From Ganoderma boninense (taxonomy: Eukaryota; Basidiomycota; Agaricomycetes; Polyporales; Polyporaceae), in the NCBI GenBank assembly GCA_002900995.3, contig CM035304.1, positions 3,070,823 through 3,134,822 of the forward strand: a DNA stretch of 64,000 bases, given 5' to 3'. Made by a program: the position numbers and the translations under genes. Shown here piece by piece: positions 1-64,000 of this stretch. Under the pieces are notes generated by a model. That model was not told the origin of the DNA and ran no database searches. It saw only the letters and a program-made list of their open reading frames with translations. Every line of letters begins with the position of its first letter. Within the stretch, counting starts at the first letter, position 1.

Positions 1-147
1 AGGAGCCATTCGACTGGGTAGTTCAAATCGCCAACTTGTATAGTAGCACTTAATTCGTGGACTTACTAGGGTAGTGAGACGTTGTATAGTATTTAGGACA
101 ATGAACGATGGAGGTGGTCTTGAGGTCTTGACGTTGAGGAACCCTCC

Positions 148-561
148 GCGGTCAACACCGCCAAGGGCAAGGGCGAAGACAAGACATATACAGGTGAGCT
201 GCACCACCTTGAGGTCAACACCTCAAGGTGGGGAAAGGCAGGCGATGGAACGAGAACCAGGGGTAGATGGGCAGTAGGGGGAAGAGGTAGACGGAAGAGA
301 GAGAGAGGTAGACGGAGAGGCGGATAGCGCGTCGGCCTTTGGATGCCTTATGTCAGCGATGTGGCGGTGCATTTTAAGCGCCGACTTACTTGTCTTCTGT
401 GTCGTCGGCCACCTCTTCCATCGCACCACCTACCACCACTATCCCACTCATCCATCCATCCATCCATCCATCCACAACCAATTCGCTGAGGTGTTGACCT
501 CAACGAATCTCCGTTCGTCTATCATTCTTCAAGTTCGCCGAGGTGTTGACCTCTACGAACC
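148..561. repeat. Cluster of four hairpins with a CAAC/GTTG loop
   Basis: Four short inverted repeats share the core GGTCAACACC (or its complement). They lie at 148-161 (GCGGT-CAAC-ACCGC), 205-230 (an 11-bp perfect stem around CAAC), 481-508 (ATTCG, one mismatch, TGAGGT-GTTG-ACCTCA, one mismatch, CGAAT) and 533-560 (GTTCG, mismatch, GAGGT-GTTG-ACCTC, mismatch, CGAAC). The arms change between copies while pairing is kept. The cluster lies directly upstream of the start codon at 707. The rest of 1-706 contains a CATC microsatellite near 450-473 and no supported gene. Confidence 0.7.
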
Positions 562-706
562 TCTCCGCAACATCATCTTCCCCCTTGAACGACACACCTG
601 CCTCGCCTGCCGCCCATAGTATGTACCGTTGGAAGATTGTTTCGGGCACAGACTCACAGCGTCCTGACCAGAATCCATCAACGGTCTCCCCCCTGCTCCG
701 CACCAA

Positions 707-3575
707 ATGTCACAAGGCGCATCTGCTGGATCCAAGGTAGTAACTCCATTCAAAGGATAACATTTGACTTTTACTGAGCCGGTGTTTCAGCTCAGCGTTT
801 TCGTACACGAGGGGCTGGTGTATACATCCCCCACGAGAACGGTGTTTCCTCCCAGAGGCCCTCCACCAGTTCACGACAGATCGGGCATACCTCCGTCGTC
901 GAGTTGGTTGTACTGCTCATGGGCGAAGAGGGACTATTTAGAACTAGCTTTCTATCCCACTTCAGCCCGGCTCCTGGGGTCAGCCTTCCGATCCCTCCAG
1001 TTCTATCGCCAAGACGTGATTCCATTGGAGGTCCGTCAGCCACAGCCCACCGCACCCTTGGAGTACCGTACTCCCCATGCCGACGAATGGATGCAACTCG
1101 AGAGGACATTGGTAGAGGTCCGTAATCACCTCCAAAACCATCCAATGGCTCCTGTCCTCGTTACGCTGGAAAAGCGGCATGTTTCCGGGCCCTCATCTGA
1201 GGGGTACAGTACTTGGTCCACGAATAGGGAAGCTGCTCAGCGCAGTGCTTTCTTCGCGCGAAGGAAGTTTTTGTACCATGTCGCCATCATTTCCTTCCAT
1301 ATCGCTGCATTGTGGTCCCTCGGGGGCGACCCACATCTCTGGTACGCGTACCTTCTAGAGAAAAGAGTACAAGCTTCTGTCCTAGACAGCCTCTCGGCAA
1401 GCGTCATCGCGGACTTCACCTCCCGCAATCCTCGATCGGGTCTCTTCGTCAAGCCCAATGAATGCACCTGGATGACCTACCTCCCCGCCCTTGTCCTTGC
1501 TAATGTCCCCATATTCATTTGCTGGGGCCCAGTGCACTCTCCAATTCCCGCGCCTACGGGGTTTACGAAGCTCAGACCATCCCCCGCGGACATTTCGGCA
1601 GCACAGGAGCTCTCAGTTGCTGTCCTTGCCACAAGCGACACTAGCGACATCCATTCCTCCAGTACCTCCAGTGCTTATACACCAAACAGTGCGCCGCGTT
1701 TCTTACTGACGGACACTCCTGGGAAGTTCTTTGCCGCGCGTGCAGCATACCGCGCTGCTCGTGTTTGCATTGAGACTGAAGAAGAGAAGAAGGCCCGCTT
1801 ATCTCGAGAGAAACGCGCAACCCAGTACATGTACGGTCAGGATGGAGTCTTCGAGTGGGACTACGACCACGAGAAGATGCAGTGGCGACGAGAGAAAGTT
1901 GCTAGGCAGGATCGCCAGAATATTTGGTCTGGGTACTCCCGGCAGCACAAACGTTACGACCCCGTCACTAAAGAGTGGGATCTAGCGTGGTTTCTAGGTA
2001 GCTCTGGTCAGGACGCCCACGATCCCGAGGAGTTGGATGAGCAAGAGGATGCAGACCATTCTTCAAACCCCTTCTTCCGCAACGAAGACTATGAGCTCGC
2101 CCCTTCCCCTCCTCCTGACCTGCTCACTCGTCAAGAAGCATACGAGGACGCCATGGAGGTATCAAGCACGGACCCCGTGTCGGTATCTGCGATCGCCCCT
2201 GGACTGCGCGCAGCGCCGCGCGCCACGACGATCACTCGATCGCGCGCATTGGAGGCAACCACCTGGATTCCCACCTCGTCGACCGCATGGATGCCTCGCG
2301 GGGTCACTGCGCCGACGACGACATGAACCCTGGAGCCCGGCGAAATTGCGGGCGACGAAGAATGGCGCCCGAGATTCCCAAGGTTCATTGGGGTGCTGAT
2401 GCAGCGTCATCTTTTCCGATGGGGAGCATCAGCATCAGACCTCCCAACTGTACCAGCCAAGAAAAATCTGACCTGGTCCGACGCATGCAAAGTCGTTGGA
2501 TATCTCCCGACTCCGCAAATCAAGGAAGCTCTTGACGCTGAGAAGTTGGAGGGATCGACCACCTTCGCGCACTGGGTCTCATGTGTTGTCCAAGGCACCG
2601 CCCTTCCTGTGGATTGGTGCCTCTTGGCCCCCAAGTCGCCTCACAAGCTTCGAGATCTCTTACGAACCTCAGACGTCCGGATCTTCCACATTGACGATCC
2701 CCATACACAGCTCCGGCTGTGGTGTTTAGATGATCGGCAGAATGGAAGGTATATGCGAACATGGTTTGTGGCCGTGGAGAACGCTTCAACGGCTCTGGCA
2801 GTGGCCATGAGTTCCCGATCAATCGATGAAGCTGTCCATTGGATGCTCATATCAGGTATGGATCATGGTTTTTCAAGCGAAGCATTGTGCTAATAGATGC
2901 TCAGGCGTCAAGTTTAGAACCCTCATGTATTCGGCGAGGGTTACCACCCTGATCAAACAAGGGCGAACCATGATGAACATCCACCTCCACCATCGGCTCC
3001 TTATGCGCCCCATAAACTATGAATTCACAGCAGCCGATTTTCACGCGTACGAAGAAGTCCGCGACTACTTCTTGCGAGCCAATCCCCGTGTTGGACGTGC
3101 CGCATTGCTAGCTGGCGGAATCATCTGGCGATTGGCGATCGAGAGCGTCGACCAAGGCCTTGTTTTAGACGGTCCGGACGCCATCAATGCCGCTGTTGAA
3201 ACGACCTTCGCTCTTCGTGACAACGCCGACAACATCTTCGTGGACGATCAGCTCGCCGTCCATGACATCCATGTTATCATCGGGACCTACATTCGGGAGC
3301 CACAAAACCGGCACAATTTAGAAGGGTCTGGGTATCCAGGGTGGTGGCCTGGCTCCGGTCACTTCGATGGTTCAGCTCTGGACTCGGGATGGTGGTCTCC
3401 TGTTGCAGAATCCTGGTATTGTGATCTCCGAGCAGAGTATCGCGCCGGGCGTGGTCAGCCTAGAACCGGCTCCCAATGGCGCAATACTCTGAGGAACAGA
3501 GACAAACGGGCTCGCATTTTTACGGAGAACAGCAAGGAGTCTGCATCAGTGTTCCTACGTGGCGTCTCGACATGA
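707..3575 (+). CDS. Uncharacterised Agaricomycete-type protein, possibly disrupted
   Basis: Function unknown. Three exons are supported: 707-736 (starts MSQGASAGSK), 791-2855 and 2905-3575. The introns are 737-790 (54 bp, ends TTTCAG) and 2856-2904 (49 bp, ends CTCAG), and both junctions keep frame. The protein has a hydrophobic stretch near residues 210-240 (ICWGP region), an acidic and Tyr/Trp-rich middle (SGYSRQHKRYDPVTKEWD) and a Trp/Gly-rich C-terminal part. The overall style matches large lineage-specific families in polypore genomes, but I cannot name a domain. Anomaly: exon 2 has an in-frame TGA at 2324-2326, yet the same frame is clearly coding on both sides. Between about 2222 and 2340 a neighbouring frame also reads well. 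This could be two close frameshifts, a longer intron starting near 2159, or a nonsense mutation. A GTAAGT site at 3577 lies just after the stop, so a spliced 3' UTR is possible. Confidence 0.6.
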
Positions 3576-3944
3576 AGTAAGTCACTCATAATTCTACAAC
3601 TACAACAATTGTTAACACCAACACTCCTTTGAACAGGCAACGTTACTTGGAGTCCTCGTCAAGGCATTCTAGGCTGATGTTTTTGAGAAACCGCGGACAG
3701 CTTTGCCTCCTGACACGCTTGTAATCTCTCATGTTCGGCACACTCTTCTTGTAGCATCCGTAGTATCACTCTTGTAGCAATCATAGCATCACGCATATTG
3801 TTTCGAAAATGTATCGAAAAATAAAGTCCATTTCGCGATATAAGTACATGATCGAGATCGAGAACATTCACAACGTGCTAACAATGTACGATATCCTTCC
3901 CGCAAGACATCCGTGTCCTGGAAAACCTGTGCAAGACAATAGCG

Positions 3945-4102
3945 ATGCAGACGGGGACGACGATGCCGACGATGCCGAAGACGGGGACGACGATGGCGAT
4001 GATGGCGAAGACGGGGACGACGATGGCGATGATGGCGAAGACGGGGACGACGACGATGCCGACGATGCCGAAGACGGGGACGACGATGCCGATGACGACG
4101 GT
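3945..4102. repeat. 30-bp GAC-rich tandem repeat
   Basis: Imperfect 30-33 bp units built from GAAGACGGGGACGACGATGG-like sequence start at about 3977, 4007, 4037 and 4070. The array abuts the stop codon of the kinase-like gene on the minus strand, so it forms that gene's 3' flank. Both strands stay open (poly-Asp/Gly on +, Val/Ile-rich on -), but that is a by-product of the repeat and I do not call a gene here. Nothing else was recognised between 3576 and 3944. Confidence 0.8.
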
Positions 4103-6461
4103 CAATCCTTAATAGGGACCATTCTAACCAGCCACTGTAGCGACAGGCTGTCTGACATTTTCCGCATCGAGTTGCGGGTTGAGCGCACGACCTGCTGGCC
4201 CGCGGCGGGGAGTGGGACACTCAACCCGTTCAGCTCATCAAGCGTCCATTGGAATCTGTCGTTGTCATGTTCCTTCCTGATGGGCATCGATACTAGGCGT
4301 TTCGGATCGCCTGGCCACCTGACCAACGGATTGAGGGACGGAGGATACTCCGCAACGCCTACGACGTCAGCCGAGTCGAAGTCGATGAGGTATGCATGTC
4401 CGTCGCTGATGATGATGTTCGGCTGGCGGACGTCGCCGTGGACGATATCTGCGGCATGTAAGACTTGAAGCGCATTGCCAATATCCCGCTCGACGATCTG
4501 GATGTCCTCCGGCTCGCGCTCCCTGGGGTGGGCATCTGTGCGGCCAAACGGTACAGACAACTCAGCCATGACAACCATGGTGTAGCCCACGAGGATTTCG
4601 TGGCACCAGAATAACTTCGGCGCCAAGGGAGGGTTATGACGCGCAAGAAGATTGTGTGCGGCCGCGCCATACTTGCCCGGAACAATTTTGATGTAGACCG
4701 AGATCCCGGGCTCGACGTTTGAATCAGGCGGAAATATGACGCCTCTGTAGAGTGAGCGTCCAGGATGCTTCGAGGTGTCGATGTTGTTGAGGAAGTGTAG
4801 GTCCAAGGATGCAAGATGATCGACAACTTCAGGAGGAGGACGGGGGATGAGGCAGTCCAGGAGGGCCAATGGCTGGGGAAAGAGAAAAGGGGCGGTGGGA
4901 GGCCTCGTCGAGCCATGGAGACAGGCATAGAAGTCGCACAACTTCCTCACAGTGTTCCGGATGATCTGTAACTTGAGGGCGACTCGGTGGCGCTGCCGGG
5001 CAGTCAAATCCAACCTGAGGCTGGCGTCGAAGAGCCGTGAGCCATGGATCTCTGCGCCAAAATACATGCCCCAGACTCTCATATCAGTCCCCTCTATCGA
5101 CAGCATCAACATAGGGCAGGCGGTCAACCGCATGAAGTTACGAAGATCCTGTGGAATGTACGTCAGTACGTGTGAAGGGACGATCGCATTACTCATCTTA
5201 CCGGCCGTAACGCGAGCAAGCGTTGTAGCGCACAAAAGTTCTGGAGTATTGAGTCGCCCCCGGCGCCACGGCGTTTCTTGCCCTCCCCACTAAAGGGAAT
5301 GCACAACCAGCCATGAGCAGTGAGACAAAATGCCACCCAATCGATCTCGGTCGCTGGGCGATTATTCCTGTCTGGAACCACAAAGTGCAGTTCAATCTTG
5401 ACGAAGTCAAGAAGTTGTTGAAGAATTTCAACGACGGCCTTGTTGAGGGCCTTCTCAGTGTCGTACTTCATGTTAACGGTATTGATCAGCTGAGAGGCAG
5501 TGCGCTTGACATTGAAGCCATCGTCATCGAGGCTCAGCTCAAGCTCGACGAGGTCAGGGTGGGCGAGCAGGTTGTGGGCTTCGGCGAAGATGGGGACGAG
5601 CACCTTGGGGTTGACACCGTAGTCACTGCGGGTGCACAGGCCATTAGAGATGGGCGTTCGTCTCTTCTGTTCGTCGGTCCACCACGACGCATCTGTCGAC
5701 ACCTTGGACGGCGCTGCCAGCTTCAAATTGACCCTGTTTTTCACGTCCGCCTGCACGGAGTCCATGTAGTCCATGCGCTCTGATCAAGAAATTGTATCAG
5801 TGGCTGACAACCGACAGGCCATAATCACATACGCTGGGCGAGCTCTTTGGCATTTTCAAGGAATTGCGGCACGAATGAAGCCGTCGGCTCGAACGAATCT
5901 TCAAATAAGATGTCAATGTCTGTAGGATCAGGCCATGCAATTTGACATACCGCTTATCAAGACGTACCACCGGACCTGAGTAGGGTCGTGCGACTCGGCC
6001 CAGAACGAAAGTAAAGAACCGCCCTCTACGGCGTTGGAGGACATGTTGTAGCCAATTTTCCAATACCATTGCGCGGCCAAGCGACTGTACTCGCTAGGGT
6101 TGACCTCTGCGATGGGATTGCCAGGCGGAACCTCCGGGTTGATGGGGAAAGCGTCCTCCTGCCAACCATGAATACTAGATGAGGGGGACCGAACCACATT
6201 GCGCACCTCTCTCAAGTACCGAAGTGACAGTAGCTTCTTCATCTGCTTGCTCCCCTCCTTCATATCCGTTGTTAACCTTCTCCGTTGGTCCCTGAGGAAA
6301 CGCGTGACGAACTCCGCGGCCGCGTCGAGGATGTCATCGGCGTCGAGTTCTTCATACGACTTGTTGAACGTGAGCTCCATATGGAACGGCTCTGCGTTGA
6401 GCATCGCGCTGATCATCGTGGAGACCATATCTGCGGTGATGGGTGGGAAGTGCGATGTGCG
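4102..6461 (-). CDS. Kinase-like protein with HGD/DFD catalytic motifs
   Basis: This is a probable protein-kinase-fold protein with a long N-terminal region of unknown function. The C-terminal 200 residues carry a catalytic loop HGDVRQPNI and a metal-binding LIDFDSAD, in the right order and spacing. HGD replaces the classical HRD, as in many basidiomycete kinase-like expansions. Supported introns are 5149-5201 (53 bp, branch GTACTGAC, joining ...LLALRP to DLRNFMRL in frame) and 6159-6206 (48 bp). A junction near 5775-5830 and a very short one at 5920-5950 (31 bp) are also needed to keep frame. The start is uncertain. The first usable Met is at 6428 (MVSTMISAML), but coding character continues upstream through a probable intron at 6462-6538 into an exon near 6539-6600 where I see no Met. 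The last exon ends next to the GAC repeat. A hairpin cluster sits just upstream. Confidence 0.65.
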
Positions 6462-6638
6462 CTGGACATCGAGAGCGAGGACGTGAGGGAAGACAATTGA
6501 GACATTTGATTATCAGGACTTGCTGTTTCGCGACGTACCTTTGTTTTCCTTCCGGCACTGAGCGCTGCTTCACCCGACTCCGCTTGGTTTGAGGGAAGGG
6601 CGGCGGTGACCGACGATCGATAAGCAGACTAGAGGACC

Positions 6639-6987
6639 CTCCGATGGTCAACACCAAAGGAGAGGGCAGCAGCAGGGCAGGGGGGGGGTGCGGATAGCAG
6701 GGGTCGGATGCCGCGGTCAACACCGCGACGTCCAGCGAGGAGGAGGAGGGAGGAAGGAGCAATACCTCACCAGAGGGGATGAGATGGAAGACAAGGTGGG
6801 GGTTCGGCGGGAAAGCGCTCGTCGTGCTGACAGACAAACTCCCACGAGGCACAGCCTCGTGGGGGGGGGGTGTCGAGCCAATCCTACCCGCTCTCGCACA
6901 TCCCAGCGTGTGTCGTGGTGTAGACCCGACACACTATCCCACTCTCCTTCCACCTGCCCAGTGTATCGTGGTGTAGACCCGATACAC
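6639..6987. repeat. Second hairpin cluster with co-varying arms
   Basis: Two members share the CAAC-loop design of the cluster near position 500: 6639-6662 (CTCC, 2-nt bulge, TGGT-CAAC-ACCA, 2-nt bulge, GGAG) and 6706-6733 (GGATG, bulge, CGCGGT-CAAC-ACCGCG, bulge, CGTCC). Then come a perfect 10-bp stem with an ACA loop at 6841-6863 and two copies of a related form. The latter are 6908-6934 (GTGTGTCG...CGACACAC) and 6961-6987 (GTGTATCG...CGATACAC), both around TGGTGTAGACC. The G-to-A change in one arm is matched in the other. The cluster lies upstream of the minus-strand kinase-like gene. Confidence 0.75.
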
Positions 6988-8192
6988 TTCCCGATTTGTT
7001 TCCCCCACGTCTCAAGTATCGTAGTCGAGCCGATGCCTGGTGTCAGCCGACTCTTGGATTTCCAAGTACTTTGCGCTCGAAACGTACACAGTACTAGTTC
7101 TCGTCAAGTCACCACCGCGGCGGTAAGCACTCATCACGCCAAGATCCATCGTCGGCCTAGAAACTAATCCCAACATATAGAATCTCTCAACCATTTCTAC
7201 GGGCCGGGAAAACTGCCTTCCTCTCCCTGCTACATTTCCGAGAGCTCCGCGCGCAGACCCACCAGGCTGTTCCATCATGTCCACCTCGGGCGACGCGAAC
7301 ACGGTCAGCGGCACATTCATGTTCAGGTCGGCCGCCCCCGCGCGTTCGCGATGGAGGTAGGAGCAAACGCGAACTCGCGTGTCTGAAGGAAGGGGGGCGC
7401 CATGCCCGCGAACACTGTCCTCTCGCCCAGAGATCCGGAGCGCCCTATCTGAGGACTTATAGGGACGAGCCAGACTGCTGCGCTGTCTTGATAGGCATTG
7501 CGTGCATGCGTCACTATGGAGAAATAGATTTGCATCAGCTCAACAAAGGGCCCGTCGAGATCCATCCGCTAAGCTCACCACTCAACATCCTTGGAGGCCT
7601 CCAGGAGGACCCTCGATCCACGGCTCCACCGCCTCGCTCTCGACCCAGCACCCCCTCGTCCCTCAGCCTCGTCGCCCAGCTCGGCTTTCTCAGCCAGCTC
7701 CGCTCCAGCACGACCATAAGGGCCCATGCAGAACTAGGGGGTTAGCAAGGAGGGGAGTAGCGTTAACGCAGGTGCCGGGGTAGACAGGAACGCAGGGAAG
7801 ACGAGAGGGAGCACCACGCTAACGCGTTCGTGTAACGCTCCCAGTTCGTGTAACGCTCCCACTGCGGTAGCTTGTGCTTCGGCGACGTAACGTTCACTGT
7901 CTTGTCCTTTCGTAATGTCACCTTCCAAGCAGACAAATGGAGGTGCAACGCTCCATTGGATTTATAGGACCAATGTCTTTGCCGGCCTATGGTGCGCTTT
8001 GAATGTTGTTTTTGACATATCAAAACATATGTATATGTCCATACTTTCTCGGGATCACACCACCCAGTCCTGGGCCCCAACTTTCTCGCACAGAAGAAGA
8101 TTTCAACAAGGGCGCCCTCCTTCTCCTCCTTCCTTTCATCCACCACCATCTCCTCACTCCAGCTTCTCCCCCTCATTCACAACAACTTCACA
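6988..8192. other. Gene-poor stretch with an 18-bp tandem duplication
   Basis: No gene model could be supported. A weak minus-strand candidate opens at about 7701 (MGPYGRAGAELAEK) with a GTGAGC donor near 7590, but its continuation is unclear. An 18-bp unit GTTCGTGTAACGCTCCCA is repeated exactly twice at 7826-7843 and 7844-7861. The final 250 bases hold a CCAAT box near 7968 and an AT-rich stretch near 8020. These could serve the small gene that starts at 8193. Confidence 0.5.
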
Positions 8193-8501
8193 ATGCTTCC
8201 AATTGTCATTCAGAACATCATCAAGTACATGGTATGTTGCCACCTCTCTCAGCTCTCTCTGTGGCTCAATACTGACCTATTACAGCCTATTATGGCCTTC
8301 CAGGGCCTGCAGGCTGGGCGCGACCAGGCGCGTCGCTCCTCCACTCCCCCTGGGTGCGTTGATACGTTCTGGAGCCGCCGTTCGCGCCTGTACTAACTCG
8401 CCTACAGCCCGGTGAAGCGTTCAGCTCACGCGTCGCCGCGCCAGAACACGGCGATCCAGGCGAAGAACGCGACCAGCGCGAACAAGGGCGGCGCCGCGTG
8501 A
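8193..8501 (+). CDS. Small spliced gene, about 66 aa, unknown function
   Basis: Function unknown. Three short exons are joined by two introns of 54 bp: 8193-8231, 8286-8353 and 8408-8501, with introns 8232-8285 (GTATGT...TTACAG, branch ACTGAC) and 8354-8407 (GTGCGT...CTACAG, branch TACTAAC). Both junctions preserve frame and the reading ends in TGA at 8499-8501. The product starts MLPIVIQNIIKYM, continues through a mildly hydrophobic stretch (PIMAFQGLQAG) and ends in a polar, basic, Ala/Asn-rich tail (KNATSANKGGAA). The N-terminal 22 residues could be an amphipathic or membrane-anchoring helix. Because every exon is short, an ORF scan alone would miss it. The near-perfect splice motifs are the main evidence. 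I cannot name a family. Confidence 0.7.
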
Positions 8502-8763
8502 GGCATCCGGCGGGCACTCAGCGGGTGGTCGGCGCGTCGAGAGCGGGCGCGGTGTTTCTTGAAACCTTTGTCGAGTTGTAGAGCCAGGATGTCGAATTGT
8601 AATGGGTCGAAAATGTTGACGCGAACGTTGTCGTCTTTCTGACGTTTTCCCGGCCGTAAAAATCGACATCGTATTGAATGGTAAGCTTTTCTTGGAACTT
8701 CAAAGTCCCGATGACGTCGGGCGTATCGTAGAACGTGACGCCTTGCGTCACATTGTAACGGTG

Positions 8764-8903
8764 GTGAGCGGCCCGATGAGCGGGAGACGAAGGGCCGATA
8801 AGCGGCAGGTAAGCGGCCGATGAGCGAGACGAGACGAGCGGCCGATGAGTGGGAGATGAGCGGGAGACGAGCGGCCGATGAGCGGGAGACGAGCGGCCGA
8901 TCA
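8764..8903. repeat. Degenerate minisatellite (GAGCGGCCGATGAGCGGGAGAC)
   Basis: About six imperfect copies of a 20-24 bp unit resembling GAGCGGCCGATGAGCGGGAG lie in tandem, with the most regular copies at the right end. Several frames remain open through it on both strands because of composition; none is treated as coding. Confidence 0.75.
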
Positions 8904-9190
8904 TCTCCCGACAACCGAAAATCCGGATTAAAGCTGAAATGTTGACCGCGTTTACAGGTGAATCGACATTTCATATGTTGATTTACATTTGGGCCCAGAT
9001 AATCTTTCAAATGTTGGCCCGCACCACGGTTGCAACGTTGTCTTGACTTTTCTTCCAGGGAACAATTCAATTGCTGAATGCAATGTTGCGCGGCGCAACA
9101 TGCAGGAGAACATAAGAAATTTTAAACCGGCTCAAGTCCCGGATTAAATTTCAAACATTAAGTGATTCAACATTCGTTACATTGTTTTTA

Positions 9191-9312
9191 GAATTCTATT
9201 CTAACAGGCATGTTGGTCCGGTCCAATACATGACGAAACCCCCGAAGTGAATGAACCTTACCTCGCCGCGCGCGAAGTCGTGATACTGAATTCTATTCTA
9301 ACAGGCATGTTG
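9191..9312. repeat. 25-bp direct repeat, 97 bp apart
   Basis: A 25-bp sequence beginning GAATTCTATTCTAACAGGCA occurs at 9191-9215 and again at 9288-9312. No target-site duplication or inverted end was seen. Across 8904-10269 no gene could be supported, apart from a short open fragment near 9600-9690 on the plus strand (LEQYEGFLLADV) that may be a gene remnant. Confidence 0.6.
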
Positions 9313-10269
9313 ATCCATGAGCTCGGGATCGCAAGTAGCAGGGCCTATCTGGGCTATAAACACAGCTCGGTTTGCTACTCGCCGAACCAGTCCCCAACCC
9401 CATGCGCTAGACAACATCGCCTTCGTCGAGATCCCCCCACCACGAACGCTGAGCGCTGAACGTCGATCTCACCTAGATGTGACAGAACCTGCGCATTTGC
9501 ATAGTTCGGCGCCTTTCCGGAGGATGGCAGAGGTGGGGGCACGTCGCAGATTGACAGCTCAGCTATAGTATGAAGCCAGCGCGAACACAGCCGGGCAAAC
9601 CGACGCCGGCTCGAACAGTATGAAGGCTTCCTCCTGGCAGACGTCATCTCCGAGGAGGCAACCATGCACTTCATCTGTACCCAGAGTAAGCCCTCTCTGC
9701 TTCTCTCCCCTGGCATCCCCGTGGTCGTCTCCATGCAGATCTTCTCCTCCCTCCTCTCCCAGTTTCCGCCCTCGCTCTCGCCCCCGAAGGCGCCTTCCGG
9801 GGAGTCTCGCTGCTGGTGACGCTGCAGAATGGCAAGCGAGAGAGACGCTGTTCCTCGGGGACTGCTTGATCAACGCGGCTCAGGTGTTGAACGTTGAACG
9901 GCGGCATCGCCAGCGAGAGTGCTAGCAACACGTGCACGGCAACGGTTACGGTCACGACATCAAATGCGCATGGCAGCTGCCTCGCGCTGGGGCCATCAAC
10001 GAGGTCAATTCGCATTTCTCTAATGGCATGGAGTGCACACCATGACTCGTGCAAGCTTGCATAAAGTGATTGACAAACGCGAGCACATTTGTGAACGGTA
10101 TAAATCCTTCAGCATGATCCTGGGCTACGTCAACACATCTACGCATTCACGGCAGTACTTCCTTGGGACAATTGCACGACTCTGCTGGCGTCGTCGAAAG
10201 TATCCACACTCGCACCGAAGGGCTCGGACTCACTCAGGCTCTGTCGGACGTGCTTCGACTGTGACATCT

Positions 10270-10634
10270 TCAAGACGTGAATCCGACGTCGGGGCTGATG
10301 AACATCGTGACGAGGAGCGAGGTGGATGCCATCGAGTATATGGCCACGGACTGGATGGCCTCGAAGGCCCGGCGGTACCGCACGAAGTTGAAGATCGCGC
10401 GGTAGTGCCACCTCCAGTGGTCTTGTGCCTCGGGGCTCTTGGAGTCGTCCGGTCCAACCTCCCTGACACCCTTTTCCTTTAGGACACGATCACCAGTGCG
10501 GCAGTCAGTCAACCAGGACGTCCCCTGTGGCGTAACGACCGCTAGCACTCGAACATTCTCACCTTCGCCAGCTGCTGGAGGGCTGCGCGTTTCATCGTTT
10601 GGATGGCGTGCCTATCCATTGTGTTCATTTCCAT
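10270..10634 (-). CDS. Candidate small gene, about 108 aa, unknown function
   Basis: Function unknown. Exon 1 (10634-10563) begins MEMNTMDRHAIQTMKRAALQ and exon 2 (10524-10270) continues GTSWLTDCRTGDRVLKEKG. They are joined across a 38-bp GTGAGA...CCACAG intron in phase 0, and the stop is TGA at 10270-10272. Residues 60-80 are aromatic and basic (HWRWHYRAIFNFVRYRR), followed by a hydrophobic segment (SVAIYSMASTSLLVTMFI) that could be a membrane helix or part of a fold. The unusually short intron lowers confidence. It may also be the surviving piece of a larger gene. Nothing comparable occurs elsewhere in the window. Confidence 0.4.
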
Positions 10635-11450
10635 AGTCGACGGCGGCCGGTATAGATGGAGGACAGAGCAAGAGGCGACCTGGACACACACAGAGAGAGG
10701 AGGTAGTAGTAGATGGAGAACAGGTTAGCGCTCCACCGTCAACCAGATCTCTCTCATTTATCTCAGCAGCCGGCAGACAAATGCCGCTCGTGGTTTGCCC
10801 ACAACCCCAGATCGTTGGGTTTCCGCCAAAGCCATGGCGACTGGCCGTGTCCCGCTTTGTGAGCGGGGTAATTGCCGCTCCCTTTGTCAGTAGTTTATGA
10901 AATCCCAGTCGAACAATTGTGAAGCAGTGCAATGAACCTGGATGCACATAAGGAAATTTGAGCCCCCAGGTTGCTGGATGCAACTGTCTCAGACGGCGAT
11001 GACTTGGTTCTCCAGCTCTGAGCCTGTGAAATTACAGAAGTACTTATTTCTTGCTCATACAGCGGTGAGAGTAGGTAAGGGGAGATGTGCACGATTTTCG
11101 CGCGTTGCCAGCTCGTTCCTGCCACAAGGGTGGGACAATGTCGATGCGTTATAGTCAGTATCATAAGGAATTTCGTGCAGCATATGTGTGAGATACGAGA
11201 AGAAATGCGATGGACGTGGATGTTACAGGGCCCAAAGACAACTATGCCGAGGTACAGTAGATGAGAGCAGCGTCGACAGCGATGAGAAATGGATGTGCAT
11301 GATGAGTGTCCGGGAATAATTGAGTCATTACGACAGCGCGAGTAAGAGATGGGAGGGAAGTGGGCAGACCTAAGATCCTGTGAAGCAAGCACACGACGGA
11401 CGACAAGGGACTAGTTAGAAACTAGTCGGAAGAGAACATCTGGTCCGCAC
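10635..11450. other. Intergenic, no gene recognised
   Basis: I see no supported exon, RNA gene or repeat in this stretch. It lies between the small gene on its left and the 3' end of the minus-strand FunK1 gene on its right. Confidence 0.4.
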
Positions 11451-14328
11451 TCAGGTGCGGCTTCGTTTGCCAAAGGTGCCCAGGTCGCTGGGCGCGACGT
11501 CATCCTCGCGAACACGCTTTGGTCGACTCGGGCAGGGGGAAGGCGAGCGGGGAGGAGCGTCATAGTGTTCGAGCCCCTCCTCCGCCGGCACCGCAGCCAC
11601 GGGGGGAGCGCGCTGTCCGTCCTGCTCCCCATCCGAGTCGGCGTTTATAGCGAGTACCGCAAAGTTGGCAGCGGGCGCAGGTCCATGGGACGGTGCTGCG
11701 TGAGCCCCCTCAGGCTCGCCTTCAGAGATCTCAGAAAACTCCGGAGACTCTGGGGAGGACGGCTCGTAGGCCTTCTCGGGTCGTTTGTCCTTGGTCTTGT
11801 CGTTGGGGAACACCTGACGAACGATGTCGCCGAAGAGCTCGATGACGTCTGTGTGGCCGTTCAGGTTAGCTGCCAGCTCCCGCAGTTCCCTCTCTCGCTG
11901 GGATGGACGGTTCGGGTTGGTGCAGTTCTTCGAAGGACGAGGACGGGACGCTCTCTCAGGTTCCGAGTCCGAATCATTCGCCACACCACGCTTGCCGCGA
12001 CGCCAGCGAGATGCGTCGTCCTGAGACGCATGGATACCAGTGGCAGGTCCATCTAGAATATCGACCTCGTAGACACCACTGAACCAGGAGAGGAGAGTCT
12101 CAATAAGCTCGTTCAGTGGGTGATCGTAGTCCTCCGCCGGCGGGGTTAAAGCGCGTGCCGCTGGATTGGCGCCGTGGGCCGCACTATGCGGTTTGTCGTC
12201 GACCCATTTGAATCGTAGATGGTCGAGAACGTCAAAAGATTGAAGCATAATAGAGCCGTATTGCATCGACAGGCGTTTGAGCAATGGCGCCTTGAGCTGA
12301 CCGGTCGAAGTTGTGCCGGAAGAGAGGTCGAAGTAGCTGTGCAGGAATGCGGATACGGACTTGTCCGGGATGTTGTGGTGGAGGAACCGCACGGCGTAGT
12401 AAATCAGTACGTGGAAGAAGCACTCGATCTCATCCGTAGCGGTGATCATCTTCGACGGGTTATCAAGAACCCGAGCGGCGGAGAATTGCAAGGTACCCTG
12501 GATATGTCACTGCCAGATCAATATGCGGTAAAATGAGGGTAAGAGAAGATAGCTTACCGTGCGACCAACCTGTCGCGGGCTGGAATGAATGCTGGTGTCT
12601 TTGGATAACTCCCAGTCCGTAAGGAGACCACGCCAGCTGCCCTTCTCATTCTTGTAGAGAAGGATGTTACCCCCACTAATGTCCCGATGGATAATTGCGA
12701 TGGCCATCGCATCGCGGTGGGCTGCCATAGGAATAAAATCAAAGTCAGAGCGGAAAGAACATGTGAATGAAGCGAACACGTACCCCTGAGGCAGTCGTAA
12801 AACACTCGCAACAGTTGACCGCTGTTCTCGAACTCGGACAATGGCTTGCCGATCTCCTTGACGACGAGGCGGTAGTGCATATGCGTCTTGAGACGGCACT
12901 TATGCTTATCGTTCACCTTCTTCCAGGCTGCAGGGGCTTGTGTTGACTGATCCTTGATGTCCCCGTGCGCGACAAGGTTGGGACGTGATCGATACGAGCG
13001 TCGTTCAGCTTCTGCAGAGTGATTCCTTCCTGACGAATATCCGTGGCTGGACCGTCTGCACCGCCATCGAGCACGCGCCAGCAGTCCTTGAGGTAAACGA
13101 ACCTCGTGTCAAGCTCAGGCTCCTGCCCGTCCTCGCGCTCGAAGAGCTCGACGGTGATGTAGCAATGAGTGCCGCGGCCCCAAACGCCCGGGGCCTGAAA
13201 CGACGGCTTGCCAACGAGGAACCAGCGGTCCTTCTCCGTCACCTGGTCGGGCACACGGAGTTTCCACCATGGCCACTTCTCGTCGAGGGAGTTCCTCCAG
13301 AGCTCGACGATGTGTTCCTCCACTCGATCCCTCTCCCCGATTACATCCAGAGCGTCTCCTTCCTCCGATTCCAACGCCTTCTGCTCCTCCAAGGTCTTCT
13401 CCACTTCGGCCAGACGTTCCTTCATCATCCCAGCCAGTATGCTTCCAGAAGGGTCGATGCGCTCAGCAGTCGTGTCCACACCACGGGCCTCGGGGGAGAG
13501 CTTGACGTAGCGCCTGAGAAACTCGGCGAGGAAGTCCATTTTGGTGATATTGAATCGTTTAGTGACGAAGAGGCCAGAGCGATCGGCGCGGAGGAGGCGA
13601 CAGTTGACACCGATGAAGATGAGCATGAAGACGAACGTGCGGTTTTGGTGGTGGAATGTAAGTTCGAGGTATGACAAGGCCTGGCCAGACGCGTCCCGGC
13701 GCTTGCCGCCAGCTGGCCGCCCAGTGCTGACGCCATCCTCGAACGGATCGTCCTCGAGCTTGCACTCGGCGGGGAGGTCGAGACCAGACCAACAGACATG
13801 ACAGAAGTCCTTTCTCTTCGCGGCGGTCATCCCCTTCGTCAGTTCATGCTTCGGCGTGCAGTCGTTGGGATACATGCCACAGTCGACAGCAAGCTTGGGG
13901 TCGGTGGCCTTGTCGGCCTTGTATGGTGTCGCGACGAACGTATAACCGGAGCCTTGAATAATCTTGTTCAGAGCCTTGGGCTAAAAAAAGTGTGAGCTAG
14001 AGGGAAAGATGAGAGAAGCCAAAGGCGACTTACGTAGTCCTCGTACATCTTCCTCTCTGTGGTTGGTTTCTTCATGTTCGCAAATGGGTTGGCGGGCTGG
14101 CTACGCGACTTCTTGCGGGTATTGTGGGAGTGAGGAGTCACATCTGGGAGGAAAAGTTCGAAGGAACGTTTCGGGTTCGACAACCAAGGAGACATTGAGC
14201 ATATCGCGGCGTAATTCATGGTGGTTTTCTTTCCGAGTGAGCTTGGCGTTGGAGTGGAACGCCTTAGCAACAAGATGAGCCTTTAGGGGGGAGTCAGAGC
14301 CAGGCGCATTAGAGTGTGTGTGGCTCAT
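11451..14328 (-). pseudogene. FunK1 fungal-type protein kinase, copy 1, with two frameshifts
   Basis: A full-length member of the fungal-type protein kinase family (FunK1). It has the catalytic loop IIHRDISGGNIL, the metal-binding LLTDWELS (DWE in place of DFG) and the long FunK1 N-terminal domain (FVFMLIFIGV, FQAPGVWGRGTHCY, FVYLKDCWRVLD). Introns read at 13981-14033, 12722-12783 and 12498-12557 are phase-consistent. Start MSHTHSNAPG at 14328, stop at 11451. The C-terminal 150 residues are Ser/Pro/acidic and disordered, ending in a basic KRVREDD...GKRSRT. Two single-base problems break the frame. Near 14170-14190 one extra base precedes FELFLPDV. Near 12971-12975 one base is missing between VPTL and AHGDI; the equivalent in copy 2 is intact (VPTLLCHGDL). 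Either the gene is recently dead or the assembly has indel errors. Everything else in the reading is clean. Confidence 0.85.
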
Positions 14329-16169
14329 TTCGCGAATGAAATGCAAGGATGGGAGGAACAGACGTCGGTGGGACGGAGATGTGGTGGTTGAGAGTAGATG
14401 ACGAGAAACGAACACATACTGGTAGAAGCTTTTAAAGCAGCGCCGTACCACGTTTTGGGGAGTCCTTCCAAATTCGTATTCGATCAGGCCAGGGAAAGAG
14501 AGAACAATGAAAGACTAGATAGCGATGATGGGAGTTGAAAACCAACCAGGAAACATTAAGCGCCAGCCAGCGGCGGCACGTTTGAGCTGCGTGACCTCCA
14601 TGTCACGCCCACCCCGCCCTATAATTTCCACCACATGCTTCAATCACATCTTTTCCAGTAATCGACAACAAAAGATGTATGCCTTCAAATTTATACCAAT
14701 CGTAAACCCGATGAGAATGCAAGGAAAGGATGGTAAGTTTAGAGGCCGTCACGTACCAATCAGTGGCGGTGCAGTGAAGGGGCTATGTGACTCGATTGAA
14801 ATCCGACCGCCGCATGATGACTGTACGACTGCCCGGCTCATTGGACAAAGACACCTTCATATTTCACAGCATGTAGTCATTGTGTACCATTGGCTGGATT
14901 CTGGCCGATTCCGCAGTGACCCGAGGCTGACCTGAGTGGCGCCATCATCTGAACGCTCCGACTTCAAGTTCTCACTGGCAGGCAATTATAATTCACTGGC
15001 ACAGCGTTCAATTGACTTATAAGATAAGTGGGATCTGTCGGCACAAAGGAACAATAATAGCACTTGAATTTTAATTTTAATTCCCAGTAACAAGTGGAAA
15101 CACTTATGTGGAAGAATCTGTGGACATCATGGATCGAAAACGACTCGGATGGATGGAGATGCTTGGACTCGGAGGCTGGATTGCTCCTGGTGCTGGCGGA
15201 ACCGAGAGGAAGGCAAATGCTGCGAGTTTCATTTCGTGGTCCATATCCTCTCTTCACCAAGAGTGATGTATATATCTGCCCTATTATTCCCTCCCTTCCG
15301 AGTCTTCAACCACTTCAGCTCGGTGCACCGGTACGTAGTGTCCGAGTACTTACTTGGAGTCGCCATGACATTACTGGAACGGCATAGCTCTGTCTTGGGT
15401 CGACAGTCCTCGTCTCCAGAATTCAACAAAATGGAAATAACGTTTTTGCTTGGAACTTGAACTGGCAGACTCGGTGGAGACCTGGTTCACTAGGGAATCC
15501 GCTGGGTTGCACAAAGCTTGTATACTTAGGTCAATGATGACGTTAATTGTCTCGGCCACTCACCAAGTACTCTACACAGCCACCAGTCTGAGCCCTGTGG
15601 GCGTGACTCGTGCCTGCACTGGCAGCCTAAGCTACGGCCACTAAGAATCACTGGAGAAGTGCTAGCAATTCAAAGTCGGAAGAAGTATTGGGCGATATGA
15701 GATGCAGGGAGGACATGCTGCGGTGCCAGCCGCAGCCAGCGGCGAAGAAACAAAGGCCTGGCCGAAAACGGTGATCGTTGAAGGGCGTGACTCGGTTAAG
15801 CAGTCACAATCAATCGACTCGTGCTCCCGGCGTCTACTAACTTGAACTTGCTCTCGCCGACCACCATCTCTCCCATTGTTCTCCTCTTCCAGCATCGCCC
15901 CGATATCCCCCTTACCTCAGTAATTAGCACAAAATACCCTATACGGTAAGACACAACCTGTCTTTTCGTTCTCAGCAAGACACTCCGATCGCCATCATAT
16001 ATCCTGGTATGTTGGCCTCCTCCTACGCTTCATCCCCAACCACATCCTCTCTACCCTCTACCTGCCACCCGTGCTTGACTCTATACGCTCTCCGCTGCTA
16101 TACATCTCCTCTCATACCATTCTCCCTCCATCTCCTACTCCCTCCATCGCTCTATCCTCCATAACCACC
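14329..16169. other. Intergenic between two divergent FunK1 copies
   Basis: No exon is supported in this 1.8-kb stretch. The two FunK1 genes read away from each other, so it should hold both promoters. The right side (16020-16169) is C/T-rich, as is common upstream of Agaricomycete start codons. No repeat or RNA gene was recognised. Confidence 0.5.
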
Positions 16170-18375
16170 ATGTCCAACCAAGTCCGGTTCAGCCAGGATA
16201 CTAAATTCTTCGACTCTCCAGCAAAGGCGTTCAACAGCAATTCCAGCCACACCAACACCAAGCCCGATCTAGCTCGCAACCGCGCCGAACTCTGTTTCAA
16301 CATGCACGGCAAGGTCACCATCGTCGACTACGCCAAGTTTGTCGAACTCTTCCTCCCTGCTGTTGAAGGCGACAAGGCAACACACACAAACATCTTCGAG
16401 AAGATTCCGAAACCGAATGGCGAGCCTGATATGTACAGGGAATTGGTGAGTTTTCCTGTCATCTGCAGTCACCCGGCGCGTCGGTGCTCACACGGTGGTT
16501 GAAGCCCAAGGCGATCAACGGCGCGAAGATATGCCCCGGCTTCAAGGTCGTCGCCACCCCCTACCAGGCAGACAGGACCGACTCCTCCAAGCAGGCCGTC
16601 GACATGGGTCTCTACCGCACCGTGAGGACCCCGAAGTGCGAGAAGGACAAGGCGTACCCGGCGGTCGACTGGTTCGACCTCGACCTGCCGATGGAGTGCA
16701 AGGCAGACGAGACGGAGCAGGACGCGTTCGACGAGAACCAGCCGAATGGGGAGCCGACGGGGGACAAGCGCAGGGACGCTCTGGGGCGGCCTACTCGTAC
16801 ATCGAGCTCATCGTCAAGCGGCAACACCGTATGTTCGTCTTTATGCTCTTCTTCCTCGGCAACAGCGTCTGGATGGCGCGCTTCAACCGCTCAGGCGTCT
16901 TCGTCACCCGCAGGTTCGACTACAAGGTTGATAGCAAGCTCCTCGTCGACTTCCTCCACCGGTACTCGCAGCTTTCCAACGAGGAGCGCGGCTATGACCC
17001 GACGGCCTCGCGTATCCTCCCCAACACCCTTCTGTACAACGCGATGCGTCGACGGGCCAAGGCCAAGAAGGACTCCGACAAAGATCCGCGCGACTACGTC
17101 CGCGCGCTGTTCCAGAAGTCACTGAATCCCCATTGGCCGTGGTGGAAGGTCGAAGTGCACGCTCACGAGCCTCGCGGCAAAACGCGCAACCAGCGCAACC
17201 ACACGGTCGTCTGCAAGTTTGCCGTCGGCATGCCCCACTTCCAGGCCCCCGGTGTGGCTGGCCGCGGGACTCGTGGCTACGTCGCGCTTCCTGTTCGGGA
17301 CGACGATACTATCGCGGACGACGCCGACTTCGTGTACCTGAAGGATGCTTGGCGGGTCGACCATGACGGCATCGATCTGGAAGGCGTTACTCTCCGATTC
17401 CTGAATGAAAAGGGAGTGGAGCACGTACCGACCCTCCTCTGCCATGGCGATCTCCCTGGCCAGGTCACGAGAACACAGGAGCACTGCCAGGCGGCTTTCC
17501 ATCCGGACAAGCTCAAGGTCCCGCTGAAGCAGCATCATCATTACCGCCTCGTTGTGAAGGAGGTTGGCCTCCCTCTTGAAGAATTCAAGGATGGCTCTTG
17601 GGAGCTATGTGATGCGATCTTTTGCTGCCTGACTGGTGCGTCTTTCTTATTCTTGTCCTCTGCCTTGGATCATCGGGCTGATCCTGTCGTCCTCAGCTCA
17701 CGCACAGGCCTACAAGGCCGGGATCATCCATCGCGACATCTCCGCAGGCAACATGCTCCTCTATAAGGACAAAAAAGGCACGTGGTGTGGCCTTCTGAAC
17801 GACTAGGAGCTGTCCAAGAAGATCGACTTCAGTTCTTTGGAAGGGTGTCAGCCGGGCCGTACAGTGAGTCCTGTCATCTGCAGTCTTCTGGCAGTTTGCT
17901 GACGAGGAGGGCACAGGGTACATGGCAGTACATGTCGGCGAATGCTCTGAACAACCCTTGTCGAAGAATCGTCATCCAGGACGAGCTCGAGTCGTTTTTC
18001 CACGTCTTGATCTACTACGCTGTTCGTTTCCTCCCTCACAATCTGGACGACAAGCATGTGGGCCAGTTCTTACATAACTACTTCGACGCTTACTGCCCTC
18101 ACGTCGGGGGCTACTATCGTTGTGGTAGAGCAAAACTTGACGCCATGCGGAGCGGTGCCATCCACATCATGTCATACCACGACACCCTGGATGTAGCAAA
18201 CTCCAATCTGAAGTTCCTGTGGCCATCTCCCCGCGTACCCCCCTCTTCAAGTCCGCAACCTGTGAACAGGTCGTCCTCCCCCGCACTTCCCAGCAGCCCG
18301 TCTCCTGCAGAACGCGCATTGCCGTCGGCCGATGCTCCGTTGTCTCCCGTTCGACGTTCGCCTTCCCCCACCTCC
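16170..18375 (+). pseudogene. FunK1 kinase copy 2, nonsense-mutated and split by a transposon
   Basis: A FunK1 family kinase starting MSNQVRFSQDTKF at 16170. Introns are seen at 16446-16504, 17636-17696 and about 17862-17918. The catalytic loop IIHRDISAGNML is intact. Three lesions are visible. Near 16780 the frame shifts between KRRDALG and AYSYIELIV. At about 17804-17806 the Trp of the expected DWELS motif is a TAG stop (LLND-stop-ELSKK). At 18375 the coding sequence ends abruptly at ...RRSPSPTS, where element A begins. The missing C-terminal coding continues in frame at 37649 (SAIFGSDLTSLP...), 19.3 kb away. The lesions may predate or follow the insertion. A third FunK1 piece near 38 kb is almost identical to the middle of this copy. 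Confidence 0.85.
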
Positions 18376-18381
18376 GAGCAG

Positions 18382-18463
18382 TGTCAGTCTGGCGGATGCA
18401 TCCGCAAGGTTGGGGTAACCTTTGCAGATGCATCCGTCAGATACGAATGCATCCGGGATCTAG
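18382..18463 (+). repeat. Left terminal inverted repeat of element A
   Basis: Starts TGTCAGTCTGGCGGATGCAT and matches the reverse complement of 37560-37643 with only a few differences near the inner end. It contains three copies of a GATGCATCC-type palindrome, the first being the perfect 14-mer GCGGATGCATCCGC. These are likely transposase-binding sites. Directly inside it (18464-18486) lies a 9-bp stem CCTGTGTGA / TCACACAGG with a TTTAT loop. Confidence 0.9.
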
Positions 18464-18576
18464 CCTGTGTGATTTATTCACACAGGAATAAGAGAACGCC
18501 CAAATTTGGTCAACCTACCTCCACGGCCCATCATATTGAGGCACATGAGCTGACGGTACACACACGAGGCTCGCAC

Positions 18577-18832
18577 CCGCAGCTCGGGACCGGCTGCAGT
18601 AATGTCTCGACACTTGGACAGTTAAGGTATACCTGCCTGTAGATACGCTTGAGCTCACGATGCGCAACGAAATTGGGGATCAGGCGTACTACCATAGCAG
18701 GAGTCCGCAGCTCGGGACCGGCTGCGGTAATGTCTCGACACTTGGACAGTTAAGGTATACCTGCCTGTAGATACGCTTGAGCTCACGATGCGCAACGAAA
18801 TTGGGGATCAGGCGTACTACCATAGCAGGAGT
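18577..18832. repeat. 128-bp tandem duplication in the left arm of element A
   Basis: A 128-bp unit starting CCGCAGCTCGGGACCGGCTG occurs at 18577-18704 and again, nearly identical, at 18705-18832. It is subterminal in element A and has no coding potential that I would trust. From 18833 to 19347 I recognise no feature. Confidence 0.85.
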
Positions 18833-19347
18833 CCGCGTAGCGTCGAAGAACCTGAAGAGGTATGGGACGAGCAACGGCATGCGAGAGTTGATACACGGAT
18901 AAAAACGCGTCTAGTGTCCGAGATCTAGCCCTTTAGAGGGAAGGAGGACTGGCGCGTGAGGCGTTGAGGCCTGAGAGTCGACTGAGACGCGGTGGCGAGG
19001 GTTGTTGCGACGGGCCAATGGGAGGTGTTGTCCAAATATAGTAAATGAAGCGCCCGGTGGAATTTCTAATCCCGATGCCGCCAACAACGACTCTCCTTTC
19101 TCCCCACACCATCCCGGACTGCCGACTGGGTATACACCCTTTCGTGAATCTGGAGGACTCCCGCCGTCGCTGATCCGCGAGCAGCAGCTCAGCGCGATTG
19201 CACGGCAAATCCGTCACCCCGTCACTATTCTTTCAAGCTCTCCATGGTTGCTTGGTCCTCTTGCGGACAATCGCCTGCACCCGGATTCTACTCTTCCTGG
19301 CTTCTAAACTCAGTCCTACCTCTCTCCACTCTCACGGCATATTCAAG

Positions 19348-20728
19348 ATGCGTCAAGGACGGCGGACCGCGGGCACAGCAGGAGGGACGCGAGAGCGAGC
19401 TGGTGAGATGGAGATAGGAGCGATAAAGGTGCATCATCCGGAGGTTGGGTTAATGTGAGTACTGTTTTTCTCCCGGTTTTTCATGCCCTTTCTCTGGCTG
19501 GATGCATTCATTGTAGCCTTGGAGCTGGCACATCTCACCAACCATATAATCTCCTATGTTTGCTGCTTCGATGGCTTCGTTTTCCCGTGCGACTCTTGGT
19601 GCGCTGTTGGCTTTCTGGTTCACCCCAAGCTCCTCCCTTGTAGAGGCTCTATCCTCGTCGATGGCGCCACTTGCAAGACTCTCACATTTCAAGACCAGGA
19701 ACATCTGCGGGCCCACTCCGGCCGCCGCGCGAACGCCTAATCCGTACCACCAAGGAGGTGAGACTCCTGCATAGAATTCTTCCTCGCGGACGTCCAACTC
19801 TCCCGGCAGTGGGGCAAACGATGGAGGTTCGTCGACGAGGAGTGGCGCGACACCAGGACTACTGGCGGGATCGGGTTGGTATGCTTGGGTAAGTGTGATG
19901 AAGGGCTTACAATGTTTTTAGTTGGTAACCAATCGGTTTCTTCCAGGATCCTCGATCTGCGCCAACGCTATAGCTGCGTTTACGCCGGGAGGGCCGATCC
20001 CTGCAACTTACTCGTCTATACAAACTCCTGACGTGTACGAGTACCAGACGCCTCACAAACAAGCAGTTACCCCCAAACGCCAGGAATCATGGGTGGTGAC
20101 GGTTACGGAACAAACGAATCGGTATTCAGTGAGTCTCTCCGTTCGTTCTCTCCGGCGCCGTCCGTATCGAACAAGGGTCCTTCAGAGTTGTCTTCGAAGT
20201 GGCTGCTGGAGCCCGGGCTCGCCAACAAGGTCAAAGGGATCATGGTCCTAGTGCACGGCTCCTCGCCACAGTACGGCAACCCGTGGCACAATGGCGACTG
20301 CGAGGAGAAGCAGGGAGTCGTGCTCTCCGTGCTCGACACGCAGAACGACTCGTTCAAGTCGACGGCGCGCGTTTGCTCCTCGAGCCCGTGAACCCGCTGC
20401 AGCCGATCCTGACGGTGCCGATGAACTACCTGCAGCCAGTGTACCCCGACTCCAAGGGTGCCGACGTCATCATCTTGTCGGGCAGCCAGAGCGAAGGCTG
20501 GGAGGTGCGGGTGGAGGTGATCGAGACGGCGAACCTGATGGTGCTCACGACCAAGACGACGTTCCGGGATCACGTCATGCTGGCGTCTTCCCGTACTCTG
20601 CGTATGGATACTGCGTACGCGAGTTTGCAGACCATGCAGACGTGTGGCTATCGCGCGCCTATACCCCTGTCACACCTTCGCACTGGGCCCTCGCCCTCTA
20701 AGCCTCAGCGTCCTTCGCAGCACTTGTA
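19348..20728 (+). pseudogene. Spt5-like (KOW) gene relic
   Basis: The best part is 20089-20728. It reads VKGIMVLVHGSSPQYGNPWH..., then after a frameshift near 20365 LLLEPVNPLQPILTVPMNYL and KGADVIILSGSQSEGWEVRV. This Pro-Val-Tyr then Gly-x-x-Val-x-x-Leu-Ser-Gly pattern resembles KOW modules of the Spt5-like proteins that are multiplied in Agaricomycetes. Upstream, 19556-20090 is Ser/Gly/Thr/Pro-rich with an in-frame TAG near 19770 and an intron near 19889-19946. The frameshift and the stop argue for a dead gene. It lies in the left arm of element A, away from the conserved cargo block. The family call is from pattern memory only. Confidence 0.4.
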
Positions 20729-22435
20729 ACCAACTGTTCAGCGTGATTTACGCGTCAGAGCATTTGCAATGGGGCACACCAATTTACCAGTGATGGCAAC
20801 ATTAGTTCGCTTCTCACATTCGCGGGGTCATGATGGTGGAGGGATGTAGATAGATTGTTGGATCAGGGTCTGCAGGTTCCCCGCGGTACATATTCCTTCT
20901 CTTATGCCTCCCTTGGCCCCCCATCAACTCTGCAAGACTCGCCCCTCTGCGCACATATAGCTTTACCACGTCTCCTCTATCCTGCAACCTAGTAATACAT
21001 ATTTCTATCTGCGTTCGAACCAATCGGTTACGGCGGACGTGCGCAAACATCCCACCCCATTACACATTGTATGTTTTGGAAGTGCCTCTTGTCCAAAGGT
21101 GTGACGACAGCCGGATCGCAGGGCCTCGAACACGAAGGACAGTCGCCGGCAAATCACCGCGCCACGGTAGCTTGAGTTAGGTCGTTAAAGTCAGCCACCA
21201 TACTCAGGACTTCGCATAAGGTACTTGTCTCCTCCACCGCGATGGCACATTGCGAAACGGATATCGGAATGCTCTACTCACTGACGAGGTTGCGTTACAG
21301 CTGTGCGGAAGGAAACCAGAAATGCCTTTTCAGCGTGCGAGCGCACTGAATAGAAAGAAAACGAGGGACGGGCGAACACACATCGCGATCGACGCGCGGA
21401 CGAGCTCAGGGTGGAACGGAGTGGAAAAGAGACGACGCGCCGGCGATAGGAAGGGGAAGCGACGCGTTAGCGCGATCAACGCGCGATCGCGCGTCGGGTC
21501 AAAGTGTGGAGAAGTGACGCGGATGCGTCGGGCACGCGGCCGGCGCGTGAGCATATCCCAGATGGAAGTGGGGGGGAGGCTGTAGCAGCGCGACGCGCCA
21601 TCGTATCCCAGATGGAAGTTGGAATGGAGGGAAGAGCCAACGCGTCGCCGGAAGGGAGAATGATGAGAGCGAGGACGCCCGTCGATGCGTAGACGTAGGA
21701 TCTGAGGATAGCGGGTGCGCGAGAAGAATCCGGGATTGTATTGACGCGACCATTGCGAATGCGTATAGGATAGAGAAGCGTAGGAGCGGGCAAATAGCGC
21801 GAGGACGTTGGGAGCGGAAGGAATATTGGTGTCTTGTTTGCCCGGGCAGATGCAGGCGGGATCGTTGCACTGCCGGCGGGACATAGAGTATAGGCCGGCG
21901 ACGTTGGGACGTGGTAGAGGGGTTTAATCATGGTAGCGGGAGGACATATAAGGGATGCGTCGTTGGACGTAGATGCAGCCAGGGGGGGATGGTGCTAGGA
22001 CAAGGGGATACTTACAATGTCAGATAAAGAGACAGATCCAAAAAGCGGAGAAGTCGGACTAGTAAACCACGGGAGTACACGGGAAGACTAGTGGACTCAT
22101 CGAGGGATTAAATACGTATAGTAACATAGCTGATACACAATTACAGAAGTATCGCACACAGTGCACCTGGTAGCCAAATCACATGACAAGACAAAAAGGG
22201 AAGGGGCGAAGCAAAACAATAATGGATGTATATAGCGCAACCCGAGGGGTTCTATACATTAAAGGGGAATGATGAAGGCGAGGACGAGGGATTGGGAAGA
22301 CATTTTTTGAAGATTTTTCTTGAGGGGAAGAGTGGGGGATGATGGAAAGGCCAATAGTACACAACGCCAAGAGGAAAAGAGACAGCGAGGATATCATGAA
22401 GACAGAACTTGCCAGTGGGCCATGAGCGAAGCTTC
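20729..22435. other. Non-coding left arm of element A
   Basis: No gene is supported. The 21360-21700 part is rich in CGCGATCGCG-like motifs and has a short duplicated phrase ATCCCAGATGGAAGT at about 21557 and 21605. Open frames on both strands there come from high GC. Confidence 0.5.
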
Positions 22436-23058
22436 TCAGTCGTATGCCTGTTCTTTGCCCTTGCGAGACGCAGGGGGCCGGGGGTCGACGGTTTGGCATG
22501 GACCGTAAGCTTGACTAATGTTCTCGGCCCAAGACGAGAGCGTCGTAACAGTGCAAAGGCGGATGAGAAGCACGTGGTTGTAAGCGATGGAGACACCGAT
22601 ATAATCGTGCAGCGAACGCGCATCCCAGTCGGTGGTAAAACGGTTCCACATGCGAAACTGGGTGATACCCATGGACCTGAAAGCGCGCGCGACGATGAAG
22701 AAGTCAGAGAGTCGAACGGAGCAACTGGCAGCTCGAGGGGGATCAACTTCGTGCTCGGCGGCACGTTATTCTGTGTATAAAATTAAGTCAGATATTGGTC
22801 GGAGGTGCATGGAAAGGGAGACTCACTTTGTACCAGATCTTGACAGTGAGAATCCAAGGAAGCTTCTTGATGTCGGGATTAGTGTTCTTAGCCAGTTCTG
22901 GCACCGATGGATACACTTCGAATCGGAAGGGGTCACCGAAGACCTCAGCAGCGTCCACGCGTTCACCGATATCCCCAGAGCCAGACTGCGGCTTGGCGAG
23001 TGGTCCAGCCGCGCTGTCGGGCGCGGGCTGTTCGTCGTCGTTGTCGTCGTTGTCGTCA

Positions 23059-23095
<37 letters not shown>

Positions 23096-25415
23096 CGTTG
23101 TCGTCGTTGTCGGATCCGCTTGAGCTCGAGCTAGACGAAGACGAGGACGGCGAAGAACTTTTTGCGAGAGACGCGAATACCGGAGCATGATGACGGGCAA
23201 GAGCTTGCCGGGCGGCAAGTCTCAAATGGATGGAGGTGTCGATGGCGCTGATGATGGGACCCTGCGCCTCGTTCTCCTTGTAGCTAGAGCCCCCGGGTGT
23301 TGAACGGTGTTCTTCTCCCTCGGAAGCGTCGACGATGGTCGCCGCGGGCAGGATGCGGACGTCTGGGCTGCCCGAAGGCGTAGTTCGAAGTTGGGTCGCG
23401 GGCGGCGTGCTCTCGCTATCGTCGACGTACGTGGGATGTGTGGTAGTCGGGACGTCCCGTGAAGGCGCGCGAGACCTAACGGGAACGCGTGAACGTGGAA
23501 GCCTCGACTGAGTTGCTGACGGCAGGCTCTCGCGCTCGCTGTCATCGTCATCGTCATCATCGCCGTGGTGCTGCGGGCGACGCGTGACAGTGCCGATGTC
23601 GCGCGAGGGTGCGGCGGACCTGATGGTCGTGCGCGGAAGCGAAATGCGTGGCTGGGTGGCTGGAGGGGCGCTGTCACTCTTGGAATCGCTGCTGTGGATC
23701 GAGATGACGCTGTCTCGGTCATTATCTACCGCAGGGCGAGTTGGCGACATCGGGGGGGGGCGCGCCGTACGTGGTCTGGTGTCACGCGCTGATTCATCGC
23801 CAGAGCTGATGATGATGTAGTTGCGCGGATGTGCCTTGAGGATTGAATCCGCCTTGGACGTCATCGCGCGAGGCTTGGTGCACTTCTCCGGACGCGCCCT
23901 CACGTTGGAGCCTGTTGTGCCCGACTTGGCCGCCTTCGTATGACGTGCTGAGGTTGCCTTGGCACTGGAGGCCGGGGGCAAAGGTCCTCGAAACTTTCGT
24001 TTGACTGGAGGAGGCTAAATAAAGTCAATTACTCCGCTTAGCTCGTGACAACGAAGCAGAGACTTACAGGAGTCGGGTGGACAAGAATCCTTTTCTTCTT
24101 CTGAGGACGCGGCGACGGAGAAGATTCAGGAGAAGAACAGCGCGATGACGTGTTCACCTTTGGTGAAGTGGAATTTGCCTCAATCCGCAACGCGCGCCCC
24201 TGCAGCGGCTGAGCTCGACGAACTGCAGCGAGTCCAGTTCCTATTGGGAAAAATAAATCTAAGCATCATAGCGAGGTACATTGGTACATACTGCGATCAG
24301 CGCAGACAAGGTGGGAATGTCTGGCTCGCGGTCCGCGGCATCCATCTGTTGAAGGTGCGGTGTTTAACGAACACGTCTCTCTCGGAACATTAAGGTCTTA
24401 CGGGTTGGTGAGGAGGGTCCTCCTCAAACTGCTGAAGGACCAATGCATCCTGGTGAACAGGTTAGCATCCGAAAGGTCAAGGGTGCATAACAGTCCTTAC
24501 CTCTTCGTCAACGGCGGCTTGCAACTGGCGAGCCATCTCCTCATCTCTTGCGCATTGCGGAGGTGGGCTGCGGAAGGCGGTCATGCCGGGTCCTGTGGAT
24601 GGACCAGCCACAGGTTCGGGACTACGAGGCCGTGAGTTGATGGGGGAACGCTGCGTCGAATCAGAATCAGTATTGTCTCGGCAACATCAGAGCACAAACG
24701 CACAGCCAAAGGTTCCGTGTCGAGATCCCGAAGGAGCGGCGAGAGCCAGTCCTCAAGCTCGCCGCCAATCGGCGAAGTCTCGTGGGGTTGAGAATGACCT
24801 TCGGTAGAAAACGCCGACGAACGGGACGATTTTGAGTCGGGAGTAACCATTGTCGACGATGACGCGGTCATGTCCCGTGCCGCCTCAATGCGCAGGAGAA
24901 GAGCAGGCGGGGTGCCCGGTTGAGCGGGATAATAGACGAGCTCGCAGCTGTTGCACTGACGACCTCAAGTTAGCGATTAAATTAGATGGGGAGGGGAAAC
25001 TACGCACGACGCGAACCCATTCCCCGGCGTGGCCTTGCTTGAAGACGAGTTTCTGCGTGATGGAACCCTTCCTGTCACAGCGAGAGCAGGCAAGCTCGTT
25101 GTTGACGTAGACGTCGTTGTCGAATGGCAGACGCTGGAACGCGCCTTGCTGACAGAGCCGCCTGACCTGCGGGCTATACTCTGTACGGCGAAATGAAGGC
25201 GTCGAGAAGGCGCGTAGAAAAGGATGGTGGGACGGAGGGCGTAGAGGCGTGGATAGGGCCCTGAGGATGGAGTTGAGAGGGAAGGATCGGCGAGGTGTGG
25301 AGGCGGGAGGTGCAGGTTCTTGGGACTCTGGAGAGGACGAGCGTCGCTCGGGAGAAGGGGTCGAGCGGCAGTGACGTGGAGCCTTAGAGCTCCGCTTGCT
25401 GGGTTTGCGACCCAT
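22436..25415 (-). CDS. KDZ cargo 3 (element A): zinc-ribbon protein with a long acidic disordered middle
   Basis: Function unknown; the equivalent gene in element B is at 54628-56587. Start MGRKPSKRSS at 25415. A Ser/Pro-rich N-terminus leads to a zinc ribbon: VRRLCQQG, then ACSRCD, a 30-residue loop, and after an intron CNSCELVYYPAQPGTPP. The paralog reads VRQLC...KCPSCD...CNQCESIYRPRQVGPSP. The phase-0 intron just before CN(S/Q)C is in the same place in both. The middle (about 23000-23980) is Ser/Arg/Pro-rich and includes a Ser run and an (Asp-Asn) repeat encoded by GTTGTC-type repeats at 23040-23115. The final exon is reached by a GTGAGT donor near 22826 and encodes a more hydrophobic stretch (SDFFIVARAFRSMGITQFRM...), ending near 22436. 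Several middle introns are not resolved. The zinc ribbon and acidic region fit a nuclear, nucleic-acid-associated protein. Confidence 0.6.
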
Positions 25416-25697
25416 GGGGGGAATTGGACGAAGGAGGGGAGGAACCTGGTGGAAGTACACTGGGGTGAATTCGAAGGGCCTTTATACCCAAAGGATCGTT
25501 CTCGATCTGCGGAGATTGCTTTCGCGCAGACATGGGCATCTTGGGGTGGCAGGAGCGCTTTGAATGCCCGGTCAAGTGAGACGTAGTCACAAAAATTGTC
25601 ACAAAAATATTTCCGCCTGGCTTTCCCCCTCGCCAATCACAGAGACATGTCACGATCCGCGGAACCTGGCACAGACTACGCTAGGATTAACGAATTT

Positions 25698-27888
25698 TTA
25701 CCGCCTCTTGCGCTTGTTCCGACGATCAGTACCCTCCCCTCCTCCATCTAGCGCCTCAGTATTATCTGAACACGACGCCCCGACGCGAGGCTTCACTGGC
25801 TTCGCCAGATTCATCTCCCTGTGACGCAGGACTTAGCTGCGTACGGAAATCGCGGAAAGATGACTACTTACACTTGGTAGAGGGCTTTCGCTGTCTGTGT
25901 GCGCCGTCTCAAGCCCTTCCCCCGCGGGGACGTTGCGTCCGTCTTAATCGGCGCAACCCCCTTGGCTGGACGAGGATCTGAAGCAGTCCGGCTTTGACGT
26001 GTAGTGGTTATCTTATTAGACACCCACGTCGCGGACTTAGGAAGCGGAGCGTCGTCGGTTGCGTTGCTGTATAGATGGATAGATGGTCAGTTGCGCTGCA
26101 TTGAAGGTAGAAGTCGGGACAAGACCACTTACCCCTTGTCCGCCCGAGCGCGCGTGTTCTTTCGCGGCTTCGTTGTTCGGCCTGAGCGCGCCGACTTGTT
26201 CTTGGGGGGGGGCGTCGTTAGAACGCGTTCAGGAGGACTGCCAAATCGGACACTAGGCAACTGAGTGGTGGACTCCGAAGGGGCCTCAGGGTGGAAAGTG
26301 GAAGGCGTAGCGGGGATCGAGGAGCCTACGCTGGAAGATTTCGACGGCGTCACGGGGATTACAGATGGTGTCCTCGTCGGAGACTGGAAATCTGCACGCA
26401 TAGGGCCGCTCAAAGCAGGGGAATCATGGTCGTCAGTCTGCGTGACGTTGCTGGGCTGTGCACCCTCTGGAAGGGGAGGAATTAACGGGACGGTACGAAA
26501 TCTTGCACCGGGCGAAACGGTCAGGGATGTCGTTGGAAGAGGCACGTCACGCGATGATGACATCGCGGTGGTCGAGATTGCTTGAGGCGCTGTCGGCCGC
26601 TAGACGAGAGACTTGTCGCGACCGGGGGATGCTCCAGAACAGGAGCCCCAATGGACGACGCGCTTTGATCGGAGGCAGGGGATTGATTAGCCTCAGGAAT
26701 TTCACGCGTTGGCCCCAACGCAGCACGAGGAGCTGAAACGATGTGAGAATGGCGCGCTGACGAACAGGACTAGGTCAACGCTTACGATCGAACATTTCGC
26801 GGAGAAAGTCGTCGAAAATGACACGAAGCCAGTCCACGGACAACCCCGTACGCTTCGCGAGATACTGCTCGTACGTTTCGTGTTCCCGCGCAGCGGTTCC
26901 GTCGCTGACATACAGGTGAGTGCATCACCGAAATTGCATCGAAGGAGGACGTACTGTATGGCCTTAATTTTGCCATGCTCGTCAATCCCACCCACGACGA
27001 ACCATCCCACCCATCCGACATCGTTCGCCATTGCTTCATATGTCTTCTTGAAGAGGGGCAAATACGTCGCTAGTTGCCTGTAATCATGATGAGTACAGCA
27101 TGTGCAGGTAGGCCAAGAACGCAATCTTACGCATTACGGTCTTTCAGATCCGGCTCCTTCGAACGATGGCCCGCGGCGTTGAGTCTCTCGGCCTCCATCT
27201 CAAACGCCTCACGGTCCGGCAAGTCCTTGTATACCTGTGAGCATGCGGTCGCATAGGCACCAAGATTGCCCCTTCCATCGCGCAGTCCTGCTGTCTGAGG
27301 GCGCAACGGATGGTCGCTGGTAACGAACAGCCGATAGCCGTTGGTCATGACGGCCGTCGCCTTCGAGTCAGGCTTAACGAGGTCGGCGAGGGAAGGCGAT
27401 GCGACGGAGAGGGCGGTCGATGGGCGTGACTTGCTCGACTTGTTCCGTTTGTAGTTTGGGCTTTTGCTCTTGATGTAACTGCCAATACGCTGCTCCAGAA
27501 TTAGTGCGTGGACGGGTTCTGCGCTGAGGTAAAGGCGCACCTTTGGAATAGCTTTCAGGCGTTGTTGCCGATCCTGTTCAGTTTCAGCAGGGTGAGGGGA
27601 CAGCTCCCCGCGCGGCTGGAGCTTCTGACGAGCTGCAAAGTCCTCCAGCGTTTCTGCGCCGAAGACGTCGCTGAAGCGGTCCTGGTACTTCGAGACAAAC
27701 CAGTTGACAGCATCCTTCCACCACTTCTGGTTTGCTTCAGTCTCATGCGCACGCGCCAGGAAGTTGCGGCCTTCAGAACTCTGAGCAAGCTCTTCCAGAT
27801 AGCGCCACTCTGGCATGCGCCACTTCAGACGACCCATCCTGTAGTGAGGAATGTCAAACTTAATACGTAGCATTTGTGCCGGAGGCAC
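25698..27888 (-). CDS. KDZ cargo 2 (element A): divergent HMG-box-like protein
   Basis: Probable DNA-binding accessory protein; its counterpart in element B is at 50370-52621. The N-terminal half (RLKWRMPEWRYLEELAQSSE) leads to an HMG-like helical block (RLFVTSDHPLRPQTAG... YATACSQVYKDLPDREAFEM). Next comes a domain with GWVGWFVVGGIDEHGKIKAI, matching GWAGYVCVAGPDNNGELRTY in element B, and then KRTGLSVDWLRVIFDDFLRE. The rest is a Pro/Ser/Thr-rich disordered tail ending in a nuclear-localisation-like RRNKRKRR before the stop at 25698-25700. Introns were seen near 27070-27130, 26900-26955 and 26730-26790. One frame change near 26600 is not explained by a clear intron. KDZ elements of basidiomycetes are reported to carry a divergent HMG-domain protein, which fits. 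The exact start is uncertain, since an acceptor (CTACAG) near 27842 may begin the first large exon. Confidence 0.6.
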
Positions 27889-28204
27889 TTACAGCACCAA
27901 TCTACGGATTCTTCCTGAGGGAGAAACAGAGTGTGAGCTGTTCAGAAAGAAGTGCTGGTAACGTGAAGCAGGATTTCTCAGTTGCCTGGGGCGAATATTC
28001 TGTGTCGCTCAGTGAGGACAATCTAAGATTGAAATTGGCCGTGCTACCCCTGTCCGTCATGAACACGGCGTGATACGACCTCGAAGTCAAACACATCAGT
28101 GAAATTAGAAAATCGCTACTCTGAATACAGTCACAGGACAAAAGGCACCGGAAGATCCATATGACGGACGACTGCGAGCTGACGTACGGCAAGGGATGAA
28201 AGCA

Positions 28205-30714
28205 TCATGCAGCGGGAGAAGATGGCGCACGCACCGGGGGGACGGGAAGACGGTCATACTTGCTGATGAAAGTGTGAGTGTAGAACGTGACAGCGGCCTC
28301 CAGGATACCATTGAAGTCGTCAGCACCGCAGTCGAGGACCTTGCCATGAGCACCGCGGACCCCGCCTGGACAGCCAGGCCAACGGCTAAGCAGTTCGACG
28401 AATGCCGAAAGGTGCGGCCGAGAAGACTCCCAACCTTCTTCAGGCGGCGCGACCCAGCAGAACGTCGGGGGCTCCGCCTCGTCCAAAGACGGAACAACAT
28501 CTAGACCCGACGTGCCCGAACCCCATACACGCGAAACCAGTGATTCTCGCATCCATCGAGGGAGCTCGGCCCACTCATTAGACTCCACCATCATGGCATC
28601 CAGGGCCAGGAGTTCGCACCGCCAGTTTGTTTCGTGAGCCTCGAAGACAACACGGTGCTGGAGCGCTCGATCGGACATCGCGGCCGCTTGCGTAACAACG
28701 TAGTTCCCATATAAAGGCTGGGACTCCACGCGGTACGATGGCAGGGCCTGTCCTTTGCCGAAAAGGCGGCGGATGTTGGTTTGGATTTCGCGGCGAACTT
28801 TCCAGCGGCCTCGTAGTTGCGACGAGCTCTCGGCCTCCTCATTGATCTCGTAGTCGCCCCATAGGGCGTCCCGCCACTCCGAGACCGTCAGCGGCCGCCC
28901 AGCGACCGTCTTGTCGAAAAGCCTAAGTCGACAGAAAGTGCGTATCGAGATCCAGTGATGGACGTATCGCGCAGTCTTTTCGGGGTTAACATTGAAGTCG
29001 AGAAGCGCGTCGAGCAGCCAAGGTGGCGCGAAGAAGTACTTGACGGAGGCGCGGGGCTGGGGAAGTGGGCTCGATTTCGAGAGGACGGAGAACCAGACAG
29101 GCGGGAGAGCGACATTCTGAGAGGAGTAGAGCTGTCGGAAAGGATTCATGAGGGAATGCTTGCTCTGGGACTGCATAGAGCCAGAAGGGTCATTCACGCC
29201 CGCTGCGGCGAGCGCGGCATTCTTAGCGTGCCTAGCCCGAGTGCGTCGCGAGGGCTTTTTAGGGTCAGGGCCGGATGTGGACGGAGCGACAGGAAGGTCG
29301 TGTCCCAGGGATTTTGCATCTCGACCGTTCCGAACAACAAAGGTAGGAACTGCGGGGCCTACGCTCGCACTATCCTGATGGAGGAACACAGCGCCTTCGC
29401 GTAAACGCTTCGCCGGAGGCAGAGTGCTGTCTTTCTCAGCCTCCAGCAACGTGGGAAGACGGGAGTCGCAGAGTTGCCGATTAACAATCGTCGCCATCGC
29501 GCGCCGCCACTCGCCAGGCATGTTCAACGCTCCGGACAGATCACGCTTCGCAAGCACCAGACGAGGGTAGGACGGGGTCTTCGAAAACTCGGCAGGAATG
29601 TCCCGGGTGAGCACCACCTCATGGACAACAAGGTGAGTACTGAATGCTTGTTGATACCATACCGGAATACCAGCTTGATGGAGCATCTGCGCGACACTAG
29701 GATCAGCCGTATGGGCACCGAGGACGTCGAGGACGAGCAATCGACAGTCCTGCTTCTTCTTAACCCTATCGAAGACTTTCCCGAGCCATTCGACGAGACC
29801 GTACAGCTCCAAGGTGAGCCGTTGCACATGTGCTGCGAGGGAAACGATGATGCCGGGTACAGCAGGGAGACAACGGAGGCGGTCAAGGGTGTGTCGGAGG
29901 CAAACCACGAGGAAGTCACTGATGTCGTTCCAGCCCTTGTGGTCCTCTTGACCCAAACGATGATTCAGGAAACGCTCCACGGCGTCGGAGGCCTCATCAG
30001 ATAACTGCTTCTCGAGTTCACGGTTAAGGAAGCCGACGCCGATAACCCCACAATCGTCCGGCTCGAAGTCTAGCCTGCTCAATGTGCGCCAAAGGACCTC
30101 GCCGGGGCCGCCGATTCGGGGTTTTGCGGGGATGCAATGGATGTGGAATGCGTCGCGAGTAAACTGTTGGGGCCATTGGGAGTACTCGTGGCGGCCCCAG
30201 CGACCGTCGTCGAAGGTGGTAATTTCACTGTGGGCAACGGCAATTTCTGGCACCCATTTCGCGTTCGGCGTCGTGATGACGAAGTCTGTGGCCCATCCTT
30301 GCGCTTTGTAGGCTTCTGCGGCGACAAGGCCCTCCCAGGGACCGACCGCAACGAGTGGAGCTGGGTGCGAAGATGAGCTTACAGATTATTAAGGTATCGT
30401 ACATGATGCTTACGTCGTCCCTTCCTCGTTGATTGCAACTGGCCAGTAGGGATGAGCATTACGTGTTCGTCGTCATCCTGCGACGGGGCGACTTCGCTCG
30501 GTGGCCGGGCTGGATCACGGTCAGTCATAGGTTGCAAGTGCTATCCTGGACCAGACTTACGTTTTTGCGTTATAGGCAAGGTGTCACCATGCTCTTGGGA
30601 AAGCTGCGTCGACGTTGTCGAGTCCGATGACTCTGGATAAGGCCCGGTACACGCGCGCGGCTGCTCACGGTCGATGGAATAGGATCGGGTGGCGGGACGC
30701 CCTTGGGGGGTCAT
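28205..30714 (-). CDS. KDZ cargo 1 (element A): about 700-aa conserved protein of unknown function
   Basis: Function unknown. Start MTPQGRPATRSYSIDREQPR at 30714, with two introns before one long exon: GTAAGT at about 30557 and GTAAGC at about 30413, the latter ending in ACCCAG just before CTCCACTCGTTGCGG. The protein resembles the gene at 47920-50085 over its whole length. Shared motifs are (E/D)DGRWG.HEYS.WPQ near the start, a central YF..PP.L(L/I)D, then (F/C)RLR.FD(K/R)T...RPL..(S/G)EW..ALWGDY, EAHE.N.R.E..ALD, and a C-terminal W.APPEEGWE...P.L.AF...LSRWP.CP. There is a basic, disordered linker (KKPSRRTRARHAK). No catalytic motif that I know is visible. It is transcribed divergently from the transposase across a 1.5-kb gap, the same layout as in element B. 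That strict linkage suggests a role in transposition or in controlling the element. Confidence 0.75.
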
Positions 30715-32210
30715 TTCGAGAGGTTGGGGAGAAGGGGGGATCGGTCGCGGTGGGTCTCTGAGATCGGAGTCCTGGGATGGAAGTTGGTCGCTACGAGGGT
30801 TGGATGGGATTGCATGGGGCCAACGATGCGGGAGTCGACCTCAACGCTAGAGCGCCGTCTTGAGGGACAAAGGACTCCCGGAAACGCCAGACTACTGTCT
30901 GGTTCTCGCGGGAGGAGTCGCGTCTATGACTTAGAGAGGGTTACTACCCGTCTCGCCTGTCCAGACGATGTCGATGCCTTGAGGCTGTCGTTTGTGACGA
31001 CGCGGTATCTAGAAGGTGACACGGGACAACGTTAGCGTAACGGAATACATTTCGAAGTGCTGGACTTACAGAGAGGGCGTAGCGGGAGTTGGCGATGGCA
31101 GCAAGGCGATGGAGTATGATCAGGATATGTTCTGGGCGCCAGTATTGGAGGGCGAGGAGGCGGATGCAAACCGTGGGAATGCGAAACAGGAAAACGCGTC
31201 AACGCGTTTGTTGGCACGTGAACGGACCGAGGCCCTCGGACACGAGACTTCCCCGAATATGGGCACATTGACGCCCTTCGAACTCGATGAGCCAATCGCT
31301 GAAGTCCACCAAATCCGTCGCTCCCTCGACTCTCTCATACACAAATCCTCGTCTGTCTCTTTGACGTCCCCTTTCTTATCTGGGTTTCTCCACTACCGAC
31401 TTTCAGACCGACTCGCCACTCCACGCACACGGGTCTCATGCAAAAATGTAAGCACCATCGCCCGCCCAGTCAGCCATGTCACTGACCGTCCTTTCCAGTC
31501 CCCATGCCGCCGCCTCATGTCGCCATCCGTTCGATGTGCAATTCCACCAGCCAAGTGCCGACGTGTGATTTCCCTCGCGGCTCGAGAACTGGCATAGTCC
31601 AGCAGACTCGAGTCGCACCACCTCTACTCCCCGGTCTCCAAATGCTGGCCGCCTACCCCTTCTCACCTCCTTTCCTCCCCGACTGAAGCCGCAAACAAAC
31701 ACTCTTCTGCTCTCCATTCCCCCAGCCCAGAGCAGTTATCCTCAAGATATCGCGACTCTGGGGTTTCACGATCAGTTTCTCCCGCTCCCATGCCGGTTCT
31801 TCGCGTCTCCCATCCGCCCATCTCCATCTCCCCATCCAACCTAGCTTCCCCAGTCGTGTCGCGCATTTCTTTCATGGCTTGTCGCTGCGTTGCCTCGCGA
31901 AACCTTCTACCTAGTTTCGCCCTTGTCCGTTACTTGATTTGTATCTCTTCACCCTCGTGTCCATCGGCCTTGATTCGGTCACCTCGCGCCTCTATCCCTT
32001 CATCAGATACTGTCAATTGGGAGTCAGGTCCAGCCAGTCTTCCGTTATGTTATCACCGCCCTTAAATGCACACGTTGTAGGCCGCGAGGCTACCTTGTTA
32101 TGATCTCATCTGCCGCCGGCGGGGTGTTTCGTTCGTCAATTTATAAGCGTCCCTCCCACGGCGCACTTGCAACCTCTCCCCTTCCCTTTGCCATTCCCTC
32201 CCAGTCGACC
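30715..32210. promoter_or_regulatory. Divergent intergenic region between cargo 1 and the KDZ transposase (element A)
   Basis: No exon is supported. Because cargo 1 runs left and the transposase runs right, this 1.5-kb stretch must hold both promoters. A TATAAG lies at about 32142, some 70 bases before the transposase ATG, after a C/T-rich run. Element B has the same divergent gap at 46043-47919. Confidence 0.55.
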
Positions 32211-35200
32211 ATGACCAGTTATGGTGCCGGATCCGACTCGACTTCATTCTCGAGAGACACGTCGTTCCCCGGTGAGCATGCCCCCAGACTCGACCCATAC
32301 GCAGCATTACGACATTTGAACGCCGCGCGAGCTACCGCGGCTTGGACGGCTTCTCCGCTTTCGAGCAGCCCCAATGCGGGGAAGTCACTGTCGCCCGCCC
32401 TTCTTCCCGTCCCTGCCCAGACGTCCACGGGAGCTGAACGCCATCCCCTCGATCGAAGTGATGAGAAGCTCGTCAACGCGCCCCCTCCCAAGAAAGCAAA
32501 GTTCAGCAAGACGATTGTAAGTTTCCCTCAGTTCATTTGTATGCGTTGCATTCTAATGAGCATCGCGACAGCCTGTCGGCAATCGCCTCAAGACGTTTCT
32601 GGACATGGCGCCTCAGGCCCAGTGGGCAATGCTCGCCCGCGAGGCCGGGCCACCGCGCGCCGTTGAGTGCCCACGGCCACACACCCCGCCACCACACCCG
32701 GAGCAACTCCCCGAGGACGCAGCTGTGTTTCGTTGCTTCGATTGTTACCACGCCCCCATCATCTGTAAGGATTGTCTCATTCGGGACCACGTTCGCAACC
32801 CCTTCCATCGCATCGAGACGTGGACGGATGCCGCGGGCTTCTGGGAGCGGATCTCTCTTGGACAGCTCGACGGCTTCTCTCTCAACCTCGGCCATGCTGG
32901 CAGGGAATGCCCTTCGCATGACGACAAACGGCTCATGACGATCGTACATGAACACGGCATCATCGAGATGAATGTGCGGTTCTGCGCTTGCCTCCCGAAA
33001 GGAGAACGGTTCGCGGTTCCCGAGCCAATCCAACTGCTGCGTTTCGGGTTGTTTCCTGGTACATGGAAGAAGCCCATGACCGCGTTCATGATCAACGGCT
33101 TGCGCAACTACCACCTCCTCTCCCTTCAGTGTCAGATTACGGGGATCGACTTTGCCGTGTATCTGCAACGCTCCACCGATAGTGTCCTATCCCACGAGGT
33201 CACCGTAAGTCGTGTCCGAAGCTATCTTTACGATCATCCTAACTGACAGTCGTCATCGTCCATAGGACAGACACCGCGAACTCAACGAGTCAATGCGGGA
33301 ATTCATGTTTTTACGGTCCACGAGGCGTGCAAGGCAGGAGCCAAAGATGACGTTAGATACCGGGAGCTTAGCAGTCCTTTGTCCCGCTTGCCCTCAACCC
33401 CACAAGAACATGGATCCCAATCGTCATCTTGAGGATGAGGACTCGTATGTCTACGTCACCTAGATCTATGGCCATGTACTGATTACCCGCAGGTACCTCG
33501 ACATGCTCTTCTACACAATTGACGGCAATTTCCAGGCCGCGCAAAAGTTCAAGCCTATGGACATGACTGACTTTCCCCTGACGACCGGCAGATCGTATTA
33601 TGCCCCGGAGCATGATTACGAGATTTACCGTACCAATCTGCCTCCACGCCGCAAAGAGGTGAGTGTAGACTATCTGATGTTTAATTTGTCTGACCGCGAA
33701 CACCTCTGGTCAGCCAACTAGCTGTCGCAAGTTCGGGGCGATGGGTTATTCCCGCTACAAGGGGCGCGTGAGTGGCGTTGTGGGGCTATCGTGTGCGCGA
33801 CACATGTTTGTTTTTCCTTGTGGCACTGTTGACATCCTGGGCGGTGAGGGGTGAGTTGTCCGACATGCTGCTGGCTATTCATACTGACTTACATCATTCA
33901 GCTTTGCTTATGCAGACTATTGCATGTGCGCCGGGTTGCGACCGTACATATGCCTCAAGCGGCATCATCGCGGATACGATATCAATTGTCAATACACGAT
34001 TTATCTCTCCGACCGCCTCCGTGCTATCCATGAGAAGCATCACAACCTTCCAACCATCCAAGCTGTCTATTTCCCTTGGACCATGGTCGGTATCGGCAAA
34101 TTCCACGTGGCGGCACACCAGGAATCGTGTCGCTCGAGGTACTCTTACTACTATCTTCCCGGCTCTGGTATGACGGACGGCGAGGCTCCCGAGCGGATCT
34201 GGGCGTCCCTCAACAATCTGTCAACGCGAACCAAGGAAATGTCCTCCGGTCACCGCCACGATGTCATTAATGACTATTACGGCGACTTGAACGTCCGGCG
34301 CGTCCACAACATGCGTGCGTCAGAACCTGTTTTGTAACTTGTCCTAGACTTAGTTTGGCATGTAGATAACACTCTCGCTGTCCGAATGGACCGCGCGATA
34401 GTTGAAGAGGCCCGCACCCAAGAGTACCTGGCGGAGTTGGAGGAGAACATCCTGGCGGAAAGCCTCGCTCGGTGGCGTGTTGATGAGGCGAAGTGGAAGG
34501 AGAATGTCGAGCATCTCGAACGTGATGGCGCAAATTTCGAGAGCCCGTATGAGTTGAAGAAGCATCAAGGTATGCTCAGACACACCATTCCCGTTTTTGA
34601 TCAATTCTAATCGGCTGCCAGCTGTCTCTCCTACGGAACTTCTTGCCTCTCTCGTGAAGAAGAGCGGGTTAACAGGCGAGTCCGCGGCGTCTTTGTTCGG
34701 CGTTATCGAACGCGGCGTCGAGCTACAGCAGGAAAGGTACACTGGGGCCTGTCTAGTATTTTTGAGCATGGCTAACACTTCATTCGACAGGGAGGCTTTG
34801 TTAGACATCCTCGCGAAAGATAACAGAGGGAACTGGAGGGAGATCTCTTTGCGATGCGAGACATTTTTTGTAGAGGTCGAGCGCTGGCAGGCGCTTCGAG
34901 ACGTCTATCTAGGTTCTCTCATCGAAGATGCAACATCAAGTGCACAAGCCGCCATGCAGCCACGTCAAAATCTTCGTGGTCCTAGCGTCGATGCCCTTCA
35001 ACCCTCGGAGTCTGAGCTACCCTCATCGCCCGACTTCCCATCCAGCTTCCCTCTACGGGACGTCTCTGCGGACTTCCGTGAGTCCAGTGACGGCCTTCCT
35101 CGGCAGCGACATGCCCACGGCAAGCCGGACAGTTGGAAAGAAGTCTTTGATGTCACCATCCTCCTCCCTTCATCATATCATCCCACTATTTGCGCACAGC

Positions 35201-36065
35201 CCGCCATGCGTCAAGTCTGCGAGCTGGAATCTGATTTCCGCCGAGTTGCTGCGAATGAAGCCCTCGGAGACTTGCGCGCCGCTATCATTAGCCGTGAAGT
35301 CATCAAGATGAAGCGGGAGAATGCCCATTCAAAAAAGACAACCGAGAGGTACGACCGCAGGCTCGGCACTGCAAACGCCGAGGTGGACAATCTCGCGGAC
35401 CACTACCGTCGGCACTGGAGCGCTTTGCGTCTTCTCGGTATGGCGGAGTCCGACCCGCACCTTCGTCGCCTCAAGGATGCAGACGCCGTCAACGTCAAGT
35501 TGTCGACGGCGCAAAACCTCCTCGGCCAAAGCAAGGAGGCTGTATCATGGATTTGGGGCGACTTCTCCTTCGTCGAGCATGAGACAGACAGTCAGTATCA
35601 AGAGTTCTATGATGATGGTAAGGGCGACGTGTCAGCATTCCGGGTCTGTGCGCTAACGACAATGTCCAGCTCGTCGCGTCCATTGGTTCTGTTCAAGCGC
35701 CGTGTTTGCACGATGGAAAGAAGAAGTTCAACTCTTAAAGGAAGAAATGCGCCGCACGCTGCGCTTTTACGCTTACATGCGTGACCGATGGAATGACTAT
35801 GCCAGGGAGAAAGAGGTTCTACACGATTCCTCCACCGTGGCATATGCCCGCAAGTAAGTGTATTGTCTTCCTGTCTGTATCCCCCTTTTACGACGTCTTC
35901 TGCCAGACAAGCGCATCGCTACACTCGCCTGATCCGTGCGTGCGAGAAGTGCTTCGGCAAGCGCATTGACTTGGTAAGGATGCCGCCCATGACTTCATGA
36001 TAACTTTTTGAACATGTCAACAGAACGAACCTTCGCTTCGCGACACTCTCTCGGATGTTCAATGA
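32211..36065 (+). CDS. KDZ-superfamily transposase with CxC2 cysteine cluster (element A)
   Basis: Catalyses movement of element A. Start MTSYGAGSDSTSFSRD; exon 1 is 32211-32516 and exon 2 is 32572-33204. Later introns lie near 33205-33265, 33445-33492, 33659-33717, 34313-34366, 34569-34620, 34736-34790 and 35618-35670. The last coding piece ends NEPSLRDTLSDVQ at 36063-36065. Exon 2 holds the CxC2 zinc cluster (FRCFDCYHAPIICKDC, H and C further on, IVHEHGIIEMNVRFCAC). The catalytic core reads LFYTIDGNFQ (first Asp), FGAMGYSRYKG, GYDINCQY (second Asp), GKFHVAAHQESCR and DGEAPERIWA (Glu), then RTKEMSSGHRHDVINDYYGD. The C-terminal third is helical, with KDADAVNVKL and SWIWGDFSF, both also found in the element B transposase. 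All signature residues are present, so it may be active. Confidence 0.88.
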
Positions 36066-37559
36066 GGCATTCCGCGCATTACATAGCTCGCTAGTCAGTC
36101 TACGTTGTATCTTCCTTAACCACGTCAATCGCAAGGACCTTCCTTTCCATCATACACCTCTTAGCATTCTACAGTGCGCCCGTCGGGTGAAGCTTACGCG
36201 CGCGCACAGGATGCGTCGTTGTGATGAAGTCGAGACCTGTCGAGACGAGACCTTGCCCGTCGAGCGGCATGCCTCGATCGCACCTAGGTGATGTCCCATC
36301 ACGTCTCGATTCTGTCCTTAGTCATATCTAAGATACCGATCTGTGGAGCGATGTCTGGGTCCGAGTCTTCGCAAGAAGAGTCCCGATGAGAGTACTACCA
36401 TGATGGCGCAGCAACCATACCAGACGCAAGGGCTCCCGTGCGAGATGTCGCGGCACTTTCTTGAGGACAGCGGGGATGTTGCGTGCGGCACAGCCCGAAG
36501 TGGCTCGATGTTGTCGTGTGGAGAATGGTTCTCATAATCAGGGAGAATGGACGGCACAACTGTTACTTGATGGTGATTGGGCGGATGATCATTCCGGAGA
36601 TCCAGGGGCGCGCACGTGTGGAAAACCAATGATGTGTCGCAGACGGAGGAGTCCAGATGTTGCAGGAGCTTGCACACAAAGAGGAGGAGACATTTTAGGG
36701 TGTATCTAATACAATTGCGTTACATGTCGCCGTACTGGAGGACCGCGGGGATGCTATGCACAGCGGCGTGTGTGACGACGAGGCGCGATGACATAATGCT
36801 GGGAATGTACGGCGTGGTCGTCAGCGGCTGCGGATTGTTGATGATGGGAGGAAGCAATAGAATCCTCTTCGGTCGCGGTTGGCAGCGAAGCTGATGACCT
36901 GCGAAGATATTGTGAGCACCGGCGCCGCTACTCTGTGCGTTGTACGGCGCGGTTTAAGGCATGGACGAGGCACGGGGAAAGGGTGCCAGATAGCAGTCGA
37001 GTACAGGGTGGATAGCAGTCAAGTACAGGGTGACATCCTGAACTTGAATATCATCGACAACTTGGTGGCAAGGCATTGGTCATCGTTCTGTGCAGTGCCA
37101 TACCGGTCCGGGGGTTACTTTCCCGGTCAAGGACGCCAAGTATAGGCACTTTGCGAAGTACTACATGCCCGACATCTGTGTCAGCGCGTTCTTCGGTGGC
37201 ACGCCTGTGGCGAAATATGCCGACGGTCTCCTCTATGATGGGACCGCGTGCCTGTACATCGTGATCACCATCCCCGGTCCCCTCAACACCTGTTAAGACC
37301 AGATCAAGTATCATCTATACCTCAATGTGGTCAGCCGTGGAGACTACTCAACGCCCTCGTTAGACACAAGGCCCTCGACGCTTCTAAAGTCAAGCATTTC
37401 CTGAACACAAACTGCTTAGATGACATTGTTCCCGTGCACACACGACGTTCGGGAGGTTTGCGCCGAATATAGCTTCAGATATCATACCTCCAAATTAGCG
37501 TGAGAGATCCCAATGCGTAACGTTAAGGCACAGCCAGCGTCTAACAGAACGAAACGGGT
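36066..37559. other. Right arm of element A with one orphan coding island
   Basis: Mostly non-coding. A single open stretch at 37090-37296 (+) has convincing codon structure (CHTGPGVTFPVKDAKYRHF, then YMPDICVSAFFGGTP) and ends in TAA. I do not recognise it, and it has no visible upstream exon with a start, so it may be the remnant of a captured gene. Confidence 0.45.
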
Positions 37560-37643
37560 CTAGATATCCCGGATGCATCTGTATCTGACGGATGCATCTG
37601 CAAAGGTTACCCCAACCTTGCGGATGCATCCGCCAGACTGACA
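37560..37643 (-). repeat. Right terminal inverted repeat of element A
   Basis: Reverse complement of the left terminal repeat (18382-18463), ending ...GCCAGACTGACA at 37643. It holds the same three GGATGCATC-type palindromes, including GCGGATGCATCCGC, and differs from the left copy only at a few bases and a 2-base indel at its inner end. Confidence 0.9.
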
Positions 37644-37648
37644 ACCTA

Positions 37649-37882
37649 CCACCTCCAGCGCCATCTTTGGCTCAGACCTCACCTCTCTCCCTTCAGACCC
37701 TGTACAGCCCCCGCAAGAACCCAAGGACCGTGAACATCCGCTCAACACCATCGTCAAGCAGTTGCTTTCATGGTTCCAAGCACACTATGCCTTGGACAGC
37801 GCTCGCACCCACACCTTGACAGAAGGCTCGCAGAACAACACCCAGCCGACTGTCGCGGGCCCGACGAGGAAGACGCGGCAGC
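37649..37882 (+). pseudogene. C-terminal fragment of the FunK1 kinase split by element A
   Basis: Opens directly at the target duplication with ACC TCC AGC GCC ATC and stays open to the assembly gap. It encodes SAIFGSDLTSLPSDPVQPPQ and then HPLNTIVKQLLSWFQAHYA. The latter matches the C-terminal HPLNELIETLLSWFSGVYE of FunK1 copy 1. It supplies exactly the region missing from FunK1 copy 2 at 18375 and is in the same frame. Confidence 0.85.
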
Positions 37883-37982
37883 NNNNNNNNNNNNNNNNNN
37901 NNNNNNNNNNNNNNNNNNNNNNNNNNNNNNNNNNNNNNNNNNNNNNNNNNNNNNNNNNNNNNNNNNNNNNNNNNNNNNNNNN
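37883..37982. other. Assembly gap of 100 Ns
   Basis: Exactly 100 Ns, a conventional length for a gap of unknown size. It separates two FunK1 fragments that do not belong end to end (a C-terminus on the left, mid-protein on the right), so real sequence is missing or misjoined here. Confidence 1.
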
Positions 37983-38697
37983 CGACGCAGAGCGCGGCTA
38001 CGACCCGACGGCCTCGCGTATCCTCCCCAACACCCGTCTGTACAACGCGATGTGTCGACGGGCGAAGGCCAAGAAGGACTCAGACAAAGATCCGTGCGAC
38101 TACGTCCGCGCGCTGTTCCAGAAGTCGCTGAATCCCCATTGGCCGTGGTGGAAGGTCGAGGTGCACGCTCACGAACCTCGCGGCAAGACCCGCAACCAGC
38201 ACAACCACACGGTCGTCCACAAGTTCGCTGTTGGTATGCCCCATTTCCAGGCCCCCAGTGTGGCTGGCCGCGGGACTCGTGGCTATGTCGCGCTTCCTGT
38301 TCGGGACGACGATACTATCGCGGACGACGCTGACTTCGTGTACCTGAAGGATGCTTGGCGGGTCGACCATGACGGCATCGATCTGGAAGGCGTTACTCTG
38401 CGATTCCTGAACGAAAAGGGAGTGGAGCACGTACCGACCCTCCTCTGCCATGGCGATCTCCCTGGCCAGGTCACGAGAACACAGGAGCACTGCCAGGCGG
38501 CTTTCCATCCGGACAAGCTCAAGGTCCCGCTGAAGCAGCATCATCATTACCGCCTCGTCGTGAAGGAGGTTGGCCTCCCTCTTGAAGAATTCAAGGATGG
38601 CTCTTGGGAGCTATGTGATGCGATCTTTTGCTGCCTGACTGGTGCGTCTTTCTTATTCTTGTCCTCTGCCTTGGATCATCGGGCTGATCCTGTCGTC
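37983..38697 (+). pseudogene. FunK1 kinase copy 3, central fragment
   Basis: Begins mid-protein straight after the gap (ERGYDPTASRILPNTRLYNA) and runs to CDAIFCCLT, followed by the first 55 or so bases of the next intron. It is nearly identical to FunK1 copy 2 at about 16984-17690, introns included, with only scattered substitutions (for example R-to-C and R-to-H changes). The match stops at about 38697, inside the intron, so the catalytic loop and everything after it are absent. It could be a recent segmental duplicate or a haplotype or assembly artefact tied to the gap. Confidence 0.85.
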
Positions 38698-39498
38698 CAT
38701 CAGTAAAACCGACAATCTCTGAACGTCTGGATGTGCTGGACAGCCACCCGTCCAGACGCTCGGACATTTTCAGATCCAGACATTCGAGCGCCTATCCTCT
38801 CGACCTCGACCTCCGTCTTCTCGCTCTCCGCTTCCAGTCTCATGCCCTCGTCTCTCCCATTTTATCTGTTTTCGACATTGTTCCTCGCTCTATGCGCCTC
38901 ATGGACCACTACACCAGCCCAATTGCTGACACCCCGAAGACTCGTGTCCCATCAAGTCCGGGAGTGGTAGGAGGACAGCGGTAGATGATCCAGTTGGTGA
39001 TGCGAATTACGGGGAGGCAGGAGCAATAACAGCTCCACACGAACCAAGGTCGTCGTGTTCTAGGTGAGTACTAATGATTTTCCGGCCTTCCTGTGCATAC
39101 AAGGGTGAGACAGGTGCCGACAAAGGACTGGCTCCAGCGCGCCCCCCGTGCAACCCTTCCGAGCCCCCCCCGCGCCCTCGTTATCATCTGTATTTTCTGC
39201 TTTGCTTTCACCCATTAAACACGGTGTCAATGCCCACGGGCCACTAGGAAGGGAGGGCTCGCGAGAGCTCATGGCTGTGACATCCCCCAATCATATTCCT
39301 CACCGCTCTCGTGCGCTAGCATAGCGACCCTACAGCCATCGCGATAGTTGAGCCGTATACAATAGAACAGGGATGTAAGTCGCGTAATAGGCGACGGGTA
39401 CAGGCATGTAGGGCCGGTACGCCGGGTAGAATCAGTAACCGGTAGTGTAGGCGCCTACCAGCACAGCCACCAGCAAAACCGATCAGGGGAAAAATGAA
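38698..39498. other. Intergenic, no gene recognised
   Basis: No exon, repeat or RNA gene is supported. A C/T-rich stretch lies at 38740-38880. Confidence 0.4.
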
Positions 39499-39569
39499 GG
39501 ACACTGCCGGGAGTCGAACCTGTACGTTCTGCGTCGGACATGACGCTCCGACCACTCGGCCACGTCAGC
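39499..39569 (-). tRNA. Degenerate tRNA-like sequence
   Basis: The minus strand has a good internal promoter A box (TGGCCGAGTGG) and a perfect B box (GGTTCGACTCC) at tRNA spacing. Between them is a 5-bp stem GCGTC/GACGC in the anticodon-arm position. However, the loop has 6 bases, the T stem has two mismatches, and the two ends (GCTGACG and CAGTGTC) do not form an acceptor stem. This looks like a tRNA fossil or the head of a tRNA-derived SINE rather than a working tRNA. Confidence 0.4.
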
Positions 39570-40836
39570 TCATTATCTGAGTAATATTCATAGGTGAAGT
39601 GTTATTAGCCACACCCCACAAGGAGGCGACAACATGCAAGTTACCACACTTGCATGTTCTCTCAGACGCCCGACGCCCCCTGCCTTCGGGGTCTCCCCCC
39701 CTGTGACCTCCCCCATCGCATCCTCTGTTCCATCTGCCCTTCAAATCCTCTCATCCTACGAAGGCATCTGGTCTCGACCTGTACCCTGCGCGCAGCCCCC
39801 TAGCAACGCGACGCAGTCAAGCCCTCAACTTCTGCAATCTTTCGTGTGCCCCTTTCGCCGTCGCCCACTTCAAGTTCTGAGCGAAGATCCTGCGCTTTAG
39901 GAATTCGAGCTGGTAGCACGGCGAAAGGTGCGCGCACCTTTAACTCTAACGCTATGTGCAGGTCCTTGCTGATCTGGTCGTTCAACCTCGCGTGCCGGCG
40001 CGCGCTCCATCCTCTCGTCCCCGCAATCAGTATCCATGTCTACGGAGCTGGTGCCCAGCAGTGCGGTCACGACTCACAGAGACCCTCTGCACGCGTCTCG
40101 TCGCACAATGCACGGCGCGCAATGCAACCAGTGCATGGCGCGCGCGTCCTCATACAGGCGACTCATCATCGCATCATCGCTGCTAAAAGCAGGTGAGACA
40201 TCATTTGCAAATCTCCCCTCCATCGCTGGTCTGGTCGCACTGTCTCGAGTTCTCAATGTCCCACATGAACCGGTCCTCTCGCACTTGCCTGGAGCTATCG
40301 CTCCCTGTCCTGTCGCCCTAGCGTCACAATCAGGGGTCTCAGGACAATCAGGCGGCACGTGTGCTGAGTGCTCTGCCCTCCTCCACGCGTCAGCTCTACT
40401 AAATCATACACCACATAAGGACATGATCACGGCTCCCAGAGAGGCTTCAAGGTGAGTTCACTCTTTCTGCGCGAGCAGTCATGATCCAGCGAGGACTGGC
40501 AGCCATGGACGTCATCCTTCCTGTTCGGCGTCATCGGTGCGTATGCCGAACCATAGCTTGGGTTCGCAAACCGCCAGCGACACGCAGAGTCCGGGAGTGT
40601 TTGGGAGCCCTCCATCCTGCTGTACCACCTCCTCGCTCAATCCCAACGCACCCCCCAAGCTTGAGCTTGCGTACTGACTCTGGTTCAACAGACCCTCAGC
40701 GACTTACTGCATTTCCGTGCTGCAGTTGCGGCAGGGCCCTGTGCCGACATCGCTTCTCCCATCCTGCTCGGCAGATAAGCTTCCCTCACACAACCGCGCC
40801 CGCGGCCCGTGGCAAGACTCGCACGACGACATCGTG
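39570..40836. other. Flank upstream of the TRIM, partly old coding sequence
   Basis: Mostly no supported gene. The last 70 bases (ARGPWQDSHDDIV) read in frame across the TRIM insertion point into the pseudogene at 41333, so they belong to that broken gene. A C/T-rich stretch lies at 39650-39760. Confidence 0.4.
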
Positions 40837-41332
40837 TGTCATGAACAGGCATTACGAGCTACATATATAGTACCAGCCAAGTGTCAAGCCAAGCTTGACA
40901 TTGCGTCCTTTTGGCGTAGCTGGTTCAGCGGCTGGTCTGTTCCTAACATAATGTCAAGCTTCCAGCAGTCGACGGTTCGACTCCCCTTCTGGCAGAATCT
41001 TTGTTGTCTAGATTTGTCATAGGCTGTGACGTGACTTGGGATGTCACAAGGTCACATGCATGCTTGGCTGTGACAAATAGAGACAAAGAGCAGGATAGGG
41101 GTCCTTCCGAACCGGTCAAAGACTGTCAAGGCTCTGACCGTCCTGAAGTGGGCGGCTAACCCTTGGGGCCACTAGTATATCTAGTTCCACGTGAGGACAC
41201 GTGCCTTGGAAGGGGGGTAATGTCATGAACAGGCATTACGAGCTACATATATAGTACCAGCCAAGTGTCAAGCCAAGCTTGACATTGCGTCCTTTTGGCG
41301 TAGCTGGTTCAGCAGCTGGTCTGTTCCTAACA
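40837..41332 (+). mobile_element. Complete TRIM (miniature LTR retrotransposon), 496 bp
   Basis: Two 112-bp direct terminal repeats (40837-40948 and 41221-41332) begin TGTCATGAACAGG and end CTGTTCCTAACA, the TG...CA form of an LTR. They differ at a single base, which implies a very recent insertion. A 5-bp target duplication TCGTG flanks the unit (40832-40836 and 41333-41337). A polypurine tract (GGAAGGGGGG) at 41209-41220 sits against the right LTR. The 272-bp interior encodes nothing, so the element is non-autonomous. No primer-binding site was identified after the left LTR. Confidence 0.92.
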
Positions 41333-42030
41333 TCGTGCCGAGCTACTACGTCGACCGCAAGAGCCTCGGCGAAGGCGAGGCCGGACTCATGCACGCCCTC
41401 AGCACCAGCATCCTAGGGGACGAGCTCACGGCAGAGACCCATGCACGCGAGCAGAAGATCCCTGTCGAGGTCCGCCTTCCCGAAGACACCGTCGCGCACC
41501 CGAGCGGCTTCGAGCCTCCCACGGCCGAGACCGAGGTCCACCCGGTCGCGGCCAAGGTCGACACCGAGGAGCACCCCCTTGTCGCGACGCTCAAGCAGCC
41601 GTGGGGCGAGACGCTCATGGGCCGCGCGGAGCGGATCATTGTGGACAAGGAGGCGGAGGTCGAGTGGGTCAGGCGCATGGTGTCGGACGGCAACGGGGGC
41701 AACGCCGTCCTCAGCGGGTTCATCGGCGCTGGTACCGTTGAGAACACGTCTTCACGCCCCCCGCGTGCAGACGACCCGCACAACGTTGTGGCGCAGTTCT
41801 ACGTGGGGCGCAAGCTGCTGCGCGCAGCCGCGCAAGGGGAGGAGGTGCATGGCAACCTGATGCACGAGCTCGGCGCCGGCCTGCGCAGCCGAGGAGAAGA
41901 TCTCCGTCGAGGTCGTGCTCGACGACGGCTCCATCGTGCACCCCAGTGGGTTCGTGCCCCGGACGCCGGAGATGGATTTCCACCCCGTCGCGGCGAATTA
42001 TTTCGCTCAGGACACCGCAAGGTTGGTTTC
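41333..42030 (+). pseudogene. Decayed gene with duplicated HPSGF module, split by the TRIM
   Basis: Removing the TRIM and one TCGTG restores a continuous reading HDDIVPSYYVDRKSLGEGEA across the site. The protein has two related modules, VEVRLPEDTVAHPSGFEPPT...HPVAAK and, after a frameshift near 41885, VEVVLDDGSIVHPSGFVPRT...HPVAANY. I do not recognise the family. The frameshift, the TRIM and the lack of a start or a proper end mark it as dead. Element B begins just to the right, so B itself may have truncated this gene. Confidence 0.6.
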
Positions 42031-42115
42031 CGTGGTCCCCCAACATGGTAGAATATGGTGCTAGGTACAAACTGACAGCGAAAATAAATATACAGTCTCC
42101 ATCACGATGGTTGTC

Positions 42116-45100
42116 TTACACCGGGGGTCGGTACGGAAGCATAAATGCCATTATCATGCAGTCCATCCAGCTGATCGGAATGAGCATACTGCATGTGTAC
42201 GACGTCAAGGGTTGACTCACCTGGTTGACGCATTCAGCATAGCATTTCAACGTCGTCACTCGATTCTTCAGCCTCTGCGAGCGAAATGCTTGTCTACTCA
42301 GAAGTATTAGTGCCTCCAGAGCCTCTCAGCCGCGCAAGTTACCTTCGAGCATAAGCCGCAGCTCCTTCACGACCATGCTTCTCATGGTCCAACGCACGCA
42401 TAATCCATTCTTGTTCGTACCCCGCAAAGAACTGTGCGCACCGGTATATCTCTTCGCGCCGAGTCTTCAGCTCCTCTGTCCAACGCTGGACGAGCGACTG
42501 GTGGCGGAACCAATGTACTCGCATGCCTGCAAAACCGCTATTAGCATTAGCGCGTCTGTCCAACCCAAGTTTGTCACTGACTAGCTTCTAGGAAGGTGCG
42601 CATCTCGCCCTCCTTGGCCTTCTTGACAAATGAAAAATCTCCCCAGATCCAAGAGGGAAGTCTATAGCTATCACCAAGGCGCTGTTCCCCTGTTGTTAGG
42701 GTGAACGCGCATAGGTCACTGTCGCGCAGTTCCTTGAACTTGCCATGGTCCTGGGACATACCCAAGACAAGCATGACATGTCGAATGGCGCGATACCTAT
42801 CCCTGGCGCGATGTTGCGCCAGTCGTTTGTTCTCGAGTCGTCGATCTATGGCTGTATTGTGTCGAACTCCAGATCCTTGCTTCCGTCGTAGTTCAAGTGT
42901 TTCGTATGTAGCAAGTTGCAAGCGGAGATCTTCTAAGGCCTCATCAGCCTGGCCTTCACGAAGCGCTAGTTCAGTTTGAATGGCTTGCGACATATCCGAA
43001 TGTCCTCGAATTTTGCTGTGGTATGCAGATGGAAGGAGAACGAGAGGTTCTGCTAACTCCTCCGCCATGGCCGCGAGAGCCTTCTGGGTGCAGGATTGAG
43101 GTTTGCGTTTTTTTTTCAGAGGTTCGTGCGTTGTGAAGACAATTCCGTGCTCGGCGTCGTCTTTGGGGTCACGTTTGGGGAACGTGAGCGGTACTAGGTT
43201 GGGTTCCACAGCTTTGCACGCCGAGCGAACTGCTAATCCAAGCCATTGGTCGCATAGCTCTTGACATGCTCGCCCGTCGGCTCTGTACGTCTCCATCTTC
43301 TTACCGATAGCTGTTCGATCGCTCTCCGTGCCCTGGGAAGCCTCGATTTCACTTTGTAAGTCCAGACTGCTCTGTTGTTAGCGTGACTCTGTCGTTAGTC
43401 GTGTAGTGATGCATTGCTCACCGTGTGTCCTCTAGGAGCAGGGCTGACCGAACCGCTGCGACAATGCCAATACCGTCGAGGTCTCCATTACCAGCTCGCT
43501 TCTCGTTCAGCTGTTCAGCAATGGTGGCCACACTGAGTACTGTGACGCAAAATGATGTTATCAACTTGTTCAAGTTTATTCTGTGGCAATGGTTCATACC
43601 TGCCTCCATGGGTGGCTCAAATGGATTGTCGAGGTCTTTGTGTTTGCTGACATCTATGACATTACGAGACCATTTCGCGTGTGCTTCACGCCATTTGAGA
43701 AGTGTTCCCTTCGGGAAGCGGTCTTCTACTGATGCCTCAACAGTCTCCAGATACTCTGTACATGCGACCAAACGTTCTTCGGCAACCTCCAGCTTCTGAG
43801 AGATTTCTCGAGCTTAATAAACAGGTGAGCTGCTGGAAATCAGGCTAGAATATACATGTTTTCACCTAAACCATGGACACGGCGCACGTTGTGATCGCCA
43901 TATAGGTCATTGAGTGCATCGTGACGATGCCCTGCAGACATCTCCTTCGTCCGACGTGAAACCGCATTTGTAATACCCCACAACCTTTCGCAGGTTTCCC
44001 CACAATCCATGCATGCGCCTGGAAGATTGTGCAGTGAGAACAGAGGACGGCATGATGGTTTGTGCATGCTCAAGTGATACTTCCCGACCGCCGCAATGAC
44101 GTCAGGAATGTTCACGGCCTTGATGGACTCGAGTTCATCAAGCATTGCTGGAGGAAACTCAGCTTGCAAGCGTTCGCGGAAGTGAATTATGTATTGACAG
44201 TAGATGTCGTAGGAGCCGATGAGGAGCTTCAGTCGCAAGTATCATTGTAGCGCTGATACTTTGGCGAAATCGACATAGATGTATCTGTGTTCAATGAGCG
44301 CAGTTGCCGGTATGTGTAGAAGACATTCTCTCGTACCTTTCGGCTGTGTTGAGATCCACAACGCCCCCTTGCATGACCATCATATGCCGACAAACAACTG
44401 CAATGATGCCTGACACTGGTCCCTTGTACTTGCCGGATCCCATTGCAGCAAACTCATTGCACGTCGAAGTCTGCAAGGGGTTACGATGCCCGTGAACGGC
44501 CGTAATTGCTCGTGCAAGCGATCACGTACTTCATGTTTCGGTTGAGGTGCCTTCCGCAAAATCTTCTGGAAGTCTGCACCATGCACGAAGTAGGCAGCGG
44601 TTTGTGTGAGGGGAAAGTCGTTCGGGTCCGTTTGCTTCGGTTTCAGGTTGAAGTGGAAGTTGCCATCGATGGAGTAGTGAAGCGCATCGAGGTATCTGCG
44701 TGTCACCAGGTCAGAACTCCGCGCAGCCCATGCGAGGTGTATCTTACTGGTAGTCCTTTTCACGATGTTCCCAGCCTGGCCTCATGTTTCGTTCCGGCTG
44801 CGGGCAAGCCGGGCACAGCACAGCGAGACTTCCGATTGGCATATTGCGACCAGGCTCAACTCCCGCGCGTCGACAGGCTCGCACATAGGTGAACAGACGA
44901 TATGAGTTGTTGAATTCACGATATCTATCCTGTGATGTTGATCATTGCGAACATGTGAATGACCGAAAGTTAAACTTGTTAGACATGTACTCACCAACAC
45001 ATCTTCCGCTCCAACATTATCAGTTTGCCTTTTGATATGCGCCAGGTAGTCGTGCACATTCACTTGCCCATTGAGGTTGAGACTGTGAAAGGTCTCTAGG

Positions 45101-46042
45101 GCCGTGAGGGTGGTTGCAGATTGGGGTTGTTCCCATGTGGCAGGCCAGAGACCAGCGAGCATGAGCTGGTCGACGTTCGGCCTGGCATCCCGACATGCAC
45201 AGTACACGACGGGCAGTGACATCACACCGTGTTCGTGTATGATGACCATGTTGCTGGCGTTGGAGAGGGCGTTTTCGCATCGTCGTCCTTGGTGACCCAG
45301 TCGGAGCTCGTATCCAAGTTGCGCCAAGTTAACCTTCATCCAAAATCGTTCTGTGACGTTCCACTGGAGGATCCGGTCGAACGGGCGATTGGAGTGGGAA
45401 GTGCAAATACATCGGATACACTGTATTGATGCCACCGCACAATCTTTACATCGGAAAAGGGTTCGAAACGGTGTGGGATTGCTGTCAAGCGAACCAGTAC
45501 ATCGTGGGCATTGTTCAAGCGATGCAGGTGGGGCTTCTAGCTCGTTCAACAGATTTCGTGCGTGTAAGGCATGCCCTTCATCCAAATGCTTAGCGCATCT
45601 GGCCGAGGGCTTCAAATTATGTCCTGGTATGAGCGTAAATGCGCTGTGGTAGTAACAATACACGCACCAGGTGGTATCTGACATCAATCCCATCTTCTTC
45701 CCCTGGTTCGTCGTCTTCACTGTCACCGTCATCGCTCCCCTGCGGTTGGCTAACCATCAGTTCGTAGCTGTCTTGAGACATATTCGAGACAGCAGGTACA
45801 CACGCAGGTTGGAAAGCAGGCTCGTGCGAGACATCAGTGAGTGAGTCGGCTGTACACCCGAGCGAAGTGGACGAGGAGTGCATTCGGGGGACTTTCGATG
45901 TCGTGGATGGCCCTTGTTGGCTGGCATGGGGTGACCGTTGGAACAAGTGCTTCAGGGAATATTTTTTCGGTGTCGTTGGCAGATCCCGCCGAGCGCGTTT
46001 GCATGATAGGTTTTCTTGGATCGATTTCAAGCCGGGGAACAT
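42116..46042 (-). CDS. KDZ-superfamily transposase with CxC2 cysteine cluster (element B)
   Basis: Transposase of the same superfamily as 32211-36065 but clearly divergent. Likely start MFPGLKSIQENLSCKRARRD at 46042. The N-terminal part is disordered and acidic (DDGDSEDDEPGEEDG). Next comes the CxC2 cluster (RCKDCAVASIQCIRCICTSH, then VIIHEHGVMSLPVVYCACRD) and the catalytic core: LHYSIDGNFHFNLKPKQ (Asp), FAAMGSGKYKGPVSG, SYDIYCQYI (Asp), GKYHLSMHKPSCRP, DCGETCERLWG (Glu), RTKEMSAGHRHDALNDLYGD. The helical C-terminus has LRDSDLCAF and SWIWGDFSF as in element A, then RVHWFRHQSLVQRW and AYARRQAF. Many introns of about 50-60 bp interrupt it. The last exon, reached by a GTAACT...AG intron near 42301-42352, opens QAFRSQRLKNRV. 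The end may be at 42116-42118 or earlier if a further intron is used. All signature residues are present. Confidence 0.85.
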
Positions 46043-47919
46043 CGCGGTGATTGTCGAAAGGAGTACACCGTCTAGCGTTGTAGATCGTCGAGAAAGACTG
46101 GACGTTTAGAACGGCAGCACGTTCAAAGGGGCCGGACGTTGCAAGGAATAGTGGGCACCAAAGCGCCCGACGGCTACCGACGTCCAATTGCAATCGAGCG
46201 CAAGGCGGAGCATTCTCAACGTCGCTGCCACAGGTAGACTTGTCCTCCAGACCCCTCGAAATCACTATATCCATTGCTTACTCACATCGTGTCATTTTTG
46301 TTGCTCTTGTCCTCATTCCCAAATCCCGCCACCCCCGTCTCATCTATAACCTGTATAGGATACATACCCTCAAAGTTGCAGCCGGGAGTGGCTGACCCTT
46401 GTCATTCCACTCCATAACTTCAATTGCTCTGCTCATCCCGAGTAGTTGACTTGTATAGGCTCAGGCTGTGTGTACTGTGCAGAGTATGATCTGCGCATGA
46501 GATCTGGAAGTCACCAGCCTGCACACGAAATTCTCAGCGCTATGATCCCTGGTCAGCCACCGGCCACCTCTTTTACCAAGGTAGCGACGACTGAACGTTG
46601 CACCTGCAACGCAGCGTCAAGGTTACCCAACATCTGGCAGGCTTGTAGAATACATCATTGGAGGTACATGCCGGTAGGATGGAGATGGAACGAAGCCAGC
46701 TCTGGCTACGCGCGGCAGCGCAACAGACCCGTGGCCTCGAGGGCCGCCCAGTCTCGATACCCCATTCACACCTTCCAAGCCATCGGTCCTCAGCCGATAT
46801 CGACCTTGGCGGCGTACCATCTGGCTGGAACAACACATGCAAAGATCCCAGAGATACCTGCCCCTGGCATTTGCCCCTTGGTCGATGCTCTATCAGATTA
46901 GAGGGGAGCAAGGCGGAGTTTCCTCTCGAGCGGTTGTTGGTTATTGTCCAACCTGATCGCATTTATGTCGGAGATTCAATATTTACATGCAGCTTTGCAA
47001 CGTGCGTCAAATGCTCTTCTCATCCGCAATCAATCCGCAATCGTGTCCTTCTCCTTGCCAGCATCCTCATTCCTCACCCTCATTTCGATCGCCTGTTCTC
47101 TACCCATTTCCTCCTCCCCAGAACTCTACTCCTACCAGCCAGAACGTCAATTATCCGGTTTCTGCGCATTCTGTGAGTTGTGTTCCTCCCCCGTGCAATC
47201 TGATCTACGCTGACAATTTTTCTTATGTGTCGCTCTCCCAAACTATGGCATGTATTATAGGTGGCAATCAAACAAAGAGCTGAGCTGAGCCGTGTCAGAT
47301 ACGATCTGCTCGCTCTTTTTGCTGGCCGGAGTCTTGTGTCGCATGTAACAGATACACGCCACGCATTCTCCTTCGTCGATCCAGGCCTATACGTGGAGTC
47401 AAATTGCCAACTAAATCTTGCTGTCGCATTGGGAGGGCCCGTGTCAACCTATAGTTCGGTACGTTTTCACGTCTCTTTCAATCTCATGCATTTTATTGGA
47501 CCGGTCCAGCAGGGGACCGATCCATGCGCAAGCGAGGGACCATCTCGAACACATGCTAACTACGTTCATGTTTTGTTTCCTCATAGATCTGTACAAATCT
47601 ACTGCTATCCCCTGCTCAACAAGATCCTTCATTCTCTCGCCTCGTTATTACTATACCTCAGGCGAGTATCTTGCTTGATAGCGCCCTTTCTCCCTCGCTC
47701 ACCGTCGGGTGCGCGGTAGTCCTCGGTGGCACGGGTGTGAACCGCGACACATGGAGCAGATGAGACCGAAAGCGTTCGCACGCGCAATGGGGTACGTTTG
47801 AATATTATTCATTACGACTCCACAACCTCACACCTGGCAACTAGTGTCTCCGGTGATGGCCCCAGCACGACCCCCTTGGGGCGGCCCACGTTAGTACAGA
47901 ACAGGACTGGCCTAGGTTT
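46043..47919. promoter_or_regulatory. Divergent intergenic region between transposase and cargo 1 (element B)
   Basis: This 1.9-kb gap lies between the start of the leftward transposase and the start of the rightward cargo 1 gene, like 30715-32210 in element A. No exon is firmly supported. The missing first exon or exons of cargo 1 are probably in its right third, where MAPARPPWGG opens at about 47853. Confidence 0.45.
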
Positions 47920-50085
47920 GTGTGCTTCACTGCTCATCAAGATGCATCACTAACGTCTCGTAAAGCCCCAGTGACATGCAACGCATGGGAGGCCAAGGTT
48001 GCTTCGCTTGGTGATCTGGACGGTTTCGTCTTCACCTCCCCAAACATGGACTTCATTCCTGAATATCCCGTCGGGAGAGAGATCATCAAGACATACGAAG
48101 ATGGTCGCTGGGGACTGCACGAGTACTCCCGGTGGCCTCAGACGTACGTCGACGGCATGCTACACCTCGCATGCATTCCCCAATTCCCTGTCCTTCCCTA
48201 TTTGCCACCCATACTATTTCGATCGCTCGTACCTTCGGCGGACTGGTTGGAACGAGAAGAGGTCATGGTGACGGGTCTCGGGTTCGTACAATCAGGCACC
48301 CGTTCAGAGCTCGCCAGGGCGGCTGAGTCATCCATTCGGCGATTCCACGCCATCGCTGATATGCGCAACGATGTGCGCCGTTACGGGGATTTTCTGGTTA
48401 TGCTGCTACGACAGGTGGTTGACCGGATGGTCTACGTACCTTCTCATCGTAGAACTGCAGTGGCCATTGCGGCTCATGTACAATGGCTATGTCTGGAACT
48501 GGCGGGCCTCAAGACTTATGTGGAGAGCGTTGTCATGCGCCTCAGCGACACTCGGGATTGGAGCAGATCCAGGCTGCCGGTCTTGGGAGGCTTTGTCCGT
48601 GATCTTACGGAGGCTCTGTCCTGGACTCGCGTCGGTCTTCCCGTCTGGCTGATCCAGCCCCTCACACGTGACCTGGTGGTCTGGAGAGTAGTTCAACCAG
48701 AAGGCCTGCCGCCTGATGCATCGCGTACACCATGCGATCCCCCCATTCTCCACAAGGCTGGCTCATTTGTTGGCGTCCCCAACGTTACCGGAAGTTGGTT
48801 GACAGGCATGTTGATGTCTGTGTCGAAAGATATCGGCGGTTCACATCTCCAGGGTCTCGACCTCATCGCTGTTCCACACATTCCTGAGGACGAGCTGCAA
48901 GTCAAACGGGCGCAGACAGAGGGCCAATCCACAAGCCGCCAACCCTTGGTCATGCGCTCGGCGGTCTTCTCCGGGGTAGAATGCACGGGGACTACCCCGA
49001 AACATCACAGGGGTCGGAAAAAACGGAGAGGTCCTACCGGGGTGATAGTGGCGCAAGGGCCTACCGTCGAGTCATCGACCACAGGTTATTCAGGTTCATC
49101 TGTCTCGGGCCTGTCAGTCTCGGAACACCCCTCCCGCACTTTTCATGATTCGCCTTTTGCAGATCTATCTACGGTCTGGGCCTCAGCTCTTCGTCGCTCA
49201 TCCCCTGTCCAGCAAGGCCCCAACGCCGCTTTGTACTTCTACCCTCCACCCTTCCTCATTGACACCATTCCTTCTGCCGGAACAAAATGCCGATACCCTG
49301 ACAATGCCCGCATCGACGACAAAGTGCCGAGGTATCTACTGAACCTGGCTCGTATCCGCGAGTTCTGCCGCACTCGCATCTTCGATCGTACCCTCGATCG
49401 CCGGCCACTCTCCATCGGCGAATGGTGTGTCGCCCTTTGGGGCGATTATCGCACAAAGACTCATCCACCGAAGGGCCCTGCATCGTCAGATGTTCGTCGG
49501 GAAAAACGCCGTCAAGATGAGCGCAATGTCATTAGCCTTATGTTTCATCAAGTGGCGCATCTGAGCTCCTACTCATTGGGAGTTACTATATCGCTCATGG
49601 ACGAAACCGTGGACGCGTTGTCGGTAATGTCTAACCCACGCATCAGGTCCGTCTTGCTTTGGGAAGCGCATGAGCTGAACTTCCGCGCCGAAGTCATGGC
49701 GCTCGATCATGTCCTCGTCGACACACATGACTGGCTGGATCGTTCCAAGTGGGAGCGCGAGATGATGGTGTCCGGTGTGTGGGGCCAGCCGTCATCAGGA
49801 GTCACCATTTTGCCATCGCTTCAGCTCGAGACCAGACAGTACTGCTGGCACGCCGCTCCGGACGAAGGATGGGAACAATGTCAACCGTTTCTCCACGCGT
49901 TCTGCCTCGTACTCTCTCGATGGCCCGCATGTCCGGAGGTGGTGCTAGAAGCCGCCAACACCTCGCCCTCGATGACCCTTGACCAGTACGCCGTGGTTCA
50001 ACAGCGCGCTGTCGAGTTTTATGTTCAATGCTTCGTCCACTATTTTGCCCGTCTCCCGATCCCTCCCATCCCATTCCCTTCGTAG
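47920..50085 (+). CDS. KDZ cargo 1 (element B): about 700-aa conserved protein of unknown function
   Basis: Full-length relative of the element A gene at 28205-30714. One long exon carries TYEDGRWGLHEYSRWPQTY, then YFYPPPFLIDTIP, IREFCRTRIFDRTLDRRPLS, CVALWGDYR, WEAHELNFRAEVMALDH, CWHAAPDEGWEQCQPFL and LVLSRWPACPEV. It has a basic linker (HHRGRKKRRGP) in the same place as the paralog. The true 5' end is uncertain. The stated start is a GTG, and by analogy with the paralog the coding sequence probably enters at about 47972 after a CCCCAG acceptor, from an upstream exon I could not place. The stop TAG is at 50083-50085. No known catalytic motif is visible. The two copies are strongly diverged yet both remain open for about 700 codons, which points to selection on the protein. 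Confidence 0.75.
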   Translation: MCFTAHQDASLTSRKAPVTCNAWEAKVASLGDLDGFVFTSPNMDFIPEYPVGREIIKTYEDGRWGLHEYSRWPQTYVDGMLHLACIPQFPVLPYLPPILFRSLVPSADWLEREEVMVTGLGFVQSGTRSELARAAESSIRRFHAIADMRNDVRRYGDFLVMLLRQVVDRMVYVPSHRRTAVAIAAHVQWLCLELAGLKTYVESVVMRLSDTRDWSRSRLPVLGGFVRDLTEALSWTRVGLPVWLIQPLTRDLVVWRVVQPEGLPPDASRTPCDPPILHKAGSFVGVPNVTGSWLTGMLMSVSKDIGGSHLQGLDLIAVPHIPEDELQVKRAQTEGQSTSRQPLVMRSAVFSGVECTGTTPKHHRGRKKRRGPTGVIVAQGPTVESSTTGYSGSSVSGLSVSEHPSRTFHDSPFADLSTVWASALRRSSPVQQGPNAALYFYPPPFLIDTIPSAGTKCRYPDNARIDDKVPRYLLNLARIREFCRTRIFDRTLDRRPLSIGEWCVALWGDYRTKTHPPKGPASSDVRREKRRQDERNVISLMFHQVAHLSSYSLGVTISLMDETVDALSVMSNPRIRSVLLWEAHELNFRAEVMALDHVLVDTHDWLDRSKWEREMMVSGVWGQPSSGVTILPSLQLETRQYCWHAAPDEGWEQCQPFLHAFCLVLSRWPACPEVVLEAANTSPSMTLDQYAVVQQRAVEFYVQCFVHYFARLPIPPIPFPS

Positions 50086-50369
50086 TTAGCTCTAAGTTGG
50101 TTCACATTTCGTGTGCGTCACCTTCCGTCAACTATATTTTCCTGTAACACTATCAACCCAATCATCGCACTTGTTCTAATTTTCTGCACGACGTGCCTTT
50201 TCATGCCCCGGAAACGGACTTACTCGGTCTTCCGGCCCAGGATCACGTAGGGCGGAGTCCGTTTCGACTCCCTCCGTGGAGCGAAAGTTTAGCGAGACAG
50301 GCGCCATACCCCAGCCCAGGTCCTGCTATGCATCGTTGGAATCTTGTCTGTCCATTCACTCCATTCGAC

Positions 50370-52621
50370 ATGAGCACCCGCGCCCCTTACATTCGCCAGG
50401 ACGGCTACTTCACGCCTCATGAACTCTCTTGGCTTCGACAGGCTTTCGAGCGACCCGAAGTGCAATCAGAACTCGACCGCCCGAAGAAGGAAGCGCCTGT
50501 CAAGAAGGCCGCGAGTGTGTTGACCGTGCTCTTTCGCAGCGAGATAACTGCTCCGGGTCCTGCAGAGACGGACTCAGACTTCAAGCACCGTGTGGGTAGA
50601 GCACGGAAGGTCCATCGCGACGGGCTTACTCGCAAGGAAGAATCCGCGGAGTCATTCGCCGAGCGCATGAAGCAACTGCCAGACGTGAGTCCTGTCTTCG
50701 ACTCCTTCACGCACGATAATTTAGTGCGCCCTGCTACATAGAAGGTCTACACCTGGGTTAGCAATTGGAAGGGATCTCAGGCTCGGAAGAGCTCTTCCAC
50801 CGCTTGGAGTGGCCCACAGATCCCTGCAATTCCGAAACCTCGACAGGCACGAAGCAGGTGTGGCCTCGACATGTTTCAGCAGAGCATTGAAGCCCCCGAT
50901 GTTCCCGTGGTCGAAGTTGATGGTCGCACAAGAGCCGACGTCGCTAAGTGGCGCCAACTGTGCAAGCTGGCCTGGGACAAGCTGCCTGCGGAGAGGAGGG
51001 AACTGTACGCGTCTCTGGCCGAAGCCAGAAACAAGTCAGAGCTTGCAGAAGATGAGTGCGACGGCTCTACACCCGAGTCCGCGGAGAGTAGAAACGATGA
51101 AGGCATGGGAGAAGAGAGGCCCATGCCCGTGCCACCGTGCGTTGTCCATTGCTCTGATACGATCGAGACTGATATCGCACACAGGCACGCAGAGGATGTT
51201 GCACACTGGATCGATGTGTTGATGGAAGCTCTGTACAAGGAGGCTGGATGGGCGGGATATGTCTGTGTCGCCGGTCCAGACAACAACGGTGAATTGCGTA
51301 CATATGGGTATGTACGCACGTCACCTCCATGTGTTCAGCAGTGATGACTGACGTACAACCACCAGGAAATCTACTGGCGTAAACCGTTATGGTCTCACGT
51401 TTCAGGACGCGTTGTTGCAGGCCCTCGGATGGATGCGGGAAGAGTTCGATCTCATCCTGTATACCTGGGTACAGCAATCGGTCACAGGTGCCATGTTCCA
51501 TATCCACACTGTTGACGCACTTTGTTTTGAAACTCCTGTGCAGCCACTCAGAACACGCAAGAACGTGAATGGCAAGTTTTGGCCACACAGGCTTTAATTC
51601 GTACGTTTGATTTGCGGCAATCTCCATGCCATTCATACCATATTGCAGTAACAGGTCTTCACGAGGCGCAGAAGTCTCCCAGGTTGTCTGTGCCCATTGA
51701 GGTCGATTCGGCTGTCGAGTCTGGGCGAAGCACTCTGCATCAGCCAACGTCGTCGTCTCCGAGCATCAGCCTCTCAGGCGACAGTGTCGTAATCGCAGGA
51801 GCCTCGACTTCTCTTCGGATGTCAGTACCGCAATCTGAAGACCTCGGAATACCACCTGAAAGCAGCGTTGAGATGCAAGATGAGGTCAGGTTGGATAACA
51901 CGATGGACATGCTAAGCGACGAGGACTACATGTCTACAGCCCTCATACGTGATCATATCCAGGACGCGTGCGCGATGAGCATGCCCTTCCTTCCTGCCCA
52001 GCGACATGCACTTGCGCAAGCGGTCGATGCCATGGATGACGCAATGACCATCGCAGAAGACGAAGGTAGGGCACTATTATATGTCAGGTAATGCAGGCGG
52101 TCGCTGACATCGCCCTCCAAGCGTTCGTGCCGCTTCACATGCAGGACAGGCGTGCGACGGCCGCGACCTCGGTTTTCCAGCCGCAAGATGACAGGTATCG
52201 CATCCCAGAACACGATGGTAAGCCACGACCAAGGGTCCTTTGATGCTTGCATTTGTTGACATCGCACTGTAAGCCTCGCAAAGGGCCCTACAACAAGTGA
52301 ACTCGGGTAGCGTGAAAGGAAAGCAGGTAACCCAGATGGCGCGAGCCAACATTGACGGGCGTAACGGCACCCGCAAGCATGGAGGAAGCTATTCAGCCCA
52401 AGGTCGTCGTGCTCGTCGCTCAAGCCCATCCGGGGTGCCAATGCCCGAGGCGACTGATGCGGCGATAGTCATCTGTCGACCCACTCGCGCTAGGCAGCCC
52501 ACAGCCAAGGCTCGCCAGGATGGCATGGACGGGTGAGTGGACATGTGTCGGGTGTCATATTCTGCTGACATTAGTTGGCAGCACCGTCCCACTGACGGCG
52601 AGGCCAAGGCGGGCGCGGTGA
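50370..52621 (+). CDS. KDZ cargo 2 (element B): divergent HMG-box-like protein
   Basis: Counterpart of 25698-27888. Start MSTRAPYIRQDGYFTPHELS at 50370, intron 50685-50741 (GTGAGT...CATAG), then an exon with the HMG-like block (VAKWRQLCKLAWDKLPAERR, ELYASLAEARNK) and GWAGYVCVAGPDNNGELRTY. An intron at 51308-51365 joins it in frame to KSTGVNRYGLTFQDALLQAL. After another intron a Ser/Thr-rich acidic stretch follows, then a basic tail. The last junction (about 52534-52582) leads to the C-terminus TVPLTARPRRAR and TGA at 52619-52621. The layout (N-terminal helices, HMG-like block, GWxG domain, disordered basic tail) is the same as in element A. It probably acts in the nucleus on DNA. The splice sites near 51566-51660 and 52070-52090 are uncertain. 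Confidence 0.6.
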
Positions 52622-52923
52622 GCGTCATCACGGGTATTCCAAACTAGAGATCGAAGTAGCCAGATATATAATATGTTCCGCAGATAAATTTTCGGAATCT
52701 ACCTAAAATCCTAGGTCTGATTAATAGTTAGTCATCGAGAATAGATGGAGTACCCACGCGTACCGGGTACCAAATGCGGGGGATCGCGACAATATCTTTT
52801 TTTGCGCGATTTACATCCAAGATCTAGTGGTCTCATGCGTTGGGGCCGGTTCGTGATTTCTCTCCCGTGCCCCTGCTTCCCGAGCAGCACGACCGATCCA
52901 ACCGTGCGCACTGTAGGAGTAGG

Positions 52924-54411
52924 ATGTCACTCACCATTGTTCTCTGGCAGGAGGTGAGTTGCTTTGGAGCAGCTGTCTTGGGGAAGCTGAACATGTCACG
53001 CCCCGCAGGACAAGGTTGCCCCAATCGCGCATGTCGTTCAAGTCATCACTGGTGCCGCCCAACCGACCATCTCACCCAGCAACATCAAGGCCCTCGCCTC
53101 TTCCACGGAGGCCGCGATGTTCGTCTCAGTGTTCAACGTCGAATCGGGAATGTGGAACAAAATGCGTATCGACAAAGATATCATCATTCCGAAAGGCGAG
53201 GACACCATTCTCATGCGCATGCCTGGAGTGAGATGCTGCCCAGATTTCGGCGCCGAGCTCGAGAACATCTACCGCCGTCTACCTCTACTGGCGTACGAAC
53301 CTCAAACCCCTCGTTCGGAGCTGATCACTCCCACGCAAAAGGAGTACTTAGTTGAGAAGCGTGTCGTTCTGTGGCAAACCGTATGTCCAACGTTTTTTTC
53401 TCCATCCAATCACGATGACGAGCTCCTTCAGCACAGGATGGTGCAACGCCTGTCGTGTTCTCCATGTGCATGACAAAAAGTTATGAGGTCAACTGGTCGC
53501 TCGATACAACGATTACTGCACATCTCGATGGCGCGTTCGCTTTCGAGATGTGGGATCTCGACATGGTGCGCTGGCATGTAATGTCCGCTACGGAAACAGT
53601 TCGATTGCCGCAGGATCAACGTACTGTCTTGCTGAGACGTGTCAGCGTCAAGTACACTGTCGGGCTCGGTCGGGAATTAGTCTGCTTGCAGGCGCAGGTT
53701 GAGCGGTTTCAGCAGAACCTCGAGGAGCCGCTCCTGCACTCCGTAAGCGAATCCGTGATTTTCTTCAAGTTCTTCGCTCACATTCTCGCAGGGAATATTT
53801 GAATGTTCTCCTCCGCGACGTATGATAAGCAAGCGAGCCGTTCACGCTACACGCTACATCTCCGCCCCAAATGTATGAAACAGGAGTCCCCCGAGTTGTG
53901 GTGTGTCGATCATCAGTGCAATACTGACCTTCTGTTAGGATACCGTGGACGCTCCCAAGCAGAATGCTAATCCAGGCGCAATTACCGTCTCAATGCAGGT
54001 ACGTGAATGTTTGTCCTGTCCCGCTCGTGACAATGTGGGAACTAAAGTCATGTCCTCTACATGCTCAACATCCTCCGCCCCAAACGCATGCGTCAGCAGG
54101 CCAAGAACGAGATATGTCCGGCCCTCGGTGATACAGTGCCCCGTTCGGAGCACTCCAGATCGGTGAGCCCACCCATATGCACAAGTGAACTGGTCGTAAT
54201 TTATTCCACCCAGTTACACGTCGCGAAGAGGCGTAAAGTAGCTTTCGTAGGGAGGGTTGGTGATGTAGAGAAGGTCCTGAGGTGGAAATTACAGTGTGGG
54301 ATGCCAGTTGGAGATGTGGACGACAAGTGGCGTGCCGTGCTTCCGCCTGAGCTCTTTGAGAGACCTCCGTTGGGCGAAAGATACAACCCCATTGATGTCG
54401 ACGAAATCTAG
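52924..54411 (+). CDS. Element B gene of unknown function, no partner in element A
   Basis: Function unknown. Start MSLTIVLWQE at 52924. Introns are 52954-53008 (GTGAGT...CCGCAG), 53381-53436 (GTATGT...CACAG), 53743-53791 (GTAAGC...CTCGCAG), one near 53871-53938 and one near 54000-54050, all about 50-70 bp. Exon 2 reads DKVAPIAHVVQVITGAAQPT and FVSVFNVESGMWNKMRIDKD. Exon 3 reads GATPVVFSMCMTKSYEVNWS and HLDGAFAFEMWDLDMVRWHV. The alternation of hydrophobic residues suggests a beta-rich domain. The end is basic then acidic (LHVAKRRKVAFVGR ... YNPIDVDEI), with the stop at 54409-54411. The junction near 54050 is unresolved because two frames compete. It sits between cargo 2 and cargo 3, tightly spaced. 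Confidence 0.5.
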
Positions 54412-54627
54412 ATATTGATTCTGTACTTATGCCCGAAAACACTAAATTTCCACGCCAGCAATTTTGTAGTCCCGCCACACATATTAAAATGAAGATTGTC
54501 GGCCTCCCTCCCCCGACACGCAAGGGTGTCTTCTTGCACTTGCCCCGTCCCCCTTCGTTCCCCCCCCCCAGCTCCCTTTCCTGTCCGGAACAGCCGTGAT
54601 AGTCTCAAATCTTGGGTGTCCGACACG

Positions 54628-56587
54628 ATGGCCCCACCCTCCGATCCCCGTCTGGTGATTTGGCGTTCGGAGTACAAGGAGACGAAGAAGAGTGCGTACT
54701 GTCCCATTGTGCGACAGTTATGTCACATCGACGCAACCAACCGAATTCCGCCTGCTCCGGAGAAGTGCCCTTCATGCGACTACGCGTTCGGCACTTTTGC
54801 CGCGTTCCTCACCTATAAAGCCGAACAGGCTGGAATGTGGCTGTTCAAGGTGAGCACTGTGGGTAGCCTCGTCGCATCTTCGTTTCTCCATGAATTGCCC
54901 GCCGATGTCCAGTGCAACCAATGCGAAAGCATCTACCGCCCGCGCCAAGTAGGACCTTCGCCTGTCGTCGCCGAAGCTATCCGCAAGCAGCTCGAAGAAA
55001 ACGCTATGGCCTCTTTTGAGGCAGCTGCCCAGAAGGACGAAGACAAGGCTATCAAACAGGCTCTCATCCAGTCGAAGCGCGAGAGTCAGCAGAGGCAGAA
55101 GGCCATGCTTCACCAGGAGAAGGCAATGGCGTCCATCGACCGCATTCGCACTGACGCGTCTCGTGAGCATGAGAAAGACTTGCAGAAGGCATCAGGAAAG
55201 GCTGTTTTGGGAAAGGTGCATCGCACGACCATGTACGGTCGAGGAGATCTGTTGACTGTTGGTGTAGAAACCTGCGGTGCCGAAAACGCTGAACGTGGAC
55301 AGGGCGACCCCATGCGCCGTGCAGCTTATCAAAGTCATTCTGTGGTACCAGGTGAGGGCATCCCTTCGTCAGTGCGAACACGACTGACCATCATTGCCGT
55401 AGGCCAATGAACCCCCTGTACCACTCGAGCTCCAGGTCAACCCAACAGAGCCGTTCTACCTCTCTGATCACAACATCTTCTCTGATATTTGGAACGGCGA
55501 CGAGGTGAAGGCACTGGCGTGGTGCATCGAGCTCAATGCTTGGATAGCGGGTAAGGAACCGATCAGCATTGACGCGAAGACCCACATCCTGCTGGTGCGA
55601 CGCGATTTCACAGGCCATTGTCAGGGGTTTGGCACGGAGCTTCGCGTGCTACAGGCGATGCGGAGTTCAGATGGTCACCGCAAGGCATTCGCCGCTGACA
55701 AGGCGAGGAAGAAGATCATTCTTGGGCAGGCCGTCGAAGCTGAGTATATAAGGCTCGTCTTCTGGCACACAGTTAGTGGTCGCTTGCACTCTGTACTACT
55801 TGTATCGACACTGACAGGCGACGCCCCCAGAACAATGAGCCACCGATTGAAGAGACCACGCTTAAGGTTCGTGCCTTGAACGTTCCGCTAAAAGTCACTC
55901 AACCGTGTTCCATAGATCCACCACGAAATCAATGAATCTCACCCTCGTCCATCCCAAAGTTGCCTCCTGAGGCTGAGCCACCAAATCTTTGAGCTTCTCC
56001 GCACGCGTCACGAGGCCACCGTCGACGTATACGTCGACACTGTCAGCGACTGGAAACCTTTCACCATCCGGTCCAACATACCTATTGACGGATCTCCGCA
56101 CACCCTACTCGTCCGCCTTCCCAGTGTCGTCGGCATGCCGCACCTTGGTGTGGAGATCGAAGCACTTCGTACGCCTACATCCAAGGCTGGCAAGACGGGT
56201 ACGAAGCGCTCTCGGCAGACGTCATCGACCTCGCAGAGTTCCAAGCACGTCTCTGACGATAACGCCAAGGCTTTGGCGTACCTTGCCGAGTTCGATTCTC
56301 GTTCACGGTCTTCGTCTGTGGAGTCCTGGCACCCGGGGACCGAGACCTTGGGAAACCACCTGGCAGCTGGCATGCGTCATGCGTCGGCGGGTCCGTCATC
56401 GGCCGCCAGCAAGGTGCAAGGCAGTGATGACGCCTCGGCAGCAGACGAGCGGACTGTACTAGGGCGAAGGAATGCAAAGAAGGTGAAGGTGGAGCACGGC
56501 GAGGTGAAGTTGAACTGGCAAGAGGCTGAAACAGTCAAGAATGGACAGACGGTAATTGACTTGAGCATGCTGTACGGCGATGAGTAG
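54628..56587 (+). CDS. KDZ cargo 3 (element B): zinc-ribbon protein
   Basis: Counterpart of 22436-25415. Start MAPPSDPRLVIWRSEYKETK at 54628. The zinc ribbon is CPIVRQLC...KCPSCD, then, after a phase-0 intron (GTGAGC...GTCCAG, about 54850-54919), CNQCESIYRPRQVGPSP, at the same intron position as in element A. A long charged helical region follows (AAAQKDEDKAIKQALIQSKR, then QQRQKAMLHQEKAMASIDRI), a likely coiled coil. Further exons carry PLELQVNPTEPFYLSDHNIF and HTLLVRLPSVVGMPHLGVEI and a Ser-rich tail ending DLSMLYGDE, with stop TAG at 56585-56587. Introns were seen near 55352-55402, 55770-55830 and 55869-55916. The C-terminal half differs much from its element A partner. A nuclear role is likely from the ribbon and basic patches (GTKRSRQTSS, GRRNAKKVKVE). 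Confidence 0.6.
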
Positions 56588-57018
56588 ATGACACAAAAGG
56601 TTCCTCAGTTGTACACGAAATATAGGGTTACATAAACCGGTATCCGAGAAGAAAATTGGCCAACTGTACAGAACCTGGGAATCGTGCGCAACCCGGCCTG
56701 TCGAACACGCACATCGTGGGTAACATCTGTAGGAAAGGAGTGACAATGTTTTGCATGAAGACGACCGACACCACGCCTTTTGTGTGCAACGTAGCACGAG
56801 GTCTCGATACGTCAGGTTGCCGTCCTCGATTGGACTGTTCTTGGCCAAACAACGATACGCGGTTCGCTCGGTGCCATTGAAAATGACCAACATATGGACG
56901 TGACAAGGGACTAATCTGCACCATTGACAGCCTAGAAATATATTCAGACGCAAGTTAGTCGACACGTTGACACAGAACGGCACCGAGTTCTGATCTCAAT
57001 TGACAAGGCAGGCAAAAG
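56588..57018. other. Intergenic, no gene recognised
   Basis: Short spacer between cargo 3 and the minisatellite. No exon or repeat is supported. Confidence 0.4.
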
Positions 57019-57536
57019 TGGGCCGCCGGGACAGGACACCACCGTGTCAAGCCCGACGACCATCACCCACCGGCGCGCACTTCAAGGAGCAAGAAGAGGA
57101 GCAAGAGAAGTGGGGCGGCGAGACAGGACACCTCCGTGTCAAGCCCGACGACCATCGCCCACCGGCGCGCACTTCGAGGAGCAAGAGAAGTGGGCCGCCG
57201 AGACAGGACACCTCCGTGTCAAGCCCGACGACCATCGCCCACCGGCGCGCACTTCGAGGAGCAAGAAGAGGAGCAAGAGAAGTGGGGCGGCGAGACAGGA
57301 CACCTCCGTGTCAAGCCCGACGACCATCGCCCACCGGCGCGCACTTCGAGGAGCAAGAGAAGTGGGCCGCCGAGACAGGACACCTCCGTGTCAAAGCCGA
57401 CGACCATCGCCCACCGGCGCGCACTTCGAGGAGCAAGAAGAGGAGCAAGAGAAGTGGGGTGGCGAGACAGGACACCTCCGTGTCAAGCCCGACGACCATC
57501 GCCCACCGGCGCGCACTTCGAGGAGCAAGAGAAGTG
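57019..57536. repeat. Minisatellite with alternating 92- and 80-bp units
   Basis: The phrase GTGTCAAGCCCGACGACCAT recurs at 57044, 57136, 57216, 57308, 57388 (one base altered) and 57480, so the steps are 92, 80, 92, 80, 92 bp. Long units have an extra 12 bp (AAGAGGAGCAAG) and mostly GGCGGCGAGACAGG, while short ones have GCCGCCGAGACAGG. The true period is therefore a 172-bp dimer. All frames on one strand are open, but only because of the repeat. It ends about 320 bp before the histone-mimic start codon. Confidence 0.92.
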
Positions 57537-57856
57537 GAATAGAATAATAGACTGTGAGTGCTGACCTCGCTGTCACCATACGGCCTGCTCTTGAGAAGCA
57601 TATAAGAAGTTGAAGGGTTAGAGCCACGCGGTGTGTCTTGCCACCTCTGGTCTGTCGTGGACGTGTTCGGGAGGAACGAAAGGATGAACCTGAAGCGCCG
57701 AAAGGTGTCGCCACGCGAACGAGTGGAGGCGCCCACCTGAGCTGGCACCCGCTTCGCACCGCCCAAAGTTGCGTGGACATTCTTCTTCTAAGTACTTCCA
57801 CTTCAACACCTTCCAGATCCACACTTTCGGCTGCTCGTCTCAGTCCAGTTAGTACC

Positions 57857-60039
57857 ATGGCACGCACCAAGCAGACCGCGCGTCGCAGCACAGGAGGTAA
57901 AGCACCCCGAAAGTGTCCGAGTACGTCCATGTCGTTTTCAAGCTGTCCGAGCCATGCTGACTCTCCCCCACCAGATCCGGAACCCACCTATGTTTCTTCG
58001 GGGGAGGAAGATCAAACGCGAGACCAGCGCAGACAACGTAAGTTCTTTGCTCGCTTCGTGCGCATAAGAGGTTCAACGGCTTGTAGCTGCCAGGGAGGCT
58101 AAAGCAAAACGCCCCAAGTTCGATGAGACCGCGACAGACGCTGAGCTTGAGGAAGAACCCCCCAACGAATATCTTGCAATCGAGATAGACCAGGAGTCCA
58201 ACGTCAAGAACACCGCTGCCAGCCTCGCCCAGAAGAAACGCACGCAGAAGGAGCCGAAGGAGAAGGAGCCGAAGGAGAAGGAGCCGAAGGAGAAGGAGCC
58301 GAAGGAGAAGGAGCCGAAGGAGAAGGAGCCCACAGGTCCACTGAACTACGTCGAGACTTCCGATGTAGTACGTCATTCCAAAGCATCAATGTTGTAAACA
58401 AACCTGATGCAGCATGCAGTTCTGCTTCATATGTCAAAACGGAGGCAATCTCATCACATGTGATGAACGCGGTTGCGGGCGCGTGATGTGCTTGTCCCAC
58501 GCGCCCAAGATAGCGTCGTTGGAAGTAGAGATCCTCGACACGCTGCACTTTCATTGTCCTTCGTGCCATACACTGAAGAGTCGCGCGGAAGCGAAGCAAG
58601 CCGAGGAGGAACCCAAGGCCCCGTCGTCCTCACTGAAAGCCAAGCGCGCACATACGACTGCGAAGCAGTCGGACGCGCCCAACCGCCAACCTACCATGCA
58701 CGGGCAACACGTGCAGAAGGGAAAACCTGATCCCAAATACAAACCTGCACTTCCGTACCACGTAAGTCCGACATATTCTAGCCACCGCCGCTTTCCACTA
58801 ACCAATCTGAAGGGTGTATATCACCCGGGAACCGACCGTCCTTACTTCCCGGAGTGGGTGCCCCTCACAATGTCTTCCACTCGACCTCAGCACAGTCGAG
58901 TGGACACACGCCCATTGGTTATTTTGAACATCCGCCTCGCCACGCTCCGAGAGAGGAGTTCGCCAGCCAGACTCGTGTACCACCTTCTGACGCCATGGTT
59001 TGATGGCCCGGCAAGGAACAACCTACGCTACATCGACCTACCATTCAACGTCCCCAGACCAGATCCAAACGCCAAGACGAGCCCTCTCAAACAAACCCCC
59101 GAAGCCCAATTTCGAGCGCGCACTAACAGGCATCTCAAGAGCTTGGGCGAGTACGTCAATACTTTCTTGCTCGAGTGTGGCAGGCGCTGACAGGCTTGTG
59201 CCAGGATCAATGACGCGCGAATCTTCATCTTCATCTACACCCATTCTCACGACGAGTACGGCGACCTGTATTATGGAGAGGAGTACTCGTCCTGCAGCGT
59301 AGGAGAAGTAAGTAATCTGATGAAACACACGACTGTACACTAACCATGCAAGCGTAGTGGTGGAACGACATGATGACTCCAAAGCTCGCGCAGATTGCAT
59401 CTAGCGGCAACAACGAGATCTACGTCGCCATGCTCGCCTGCGGGGCACTTGTTTTGCACCAGACTGCGCGTACCGAGCTTATGTCCGCCCTAGACGGGTA
59501 AGACATCCTCTCTGCGATTTCTGAGTCGTCTGACCGTGATTATCCATAGCATTCACGTAGCCCACGCCTTCGGGTTTTCCACGAAGGAACTGCAGCCGTC
59601 CCTGACCTCTCTGTTCTTCTACAACTTCATCCATCAAGTGCTCATTGAAGGGATGCCTCTCACTGACCACAACATGGCGACTCGTCTTGAACAAGCTGTC
59701 TTCGTCGCCCGCCACACGCCGCTCTTTCACTTTCACTATGCCGAGGAGGAGGACTCCCCCCCGAAACTGAGCGTTGTCGAATACCGGTGGACGCATAACA
59801 CGATGCGACCAAACGGACAGGACATTGGTGTTCAGTGCCCTCAATGCGGCACGCTCTCCTCAAGAGATGGCAAGAAGAAGACAAACAGCAAGGGTGAGAC
59901 CGAAATTGTCGTGTGGTGCAAGATCACCGACTGCGACTGGGAAGAGACGTACATAATACGGGACAAAGTCAAGGACCTCCGGACAGGAGAAAAGGGGGTT
60001 TGGACTGTTCGTGACTTCAAGGAGCCCAAGAGCACCTAG
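57857..60039 (+). CDS. Histone H3-tail mimic fused to PHD finger, caspase/CHAT-like domain and zinc ribbon
   Basis: Eight exons: 57857-57920, 57975-58037, 58087-58367, 58420-58761, 58813-59150, 59205-59307, 59358-59497, 59550-60039. All introns are 49-54 bp GT-AG, several with clear branch sites, and they give one open frame of 606 aa. Residues 2-19 are ARTKQTARRSTGGKAPRK, equal to the H3 tail 1-18 except Arg for Lys9. Residues 97-124 are KEP(KEKEP)5. A PHD finger has C138, C141, C150, C155, C160, H163, C182 and C185. Residues 290-510 resemble a caspase/CHAT peptidase: the strand RIFIFIYTHSHDEYGDLYYG offers His376/His378 and YVAMLACGALV offers Cys425, followed by a helix-rich end with FFYNFIHQVL. 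A zinc ribbon uses C540, C543, C567 and C572. The PHD call is firm; the peptidase call is inference. It is the last gene of element B. The exposed Ala-Arg-Thr-Lys N-terminus would need Met removal, as in H3. TATAAG at 57600 is a possible core promoter. Confidence 0.85.
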
Positions 60040-61628
60040 TATGCCTACTCCAACCTGTCTGCGATGGAAAATGCCGCTTCTGATCTGACGTACTGCTTAC
60101 TTTCGGATCCTCGAACTCACTGTGATTCCAGCGATGCCCCACACTCCTTTACGACACTGCTGCCTAACTTTTGTGACTCGTATTCCCAGCTGACATCCGA
60201 GTCCCGCATAACAAGTTGCCAGTTGTCTCGGCAGACCCGCATCACTTCTGATGTGAACCACGCTCGTTTTGTGTCCCTGTCGTACAGTACTACATCCCAG
60301 ATAATTGTCATTAGGTTCGACGGTTGATTTTTACATGCGTGGGTACCTGTGCATGTTAATATGCCGCGCTTGATCTGCACCTTGCCGGTGGAGTACGCGA
60401 TGCGTCTGCAGAGCAGCTCAGAATCAGAGACAACAAAGTCATCGGACGTTAGCATATTGAGCAGCATAAGGAGCGCCATCGCCATCTTGCCTATCCGCAG
60501 TACCTGCACCGCGCCAAGTGATGAATGCGGCTACATTGCAGTAGTACAGTAGGGAAGACAGTTCACACCTATCGACCGCAACTTATAGATTTTACGGCTC
60601 GCAAGATGGCGACCCCACGCGCAGTGCAGCTGTCGAAACCTGGATAGACATCGACGAGCCACACGCTAGTGCGCCTGCGCGCGATAATCCTATGGTGTCC
60701 CATGCCACTTCTCATTGCCATGCTCCAACCAAAGGACGAAATGGCACGCGCCAGACGCGCGTCGGCGTGCCCGCGCACTGTGCAGTCAGTAGTATGCCCG
60801 ACGTACATGCGGACAGTCCACAGGACCTGATTTCGTCCTTTGTGGCATGCCCTAGAGCGTCCTACCACGCCAGACACTAGGGCAATTTCATACACATACA
60901 TACCGCGACCAGCGGCCTCGGGGGATGTCCACCGTGAAGTACCCCAGACCCAGCTGCGGTGCACAGTGGTGGCAGTATCGATGATCCGCGTCGGTAGTCG
61001 CATGCCGCGTGCAGAGACAACGAGGGAGGCATGTTACAGTTACGTTGCGCTTTCGAACCGCCAACGCTTCCCAGCACTTCTACGCAATCCGCATGAAGCC
61101 AACAACTGCCGAGCCGGAACACTGCAAATTGTACTCAGTGCTGCCCATACGACCCGTGGTCTCGGCTGGTCTCTGTTGATGCCTACCTTTCGTGCGTCAT
61201 ATCCAATCGCCATGGATGGAGATGTTCAGACATCTTGACGTCATAGATCGCCCGTGAAACTCACGGAAGGGTTGTGCTCGGTCAACCACTGACCAGGATC
61301 AACGCGGGTGGTACCTGCGTCAACACCAGTCTCGAGAGACCTGCGGGCATAGTTCATGCTAGGGAAAACGGGCATCACAGAACAATCGCGCAGACGTCCT
61401 ATGAGTGGCAGGGCCACGAATGTCACGGCGCATCGTGCGAGTTCTGCTTCGGCCTCATTCGGCCTTGAACGAGAAATGCTAGGCTCAATCTAGCTGTTCG
61501 CGTTCAACCTAGATATGGTCAAGCAGATGAGCAACCGTATATCATGTAGATCAAAGACTTGTGCAATGTGGCATAATACATAAAGAGGGACAGGGCGAGA
61601 AAGACGAAGTACATGTCCAGACGGCACT
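60040..61628. other. Gene-poor right flank of element B
   Basis: No gene is supported. An open stretch at 60064-60327 (+) begins MENAASDLTYCLLSDPRTHC but has no family resemblance or intron evidence. The outer end of element B may lie here or further right; I could not find a repeat matching sequence near 42.05 kb. Confidence 0.4.
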
Positions 61629-62660
61629 TCAAACTCCGGCCTCCTCTTCATCCACCTTGCACTCAGTGTCCTCATCTACGAAGAGATCGGGAAGATCTGG
61701 AACTTCATCCTGGTTGGCACAGTGCACATGATCAGAGATACTGAAAGAAATGACAGAGTGGAGTAATGACGTACCTGCATATTGAGCCAGCACAGAGTGC
61801 GGTTGAAAGCAGAATTGATATAGCCCTCAGTGAACTCGCGGTTGGAGTTCTGCGCGAGTTCCAGACCATTATACACAGCGGGCCAACACCACTGCCACAA
61901 GCAAAGGGCTGCATCCGAAGAATTTGAGGACCAGAACTCCAGCACCCGATACATTCCTCGGAGGGCGTGGCGTTGCGAATGAAGCATTCGAGGATACACC
62001 TCGTGTCCTTCCAATTGGCGCCTGAGAGCCTCCCAGTGCGAGGACGATGTGGACCTGGTGTTGTCAAATGACGTCGGAAAGGAGAGCTATAATAGCCACG
62101 GCATGAGAGCCTTGATCAAATAAATATTTTTGGTGGCGCACCTGGAAGATACAAGGATCCTCTGAGTGCCAACTGGGAAAGACTTGGAGGAAAACCTCTT
62201 CTGGTTTCGGGATGGTCTCCTCGGTCCAAAACAAGGGCTCCAAATCTGAATAAAGCGGCCGGCAAGTCATCAGAATACAAGGCACCTGGTCTATTGCATC
62301 TAGGGCACGCATTCGTTCAGTGTCTTCGGCCCATTTAGCCGAGTTCATCGTGGAGAGACGAAGGGAAGGCGGCACTTTGGAGAAGGTGGTTGCTGTACGA
62401 AGTATGATAGCGCCTGCGATAAAGCAGAGGACAGCAGCGGCGCCGAGGGCCGGAAGGAAAGCAGTGCAAGTGATGGCACCACGCGGTACTCACCCGATCG
62501 CGGGACGTAACATCCGAGACGGAGTACTCGTCCGCATACAACCTGAATAAGTACTTAAGCTTGATCCCCGCCGCAATGATGTCCGCGATGTTAGCGTCCA
62601 AGATGGTGGTCACCTCTGCGTCCCTAATGTTTGCGAACAACGAATTCCAGCACCCTGTGT
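61629..62660 (-). CDS. Candidate membrane-associated protein, unknown function
   Basis: Function unknown. The final exon encodes an acidic tail DEVPDLPDLFVDEDTECKVD and ends in TGA at 61629-61631. It is joined by a GTACGT...CCAG intron (about 61713-61773) to ALCLWQWCWPAVYNGLELAQ and FTEGYINSAFNRTLCWLNMQ. Further upstream is STMNSAKWAEDTERMRALDA, and before it a very hydrophobic segment ALGAAAVLCFIAGAIILRTA, a clear transmembrane candidate. The N-terminal exon reads FANIRDAEVTTILDANIADI and YLFRLYADEYSVSDVTSRDR. Its junction with the membrane segment needs a frame change that I cannot assign to a good intron, so the gene may be broken. Its start is not defined. Confidence 0.4.
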
Positions 62661-63099
62661 AACTATGCACTCCCCCCCGCCCCAGGGGGGGGGCGATGTC
62701 AATAGAAGCCAATGCCGCTGCGCACAACGCCCGCAGACATGTCGATCGCCCGATTGGAGACCTTGTCATGTCCGGCGCGCGCACTGGTCGACGGTTGCTT
62801 CCATAGCGGCGCTGCAACCTGACGTGGGGAGGGGCTGACCATCGTGATCCCGATCACGCTGTCAGACGTGGTCGTGACGGTGGCGTGTGCGAGGTTGTGC
62901 ATGAGACCGAACTAGGAGGCCTGCTGTGCCTCCCAGATGAGGAAAGATGAGGAATCGCAAGAACCGTACAGCAGTCCTGCTCATATCGTTACGCAGGAGC
63001 TGACTGCTGTACGGTACTACAGGGCGGGTAAAGTTGCTGGCGTGAGGCACTGTTGGGCGTGTCTGCTGGCCTGAGTTGGATACGTCTGCTTGTTTCGTG
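62661..63099. other. No gene recognised
   Basis: Contains a C/G run (CCCCCCCGCCCCAGGGGGGG) near 62669-62694 that can pair with itself. No exon is supported. Confidence 0.4.
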
Positions 63100-63170
63100 T
63101 TTGATCGTGCGGCTGAAGTTTGAAAATTTGATCGTGTGGCTGACGTTTGATCGTGTGGCTGACGTTTGAT
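63100..63170. repeat. Short tandem repeat TTTGATCGTGTGGCTGACG
   Basis: Copies of a 19-bp unit start at about 63100 (TTTGATCGTGCGGCTGAAG), 63127, 63146 and a partial one at 63165. The first two are separated by an 8-base insertion. Confidence 0.75.
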
Positions 63171-64000
63171 GCTGTAACTACAAATTGCTGTGACGTCAGA
63201 TAGCAGTGGTTTGATCTGGTTTGACAGGCCGAGATCGTAATGCGGTGGTGCACCGCAGTGACATGTTGGTGCGCGCTGCTGGACTTTCCTTGCCGTACCG
63301 CCGCTTGCGACCTGGCAGCCGAAGGAACTGCGGGCGGGGCTAAGGATTAGGGCAGTAACCAAAGCGCCAGATACCAGCGACGACGGAGAAGAGCTCAATA
63401 GACAACTGCGACCGCGTTGAACGACTGGTACACGCTGAGCTTGTAGACCATGCTGTCAGCACCTGCCCAAGTGGCCAACCGGCGCAGCAGCAGACGCGCT
63501 GCATCGACGGTGAGTCTCTCGGACTACAATTGTGATGTCGCGTACACGCCTTCAGGTGGTCAGGTACACGCAGAGATCTTCGCTTTCTACCGTCTCGGAG
63601 GATGCAATAATGCTGAACGCGAATGGGAATTGTTGATCCGTCCGATCGTCGAATGCTGGGTCGCTTTCATATTTCTCACAACTTAACGAGCCAAAGGCAT
63701 ATTCCGACCCCACTCCGAACACTTTCCGAGCCAATCTTGACCTGTCCTGGCGGCGCCGCACCGAGCGGTGCTACGCGCTGGGCGGCGTGAACGTGTTTTC
63801 GCGACAAACATGAAGACTGGGAGAGGTCTCCTTGGGTGTGCGAAATTACATTTGTACTACATACATACCTGATTTGAAGATGGGAATTGTCTCGTGCATC
63901 TTGATAACGAAGTGCTCTGGGCGGGCACTATGCACTGATTGCAAAGCGCGCGACAGCGCCGGCGGTGTGGAGCATGGGCAGAGGGTCTCAGAGACCGCTC
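63171..64000. other. Window end, no gene recognised
   Basis: No exon chain could be supported. A plus-strand open stretch at 63450-63686 (MLSAPAQVANRRSSRRAAST) has no intron or family evidence. A short perfect palindromic arm pair GCGGTG/CACCGC lies at about 63242-63257. Confidence 0.4.

Follow-up and report, generated by a model that had tools for sequence, protein, structure and literature searches.

What is a protein that begins as histone H3 begins and then continues as something else? This question is raised by one gene in a 64,000-nucleotide stretch of the Ganoderma boninense genome (the window; C1:3070823-3134822, the genome comprising 55.6 Mb in 74 contigs). Our analysis indicates that the gene belongs to a family whose architecture is very probably an H3 tail followed by an H3-reader-type finger and a caspase/CHAT-like domain.

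Gene structure

The gene lies on the plus strand at 57857-60039 and consists of eight exons that join in frame to a protein of 606 amino acids (Table 1), a structure already given in the initial annotation and one that holds. The start codon is the first in-frame ATG downstream of a stop, and the seven introns are each 49-54 nt long with GT-AG ends throughout. Exon 1 has the same length in all six copies in this genome that retain a 5' end (the window gene, C12a, C9, C13a, C1b and C2), and the exons of 338, 103 and 140 nt have unchanged lengths in the intact paralogue C9. Because these exon lengths are kept in the own-genome copies and in C9, comparison of the sequences supports the gene model.

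The N-terminus reads M-ARTKQTARRSTGGKAPRK. As first described, 17 of the 18 residues following the start codon equal those of canonical H3, and the sole change is K9 to arginine. We found no histone Pfam match in the window protein that would indicate a histone fold after the tail; models of homologues are instead predicted to be caspase-like. A genome search with the exact pattern MARTKQTAR returned eight sites, comprising three host H3 genes and five tails of the family, while the reversed control pattern returned none. Separately, a divergent H3 that is 72% identical in two of three pieces was found at C4:2063850-2064420 and may be the centromeric H3.

Table 1. Features of the H3-tail gene and its upstream region (window coordinates).
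Feature	Position	Strand	Basis
Companion gene upstream, same orientation	54629..56587	+	blastn; genome search
Minisatellite array, 80-92 bp units, ~320 bp upstream of start codon	57016..57537		Tandem Repeats Finder; blastn to paralogue loci
Exon 1: start codon and H3-tail mimic (A1-K18 at 57860-57913)	57857..57920	+	Gene model; 64 nt in six copies; codon comparison; pN/pS
Exon 2: linker	57975..58037	+	Gene model; length equal in paralogue C9
Exon 3: linker with 15-bp tandem repeat at 58246-58330 (KEPKE repeats)	58087..58367	+	Gene model; Tandem Repeats Finder
Exon 4: opens with the PHD-like finger	58420..58761	+	Gene model
PHD-like zinc finger, C138-C185, ligand order C4-C-H-C2	58423..58566	+	Ligand pattern; profile matches
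Exon 5: predicted caspase-like domain begins (domain ~58906-59793, introns counted in)	58813..59150	+	Gene model; limits by alignment to modelled homologue P0010
Exon 6: invariant His H376 at 59242-59244	59205..59307	+	Gene model; family alignment
Exon 7: conserved Cys C425 at 59439-59441	59358..59497	+	Gene model; family alignment
Exon 8: end of predicted caspase-like domain and zinc-ribbon-like C-terminal cysteines (C540-C572, 59836-59934)	59550..60039	+	Gene model

A family of tail-bearing proteins

When residues 130-606, which exclude the tail, were used as the query, six proteins were returned from Ganoderma leucocontextum, G. sinense and Earliella scabrosa, and all six carry the tail. 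It starts at residue 1 in five of them; in P0005 it follows an extension of 63 residues, possibly an error of annotation. A profile search including the tail added P0008-P0013 (Ganoderma, Dichomitus squalens, Earliella and Mycena vitilis), again with a tail in 6/6, that of P0013 being split by an insert. This second search is less independent because the tail was part of the query; it also returned two true H3-like proteins (P0014 and P0015) and did not return P0007, a row of the query alignment. The public name of P0009 (Ganoderma sinense GSI_12273) is peptidase S53 domain protein, and its extended C-terminus resembles a fused gene model.

P0013 is 22% identical to the window protein. Its tail-free part, used as a query, returned 17 Mycena proteins including P0013 itself, 13 of which have an H3-like tail (degraded in P0017 and P0019, and located after an extension in P0024). 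Of the remaining four, P0025 has the second half of the tail only, inside a fused model, and P0023, P0028 and P0030 are truncated or partial. The family ranges over Polyporales (Ganoderma, Dichomitus, Earliella) and Agaricales (Mycena); a tblastn search of a phage collection with P0010 gave no match, as expected. Homologues that consistently lack the H3-like N-terminus had been named at the outset as the finding that would speak against mimicry. We ran this test, and since the tail-free queries return tail bearers (6/6 and 13/17), a consistent absence is not what the homologues display. Because searches with the body return tail-bearing proteins, the tail is more than a chance resemblance, and the H3 mimic first proposed is genuine and conserved.

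Within its own genome, the family body occurs at no fewer than ten loci, including the window, and each of the six copies with a 5' end has the tail. In the alignments, frameshifts or stops are flagged in C13a, C12b and C22, and one in C12a. C13a is decayed, and C12b and C16 are decayed or fragmentary, the latter being a C-terminal fragment. In C13b and C22, the tail exon is found 5-7 kb upstream of the body. At C22, the interval between the two (locus extract 411-6954) contains 461-bp direct repeats that are 99.6% alike, with flanks read as a 5-bp TCGGA duplication; we read this insert as a young LTR element of retrotransposon-like type. The intact copies C1b (C1:1926043) and C2 (C2:171465) form part of a second subfamily and both have the K4R change (ARTRQ), which makes their tails a natural test of the K4 requirement.

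Similarity between copies also extends upstream of the gene. Minisatellite arrays related to that of the window lie upstream of C12a and C9, and blastn detected a ~108-bp piece upstream of C13a. Apart from the minisatellite, the DNA match of C9 and C13a to the 5' region of the window gene starts at the ATG itself or 2 bp upstream, and in C12a a single alignment of 74% identity spans 57016 to 60061. The minisatellite is possibly a conserved promoter element. The companion gene has a counterpart beside C12a and weaker partial matches beside C9, and additional pieces of it occur on C9 and C13; it matched no Pfam family over the cut-off and has a weak CPxCG zinc-finger similarity under it. This arrangement suggests that companion gene, minisatellite and H3-tail gene were duplicated as a unit.

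Constraint on the H3-like tail

In order to define which tail residues are retained, we aligned 28 tails by eye. Among them are the tails of C13a, which is decayed, and C22, which is interrupted; P0002/P0005 and P0021/P0031 are near duplicates. Left out are P0013, P0016 and P0017 (tail split by an insert), P0025, the tailless P0023, P0028 and P0030, a 14-residue C13 tail fragment and Helitron-like copies described below. T3 and G12 are invariant (28/28), R2, Q5, A7 and A15 are retained in 27 tails, A1, K4, S10, T11 and P16 in 25, and L20 in 24. The ARTKQ motif is intact in 22/28, while ARKST survives in one (P0007). K9 is retained in 2/18 polypore tails and 10/10 Mycena tails (12/28 overall), R8 in 16/18 and 4/10, respectively, and K14 in 9/18 and 0/10 (9/28 overall). 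Judged from this alignment, the K9 site is broken differently in the Polyporales and the Agaricales. Position 18 is variable, with K18 kept in 10/28, and Q19 is found in none of the 28.

In the comparison with the intact paralogue C9, no region of the window gene is as constrained as the tail, which has pN/pS values of 0.051/0.742 compared to 0.358/0.670 for the linker, 0.220/0.698 for the finger and 0.122/0.614 for the predicted caspase-like region. For the more distant C1b and C2, pN was 0.256 and 0.274 in the tail, 0.256 and 0.271 in the finger, and 0.388 and 0.354 in the predicted caspase-like region; thus, tail constraint is about that of the finger and exceeds that of the caspase-like region. 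An apparent frameshift in the C12a model makes its values invalid, and these were excluded.

The 18 tail codons were also compared individually. Against the decayed C13a, 8 are identical, 10 differ synonymously and none differs nonsynonymously; against two host H3 genes, the counts are 5, 12 and 1. When positions 57541-57856, directly upstream of the start codon, were compared with four host H3 loci, blastn gave zero matches (E <= 1). We reject the idea that an exon or promoter of a host H3 gene was captured recently, on the codon comparison together with this lack of a match, and the codon pattern identifies tail conservation as old and acting at the coding level.

The PHD-like zinc finger

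The finger follows the pattern C-x2-C-x8-C-x2or4-C-x4-C-x2-[H/C], ending in a final C-x2-C. In polypores the ligand order is C4-C-H-C2, so that C precedes H at ligands 5 and 6, the reverse of the canonical order, while Mycena fingers have C at both positions and are built of eight cysteines. The initial annotation had read a complete C4HC3 PHD finger. A classical C4HC3 PHD is rejected on this ligand order; by profile we still class the finger as PHD-like, its ligand pattern being a permuted version of C4HC3. Pfam PHD is absent from the matches of the window protein even at E 10, whereas 8/26 members match it at E <= 0.01 (best 9.6e-4); P0021 scored 17.3 bits, below the cut-off of 24 bits.

To place the finger, a profile of 16 fingers was compared with all PDB chain sequences. 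The top match was CHD4 (E = 2.2e-7), followed by PHF21A (BHC80; 3.0e-7), TRIM33 (4.1e-6), TRIM24, AIRE (3.3e-5) and ATRX. Altogether, 30 distinct PDB sequences matched at E <= 0.01, with ZMYND11, TRIM66, NSD3, SP140 and TAF3 among the weaker rows, and whole-protein profiles also pick TRIM33 and CHD4. CHD4, PHF21A/BHC80, TRIM33, TRIM24, AIRE and ATRX all read an H3 N-terminus whose K4 is unmodified, while TAF3 is a K4me3 reader. The footprint of K4me0 readers on H3 consists of the free A1, R2 and K4, and it falls in the best-kept end of the mimic tail. As far as sequence can tell, a ligand and a matching reader class are present on one chain. The early suggestion that the protein's tail, or real H3, could be bound by this finger gains support from these nearest solved relatives, which makes it a candidate reader of unmodified H3. 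In two AlphaFold2 models, inspected for confidence and strands, the tail was not seen docked on the finger; residues 1-13 have pLDDT below 50.

A predicted caspase/CHAT-like domain

The C-terminal half of the protein, on which the initial annotation was silent, is predicted to adopt a caspase/CHAT-like (clan CD) cysteine protease fold. Predicted models display a caspase-like alpha/beta fold, and the best structural matches of the modelled domain are CHAT (SAVED-CHAT, 8tl0), caspases, MALT1 and metacaspases. H254 and C301 of P0010 are invariant in 11/11 members. In a 26-member alignment, from which P0005 and P0030 were left out, H225 of P0021 is invariant (26/26) and C274 is present in at least 90%, being absent from P0031, a gapped model. 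In the models this conserved His-Cys pair is placed at the ends of core strands. None of 26 members searched matched Pfam Peptidase_C14 or CHAT at E <= 0.01.

A proposed mechanism and its alternatives

We tentatively favor a reading in which the family is a protease gated by its own tail, with real H3 tails competing for the finger; such self-recognition is the simplest reading, and it is put forward mainly because ligand and matching reader class share one chain. Removal of the first methionine would expose A1 as in H3, and the tail would bind the finger, either in cis or between molecules, so that the resting state would be inhibited or assembled head-to-tail. Nucleosomal or free H3, or an enzyme acting on K4, would then displace the tail, and the released protease would cleave a chromatin or cell-death substrate. 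Loss of K9, and in part of K14 and K18, would leave the mimic unresponsive to marks of heterochromatin and of acetylation, with an end that always reads as 'unmodified H3'. Conservation at S10-G12, A15-P16 and L20 exceeds one PHD footprint and favors a second contact, for example with the predicted protease domain.

A different use of the tail, which we consider unlikely, is as an integrated decoy: a foreign or selfish chromatin-targeting enzyme of viral, transposon or competitor origin would act on the tail, turning the protease on so that the cell is killed or walled off. Plant immune receptors use integrated decoys, and caspase/CHAT-like folds are typical of immune executioners, as the predicted effector fold here would be. 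A multicopy, fast-diverging family with decayed copies agrees with such a role, as does a tail kept to L20, past the footprint of one reader. However, the frequent loss of K9, K14 and K18 makes the tail a poorer bait for the corresponding writers, and the decoy leaves the co-occurring H3-reader-type finger unexplained.

It is also unlikely that the tail serves as a recruitment tag, binding host H3K4me0 readers, writers or erasers (COMPASS, LSD1/CoREST-like or HDAC complexes) and bringing the protease to them or to chromatin. The retention of ARTKQ but not of the K9 region fits this idea, and the arrangement could be compared to the binding of DPPA3 to the UHRF1 PHD finger in mice (PMC11187062). 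An own finger of that class, however, makes an external reader unnecessary.

Quite unlikely is a third alternative, in which the predicted protease domain clips H3 tails and is inhibited by the protein's own tail, which would act as a mimic of the substrate or as a pro-peptide. H3 tail clipping has been reported near residues covered by the similarity of the mimic, which extends through H3 residues near those sites and includes the well-kept L20. Clan CD enzymes usually require a defined P1 residue, but the variable position 18 and the universal loss of Q19 leave no invariant P1 candidate at 18-19. Proteolysis of the H3 N-terminal tail is itself a known chromatin event (PMC10170761).

Transposon linkage and exon capture

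The initial annotation had the gene carried by a KDZ transposon neighbourhood, its product protecting or targeting the element. The window does contain two pieces of KDZ transposase (33717-34292 and 43888-44497) and a CxC2 domain in an ORF at 44785-45756, all at least 12 kb from the H3-tail gene; the second remnant (43888-45756) is the one with the CxC2 cysteine cluster domain. KDZ positions were taken from a genome-wide PF18758 search, and distances to them are upper bounds, among the matches listed. Among those matches, none lies within 10 kb of any of 10 family copies, while 4/10 copies have one within 25 kb, a number reached in 6% of random placements; the median distance is 100 kb compared to 140 kb for random placement (P 0.27). 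KDZ linkage as a general feature is rejected by this search and random placement, and the proposed carriage of the gene by KDZ elements is not borne out. K9 is the silencing residue of H3. That the product shields a KDZ element from H3K9-based silencing is very improbable: two remnants and a CxC2 domain share its window and four copies lie within 25 kb of a listed match, but no copy lies within 10 kb of one and K9 is lost in 16/18 polypore tails, which leaves a role in protecting or targeting such elements unsupported.

A 1.5-kb Helitron-like repeat was also found in the genome (extract 3706-5186, which is C11:3090705-3092185), with copies on C2, C17, C6 and C1. Of four copies whose ends were read, three terminate in a G+C-rich hairpin with CTAG|T after it, and the cargo of the repeat is a decaying H3-tail exon of the family (MARTKQSARQY.., MDRTKQSAC..). 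The two ends of this repeat also occur ~1.0-1.4 kb apart at nine further places. Passive capture of an H3 first exon, perhaps with its promoter, yielding a peptide without a role, is barely credible: a Helitron-like repeat does carry a captured family tail exon, but near-saturated synonymous change with almost no protein change relative to C9 and C13a, conservation of the tail across orders and the lack of similarity of 57541-57856 to four host H3 loci all argue against it.

Relation to known systems

Each of the three modules is of a known kind. The family finger has the N/D-G-G and C-D-x-C motifs, and for the most part the cysteine spacings, in common with K4me0-type PHD/ADD fingers (CHD4, PHF21A/BHC80, TRIM33, TRIM24, AIRE, ATRX). 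Those have H-x2-C as ligands 5 and 6, whereas the family has C-x2-H in polypores and C-x2-C in Mycena, and its polypeptide also carries the ligand sequence. With the clan CD proteases (CHAT, caspases, MALT1, metacaspases) the family shares its predicted alpha/beta core and His/Cys positions. It differs from them in lacking a caspase or CHAT Pfam match (26 members) and in carrying, on the same chain, an H3 tail and a finger of H3-reader type, and its protease role is a prediction from models.

Histone mimicry likewise has precedents. Influenza NS1 and SARS-CoV-2 ORF8 are histone mimics that copy short H3-tail motifs. Like these viral and pathogen mimics, the family consists of non-histone proteins copying part of the H3 tail, but its tail keeps ARTKQ and mostly loses ARKST, and it is cellular and conserved across orders. 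DPPA3, which stands alone as a protein and has no protease, occupies a PHD finger where the H3 N-terminus would bind. It is a non-histone protein that binds the PHD finger of UHRF1 and moves UHRF1 off chromatin (PMC11187062). In contrast to DPPA3, the family mimic is at the true N-terminus, extends as far as H3 residue 20 and has its own finger on the same chain.

Fungal elements can carry chromatin-active genes, as with the Kyakuja and Zisupton elements of Agaricomycetes, which encode TET/JBP (PMC12730594). KDZ transposons with TET/JBP cargo share the fungal setting with our family, but no listed KDZ match is less than 10 kb from any family copy. The main text of that study makes no mention of PHD, caspase, mimic or Ganoderma (PMC12730594). 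An H3 N-terminus, a reader-class finger and a caspase-like protease were not found in one family among Pfam matches, and we found no description of such a family in the open-access literature, where absence does not prove novelty.

Taken in full, the favored reading would be a histone-gated caspase-like protease, in which one polypeptide holds ligand (a K4-type tail minus the K9 signal), reader and executioner, and in which the loss or exposure of histone tails in the cell would directly switch proteolysis. That mushrooms possess such a protease, as a chromatin-integrity checkpoint or a self/non-self cell-death device without a described counterpart, is possible but doubtful. By imitating a histone, the proteins of this family probably sense chromatin or control it. 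If the wiring proposed here is true, the family would represent a histone mimic that is cellular, long conserved and equipped with its own receptor, and in fungi it would tie the state of histone tails directly to proteolysis or cell death. The 28 natural tail variants would then show which H3 residues a K4-type reader needs. Finally, ARTKQ is kept while ARKST is broken in various ways in nearly every copy, which raises the testable question of whether there is selection against H3K9 methylation of the mimic.
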